A DNA stretch of 20,877 nucleotides from a virus: the IMG/VR virus record IMGVR_UViG_3300007540_000157, positions 1 through 20,877 of that record; one strand, given 5' to 3'. The notes beneath the pieces are model-generated. The model did not search any database. It was given only the letters and a program-made list of their open reading frames with translations, and was not told the DNA's origin. Shown here piece by piece: positions 1-20,877 of this stretch (position 1 is its first letter; every line of letters starts with the position of its first letter). A program made the translations under genes and the position numbers.

Positions 1-119
1 CTGCAAAGAGACGTAAGTCATATTGTGCACGATCAGCGGGGCAAATGAAACAATTTCCTAAAGCTGCAAAGAATCCTAATAGTAGATTAAGACAAGCTAG
101 AAGAAGGTGGAAGTGCTAA
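1..119 (+). CDS. small basic phage protein, C-terminal part (5' end outside window)
   Basis: The reading frame is open from base 3 to a TAA at 117-119, giving 38 residues; the beginning lies before the window. The peptide is rich in Lys and Arg and contains SYCARSAGQMKQFPKAA followed by PNSRLRQARRRWKC. I recognise this as a short basic protein common in marine phages, with a closely conserved C-terminus and no known function. It has two Cys residues, one near the visible start and one as the last residue. The stop overlaps the next start as TAATG, which suggests translational coupling. The conservation of the motif makes a real gene likely despite the small size; any role, such as nucleic acid binding, would be a guess from charge alone. 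Confidence 0.65.
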   Translation, partial: AKRRKSYCARSAGQMKQFPKAAKNPNSRLRQARRRWKC

Positions 120-358
120 TGAACACTAAAGAGATTTCAACTGGTGTAATGATAGTTTTATTTGCAGGTGCGATTGGATGGTCTGTATCAACTTTAATTG
201 AGGTTGATAAAAGAACAGCTATTATGGCAGAAAAAGTATCTGAAAATCACAAAATGATAAAACCTTTATGGGAAGATTTTATTAGGAGAAAGCAAGATGG
301 TTATGTCGAGAGGTTCGATGAGCAAACAAATAGCAAAGTCGGTTTCAAGTGGAAATAA
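119..358 (+). CDS. small single-pass membrane protein, function unknown
   Basis: A 79-residue protein. Residues about 9-29 (GVMIVLFAGAIGWSVSTLI) form one hydrophobic segment, followed by a charged, probably helical tail (residues 30-60) and a basic C-terminus ending FKWK. I chose the ATG at 119 over an in-frame GTG at 107 because it overlaps the preceding stop (TAATG) and has an AGAAGG ribosome binding site about 10 nt upstream. The shape (short N-terminal stretch, one membrane helix, charged tail) resembles small phage membrane proteins such as pinholins or spanin parts, but no specific motif supports that. It lies far from the endolysin at the other end of the window, which weakens the lysis idea. 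Confidence 0.65.
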   Translation: MNTKEISTGVMIVLFAGAIGWSVSTLIEVDKRTAIMAEKVSENHKMIKPLWEDFIRRKQDGYVERFDEQTNSKVGFKWK

Positions 359-413
359 AAAACGACCAAAAAGAAAACGAAAAACAAAAAATATTCAGAG
401 GAAGTCCTGTTAA
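297..413 (+). CDS. overlapping small basic protein with an RGSM motif
   Basis: A 38-residue frame beginning MVMSRGSMSKQIAKSV and ending in a Lys/Arg-rich tail. It overlaps the end of the membrane protein gene by 62 nt in another frame. Support comes from an AGGAGA ribosome binding site at 283-288, 8 nt before the ATG at 297, and from the RGSMSKQI motif, which resembles the start of short basic proteins I know from marine phages. The ATG at 303 is an alternative start, giving 36 residues. It also overlaps the less certain frame at 349-531. The gene is very short and its function is unknown. Confidence 0.45.
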   Translation: MVMSRGSMSKQIAKSVSSGNKKRPKRKRKTKNIQRKSC

Positions 414-531
414 GTACTGTTTAAATTGTAAAAAGAAAAGATGGACTTGTACTTGTTATAAGGTCAGTGGATTAGAGGAGTTAAGAAGTGCCAAAAGACG
501 CATGTTATCGCAAAGTAAAAGCAAGATTTAA
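349..531 (+). CDS. possible small Cys-rich (zinc-ribbon-like) protein
   Basis: A 60-residue frame from a GTG. It carries YCLNC and CTC (pattern C-x2-C-x6-C-x-C), which could bind a metal. Against it: there is no visible ribosome binding site before the GTG, the N-terminal part is low-complexity Lys/Glu/Gln, and it overlaps the 297-413 frame by 65 nt and the better supported gene at 488 by 44 nt. Without it, though, the stretch 414-487 would be the largest unexplained gap in the left arm, and the Cys spacing is not what random AT-rich sequence usually gives. Function unknown; reality uncertain. Confidence 0.35.
   Translation: MEIKNDQKENEKQKIFRGSPVKYCLNCKKKRWTCTCYKVSGLEELRSAKRRMLSQSKSKI
474..480 (+). 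promoter_or_regulatory. ribosome binding site that fixes the GTG start at 488
   Basis: AGAGGAG lies 7 nt before GTG at 488. No ATG precedes the conserved N-terminal motif of this frame, so this site decides the start. Confidence 0.65.
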
Positions 532-748
532 AGTTTTTCCAAGTGCTTATGCTGGAGGTGCGATTGCAAAATGTCGTAAGGTAGGTGCTGCTAATTATGG
601 GAATAAGTCTAAGAAAAAAGCAGAGGGTGGTGTAATTACTGCTAAACAAGGTAAGGCTTTTACAAAAAGAAAATCAAAAAACAAAAATATTGCAAGAGGT
701 TGTGGTCAAGTTTTAAATGAAAGACGTAAGGTCACAAAGTATAGATAA
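488..748 (+). CDS. small basic phage protein with the CYRKVK...PSAYAGGA motif
   Basis: An 86-residue, strongly basic protein with a GTG start supported by the AGAGGAG site just upstream. Residues 4-35 (DACYRKVKARF, then PSAYAGGAIAKCRKVGAANYG) match a short domain I know from marine phages and also from large eukaryotic DNA viruses, with its two conserved Cys (residues 6 and 29 by count) and the PSAYA core. The C-terminal half is low-complexity, Lys/Arg-rich, with RGCGQVLNERRKVTKYR at the end, itself a familiar tail of phage proteins of this kind. The biochemical role is unknown. Nucleic acid binding or packaging would fit the charge but is not shown. The stop overlaps the next start as TAATG. 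Confidence 0.75.
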   Translation: MPKDACYRKVKARFKVFPSAYAGGAIAKCRKVGAANYGNKSKKKAEGGVITAKQGKAFTKRKSKNKNIARGCGQVLNERRKVTKYR

Positions 749-1026
749 TGGCAGTAAGAAAGACAAAAGCAGGTCTAGCCTTAAAGAGATGGTTTAAGGA
801 AGATTGGAAAGACGTAAAGACGGGTAAAGCATGTGGTCGTAAAAAAGGTGAGAAAAGAGGTACGCCTTATTGTCGCCCAAGTAAAAGAGTGTCTTCTAAA
901 ACTCCGAAAACTGCTTCGGAGATGACTTCTGCTGAAAAACGTAGTAGAATAAATCAAAAGAATAAATTAGGTCAACCAGCAGGTAAGCCAAGACGAGTTA
1001 AATCACTAAAGAGAAGGAAAAAATAA
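748..1026 (+). CDS. small basic phage protein with the CGRKKGEKR...CRPSKRVSSKTPKT motif
   Basis: A 92-residue protein, nearly one third Lys plus Arg. The core is WFKEDWKDVKTGKACGRK, then GEKRGTPYCRPSKRVSSKTP at about residues 33-53. I recognise this as a widespread short domain of marine phages and some giant viruses. It has two conserved Cys (CGR and YCRPS) and the aromatic WFKxxW pair at the front. The N-terminal start MAVRKTKAGLALKRW is also typical. No enzymatic motif is visible. Start and stop both overlap neighbours in TAATG junctions, so it sits in a chain of coupled microgenes. Function unknown. Confidence 0.75.
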   Translation: MAVRKTKAGLALKRWFKEDWKDVKTGKACGRKKGEKRGTPYCRPSKRVSSKTPKTASEMTSAEKRSRINQKNKLGQPAGKPRRVKSLKRRKK

Positions 1027-1175
1027 TGCCTATAGTTATTCAAGAAAAATTTAAAAACACAAATAAGAAAAAAGATAAAGTTGGTGGTGGTGGAATGGAC
1101 ATTGCTAAAACAACTAAAAAGAAGAAGCCTGTTAAAGCAATGATGGGAAAATCCATGAAAATGAAAAAGAAGTAA
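1026..1175 (+). CDS. 49-residue Lys-rich protein, function unknown
   Basis: An open frame between two well supported genes, starting inside the preceding stop (TAATG at 1024-1028) and ending directly before the ATG at 1176. The peptide starts MPIVIQEKFKNTNKKKDKV, has a GGGGMDI middle and ends in MMGKSMKMKKK. It fills exactly the space between its neighbours, which is the main argument that it is real. It looks like the other basic microgenes to its left but lacks Cys. No function can be assigned. Confidence 0.6.
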   Translation: MPIVIQEKFKNTNKKKDKVGGGGMDIAKTTKKKKPVKAMMGKSMKMKKK

Positions 1176-1841
1176 ATGGCAACATCAAATTCAAGAGATT
1201 TCGACTTAGATGTCGGTGAAATAATAGAAGAAGCTTATGAGCGTTGTGGCTTGGAAATGCGTACTGGGTATGACGCAAAAACAGCTAGACGTTCATTAAA
1301 CCTTATGTTTGCTGATTGGGCAAACAGAGGTTTAAATATGTGGACAGTCACACAAGACACTAAATCTATTACTTCTGGTACGGCAACTTATTCTTTCGAT
1401 GCTACTCATGTCGATCTCTTGGAAGTTGTTTTAAGAAATAGTAGTGGAACTGATTTTACTTTAACTCAAATGAGTCGAAGTGAGTATCTAACTATTCCTA
1501 ATAAATCAACCACTGGGCAGCCAAGTCAATATTTCTTTGATAGACAAGTAACTCCTACAATAACTTTGTGGGCAACACCGAATGCTACTTATACTCTTGT
1601 TTATTATTATGTAAGACGTATTCAAGATGCAGACACTTTAGTTAATACAACGGATACACCATTCAGATTTTTACCTTGTATGGTAGCAGGTCTTGCATAT
1701 TATCTAGCTATGAAAAGAGCACCCGAAAGAGTCCAGCTATTAAAAGCCGTTTATGAAGAAGAATTTCAAAGAGCAGCAGCCGAGGATGCAAATAGTACTC
1801 CTTTAAAACTAACACCTAGCATGACGTACTATAGTTATTGA
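1176..1841 (+). CDS. head-tail adaptor-like protein (connector, first copy)
   Basis: A 221-residue protein. Residues 10-50 form a helical region (GEIIEEAYERCGLEMRTGYD, then ARRSLNLMFADWANRG). A beta region follows with TATYSFDATHVDLLEV, and then TLWATPNATYTLVYYYVRRI. A C-terminal helical pair (LPCMVAGLAYYLAMKRAPE, then LLKAVYEEEFQRAA) closes it. This layout is that of the phage adaptor family (comparable in role to P22 gp4 or the adaptor of SU10-like podoviruses), which binds under the portal and connects it to the tail. The family call is from motif recognition. A second, diverged protein with the same layout is at 2650-3297. The start directly follows the preceding stop; the ribosome binding site is weak (AAAGAAG). 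Confidence 0.7.
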   Translation: MATSNSRDFDLDVGEIIEEAYERCGLEMRTGYDAKTARRSLNLMFADWANRGLNMWTVTQDTKSITSGTATYSFDATHVDLLEVVLRNSSGTDFTLTQMSRSEYLTIPNKSTTGQPSQYFFDRQVTPTITLWATPNATYTLVYYYVRRIQDADTLVNTTDTPFRFLPCMVAGLAYYLAMKRAPERVQLLKAVYEEEFQRAAAEDANSTPLKLTPSMTYYSY

Positions 1842-1842
1842 T

Positions 1843-2079
1843 ATGACAAATATAATAGAAACAAAATTTGGAACATTGGTTAACACAAGCAAGATAGCTT
1901 CTGGTAGTGCTTCTACTATAAAGAAGTCTGGAGCATTCTATAATTTTTCTATCAGAGTTGATAATGACGATATTCGTGAGTACTCGTTTACAGATTTAGC
2001 AAGAGCTGAATACATGAGAAGAGTTATGATTGGGCATTTAGAAGAAAAAATTAAGATGAGTTTTAAGAAAAATGGCTAG
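1843..2079 (+). CDS. small hypothetical protein
   Basis: A 78-residue protein starting 1 nt after the stop of the adaptor-like gene and overlapping the next gene by 8 nt. It has no membrane segment, signal or known motif. The middle (AFYNFSIRVDNDDIREYSFT) looks like two short beta strands, followed by a helical Arg/Glu-rich part (LARAEYMRRVMIGHLEEKI). Tight packing between two virion genes suggests a small structural or assembly role, but nothing in the sequence shows it. Confidence 0.6.
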   Translation: MTNIIETKFGTLVNTSKIASGSASTIKKSGAFYNFSIRVDNDDIREYSFTDLARAEYMRRVMIGHLEEKIKMSFKKNG

Positions 2080-2590
2080 ATACGCAACAGGAAAAAAAGC
2101 ATGGGGTTTTTCAGATCGTTCTGGATTTCGTTATCGTTTGCGAGAAATGAAAACCGAATGGAATGGTTTGAAGGTTGGTCCTGATGAATATGAAGCTAAA
2201 CATCCACAGTTAGAGCCTAATCATCCAGGTCCAGATCCTACAGCCTTGTATCAACCACGAGTTACAAGTCGCACAGAAGTGACCGTAGAGAATCTTCTTG
2301 GCTTAAATCCATTTAAAGTAAATAGCATAGGAACTTCTACAATTATTGTTACTGAAAAAAATCATGGTAGATCAGGTGGTGACACTGTTAGATTTAGAAA
2401 ATGTCAACCCTTCTTCGGTTTTTCTAGAACAACTTTAGAGTCAGCTTCTGGTCACACAGTGGTTGTAACACCCGCCACGGATGAAAATACTTACATTATT
2501 TCTCTTTTATCTAGTGGTGAAACTTCAACAACTGTTGGATCTGGAGGAGGTGGTAGAGCCACTGCTGGCCCAGTTACATTGGAGGCATAA
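2072..2590 (+). CDS. conserved marine-phage virion-associated protein with C-terminal beta module
   Basis: 172 residues. Residues 1-60 contain YATGKKAWGFSDRSGFRYR, then MKTEWNGLKVGPDEYEAKHP and QLEP, a conserved block I know from marine and alphaproteobacterial phages, usually beside the adaptor genes. Residues about 79-165 are a separate beta-rich module with HGRSGGDTVRF and, further on, NTYIISL. The same pattern recurs at the front of the gp10-like protein at 10545 (HGALANDFVTF, then NSYIITL), so the module is shared between two virion proteins. The C-terminus is Gly-rich. The start overlaps the upstream gene by 8 nt. A run of seven A at 2093-2099 lies near the 5' end but the frame continues through it. 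The biochemical role is unknown. Confidence 0.65.
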   Translation: MARYATGKKAWGFSDRSGFRYRLREMKTEWNGLKVGPDEYEAKHPQLEPNHPGPDPTALYQPRVTSRTEVTVENLLGLNPFKVNSIGTSTIIVTEKNHGRSGGDTVRFRKCQPFFGFSRTTLESASGHTVVVTPATDENTYIISLLSSGETSTTVGSGGGGRATAGPVTLEA

Positions 2591-2653
2591 ATGAAGTTGA
2601 CAAGTTATGATGCTACGGCTAATGTTGGAACAGTTACAGTGAGTACATCATGA
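2591..2653 (+). CDS. possible 20-residue minigene or gene remnant
   Basis: An ATG directly after the stop of the preceding gene opens a 20-codon frame (MKLTSYDATANVGTVTVSTS) whose TGA overlaps the next start as ATGA. Placement is exactly as for a coupled gene, yet the product is tiny. NVGTVTV resembles the beta repeats of other marine-phage structural proteins, so this may be what is left of a longer beta-repeat protein. It may also serve only to couple translation of the next gene. Reality as a protein gene is uncertain. Confidence 0.3.
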   Translation: MKLTSYDATANVGTVTVSTS

Positions 2654-3297
2654 GTTTTACAAACACCACACTTACACAATCAATACAAGATTGGACTGAA
2701 AATGATGAGTCTACTTTTGTTGCAGAGATTCCTTTTTTTATAAAAAATGCAGAAGAAAGAATTTTCAAATCAATTGATCTTGACTACTTTAGAAAAAATG
2801 TAAGTGGTACTATGACTTCTAGTAATAAATTTCTAGAAAAGCCATCGGACTATTTAGCATCTTTTTCTCTATCTTATGTTGACTCAAGCAGTAATAATGT
2901 TTTTCTTTTACAGAAAGATGTGAATTTTATACAAGAATATAACCCTAATCCATCAACCACTGGCTCTCCCAAGTATTATGCATCGTATGATGTGGACAGC
3001 TTTATAGTAGCCCCTACTCCAGATTCTAGTTATGCAGTGGAATTACATTACTTTTATAGACCTGCTTCATTGACAACTGTTGATTCTGGTACAACTTGGA
3101 TAAGCACCAATGCTTCAGATGCCTTACTTTATGCTTGTTTAATTGAAGCCTATACTTTTATGAAAGGCGAGCAAGATATACTACAACTATATACGTCAAG
3201 ATTTACTGAAGCCTTATCTAGATTAAAAGTTTATGGCGAAGGTCAAGAAAACGCTGATGCTTATAGAGATGGATTACCTAGAGTCAGAAGGCAGTAA
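2650..3297 (+). CDS. head-tail adaptor-like protein (connector, second copy)
   Basis: 215 residues. The N-terminus is helical (IQDWTENDESTFVAEIPFFI, then AEERIFKSIDLD), typical of the phage adaptor family common in marine podoviruses. The middle is beta (FLEKPSDYLASFSLSYV, then DSFIVAPTPDSSYAVELHYF). The end is helical (ALLYACLIEAYTFMK, then LQLYTSRFTEALSRLKVY). The protein shares order and landmarks with the 1176-1841 product: STTG-x-P before a strand, a TPN/TPD turn, an aromatic YY/FYR strand end, and a closing amphipathic helix. The probable role is a ring between portal and tail. The start overlaps the stop of the minigene (ATGA). A weaker alternative is that the two copies contact different neighbours (adaptor and nozzle). 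Confidence 0.7.
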   Translation: MSFTNTTLTQSIQDWTENDESTFVAEIPFFIKNAEERIFKSIDLDYFRKNVSGTMTSSNKFLEKPSDYLASFSLSYVDSSSNNVFLLQKDVNFIQEYNPNPSTTGSPKYYASYDVDSFIVAPTPDSSYAVELHYFYRPASLTTVDSGTTWISTNASDALLYACLIEAYTFMKGEQDILQLYTSRFTEALSRLKVYGEGQENADAYRDGLPRVRRQ

Positions 3298-3300
3298 AGG
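3296..3300 (+). promoter_or_regulatory. ribosome binding site supporting the GTG start at 3308
   Basis: AAAGG, 7 nt before GTG at 3308. It overlaps the stop codon of the upstream adaptor gene. It favours this start over in-frame ATGs at 3233 and 3269 that would overlap that gene. Confidence 0.5.
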
Positions 3301-3307
3301 TACCAAA

Positions 3308-4015
3308 GTGAAAGATAAAAGTGTAGCAATCGTTGGGCTAGGTAATAGCTTTTCAGAATATATTTTAGCGAAAATTAGAAGTGAACATTTTGATGAAGTC
3401 TGGGCAATAAACTCAATGTCTGGTGTTATATATCATGACAAGTGTTTTATGATGGATCCACCTTCTCGTTTCTTGGATCAAAAGTTTGCAGGCAAGCAAA
3501 CAAACATTATGAAAGAAAGGTTAGAAAAAAAACTCAACATACCTATATTTTCGTGTGTCTTAGATGAGAGATGTCCAGATGTTGTTGAGTATCCATTGCA
3601 AGAAGTTCTTGAAAAAACTAAATATGCATACTTAAATAATACTGTTGCCTACAGTATTGCTTATGCCGTAGCACAAGAAGTATCGGATATTCATTTATAT
3701 GGCATTGATTTTACTCATAAGAATGTAGCTTTCGCTGAAGCAGGAAGAGCTTGTTGTGAGTTTTGGTTAGCTATAGCTACTGCCAAAGGGATAAAAATTC
3801 ATGTGGCACACAACTCTTCTTTGCTAGATACTAATGTTCCAGATGAAGAAAAATTGTATGGCTATCATAGACTAGATGATCCCATCGTTTCAACAGTCAC
3901 ACAAGGTAGTATGTTGATTACAAGAAAATCTAAACTAGAACCACCAAACCCAATAGAAGAAACACCTAACATAGTTGGCAGAAAAGATATACCAGGAGTA
4001 ACTTATGAGGAGTAA
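3308..4015 (+). CDS. Rossmann-like enzyme-type protein (DUF115/MptE- or sialyltransferase-like)
   Basis: 235 residues from the GTG at 3308. The first strand and Gly-rich loop (SVAIVGLGNSFSEY) and later NNTVAYSIAYAVAQE, LYGIDFTH and AEAGRACCEFWLAIATAKG give the order of a Rossmann-type alpha/beta protein. The GxGxS loop and the LYGIDF strand recall the DUF115/MptE group and bacterial sialyltransferases of the CST-I kind. The part ending LLDTNVPDEEKLYGYHRLDD is strongly conserved in versions I know from marine phages. The last 35 residues look disordered. The substrate is unknown; sugar-nucleotide or pterin chemistry are both possible. It sits inside a virion cluster between an adaptor and a small conserved gene, so it may act on host surface sugars or on virion proteins, or be expressed with late genes as an auxiliary function. 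Confidence 0.55.
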   Translation: MKDKSVAIVGLGNSFSEYILAKIRSEHFDEVWAINSMSGVIYHDKCFMMDPPSRFLDQKFAGKQTNIMKERLEKKLNIPIFSCVLDERCPDVVEYPLQEVLEKTKYAYLNNTVAYSIAYAVAQEVSDIHLYGIDFTHKNVAFAEAGRACCEFWLAIATAKGIKIHVAHNSSLLDTNVPDEEKLYGYHRLDDPIVSTVTQGSMLITRKSKLEPPNPIEETPNIVGRKDIPGVTYEE

Positions 4016-4017
4016 AA

Positions 4018-4305
4018 ATGTTTGAATTAGGTATAAGCACTGTAGGAAGTGTTAATGTTATGACTTCAGATAAAGGAGGTTTAACAAATGAACAAGTTGC
4101 TGATCTAGCCGTTGATAAAATAGTTAGTATTTCTGATCAAGCTCCAGCACATATTAGGCAACAAGCAAATCAATTCAGAGAACATTTAAAGAATGTTCTG
4201 TATCATTACCTGCTCTTGGCAAGAAAAGAAGAGCGTGGTAGTATAATTCAAGTTCTAGAATCAAGTGGTCATAAAGAAATGGCTGAATATATAAGGAGAT
4301 TATAA
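4018..4305 (+). CDS. conserved small marine-phage protein starting MFELG-STVGSVNV
   Basis: 95 residues, with a GAGGAG ribosome binding site just before the ATG. The N-terminus MFELGISTVGSVNVMTS is a recognisable block of a short family found in pelagiphages and cyanophages. The rest is helical: EQVADLAVDKIVSISDQAP, then a long amphipathic helix, ending in HKEMAEYIRRL. No enzymatic or DNA-binding motif is seen. Its position between the Rossmann-like protein and a conserved structural protein is typical of the family as I remember it. Function unknown; a minor virion or assembly factor is plausible. Confidence 0.65.
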   Translation: MFELGISTVGSVNVMTSDKGGLTNEQVADLAVDKIVSISDQAPAHIRQQANQFREHLKNVLYHYLLLARKEERGSIIQVLESSGHKEMAEYIRRL

Positions 4306-4306
4306 G

Positions 4307-4771
4307 ATGGCAATAGCCCAAGCAATGTGCAATTCTTTTAAAAAAGAATTAATGTTAGGCACACACAATTTCGCAACAAACGGAAATGATTTTAAATTAG
4401 CACTTTATGCAGAAGGTAGTGGTGGTAAATCATCAACAACTGCTACTTTAGGCTTTGGAACAACTGCATATACGACAACTGGAGAAATTGCAAATAGTGG
4501 TAGTTATACTGCTGGTGGTGGAGCTTTAACAAAAGTAGCTCCGTCTGTAGCTACTTCTACTTCTACTGCAACAGCTTTTGCAGATTTTGCAGATATAAGT
4601 TTTACAACTGCAACAATTACGGCTATGGGTGCATTAATATATAATGACACTAATGGTAATAAGTCTGTATGTGTTTTAGATTTTACATCTAATAAAACAT
4701 CTACATCTGGAACATTTACAGTTCAGTTTCCAACAGCAGATGCAACTAATGCGATTATAAGGATAGCCTAA
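4307..4771 (+). CDS. conserved phage structural protein, beta-rich
   Basis: 154 residues with a good AAGGAG ribosome binding site 8 nt before the ATG. After a short helix (MAIAQAMCNSFKKELMLGTH) the protein is almost all beta, rich in Thr, Ser, Gly and Ala: FKLALYAEGSG, then TAMGALIYND, VCVLDFTSNKTSTSG and FPTADATNAIIRIA. I know this family as a common small virion protein of marine phages; the IRIA C-terminus is characteristic. It lies directly upstream of the appendage genes and abuts the next start. The exact position in the particle (tail decoration or fibre base) cannot be told from sequence. Confidence 0.65.
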   Translation: MAIAQAMCNSFKKELMLGTHNFATNGNDFKLALYAEGSGGKSSTTATLGFGTTAYTTTGEIANSGSYTAGGGALTKVAPSVATSTSTATAFADFADISFTTATITAMGALIYNDTNGNKSVCVLDFTSNKTSTSGTFTVQFPTADATNAIIRIA

Positions 4772-5584
4772 ATGTCAAATTCTACCTTACAGGGTTGGGG
4801 TAGAGGCACATGGGGTCAAGGTCCTTGGAATGAGGAAATAAATGTTGTTGTTACTGGACTAGTAGGAACAACTGGTTTAGGCACTCCAAGTGGGATACCA
4901 GGTGTAAATGTAGCTGCAACAGGTATTTCTGCAACAACCTCCATAAGCCAAACTGGTGCTGGTACAGTTACCTATGCTGTTACTGTTGTTTCTGGCAATC
5001 CTTCAAATCATCCATATTACAATCAGGGATCTACTAACAAGTATGCCATTGATGGATCAACGGCATCAGGAGATGTTGTCTTAACCTTATATGAAGGCAA
5101 CACATATAAGTTTGATCAAAGCGACAGTAGTAATGATGGGCATCCACTTAGATTTTATTTAGATGCAGCTAAAGGTACGGCTTATACTACGGGAGTAACT
5201 ACTAATGGAACTCCAGGTCAAGCGGGTGCTTACACTCAAATAACAGTAGCTGACGGTGCACCAACATTATTTTATCAATGTAGTAGTCACTCCTTAATGG
5301 GAGCAACGGCTAATACTCTAGGTATCCCTAATGTTTCAACAACAACGGGAGCATCAGTAACTAATGTTATTGGTACAACAGCGTTAGGTTCAGAAACTGT
5401 TTTTACAGAAGTAACAGTGGGTGTTACATTAGCAGCAGCACAAACAACACTAGATAGTGTTGTCACAATACCACAATGTGTGGTATTCTTAACTGGAATT
5501 AGTGCTACTGGTGGCACTGGAGAAGAATTAGTATATAGTTTAATAGTTCCAGATCAAATAGCTAACTGGCGAGAGGTGGCATAA
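4772..5584 (+). CDS. beta-rich virion protein with an embedded cupredoxin-like copper site
   Basis: 270 residues. The start has the WGRGTWGQGPWNEE motif seen in many marine-phage structural proteins. Residues 26-58 hold short beta repeats (VTGLVGTTGLGTP, TGISATTS). Residues about 66-183 look like a cupredoxin: a strand pair with DVVLTLYEGNTYKFDQSD, then GHPLRF, and finally LFYQCSSHSLMG. The likely type I copper ligands His124, Cys170, His173 and Met176 are all present. The C-terminal part repeats the first motif (IGTTALGSETV, TGISATGGTG) and ends IVPDQIANWREVA, a typical ending in this family. It abuts the gene before and overlaps the next start by 1 nt. Copper or another ligand could be bound, or the fold could be purely structural. 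A virion location is inferred from its neighbours. Confidence 0.65.
   Translation: MSNSTLQGWGRGTWGQGPWNEEINVVVTGLVGTTGLGTPSGIPGVNVAATGISATTSISQTGAGTVTYAVTVVSGNPSNHPYYNQGSTNKYAIDGSTASGDVVLTLYEGNTYKFDQSDSSNDGHPLRFYLDAAKGTAYTTGVTTNGTPGQAGAYTQITVADGAPTLFYQCSSHSLMGATANTLGIPNVSTTTGASVTNVIGTTALGSETVFTEVTVGVTLAAAQTTLDSVVTIPQCVVFLTGISATGGTGEELVYSLIVPDQIANWREVA
5467..5487 (+). repeat. perfect 9-bp inverted repeat inside a gene
   Basis: AATACCACA and TGTGGTATT are separated by ATG. The hairpin lies in the coding sequence of the cupredoxin-containing protein and is not followed by a T run, so it is not a normal terminator. It may be chance. Confidence 0.4.
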
Positions 5585-6846
5585 TGGCAAGTACATTTGT
5601 AAATAATTTAAGACTCGAAGAGATGACCACTGGTGAACAGTCGGGAACTTGGGGTACAAAAACAAACACTAATTTAGAATTAGTAGGTGAAGCGTTAGGT
5701 TTTGGTACAGAAGCTATCACAACAAATGCAAATACTCATGCAACAACAGTAGCGGATGCAACTTCTGATGCAGGTAGAGCAATATATATAATATATACTG
5801 GAACATTAGATTCAGCTTGTACTATTACCATTGGTCCAGACACCTTGAAACGAGTTCATATAATTAAAAATGGAACAAGTGGATCACAAAACATACTTAT
5901 AAAGCAAGGATCCGGTGGTGGTGCAGCCGTTACCATTCTTCCAGGAGAAACTAAAGTTGTTTCATTAGATGGTGGTGGCAGTGGTGCAATAGTAACAGAT
6001 GTTTTTAGTAGCTTAAATTTAGCAGGTACAACCAAAGTAGATGATCTTACAGTATCAGATGATCTTATAGTTGGTGACGATTTAACTTTGAGTTCAGACA
6101 GTGCAGTTGTAACATTTGGAGCAGATAGTGATACTACATTAACACATACAGATGGTACTGGACTTACACTTAACGGCACTAATAAATTAACATTTGGTGA
6201 TGCCGCTAGTTTTGTACATCAAAGTTCTGATGGTGTTTTAACAGTAGATGGTGAGGCAACCATTGATTTAAATGCAAGTACAGCCGTTCTTGTAAGTAAT
6301 GATTTAAAATTAAACAGTGATTCAGCAGTAGTAGGTTTTGGAGCAGATAACGACACTACACTGACTCATACTGATGGAACTGGTTTAACATTAAATAGTA
6401 CAAATAAATTAACATTTGGTGATGCAGCAAGTTTTGTTCATCAGTCAAGTGATGGAGTTTTGACAGTGGCTGGTGAAGCAACCATAGCTTTAGCTGCATC
6501 AACTGCCGTTACTGTAAGTAATGACATAACAGTAGCTGGAAGAGCAACAGGTACACAAACAGCAGATAATGATGGTAACTTTGATTTAACAGTAAGTAAT
6601 TTTTGGACATTTACTCCAGATGGTAATGACACTATTACATTAACTAATCCTGCTATTGGTCAATCTGGTGTTATTTATTTAGATAACTCTGGTGGGCATA
6701 CACTTTCGGCTCATGCTTCATTAGCTATTAATGCTGATGTATTAAGTGCTTTAACAACAGCAGGTAAATACATGATTTCTTATTACTGTACTGCTACAAG
6801 TGGTAATGACACAATATTAGTGTCTGCAACAGGAGCATTAACATAA
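5584..6846 (+). CDS. fibre-like virion protein with two 74-residue repeats
   Basis: 420 residues. Residues 1-40 (FVNNLRLEEMTTGEQSGTWG, then TNTNLELVGEALG) are the N-terminal block typical of many marine-phage fibre or appendage proteins. Residues 50-150 form a beta domain with a VHIIKNGTSGSQNILIKQ strand set. Residues 165-312 are two tandem 74-residue repeats, followed at 313 by the start of a third (NDITVAGRATG). The C-terminal domain (from about 339, FWTFTPDGNDTITLTNPA, then YMISYYCTATSGNDTILVSA) is a compact beta end that may be needed for trimer formation. These repeats, of the FGADxDTTLTHTDGTGL kind, are characteristic of marine-phage fibres. The start overlaps the previous stop (TAATG). 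A rod-like trimeric fibre or fibre base is the best guess. Confidence 0.7.
   Translation: MASTFVNNLRLEEMTTGEQSGTWGTKTNTNLELVGEALGFGTEAITTNANTHATTVADATSDAGRAIYIIYTGTLDSACTITIGPDTLKRVHIIKNGTSGSQNILIKQGSGGGAAVTILPGETKVVSLDGGGSGAIVTDVFSSLNLAGTTKVDDLTVSDDLIVGDDLTLSSDSAVVTFGADSDTTLTHTDGTGLTLNGTNKLTFGDAASFVHQSSDGVLTVDGEATIDLNASTAVLVSNDLKLNSDSAVVGFGADNDTTLTHTDGTGLTLNSTNKLTFGDAASFVHQSSDGVLTVAGEATIALAASTAVTVSNDITVAGRATGTQTADNDGNFDLTVSNFWTFTPDGNDTITLTNPAIGQSGVIYLDNSGGHTLSAHASLAINADVLSALTTAGKYMISYYCTATSGNDTILVSATGALT
6076..6519 (+). repeat. two tandem 222-bp coding repeats (74 aa each)
   Basis: Unit 1 is 6076-6297 and unit 2 is 6298-6519. At protein level 64 of 74 residues are identical. The DNA is much more different, with many synonymous codon changes; over the shared 14 residues TTLTHTDGTGLTLN (from 6133), 8 of 14 codons differ. 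A third unit begins at 6520 but breaks off after about 8-10 residues. The pattern fits an old duplication kept under protein-level selection. Confidence 0.85.
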
Positions 6847-6847
6847 T

Positions 6848-9385
6848 ATGTCTTTACTTCCAACAATAGGTGCAATTGACCAAGACACAGGTTTCTATAA
6901 TGGTGTTGCTACACAGTCAGTGAGGTTTGATGATGGTAGTAGTGCTTTTTTAAGTAGAACTCCAGCAGGTGCTTCCACTAATTTAAAAGCATTTACTTTT
7001 TCAACTTGGGTCAAAAGAAGTAGTGTATCTGGTGCTACACACACGCTATTTTCAGCAGGTGCAAACTCTAATGATGTTACTATGATTAGATTTGAGGGAA
7101 ATGGCATAACCGACACTCAACTTTCTTTTTTTAATTACACAAGTGGAAGTTTAACCACTACCCTTAAAACAAAAGCAAAATTTAGAGATTCTTCTGCTTG
7201 GTACAATATTATTGTTGCTTGTGACACAACACAAAGTGGTGCTAATAAAGCAAAGATTTATGTAAATGGTGTTTTAGTTGATGATTGGCACGATTCAAGC
7301 CATGACGAATATCCTAATGACAATTCAACATTTCAATTTGGTAATAATGTTGTACATAGGCTTGGCTCTCTAGCTTATTCTACTACCCAACTTTTTGACG
7401 GGTATATGGCAGAAACTAATTTTGTAGAAAATACACAGCTTGCACCATCAGTATTTGGAGAGCTAAAAAATGGTGTCTGGATACCTATAGCACCTTCACC
7501 AACTTATGGTACAAATGGTTTTAGATTACAGTTTGAAGATAATGCTGTAGGTACTCCAGAAAATGAAGGAGTTGTTGAAGATGATAATATTGGTAGGGAT
7601 TCATCTGGTGAACACAATCATTTTACATCTAGTGGTATAGTCGCATCTGATTGTGCTATGCCTGATAGTCCTGAGAATAACTTCTGCACCCTTAATCCTT
7701 TAGACAAAGTTTTAACTTCATCTGCTCTTTCAGAAGGCAATTTAAGTGTTTCAGCAGGCACTGGCAGTGCTTGGAATAATATTATAAACTCAACTTTTAG
7801 CCTTACATCTGGAAAGTGGTATTGGGAAGTTTGTCAAAGTGGTTCAGGAGGTTTTGGTAAAATTGGTGTTAGACAAAATAATTCATTGACTTCAGCAGAT
7901 GGTCCTACAGCAGGAGCATCAGAAGTATATTTATATGGTGGTAATAAGCATCAAGGCTCAACTTCAACAAATAGTGCTTACTATGGTTCAAATATGTATG
8001 CAGATGGAAATATTTTTGGTGTTGCAGTGGATATGGACGCAGGGAAAATTTGGGTAGCAAAAAATAATACTTATGGAGGTAGTGCCGACCCTACAACTGG
8101 TAATGGTGCTATGTTTACCAATCTTACTGAACCACAATCACCATCATTTTCTAGTTATAATAATGCAGGGACGTTTAATTTTGGACAAGATGATACATTT
8201 GCAGGAAACAAAACAAGTGGTTCAGCTAATGCCACAGATTCTGAAGGAATAGGTCAATTTTATTATTCGCCACCATCAGGCTTTCTAGCAATATGCACAG
8301 CTAATCTTCCAGAACCAACCATAAGTCCTAATGCTGATACACAAGCTGATGACCATTTTAATACAATATTATATACAGCAAATGGTTCTGCTTCAAGAGC
8401 CATAACGGGGGTTGGTTTTAAACCTGATTGGTTGTGGGTAAAATCAAGGTCTGCTACATATTATCATGGGTTGTGGGATTCAAGCAGAACAAATAAATCT
8501 GCATTATACTCAAATGCTACAGATGATGAAGATACTTCAACAGCAGGAACATTAGGTTCACTTGATGCTGATGGTTTTACTACACCAAATGTAAGTGGTG
8601 GTGGTTTCATTAATATTGGTTCTACAACATACGTTGCTTGGAACTGGAAAGCAAATGGTGGCACAACCTCAACAAATGATGCAAGTGCAACAAGTATAGG
8701 CTCACAAGATAGTGTGATTCAAGCAAATACCACAGCAGGATTTAGCATTGTAACTTATACTGGTACTGGTTCAAATGATACTTTTGCTCATGGAGTGCAA
8801 GTTAATGGTGTAGCTACAGCACCAAATTGGATTATACATAAAAGAAGAGATTCTGCTCAACATTGGGTTCATTATCATGTGGGAATTGGAAATACAAGGT
8901 CAGTCTTATTTAATACAGATGCACAAAATAGTGCTTCAGCAGTTAATTTTAATAATACATCACCTACACCAACTGTTTTTTCATTAGGCACAGATGCTTA
9001 TGCAAATGCTAGTGGTGGTACTTATGTAGCCTATTGTTTTGCTGCTATAGAAGGCTACTCAAAGTTTGGCAGTTATACTGGAAATGGTAATGCAGATGGT
9101 ACGTTTGTCTATACTGGATTTAGACCTGCTTGGGTTCTTATAAAAAAATTTAATGCTAGTGGTACGGATTGGATGCTAGTGGATTCTACAAGAGATACTA
9201 TAAACCCAGTAGATAACACTTTGTTTCCAAGTGGAAACACTCAAGAATTAGATGGTGATGATAAAGATTTTGTTAGTAATGGTTTTAAACATAGGTCTAC
9301 TGGTTCTTCTGAAAACGCATCAGGTGACACATACATATACATAGCATTTGCCGAAGTGCCATTTAAATATGCTAATGGTGGCTGA
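6848..9385 (+). CDS. multidomain lectin-like putative receptor-binding protein
   Basis: 845 residues, beginning 1 nt after the previous stop. Residues about 20-225 look like a concanavalin/LamG-type domain (AFTFSTWVKRSS, then KAKIYVNGVLVDDW). Residues about 287-445 resemble a SPRY-like domain (GKWYWEVCQSGSGGFGKIGV, then IFGVAVDMDAGKIWVAKN), followed by YYSPPSGFLAICTANLPEP, a linker I know from marine phages. Residues about 500-845 hold three related beta units starting near 502, 632 and 739, each with a YTGNG-like strand and a GFxPxWxxxK strand (GFKPDWLWVKSR; APNWIIHKRRD; GFRPAWVLIKKF). The C-terminus FAEVPFKYANGG is typical for the family. Multiple carbohydrate-binding-type folds in one long virion protein suggest adhesion to the host surface. 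Ligand unknown. Confidence 0.7.
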   Translation: MSLLPTIGAIDQDTGFYNGVATQSVRFDDGSSAFLSRTPAGASTNLKAFTFSTWVKRSSVSGATHTLFSAGANSNDVTMIRFEGNGITDTQLSFFNYTSGSLTTTLKTKAKFRDSSAWYNIIVACDTTQSGANKAKIYVNGVLVDDWHDSSHDEYPNDNSTFQFGNNVVHRLGSLAYSTTQLFDGYMAETNFVENTQLAPSVFGELKNGVWIPIAPSPTYGTNGFRLQFEDNAVGTPENEGVVEDDNIGRDSSGEHNHFTSSGIVASDCAMPDSPENNFCTLNPLDKVLTSSALSEGNLSVSAGTGSAWNNIINSTFSLTSGKWYWEVCQSGSGGFGKIGVRQNNSLTSADGPTAGASEVYLYGGNKHQGSTSTNSAYYGSNMYADGNIFGVAVDMDAGKIWVAKNNTYGGSADPTTGNGAMFTNLTEPQSPSFSSYNNAGTFNFGQDDTFAGNKTSGSANATDSEGIGQFYYSPPSGFLAICTANLPEPTISPNADTQADDHFNTILYTANGSASRAITGVGFKPDWLWVKSRSATYYHGLWDSSRTNKSALYSNATDDEDTSTAGTLGSLDADGFTTPNVSGGGFINIGSTTYVAWNWKANGGTTSTNDASATSIGSQDSVIQANTTAGFSIVTYTGTGSNDTFAHGVQVNGVATAPNWIIHKRRDSAQHWVHYHVGIGNTRSVLFNTDAQNSASAVNFNNTSPTPTVFSLGTDAYANASGGTYVAYCFAAIEGYSKFGSYTGNGNADGTFVYTGFRPAWVLIKKFNASGTDWMLVDSTRDTINPVDNTLFPSGNTQELDGDDKDFVSNGFKHRSTGSSENASGDTYIYIAFAEVPFKYANGG

Positions 9386-9392
9386 TTAATTA

Positions 9393-9399
9393 AAAGGAG
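9393..9399 (+). promoter_or_regulatory. strong ribosome binding site before the fibre-assembly-like gene
   Basis: AAAAGGAGA-type sequence in the short gap between 9385 and 9406, about 6 nt before the ATG. It is one of the best Shine-Dalgarno matches in the window, in one of the few true intergenic gaps, suggesting independent and efficient initiation here. Confidence 0.6.
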
Positions 9400-9405
9400 A
9401 AAATA

Positions 9406-9960
9406 ATGGCTTGGAAACATAATGGTAGAACCATAAAAATAGGAAAAGCATGGGTAAGTGATGATAATACTAAATACCCTCGTCAATGGAACAATCTTAC
9501 AGATGCAGAAAAAAAGTCTGCTGGTTTGGTTTGGGAAGATGATCCAGTAGTAGAAACTTTTGATGATAAGTTTTATTGGGCAAAAGATATTGAACGTAAA
9601 CTAGCAGATGAAAATGTAGTTGATGAAGATGGCAATGCAGTCATTGACCCTATGACTGGAAAGCAAATGGTTCAGTTAGGTCTTAAATCTATATGGGTTG
9701 CACAAACAAAATCAACTGCAAATAGTTTATTACAAAAATCAGATTGGGAAATAACAAGAAAAGCAGAAAAAGGAACTGCGATAGCTAGTGCTACAAGCAC
9801 ATATAGAGATAAAGTGCGAACTGCCTGTAATACAATAGAAACAAAAATAAATAATTGTTCTAATCTTACTGCTTTTAAGGCATTGTTTGATACACCAACT
9901 GATAGTGATGGCAATCCTACTGCCAATTCACCTATATATGATTTTCCTGATGAGGGTTAA
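9406..9960 (+). CDS. tail fibre assembly-like protein
   Basis: 184 residues. Residues 1-45 (MAWKHNGRTIKIGKAWVSDD, then YPRQWNNLTDAEKKSAGLVW) and the middle DKFYWAKDIERKLAD form a conserved beginning that I know from marine phages. Residues about 107-140 contain LLQKSDWEITRKAEKGTAI, then YRDKVRTACNTIETKIN. This is a pattern related to the W-x-x-x-RKAE-x-G and YR-x-x-VR region of phage tail fibre assembly proteins. Such proteins often follow the fibre gene they help to fold, as here, directly after the 845-residue adhesin. A chaperone role is inferred from similarity and position; a minor virion role is possible. A strong ribosome binding site precedes it. Confidence 0.6.
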   Translation: MAWKHNGRTIKIGKAWVSDDNTKYPRQWNNLTDAEKKSAGLVWEDDPVVETFDDKFYWAKDIERKLADENVVDEDGNAVIDPMTGKQMVQLGLKSIWVAQTKSTANSLLQKSDWEITRKAEKGTAIASATSTYRDKVRTACNTIETKINNCSNLTAFKALFDTPTDSDGNPTANSPIYDFPDEG

Positions 9961-9962
9961 TA

Positions 9963-10541
9963 ATGCCTTTAGCAAAGCTACAATTCAAGCCCGGAATAAA
10001 TAAAGAAACAACATCTTATTCTAATAAAGGTGGATGGAATGATTGTGATCTTGTTCGGTTTCGTTTTGGCTATCCAGAAAAAATAGGCGGATGGGAAAAG
10101 TACTCAACAAGTACTTTTCTTGGTGATTCTCGTTCTCTACATTCTTGGGCAAACTTACAAGGAAATAAATATTTAGGTATAGGTACAGAATTAAAATTCT
10201 ATATTGAAGAATCTGAAGGTTATAATGATATAACACCTTTAAGAAGAAAAGTTGTTGGTGGAGAAGTTGTATTTGAACTTGGAGTGGGAGAAACAGTTAA
10301 CTTTACTGTAAGTGGACTAGTAGGAACCACGGCACTTGGAAGTGAAATAGTGAACGCAGTTTCAAACGCACAATTTACTCCAGTGATAGTAGATGGTTTA
10401 TCTTCTACCGCAGAGCTTGGCACAGTGGCAGTACAAACAGACTTATTACTTGTCACTCAAGTTGGTACAGTGATAATAGGTGGTGATGCACATGATGGTG
10501 GAGCTACAAATAGTAACACTACGATTGATGTTAATGGATAA
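9963..10541 (+). CDS. P22 gp10-like stabilisation protein, N-terminal part ended by in-frame TAA
   Basis: 192 residues. Residues 1-90 (LQFKPGINKETTSYSNKGGW, then CDLVRFRFGYPEKIGGW and YNDITPLRRK) are the conserved N-terminus of the marine-phage version of the P22 gp10 packaged-DNA stabilisation protein, which closes the tail machine below the adaptor. In relatives this is normally followed without interruption by a beta module and the main domain. Here, about 95 residues of another beta type come first (SGLVGTTALGSEIV, then GLSSTAELGTVAVQ), like those in the 4772 product, and then a TAA at 10539-10541. The frame continues unchanged 3 nt later in the next gene. The two parts are thus either two chains, a readthrough product, or an assembly artefact. 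Confidence 0.65.
   Translation: MPLAKLQFKPGINKETTSYSNKGGWNDCDLVRFRFGYPEKIGGWEKYSTSTFLGDSRSLHSWANLQGNKYLGIGTELKFYIEESEGYNDITPLRRKVVGGEVVFELGVGETVNFTVSGLVGTTALGSEIVNAVSNAQFTPVIVDGLSSTAELGTVAVQTDLLLVTQVGTVIIGGDAHDGGATNSNTTIDVNG
10093..10121 (+). repeat. long perfect hairpin inside the gp10-like gene
   Basis: GAAAAGTACT (10095-10104) pairs perfectly with AGTACTTTTC (10110-10119) around a CAACA loop. In RNA two G-U pairs extend the stem to 12. A short T run is part of the 3' arm. The stem is AT-rich and lies in a coding region, so it is a weak terminator at best. Confidence 0.45.
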
Positions 10542-10544
10542 AAA

Positions 10545-12086
10545 ATGGCTATAACTTTTACAACTTCGACTTCTGCTACACAAGTCACAGTTAATGATTC
10601 TGGTCATGGAGCTTTGGCAAATGATTTTGTTACTTTTAGTAGTGCTAACACAGGTAATTCATCGTTAAATACTCAAATAAATAATGAGTTCTCTATTACA
10701 TCAATAACAAATGCCAACAGTTATATCATCACACTTAGTGAAAATGCTGCTGCTACTTTGTCTAGTGCAGGTTCGGCAGATGCAGAGTATCAAGTAACCA
10801 TAGGAATTAACACTGTTGTGCCCGGTGATGGATATGGTGCAGGTACTTGGGGAGCAGATGGATGGGGGTCAGCCTCTGGAGAAACTGCTGGTGGTGGCAC
10901 TCTACGTTTATGGTCGCAAGATAATTTTGGCGAAGATTTGATTTTTAATCAAAGAGATAGTTTTATTTATTACTGGGATAAAAGTTTAGGTTTATCTACG
11001 AGAGCAAAAAATTTACTTGAGCTATCTGATGACGCTCCTAAAAAATCAAGAAAAGTTATTGTCTCTGAAAGAGATCGTCATGTTCTTTGTTTTGGAGCAA
11101 ACCCTATAGGATCGGATGTACAAGATCGAATGCTTGTAAGATTTAGTCATCAAGAAAATCCTTTTTTATGGACACCCACTGCAACCAATACAGCAGGTGA
11201 TTTAAGAATCGGTTCTGGTTCTGAAATAATAACTGCGGTTAAAACAAGAAGAGAAACAATTATACTTACAGATACTTCTGTACATAGTATGCAGTTTATT
11301 GGTCCACCTTTTACTTTTGGAATAAATCAACTCGCAAGTTCTATCACAGTCAAAGGTTTTAATTCGGCAGTAGCCGTAGGTGATTCTGTTTTTTGGATGG
11401 GCTATGATCGTTTTTATGTTTATGATGGTCGTGTTCAAGTTATACCTTGTTCTGTAAGAGATCATGTATTTCAAAATTTCAATGAGACACAATCAGATAA
11501 AGTTTTTGCGGGTGTTAACTCTGCTTTTGGAGAAGTGTTTTGGTTTTATCCTTCTGAAACTAATTCTGGTGCGAATGGCGGCACAGACGAAAACGATAAA
11601 TATGTTGTATACAACTATGATCAGAAAATCTGGTATGTTGGCTCACTAGCGAGAACATCTTGGGTTGACAGAGGAGTGTACCAATATCCTTTAGCTACAG
11701 ACTCTAGCTTTGTGTATAATCATGAAAAAGGTAATGATAACGATGGCACTGCCTTTACATCATTTATTGAATCAAGTCCGATTGACATACAAGACGGTGA
11801 TCAATTTGTTTTCTTACGAAGAATGATACCAGATGTTAGTTTTGATAACAGTGATACTGGAATAAGCACTGATAATAATAAAGCCGTTTTTTCTTTAAAA
11901 GCACAACGAAGCCATAACGGTGGTTTTATAAAAACATCAACGAACAATGTTACACCGACCACGGAGCTTAATCATTTAAGATTGCGTGGAAGGTCTTTTG
12001 GTCTTAGAGTAGAGAGTACAACACAAGGTGTAAACTGGAGATTTGGAACACCAAGAGTTGATGTGAGAGTGGATGGAGATAGATGA
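10545..12086 (+). CDS. P22 gp10-like stabilisation protein, main part
   Basis: 513 residues, in the same frame as the preceding gene and separated from it only by TAA and AAA. Residues 1-90 are a beta module (TQVTVNDSGHGALANDFVTF, then NSYIITL) that is also present in the 2072-2590 product. Next comes GAGTWGADGWGSASGE, then the main domain: LWSQDNFGEDLIFNQRD, RHVLCFGANPIGSDVQDRM, SHQENPFLWTPTATNTAGDL, TSVHSMQFIGPPFTFG, SVFWMGYDRFYVYDGRVQVI. This succession is characteristic of the large gp10-like proteins of marine podoviruses. There is no good Shine-Dalgarno before ATG 10545 (only GGAT), which fits coupling to the upstream stop or stop readthrough. The probable role is part of the tail hub that keeps packaged DNA in place. 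Confidence 0.7.
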   Translation: MAITFTTSTSATQVTVNDSGHGALANDFVTFSSANTGNSSLNTQINNEFSITSITNANSYIITLSENAAATLSSAGSADAEYQVTIGINTVVPGDGYGAGTWGADGWGSASGETAGGGTLRLWSQDNFGEDLIFNQRDSFIYYWDKSLGLSTRAKNLLELSDDAPKKSRKVIVSERDRHVLCFGANPIGSDVQDRMLVRFSHQENPFLWTPTATNTAGDLRIGSGSEIITAVKTRRETIILTDTSVHSMQFIGPPFTFGINQLASSITVKGFNSAVAVGDSVFWMGYDRFYVYDGRVQVIPCSVRDHVFQNFNETQSDKVFAGVNSAFGEVFWFYPSETNSGANGGTDENDKYVVYNYDQKIWYVGSLARTSWVDRGVYQYPLATDSSFVYNHEKGNDNDGTAFTSFIESSPIDIQDGDQFVFLRRMIPDVSFDNSDTGISTDNNKAVFSLKAQRSHNGGFIKTSTNNVTPTTELNHLRLRGRSFGLRVESTTQGVNWRFGTPRVDVRVDGDR

Positions 12087-12310
12087 GTAGACAATTAGTA
12101 CCACCTACATTTTCGTTAGCACCAGAAGAATATGACGTTGCTTATTTTAACGATTTAGTAAGAAGTTTAAGCCAACTTGTGGTACAATTACAAAACCCTG
12201 GAGAGCTTAGAGGAACTAAGATTACTTTAACTGATTTACCTACAAGTGATACTGACTTAGAGGTGGGTGCTTTGTTTAATGACAATGGGACAGTTAAAGT
12301 TAAGGCATAG
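12083..12310 (+). CDS. small conserved companion of the gp10-like protein
   Basis: 75 residues, overlapping the preceding stop in an ATGA junction. The start (SRQLVPPTFSLAPEEYDVAY, then NDLVRSLSQLVVQLQNPGE) and the end (LTDLPTSDTDLEVGALFNDN, then GTVKVKA) match a short protein that commonly follows the gp10-like gene in marine phages. The L-P-T-S-x-x-L-x-x-G-x-L-F/Y-N-D-x-G-x-V-K-V ending is recognisable as a short beta hairpin motif found at the end of several phage fibre proteins. It is probably a minor virion component; in function it could replace a small tail-needle or plug protein, but this is not shown. Confidence 0.6.
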   Translation: MSRQLVPPTFSLAPEEYDVAYFNDLVRSLSQLVVQLQNPGELRGTKITLTDLPTSDTDLEVGALFNDNGTVKVKA

Positions 12311-12314
12311 ACGA

Positions 12315-12343
12315 TTGAATAAATAACAAATAATTGGTATTAT
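12315..12343 (+). promoter_or_regulatory. candidate sigma-70-type promoter in the largest gap
   Basis: TTGAAT (12315-12320) and TATTAT (12338-12343) are separated by 17 nt, in the 38-nt gap 12311-12348. Matches to consensus are 4/6 and 5/6. Transcription would start at about 12350, at the ATG of the next gene, which has no Shine-Dalgarno. The region is very AT-rich, so a chance match is possible. Confidence 0.35.
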
Positions 12344-12348
12344 AAATT

Positions 12349-13173
12349 ATGGGTATTTTTAGAGACATAACTAAAACATTAAAGAAAGCCGCTCCATTAA
12401 TTGGTGCAAGTATTGGTATGTATTTTGGTGGTCCTATGGGTTCAGCGGCACTCGGAGGTGCACTCGGAGGTGGAATTGGATCATTGGTCGGTGGAGGAGA
12501 TACTGATGATGCTTTGAAAGCTGCTCTTCTTGGTGGAATTGGTGGTTATGCTTCCGCTGGAGGAAACTTTACAACGGCTGGGCAAGCAGCATCTAATGCA
12601 AGCAACGTAGCAAGCAACGTAGCAAGTGCACCAACAGTAACTGGAATTGAATCTGCTAGTGCGGGTGCTGGAGGAGATTTTATATCTAGCTCTGCTATTC
12701 CAAAATTTACCCCACCAGTAGAACCATCAATGTTTGACAAAGCACTTAGTTTCGCTAAAGCAAACCCAATGTTAACCACGGCAGGGGTTGGTACTTTATT
12801 AGGAGCAGCAAGTGGTGGTTTCGATGAGGAAGTGGTAGGACAGAAAGAAACAATGAGAGCTTATCCAGTAGGCAAATCTAGGTTAGGTACTGGACGAATT
12901 GGTAATAAACTGTATAATTTAGATGATCCAGATGAACGCAGACAATATTTTGAAGACAATAGAAAAAGAAGAGAACCAAAAACTGTTTATTCGGCTGCAG
13001 GAGGCGAGGTCAACGGTCCAGGAACGGGAACATCAGATTCAGTACCTGCTAGATTATCAGATGGAGAGTTCGTAGTAACTGCAAAGGCTGTCCGTGGAGC
13101 AGGTGGCGGGGACAGAGATGTCGGTGCCGCAAGAATGTACGACATGATGTCGCAACTAGAAAGAGTAGCATAA
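12349..13173 (+). CDS. Gly-rich internal virion / DNA-ejection-type protein with DGEFV C-terminal domain
   Basis: 274 residues. Residues 15-75 are a long Gly/Ala-rich hydrophobic region with glycine-zipper spacing (LIGASIGMYFGGPMGSAALG, then ALLGGIGGYASAGG), as in membrane-inserting phage ejection proteins. Residues about 75-160 are low-complexity Ala/Ser with two short tandem repeats. A second small hydrophobic stretch (LTTAGVGTLLGAASGG) follows. The C-terminal 60 residues contain GPGTGTSDSVPARLSDGEFV, then AKAVRGAGGGDRDVGA and MYDMMSQLERVA, a very conserved ending in marine-phage proteins of this type. No Shine-Dalgarno is seen before the ATG. It heads a run of four likely internal virion genes, comparable in position to T7 gp14-gp16. 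The ejection role is inferred from composition and position. Confidence 0.6.
   Translation: MGIFRDITKTLKKAAPLIGASIGMYFGGPMGSAALGGALGGGIGSLVGGGDTDDALKAALLGGIGGYASAGGNFTTAGQAASNASNVASNVASAPTVTGIESASAGAGGDFISSSAIPKFTPPVEPSMFDKALSFAKANPMLTTAGVGTLLGAASGGFDEEVVGQKETMRAYPVGKSRLGTGRIGNKLYNLDDPDERRQYFEDNRKRREPKTVYSAAGGEVNGPGTGTSDSVPARLSDGEFVVTAKAVRGAGGGDRDVGAARMYDMMSQLERVA
12448..12471 (+). repeat. 12-bp tandem repeat, two copies
   Basis: GCACTCGGAGGT occurs twice in a row and encodes ALGG ALGG in the glycine-zipper region. Copies are identical in DNA, which suggests a recent duplication by slippage. Confidence 0.8.
12598..12621 (+). repeat. 12-bp tandem repeat, two copies
   Basis: GCAAGCAACGTA occurs twice in a row and continues with GCAAGTGCA. 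It encodes the ASNV repeat of the Ala/Ser linker. The copies are identical in DNA, so a recent slippage event is likely; number of copies may vary between relatives. Confidence 0.8.
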
Positions 13174-14156
13174 TGGCAGATCAAAACGTAACCCAAACTC
13201 AAACCGTTAGGTTAGCACCTTTCCAAGAAGATTTTTTAGCCGATATATTTGCAAGTGCAGAAGGATTGACGGGCGAAGGCTCGCAAATGCCTTTTTCTGC
13301 TCAACAGTTAGCAGCTTTATCTCCAGCTCAACAACAAGCAATATCAAGTGCAATGGGTGGTATAGGAGCTTATTCTCCTTATATGCAAAGAGGTGCTGAA
13401 GCACTGGGTCAAGGAATAGGTGCCGTGGGTGCAGGACTTGGAACAATTGGTTCAGCGATAGGTCAAGCAGGTCAAGCAAGCTATGATCCAACTTCTTATC
13501 AACAGTTCATGGATCCATATACAGAAGACGTTATTGCCGCAACACAAGCCGACATAGGTAGACAAGGACAAGTACAACAAAATCAACTAAGTGGTAATGC
13601 TATAAGTGCAGGTGCTTTTGGTGGATCTAGGCAAGGTGTTGCACAAGGTGAAATTGCAAGAAATGTTATGGATCAACAAGCAAGAACGGGGTCACAATTG
13701 AGGTCTCAAGGTTTTGCTCAAGCACAAAGTGCAGCACAACAAGCGGCACAACAACAATTAAAACAAGCACAACTTACTGGTCAATTAGGTCAAACAACTG
13801 GTGCTCTTGGTCAGTCCATTGGTGCTCTTGGTATGCAGACAGCAGGACTTGGTCAACTAGGACAACAGATGGGTACACAAGATATTAATACATTGCTAGG
13901 TATTGGTGGTCTAGAACAAGGTCAACTTCAAAAATCGCTTGATATAGCAAGAGCAAACTCACTTGCAGAACAAGCATTACCATATCAGCAAATTGGTTTT
14001 ATGTCTGATATTTTTAGAGGAGTTCCATCTCTGCAACAGACTTATTCTCAAAGAACGGCTCCCGGTCCAAGCAAGAGTTCTCAAATGTTAGGTCTAGGTA
14101 TCGCAGGTCTAGGTGCTGTAGGACAAGCGGGTGGCTTTAGTAAAATGTTCGGTTAG
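13173..14156 (+). CDS. Gln/Ala/Gly-rich internal virion-type protein
   Basis: 327 residues, starting in the stop of the previous gene (TAATG). The N-terminal part (APFQEDFLADIFASAEGL, then LSPAQQQAISSAMGG and YSPYMQRGAEALGQG) leads to a central conserved block: YQQFMDPYTEDVIAATQADI, then QLSGNAISAGAFGGSRQGVA. After this comes a long Gln/Ala helical region, a Gly-Leu-Gly-Gln repeat stretch (QLGQTTGALGQSIGALGMQ), and a C-terminus ending in a Gly-rich hydrophobic segment (LGLGIAGLGAVGQAGGF). I know the FMNPYT/GAFGGSRQ block from many marine podovirus and T7-like phage virion proteins. High Gln/Ala helical content fits a protein that unfolds and refolds during ejection. No enzyme motif is seen. 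Confidence 0.6.
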   Translation: MADQNVTQTQTVRLAPFQEDFLADIFASAEGLTGEGSQMPFSAQQLAALSPAQQQAISSAMGGIGAYSPYMQRGAEALGQGIGAVGAGLGTIGSAIGQAGQASYDPTSYQQFMDPYTEDVIAATQADIGRQGQVQQNQLSGNAISAGAFGGSRQGVAQGEIARNVMDQQARTGSQLRSQGFAQAQSAAQQAAQQQLKQAQLTGQLGQTTGALGQSIGALGMQTAGLGQLGQQMGTQDINTLLGIGGLEQGQLQKSLDIARANSLAEQALPYQQIGFMSDIFRGVPSLQQTYSQRTAPGPSKSSQMLGLGIAGLGAVGQAGGFSKMFG

Positions 14157-14167
14157 GAAGATTAATA

Positions 14168-15805
14168 ATGAATGATCCTTTACAAAGAAAAATGTTTCGT
14201 CAAGCGGGTATGTCTAAACAACCTATGGGTATTCTTGCATCATCACCAGAGTTGATGACCACGGCACAACAAGCCATGATGAATAATCAACCTGTTAAAG
14301 CACAAAGTGGTATGATGACTTCATTATTTCCACCAAATCAAACTATCACAACCAGATCTACTGACAGAATTATACCAGGTTTTGAACAAGATGTTGTTGG
14401 AATAAATGCACAAACTCCTTTACAAGTTTTAAAACAAGAACAAGAAGCAAAAAATAAAACAATCGATACTTCTCTTTCCGAACCAAAACCTAATATTAAT
14501 GATGTTAACAAAAAGATTATAGATGGCTCTATTGTTAAAAAGAAAGAAGATTATACCAATGCTAAGAATCTTGGTTTTAAAACTACCGATGGTGGTTCTT
14601 TCAAAGAACCTCTTTCTCAAAAATTTGAAAATCAATTAAATAAAGTAACTGAAATTCAAAAAGATGCTGTTAGATCTTTAGAAAGTGCAAACACTAGTGC
14701 TGATCAATATCAAATGGGTGGCAAAACAGTTGAGCAAAGAATTAATAATTTCACATCACTTGTTAATCAAAAAGGACAAGAACCCACATTAGCTGATGTG
14801 AAAGATGATGCCGTTAAGTTATTAGGTTTTGACCCCGATCAATTAGATCAACAATATGATGAAGATAAACAAGCTTCAATTTGGTTAAACATGATGAAAG
14901 CTGGATTAGCTGTTGCTTCTGGAGAAAGTAGTAATGCTTTAACTAACATAGCTAAAGGTTTTTCTTTTGGTTTAGATCAGTATGGTAAAGACATAGGAAA
15001 ACTAAAAACAGAATTAAAAGCAGATAGAAAAGATGCTGCTAACACTATGTATAAATTATTAAAGGATGAGAAATCTGAAAGACTCGCAAAGAAAACATTA
15101 GAGATCCAACAAGAACAAGGTCTTTTAAACATTCAAATGAAATATGTAGGAGATCAAAAAGCTAAAGCTATGGCTGCATATAATATGAAAATGGATGGAG
15201 CTAAATGGAATGTAACTTTGGTAGGTACATTAGCAAAAATGAAAGGCGATGAAGCTGCAAGAGCTCTTCAAAAAGAAAATTTAGAAAAAACATTTAAACT
15301 TGGTTTAGCTAAAGCGACACCAAAAGAAATAGTTTTCTTGAGACAGTCTGGAGATATAAAATTAAAGCCTGGCATTACAGAAGAAATACCTTTTGGTGGT
15401 GATGGCTACTTTAATCAATTTGATGTGACTCCTACGGGTAAGAAAAAATTAGCAGACATGGCTTCTAATACTACAACTGGTATGAATACAGACTTTAAAT
15501 ATGAAGGCAGAAACTATGGTGCAACAGGTCAAGTCGGAGCCGTTTATCTTCCAAATCTTGAGGGCGTTAGTGAAGAGAAGAAGAAAACTTTTGGAATAGC
15601 TGCTGCCAGACACATGAAATCTTTAGAAAAGATTACAAACTCATATGACAGATTAGGAGCTATTTTATCTTTTGCTAGACAGCAAGGAGCTAAAATTAAA
15701 ATTGATCAACTTCCTCCTGATATGGTAAATGATTTAAATGAGAAATCTGGTGGAGAGACTTCGAAGTCATTGAAAGAGTTATATTCAGATATACTTGTAC
15801 GATAG
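14168..15805 (+). CDS. helical internal virion-type protein
   Basis: 545 residues with an AGGAAG site before the ATG. The N-terminus (KMFRQAGMSKQPMGILASSP, then ELM) is a block I know from marine-phage proteins at this place in the genome. Residues about 80-220 are hydrophilic. Residues about 225-285 contain LLGFDPDQLDQQYDEDKQ, then IWLNMMKAGLAVASGESSNA and LTNIAKGFSFGLDQYGKD, the best conserved part. Residues 285-375 are a long charged helix, probably a coiled coil. A small beta part and a helical C-terminus (KSLEKITNSYDRLGAILSFA) finish the protein. No transglycosylase or other enzyme motif is apparent. It resembles T7 gp15 in position and in being largely helical, but I see no direct sequence match to it. 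Confidence 0.55.
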   Translation: MNDPLQRKMFRQAGMSKQPMGILASSPELMTTAQQAMMNNQPVKAQSGMMTSLFPPNQTITTRSTDRIIPGFEQDVVGINAQTPLQVLKQEQEAKNKTIDTSLSEPKPNINDVNKKIIDGSIVKKKEDYTNAKNLGFKTTDGGSFKEPLSQKFENQLNKVTEIQKDAVRSLESANTSADQYQMGGKTVEQRINNFTSLVNQKGQEPTLADVKDDAVKLLGFDPDQLDQQYDEDKQASIWLNMMKAGLAVASGESSNALTNIAKGFSFGLDQYGKDIGKLKTELKADRKDAANTMYKLLKDEKSERLAKKTLEIQQEQGLLNIQMKYVGDQKAKAMAAYNMKMDGAKWNVTLVGTLAKMKGDEAARALQKENLEKTFKLGLAKATPKEIVFLRQSGDIKLKPGITEEIPFGGDGYFNQFDVTPTGKKKLADMASNTTTGMNTDFKYEGRNYGATGQVGAVYLPNLEGVSEEKKKTFGIAAARHMKSLEKITNSYDRLGAILSFARQQGAKIKIDQLPPDMVNDLNEKSGGETSKSLKELYSDILVR

Positions 15806-15817
15806 TTTAGGTGACAA

Positions 15818-18800
15818 ATGGCTACAGAATACACATACAAAGTAGATGGGCAAGATTATCTGTTTTCAAATGAAATTGGTCAAAAAGAAGCTGAAAGAAT
15901 AATAAGAAATGAACAAGCCGTTGCTTCTGGTGAAGTTGACGAATACTCGTATGAAAATCCAGAAGATGAAGGTGCCTTACAAGAAATAGTAGAAGGTATA
16001 GGTTCTGGTTTGATAGCTATACCTCAAGGTGTAGCTGAAACAGGTGCTAGTTTAATTGACCTTGCAGCGGGAACCAACTTCACAGAAGCCGTGACTAGAG
16101 CAGGTAATTCAGTCAGAGATGCATTAGACATTGATCCAACAGGAACTGCTGGGAAAGTTGCAGAAGGTTTAACTCAATTTGCTATTCCTGGAATAGTTGC
16201 CGCAAACATAGTTGCTAAAGGTAGTAGACTTGCGAAGATAGCCAGAGGTCAACCAGAGCTACGAGGCAAACAATCCATACTTGATAAGTTTCGTGGTAAA
16301 AGACGAGGCAGACAAATTGGAGAAGATTTAGGTAGAGCTCCGAAAGGCAGAGAATTAAATCTTACAAAGAGTCAAAAGTTTGGTGAAGCGGCTCGACAAA
16401 TTGGAGCAGCAGGTCTCGCAGATGCTCTTGTTTCAACAGATGGTACACAAACTTTAGCAGACTTTTTTGAAGGTGGTCCTACGCAAACAAAAGAAACTTT
16501 AGGTTTAGAAGGTAGAGAGTTAGCTGCAGCAAGATTGTATAATAAAGTAAAGCATGGATTAGAAGGTAGCGTTTTTGCAGGTATCTTACCACCCGTCATA
16601 GGTGCGGCTATTGGTGGTACAGCGAAACTTGGTGCACGAACCACGAGAGAGGTTGGACTAGGTTCTTTGGGTGCAGGTGTAGGTGCAGGTTATGAAGTTG
16701 TTGGTTCTGCAATTGAAGGAGAGATACCAGAGTTCGCAGATGTTTTGGGAAGTGCAGCTAAAGGAGCAGGTGTCGGTGTCGGTGTCGGTGTCGGATCAAG
16801 AGCTCTTGGTGCAACAGCAGATGTAGCTACTGGTGCTATACAAAGACAAGAAGACAGATTATTAAAAGGAGAGTCTATAAATAGTTTAGATAAAGCAGTG
16901 GCTAGAGCAGTCTCTGTTTTTAGGTATAGATCTTTTTTAGATCCAGCAACGGCTAGACTTAAATCATTAGTAAACCCAGCTGTTGAAGGTGATATAAAAA
17001 TTGCAGAAAAACAATTAAAAGATATTGATAAAGAAATTAAAATTGCTTTGAAAGATCCAGACTACAATCAATTAAGTGGGTACAACAAAGAAAAATTAAT
17101 AAATAATTTTATGGATGTTTTGGAAGGTGCAAAATATGAAGACTTGCAGATACCAAAACCTTTGTTTGAAGCTTTTTCAAAAGCCAAAAAATCTATTGAT
17201 AGATTATCACAGAAAGTAAAAGAATCTAGCATAGCTCGAAACTTACCAGAAGAAATAACAGAAGGTGAGAGAAGAAGTGGTATGTTAAGAAAACAAGATT
17301 TTATAGATATTGTAAATCAGAACATCAATGAAGGTGGATATCTTTCAAGACTGTATCAAATATTTAACGATGATACTTTTAAGTTAGCTGATGATGTTAG
17401 ATCTTCACTAGTTGATCAAATAGTTGAGGGAAAAGGTCTTGATATTTCTCATGTGAAAAAATTTTTACAAGATGAACAAGGGAGCTATTCTATAGATGAT
17501 GCTTTTGTGAGAGATTGGAGAGCAGGTAATGTAAAGCTAACTCCCCTACAAGCAGACAGATATATAGATAACGTAACTAAATATTATAAAGGTTTAAAAA
17601 ATGCAAAACCTAGAAGTTCTACTGGTGTAAGTATACCAGTTGTTAGACTTAACCCTGGCGTTGTTAATAAACCTCAAGTTGATAATGAAGTAATTAAAGC
17701 TATCATGGGTGAAATAAGAACTCCAAAAGAAGCTTATATACATACAATCGCAGAGCTCTCTAATTTTATCGCAGCTGACACATTTTATACTGGTTTTAAA
17801 AGATCAGCAGATGCATCTATAATTGGCACTGCAACAAGAAATGCAGAGAACATAGCAAGAGGTGGAGCGGGCGATGAGATTCCTTTATATGTAAATACAA
17901 ATGCAGAAATTCAAGCAAGAGTTGATCAAATAAACGCAGAACGATTAGCACAAAACCCACAAGCAACAATCGAGAACGGTGGTTTAATCCGAACATTAGA
18001 TCAAGCTCCTGATGGGCAAAAAGAAATGGATGAGATTCTAGAGTCTATGAGAACCAGAGGTGGTAAAATGGACTATGTTGTTTTAGGAAGAGATCCAGAA
18101 GCAGGTGGTGGTCAAGGTGGTACTGCTAGTAGAAGTGTTTATGGCGAGATGTATGGATATGCTATACCAAGACCTATGTTTGATGCTATGACAAATGTTG
18201 CAAATTCAAATCTTAGCCCCATGGTTGATTTTTTTAGAACTTTTTACGGACCTTTATTACAATTAAAAGGTGTTTCTCAATATGCTAAAACAATTCTATC
18301 TCCTATTACTCAAGTTAGAAACGTAACGTCTGCCGCCATGTTTGCTTTAGCTAATGGTAATGTTGGCAGAGGTGCGGGTGTTATGGAATCGGTTGATATG
18401 GTTTTAAGAGATCTTATTGATAAAGACATGAAAATAAAAGGTACTGACTTTAATTTAAATGATGATGTTCTAGATTTTTTAGTTGATTTACAGAAGCGTG
18501 GTGTTATTGGTAGCTCGGCTCAATTAAGAGAGATACAAGCAAACTTAAAAAAAGGTTTAGGATACAGAGACACAGGTCCTACTGGAGAAACAATACAAAA
18601 CTACACAAGAAATGATTCTCAAGGTATTGTTAGCACTGTGCAAACACAGACTTCTCCAAACTTAACAGGTGTCTTAGACATCCCAACTAAAATTAAAGGG
18701 TTAAAAGGAGGACTAGGGGCTGTTGCAAAAGGTGCTAATAATTTAGGTAGAGGTTTTTTAAATAAAGCAGAGGGTTTATATAAAGGTGGTGATGATATTT

Positions 18801-20524
18801 GGAAGATATATAATTATCAGTTTGAATTAAATAAACTTAGAAATGCTAGAACAAAAATGATGAACGCTGGGGATGCTTTGGAGGCAGAAACAAAGTTTTC
18901 TAGATTTATAAACAAAGCTGATGATGAAACTATTGATGAGGCTATGAAAAGATATGCCGCAGATAATGTCCGTAATTTAGTTCCCAACTATGAATTAGTT
19001 CCAGAATTTATAAAAGGATTGAGAATGGTTCCTCTTGGTAACTTCGTGGCTTTCCCCGCAGAGATACTAAGAACAGGTTTTAATATTTTAAATACTGCTG
19101 CAAAAGAACTATCTAGTGATGACATTGCTATTAGAGAAATAGGAATGAAAAGATTAATGGGTGGAGTTACTGCTTTTTCTGTAGCAGGTGTCGGACTTCA
19201 AAGATTTGCTCAAAAATTAACTGACACAAGTGATGAAGAACTTAGTGCAGCAAATAGATTAGCGGCACCTTGGCAAAGAAACTCACAGTTTATTCCAGTA
19301 GGTAAAGATAAAAATGGTAATTTTGAATATATAGATTTTAGTCACACCAATCCTTATGATCTTTTGTCTAGAGGATTTAGAACTATGTTAAACACATATC
19401 AAGAAAGTAGCAAACTAGGAAAAGGTTATGGAGAAACTGCTACAAAAATTGCATACGAAAGTTTAACTGAATACTTACAACCTTTCTTAGATCAATCTAT
19501 GATATTTGCGGCAATTCAAGATACCATGCCAAAATCAATCGGAGGGAGAGAAGGTCAAACGATGTCTGGTGCAAAGGTATATAGAGAAGGTGATAGTAGG
19601 TCAGTTGCTTGGGAAAAATCTTTAGTTCATATATTTAATACATTAATGCCAAATGCTATTCCTGTGAGAATTCCTGTAGGTGCAGAACTTGGTATTGCAG
19701 GAGGGAATTTTCCAGCAGGTGTAAAATCTGTAGAACTTGGTAGATTTGCAAGAGGTGTACTTGATGCAGACTCTAAAGAACCATCTACAGGCAGAGAGTA
19801 TGATACTGGATCAGAATTATTTAGAGCATTTACTGGTGTTAACACTCAAATAATAGACAATAAAAAAGTAGCCTATTTTAAAGCACAAGAATTTAAAGGT
19901 GCACGATCCTCGGCTGCTACTGTTTTTAACGAAGCAGTTAACTTAGACGTAGCAGATAGAGATCAATTTTTAACTGCTTATCAAAGAGCTGACGATTCTA
20001 GACTTAGAGCGTTCAGAGTTTTTGCTTCACATGTAAATGACCTAAGAGAATTAGGTATAAGTAGAAGTGAATTGATGAAACAGTTTAAAAAAGCTGGACT
20101 AGGCACTGAAGAGACAAATGCAGTAATGCGTAATCGATATTTACCATTTACTCCTAGCCAGAAAAAAATAGACGAAGCTCGTAGGAAAGGTATCTTCGTT
20201 CCTCAAGGAGCAATAAATAGATTAAAATCATTAAGAAGAGGTATGTCCTTAAAAGAAGAACCATTGTTTGGTATTGAAGGAAATGAAACATCAGATGATC
20301 TAATGGATTTCTTTAGTTCAAATCAACAACCTCCCGTTCAACCCGTTCAATCTGCTCCTCAACAAGTTGTCGATACGAAAAATATGGACATAGATATAAA
20401 TAATATGGTAACTAATGCTTTTAACATACAAACAAATCCAGTGACTAGAACTAGTCCTACGGTTCTTGGAAGCGACCCAACAAGCGTAGCAAAGAATATG
20501 GATATTGCTAGGAGAACAGCGTGA
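15818..20524 (+). CDS. giant internal virion protein (1568 aa), probable DNA-ejection channel component
   Basis: 1568 residues, the longest gene here, with TAGGTGA before the ATG. Near the N-terminus is EGIGSGLIAIPQGVAETGAS, typical of giant virion proteins of marine podoviruses. Residues about 245-345 are Gly/Ala-rich and hydrophobic, with GVGVGVGVG encoded by a hexanucleotide repeat. Residues 380-780 are charged and helical. Residues about 805-850 (GPLLQLKGVSQYAKTILSPI, then NVTSAAMFALANG), about 1060-1090 (LRMVPLGNFVAFPAEILRTG) and about 1162-1182 (KNGNFEYIDFSHTNPYDLLS) are the blocks I recognise from such giants and from large polyvalent phage proteins. The C-terminus has a Gln/Pro-rich tail. 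No lytic transglycosylase or RNA polymerase motif is seen. Position, size (T7 gp16 is 1318 aa) and neighbours suggest a role like gp16. The stop overlaps the next start by 4 nt. Confidence 0.65.
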   Translation: MATEYTYKVDGQDYLFSNEIGQKEAERIIRNEQAVASGEVDEYSYENPEDEGALQEIVEGIGSGLIAIPQGVAETGASLIDLAAGTNFTEAVTRAGNSVRDALDIDPTGTAGKVAEGLTQFAIPGIVAANIVAKGSRLAKIARGQPELRGKQSILDKFRGKRRGRQIGEDLGRAPKGRELNLTKSQKFGEAARQIGAAGLADALVSTDGTQTLADFFEGGPTQTKETLGLEGRELAAARLYNKVKHGLEGSVFAGILPPVIGAAIGGTAKLGARTTREVGLGSLGAGVGAGYEVVGSAIEGEIPEFADVLGSAAKGAGVGVGVGVGSRALGATADVATGAIQRQEDRLLKGESINSLDKAVARAVSVFRYRSFLDPATARLKSLVNPAVEGDIKIAEKQLKDIDKEIKIALKDPDYNQLSGYNKEKLINNFMDVLEGAKYEDLQIPKPLFEAFSKAKKSIDRLSQKVKESSIARNLPEEITEGERRSGMLRKQDFIDIVNQNINEGGYLSRLYQIFNDDTFKLADDVRSSLVDQIVEGKGLDISHVKKFLQDEQGSYSIDDAFVRDWRAGNVKLTPLQADRYIDNVTKYYKGLKNAKPRSSTGVSIPVVRLNPGVVNKPQVDNEVIKAIMGEIRTPKEAYIHTIAELSNFIAADTFYTGFKRSADASIIGTATRNAENIARGGAGDEIPLYVNTNAEIQARVDQINAERLAQNPQATIENGGLIRTLDQAPDGQKEMDEILESMRTRGGKMDYVVLGRDPEAGGGQGGTASRSVYGEMYGYAIPRPMFDAMTNVANSNLSPMVDFFRTFYGPLLQLKGVSQYAKTILSPITQVRNVTSAAMFALANGNVGRGAGVMESVDMVLRDLIDKDMKIKGTDFNLNDDVLDFLVDLQKRGVIGSSAQLREIQANLKKGLGYRDTGPTGETIQNYTRNDSQGIVSTVQTQTSPNLTGVLDIPTKIKGLKGGLGAVAKGANNLGRGFLNKAEGLYKGGDDIWKIYNYQFELNKLRNARTKMMNAGDALEAETKFSRFINKADDETIDEAMKRYAADNVRNLVPNYELVPEFIKGLRMVPLGNFVAFPAEILRTGFNILNTAAKELSSDDIAIREIGMKRLMGGVTAFSVAGVGLQRFAQKLTDTSDEELSAANRLAAPWQRNSQFIPVGKDKNGNFEYIDFSHTNPYDLLSRGFRTMLNTYQESSKLGKGYGETATKIAYESLTEYLQPFLDQSMIFAAIQDTMPKSIGGREGQTMSGAKVYREGDSRSVAWEKSLVHIFNTLMPNAIPVRIPVGAELGIAGGNFPAGVKSVELGRFARGVLDADSKEPSTGREYDTGSELFRAFTGVNTQIIDNKKVAYFKAQEFKGARSSAATVFNEAVNLDVADRDQFLTAYQRADDSRLRAFRVFASHVNDLRELGISRSELMKQFKKAGLGTEETNAVMRNRYLPFTPSQKKIDEARRKGIFVPQGAINRLKSLRRGMSLKEEPLFGIEGNETSDDLMDFFSSNQQPPVQPVQSAPQQVVDTKNMDIDINNMVTNAFNIQTNPVTRTSPTVLGSDPTSVAKNMDIARRTA
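16769..16792 (+). repeat. hexanucleotide repeat (GGTGTC)4
   Basis: Four perfect copies of GGTGTC encode Gly-Val pairs in the hydrophobic Gly-rich region of the giant virion protein. Being a multiple of 3, gain or loss of copies keeps the frame, so the length may vary within the population. Confidence 0.9.
20510..20514 (+). promoter_or_regulatory. ribosome binding site for the GTG start of the M15 peptidase
   Basis: AGGAG lies 6 nt before GTG at 20521, inside the end of the giant virion gene. It decides the GTG start for the last gene. Confidence 0.65.
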
Positions 20525-20877
20525 AACTATCAGACAACTTTTCATTAACAGAATTTACTAAATCACAGACAGCCGAAAGAAAAGGTATAACTAATAAACC
20601 TAATGAAATACATGTTATGGCTATGGAATCTTTATGTCATAACATATTAGAAAGAGTTAGATCAGCATTTGGTAAACCAATCAATATCAATTCGGGCTAT
20701 CGAAGTGTTGCTTTGTGTGAAGCCATTGGATCAAAATCCACCTCACAACATTGCGATGGAGAAGCGGCAGACATAGAAATATATGGCGTAAGTAATTACG
20801 ACCTAGCAAAATATATAGAAAACAATTTAAACTTTGATCAATTAATACTAGAATGTTGGGACGGTATTGATCCTAAC
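20521..20877 (+). CDS. M15-type peptidoglycan peptidase, probable endolysin (3' end outside window)
   Basis: 119 residues are visible; the frame is open to the window edge. GTG at 20521 overlaps the preceding stop (GTGA) and has an AGGAG site 6 nt before. The start KLSDNFSLTEFTKSQTA is the usual N-terminal helix of the M15A/DD-peptidase family (related to D-Ala-D-Ala carboxypeptidases and L-Ala-D-Glu endopeptidases). NSGYRS at 57-62 is the conserved Arg loop, and SQHCDGEAADIEI holds the zinc ligands His77 and Asp84. The third His should follow shortly after the window edge. No signal peptide is seen, so a holin or similar would be needed for export. Family members of 120-150 residues are common, so little is missing. 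It probably cuts peptide cross-links in the host wall at lysis. Confidence 0.8.
   Translation, partial: MKLSDNFSLTEFTKSQTAERKGITNKPNEIHVMAMESLCHNILERVRSAFGKPININSGYRSVALCEAIGSKSTSQHCDGEAADIEIYGVSNYDLAKYIENNLNFDQLILECWDGIDPN

Follow-up and report, generated by a model that had tools for sequence, protein, structure and literature searches.

Two adjacent genes predicted to build one podovirus-type tail nozzle subunit through repeated gene fission

Two adjacent plus-strand genes, P1 (9963..10541, 192 aa) and P2 (10545..12086, 513 aa), located in a viral DNA stretch of 20,877 nucleotides (hereafter the window), very probably encode two co-translated chains that build one tail nozzle subunit and derive from an ancient, repeated gene fission, with the joint assembly predicted and the coupled translation and tail role inferred. 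Under this explanation, the gene for a single-chain podovirus tail nozzle of the P22 gp10, T7 gp12 or SU10 type would have been divided into P1 and P2, whose products would fold together, the first two blades coming from P1 and everything else, namely beta-barrel insert, further blades and platform, from P2, thereby closing one seven-bladed propeller in each subunit of a presumably hexameric tail hub, which like podovirus nozzles generally would sit on the adaptor and line the DNA channel. The cut would fall where single-chain relatives carry nozzle-tip domains, placing the new chain ends in an insertion, outside the propeller core, and the free C-terminal repeat tail of P1 would constitute a variable appendage of the kind seen in a fibre-like gene of this genome. 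Ribosomes would end P1 at its TAA and restart at the P2 ATG three bases on, through translational coupling or reinitiation, aided in most relatives by a Shine-Dalgarno (SD) sequence within the end of P1.

The junction and its conservation among relatives

The two reading frames of the window share one phase, running from ATG 9963 to TAA 10539-10541 and, after AAA at 10542-10544, from ATG 10545 to TGA 12084-12086; an earlier sequence-only reading had the coordinates, the shared phase and the TAA AAA spacing exactly right. The junction GGA-TAA-AAA-A(TG) (10536..10545, plus strand), a putative termination-reinitiation site, comprises a weak SD-like GGA, the stop, a 3-nt spacer and the P2 start. 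TAA is an ordinary stop in the window, terminating 10 of its 18 genes, and other genes there likewise abut or overlap by a few bases.

The arrangement was compared across 88 distinct split loci, comprising the window and IMG/VR relatives and falling into clades A (the window's clade) to D, and 192 distinct fused loci. The doubtful locus L213 was excluded from the split set: its apparent split (1087-2628) has no ATG, its ORFs overlap in sequence with residues duplicated at the break (VPFDF on both sides), and it was handled as a frameshift, probably one of assembly. Among 80 viral contigs retrieved by searching with P2, P1 immediately precedes P2 in 78, and the remaining 2 are truncated by the contig end. 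The P2 ATG begins 2, 3, 4, 6, 10, 11, 13 or 14 nt from the first base of the P1 stop, TAATG overlaps are common, and the P1 stop falls inside an SD-like TAGGTG in clade C and inside TAGGAG in clade D. The relative phases of P1 and P2 in the 88 loci are distributed as 21 in phase, 41 and 26, and because only 21 are in phase, the shared phase in the window amounts to about a one-in-three coincidence. It is practically certain that, in this group of marine phages, P1 and P2 are two real genes and that the stop is an evolutionarily kept gene boundary.

Translation of P2 was assessed through the anti-SD duplex upstream of its start, which has a median energy of -6.05 kcal/mol in clade A versus -2.7 kcal/mol at other ATGs within both genes (p 6.5e-15), and ranges from -6.8 to -7.35 kcal/mol in clades B-D. 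The duplex of the window itself is weak, at -3.1 kcal/mol, which counts against the best explanation; the earlier remark that the second ATG is without a good SD sequence holds for the window and its GGA, and does not extend to most relatives. The earlier reading had named one outcome that would refute it, namely that in homologues the second of two separate proteins has a good ribosome binding site of its own, and this is largely what is found, with a duplex of ≤ -4 kcal/mol in 81% of clade A and in all of clades B-D. Coupled translation or reinitiation would be the simplest mechanism for the P2 start.

These comparisons also bear on explanations that retain a single product or treat its loss as recent. 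Readthrough at the TAA, yielding some full-length fusion beside P1, would suit the window and the 20 other distinct split loci in phase, and the fused protein folds well in silico; it is nevertheless very improbable, given that simple readthrough could not link the two chains in the 67 of 88 loci whose frames differ in phase, that the downstream frame is not kept in phase as programmed readthrough with a conserved stop would have it, and that the stops are mostly TAA, with two in a row in L043. Ribosome frameshifting or hopping, producing some fused protein in every lineage, would draw on the close spacing of stop and start, which recalls some recoding sites, but the absence of a common slippery sequence or fixed offset and the ordinary SD-ATG start of P2 in clades B-D leave it just as improbable. 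The distant cultured phages HTVC023P, HTVC027P, CRP-901/902, DSL-LC04 and MinM2 are single-chain, as would be expected if a recent nonsense mutation or sequencing error had struck a normally single gene, yet all close relatives (78-88% identity in P2) keep the split with differing stop codons, offsets and phases, and the chance of such an accident is negligible. Constraint is likewise not relaxed as in a pseudogene disrupted in a few isolates, given dN/dS values of 0.079 (conserved P1 part) and 0.084 (P2 core) and a split present in 88 distinct loci. Because the layout is kept in all of these loci and in all three phases, readthrough, recent nonsense mutation and sequencing error, three of the four options of the sequence-only reading, are excluded as general explanations. 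Its picture of one gene broken by a stop, or of a regulated split, gives way to two separate, translationally adjacent genes, and its fourth option, termination-reinitiation giving two chains, is judged right, the coupling itself being probable from the sequence context.

Nozzle identity and domain layout

Both chains match a single family, phrog_3287, P1 over profile positions 6-123 (E 2.8e-10) and P2 over positions 107-524 (E 3.1e-58), in keeping with the earlier assignment of a conserved N-terminus to P1 and the main domain to P2; neither chain reaches the cut-off of any Pfam or NCBIfam family. A 124-row profile used with hmmsearch matches the solved nozzle chains 9nwi_Y (2.6e-24) and 8zkk_O (2.6e-13), the latter being 'nozzle gp16' of the Vibrio cholerae typing phage VP1, and this places the family with podovirus tail nozzles by sequence profile.

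P1 and P2 were modeled with AF2 as one read-through chain, with the TAA read as Q and an alignment of single-chain and split relatives. The model has a mean pLDDT of 84 and a pTM of 0.82, with values of ~95 for residues 31-100, <50 for the P1 tail (109-193) and 88-97 for most of P2; these describe a read-through chain and not two chains, and the alignment is biased towards a joined fold by the single-chain relatives it includes. Modeling of P1 alone with 66 P1 homologues resulted in a mean pLDDT of 41, about 30-42 in the conserved part, and no confident fold for the tail. The conserved part of P1 is predicted confidently with P2 (~95) and poorly alone (~35), which is suggestive only, as alignment diversity differs and the low score may be partly an alignment effect.

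A Foldseek search with the read-through model returned, among its 29 best PDB matches, exclusively phage tail structures (E 5e-24 to 2e-9), including SU10, T7 and P22 gp10. The predicted fold is shared with the nozzle of Pseudomonas phage Pa223 (9nwi_Y, E 5.3e-24, TMt 0.78), with the T7 gp12 nozzle (9jyz_P, E 1.2e-11) and with P22 gp10 (8eap_D, E 7.0e-11). The pTM of the model and these matches point to a nozzle fold with a seven-bladed beta-propeller and a platform. P1 and P2 together match the podovirus tail nozzle type (T7 gp12, P22 gp10, SU10), and the earlier identification of a gp10-like tail hub is borne out by profile and fold. T7 gp12, P22 gp10, the SU10 nozzle (7z47), 9nwi_Y and 8zkk_O are each one polypeptide, an encoding that is usual for podovirus nozzles without defining them, whereas here two ORFs with a conserved stop and start are found, with the break within an insertion and a repeat tail on the first chain.

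The conserved start of the propeller occupies P1 residues 1-105 (9963..10277), with pLDDT of about 83-96 up to residue 100. According to DSSP on the read-through model, it contains two four-stranded sheets, at residues 24-46 and 56-89, after which strands 93-105 lead into the insertion; it would correspond to about blades 1-2 of a seven-bladed propeller, with blades read from strand order and not from coordinates. SU10 carries Ig-like nozzle domains as an insertion between its blades 2 and 3 (PMC9509320), and in T7 the nozzle tip is reached from a loop of blade 3 (PMC6702177). The SU10 site is where the strand count places the break between P1 and P2. Because two four-stranded units, counted from strand order, precede the insertion in a manner that fits SU10, and in view of the SU10 and T7 insertion sites, P1 is read as probable blades 1-2, P2 as the barrel insert, the other blades and the platform, and the break as lying in the nozzle-tip insertion.

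The variable tail of P1 (10278..10538) is composed of short repeats (about 15-20 aa) of the form GVxxTGxVGTVxV. Repeat unit 1, VSGLVGTTALGSEIV (10308..10352), and unit 2, VDGLSSTAELGTVAV (10389..10433), have repeat matrix scores of 15.4 and 26.5, respectively, and the degenerate unit 3, QTDLLLVTQVGTVII (10434..10478), falls under the matrix threshold and corresponds in alignment to the third VG-V unit seen in relatives. The proposal that the stop sits at a module boundary is sound in that a boundary between a variable segment of ~95 residues and a beta module is real; what had been described as an extra beta segment is a short-repeat tail, with a fold predicted at low confidence. Overlapping tblastn ranges had hinted that the tail copies the P2 head module, a candidate rejected after direct BLASTP (E 3), the tail being a different short repeat.

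The head of P2 (10545..10799) is a predicted beta-barrel module (pLDDT about 83-93) resembling the endosialidase beta-barrel (PF12195) or the E1-FCCH type. The PF12195 matches, with E 0.0019 in the window and 4.9e-05 in the fused relative L148, both lie below the curated cut-off; endosialidase 4hiz is matched by L148 with E 0.001, and BFVD hubs carry the name FCCH-domain proteins. Whereas the endosialidase module belongs to a tailspike, the barrel here is part of a hub insertion. A W/G-rich linker, GYGAGTWGADGWG (10830..10869), connects the module to the propeller. This linker, at P2 residues ~95-105, is a second insertion site in some relatives, with 87-170 extra residues in split loci L067/L068/L071 and L070/L073-L075/L078 and also in fused loci L127, L137 and L150. 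The P2 core (10908..12083), assigned from the 9nwi_Y and 8zkk_O profile matches and Foldseek, would form the other blades and the platform.

Selection was measured in clade A (62 sequences), where dN/dS is low in P1 residues 1-95 (0.079) and in the P2 core (0.084), intermediate in the P2 head (0.168) and highest in the P1 tail (0.517). The tail evolves fast, with a median amino acid identity of 45%. Pairwise identities of the conserved P1 part and the P2 core are correlated (rho 0.50), and those of the P1 tail and the conserved P1 part hardly so (0.03-0.15); judged from these sequences, tail similarity does not track that of the conserved part, and nothing more is claimed. A few striking pairs by eye suggested mosaic exchange of tail repeats, with 0-9 of 1891 pairs per comparison passing a strict test for clean exchange. 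The selection values and identity correlations fit a single functional unit whose parts are separated by a variable segment.

An arrangement in which both chains are made and P1 does not rejoin P2, P1 acting as an independent structural or fibre-adaptor protein and the P2 propeller being incomplete or differently closed, would find some basis in the P1 tail, which resembles fibre repeats, and in the shorter length of some distant PDB hubs. It is unlikely, as the conserved P1 part retains the residues of single-chain hubs under constraint equal to that of the P2 core, is predicted poorly alone and well with P2, and always adjoins P2 where the contig permits. Assembly of P1 and P2 into one nozzle subunit is the preferred explanation.

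Origin of the split and of the repeat tail

Single-chain relatives, both IMG/VR and cultured, encode one ORF of 492-708 aa. The sister group of IMG/VR loci L148, L158, L252 and L256 and the cultured phages named above carry the N-terminal part of P1 in their single chain, which in the closer IMG/VR relatives also holds the beta-barrel module and the core of P2. In contrast to the split loci, these relatives have neither a stop nor a GVSATGxVGTVTV tail between the N-terminal part and the remainder, and pass directly from DITPxR, the end of the conserved P1 part, into the barrel module. Two further single-chain hubs, L118 and L123, reach 1151 and 1064 aa and contain long glycine-rich repeat arrays after the barrel module.

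A quick tree of the conserved parts (119 rows, root not inferred, some forks open) requires two fused/split changes. Clades A, B and C form one clade (98*), sister to the fused L148, L158, L252 and L256, and clade D (L197, L203) is placed among other fused relatives; a single split clade is rejected (delta lnL 81.5, p-AU 0.00037). Transfer of a whole P1 from clades A-C into D was considered and rejected, the N-terminal part of D being nearer to fused relatives than to A-C (best score 416 vs 365 for L203 and 401 vs 357 for L197). On this phylogeny, the split arose at least twice, independently, and both times apparently where the nozzle-tip domain is inserted. Because fused forms surround both split lineages, fission is the more economical direction of change.

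The GVSATGxVGTVTV-type repeat is present at the P1 end in all split lineages, and in clades B and C also at the P2 start. A matrix trained on clade A detects it in 11/12 tails of clade B, 9/9 of clade C and 5/5 of clade D, versus 1/189 fused inserts. A first loose regular expression also fired on fused inserts (TTSAGDVTF) and was replaced by score matrices derived from a single clade and evaluated on the other clades; a matrix trained on clades B-D alone gave false matches to the barrel motif VTFSGAASLGG in 48/189 fused inserts. A pooled matrix also detects the repeat in further genes of phages with fused and with split hubs; among examples, the carrier is often an upstream gene whose product begins MANITGWGRGTWGEGAW.... 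In the window, a putative tail-fibre gene outside the hub (4772..5584, plus strand; phrog_30742 tail fiber, 7.2e-39) contains the repeat type of the P1 tail, with repeat scores of 14-20, and its local alignment with the P1 tail scores 76, the maximum over 500 shuffles being 75. Repeat tails mark both split origins, are nearly absent from fused inserts and occur in fibre-like genes; capture of fibre-type repeats at the insertion thus accompanies gene fission in two origins. The P1 tail may serve in host contact or in nozzle rearrangement.

The N-terminal GWGRGTWGQGPWN of the putative fibre gene resembles the W/G-rich linker of P2, a shared motif that may mark a site of docking or of recombination. 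Elsewhere in the window, 6848-9385 encodes an 845-aa protein with DUF7483 and SPRY domains (PHROG virion structural/tail fiber), and 13173-14156 a DNA-ejection-like protein (phrog_4287). Downstream of the latter lie 14168-15805 (545 aa) and 15818-20524 (1568 aa), both with no PHROG match; the longer could be an internal virion protein.

Significance for the podovirus tail

The DNA channel is gated by the nozzle, a single chain in every solved structure identified in this analysis; in the part of the literature that was searched, no split nozzle is described. In annotations of such phages, the hub appears as two unnamed proteins. The recurrent split points to the nozzle-tip insertion as a place where a break is tolerated and variable appendages can be accommodated. 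A broader and distinctly tentative proposal is that marine podoviruses have repeatedly cut the nozzle gene at the tip insertion to give an obligate two-chain propeller, in which the first chain would display a swappable repeat tail from a fibre-repeat pool and the free tip ends would allow the nozzle to rearrange, or its outer surface to change, while leaving the DNA gate undisturbed. A two-gene nozzle with at least two origins, at one place and with one kind of repeat, amounts to a natural experiment in protein splitting within a virion machine that is essential. Should the two chains indeed form one propeller, hub assembly and opening could be tested in this system.
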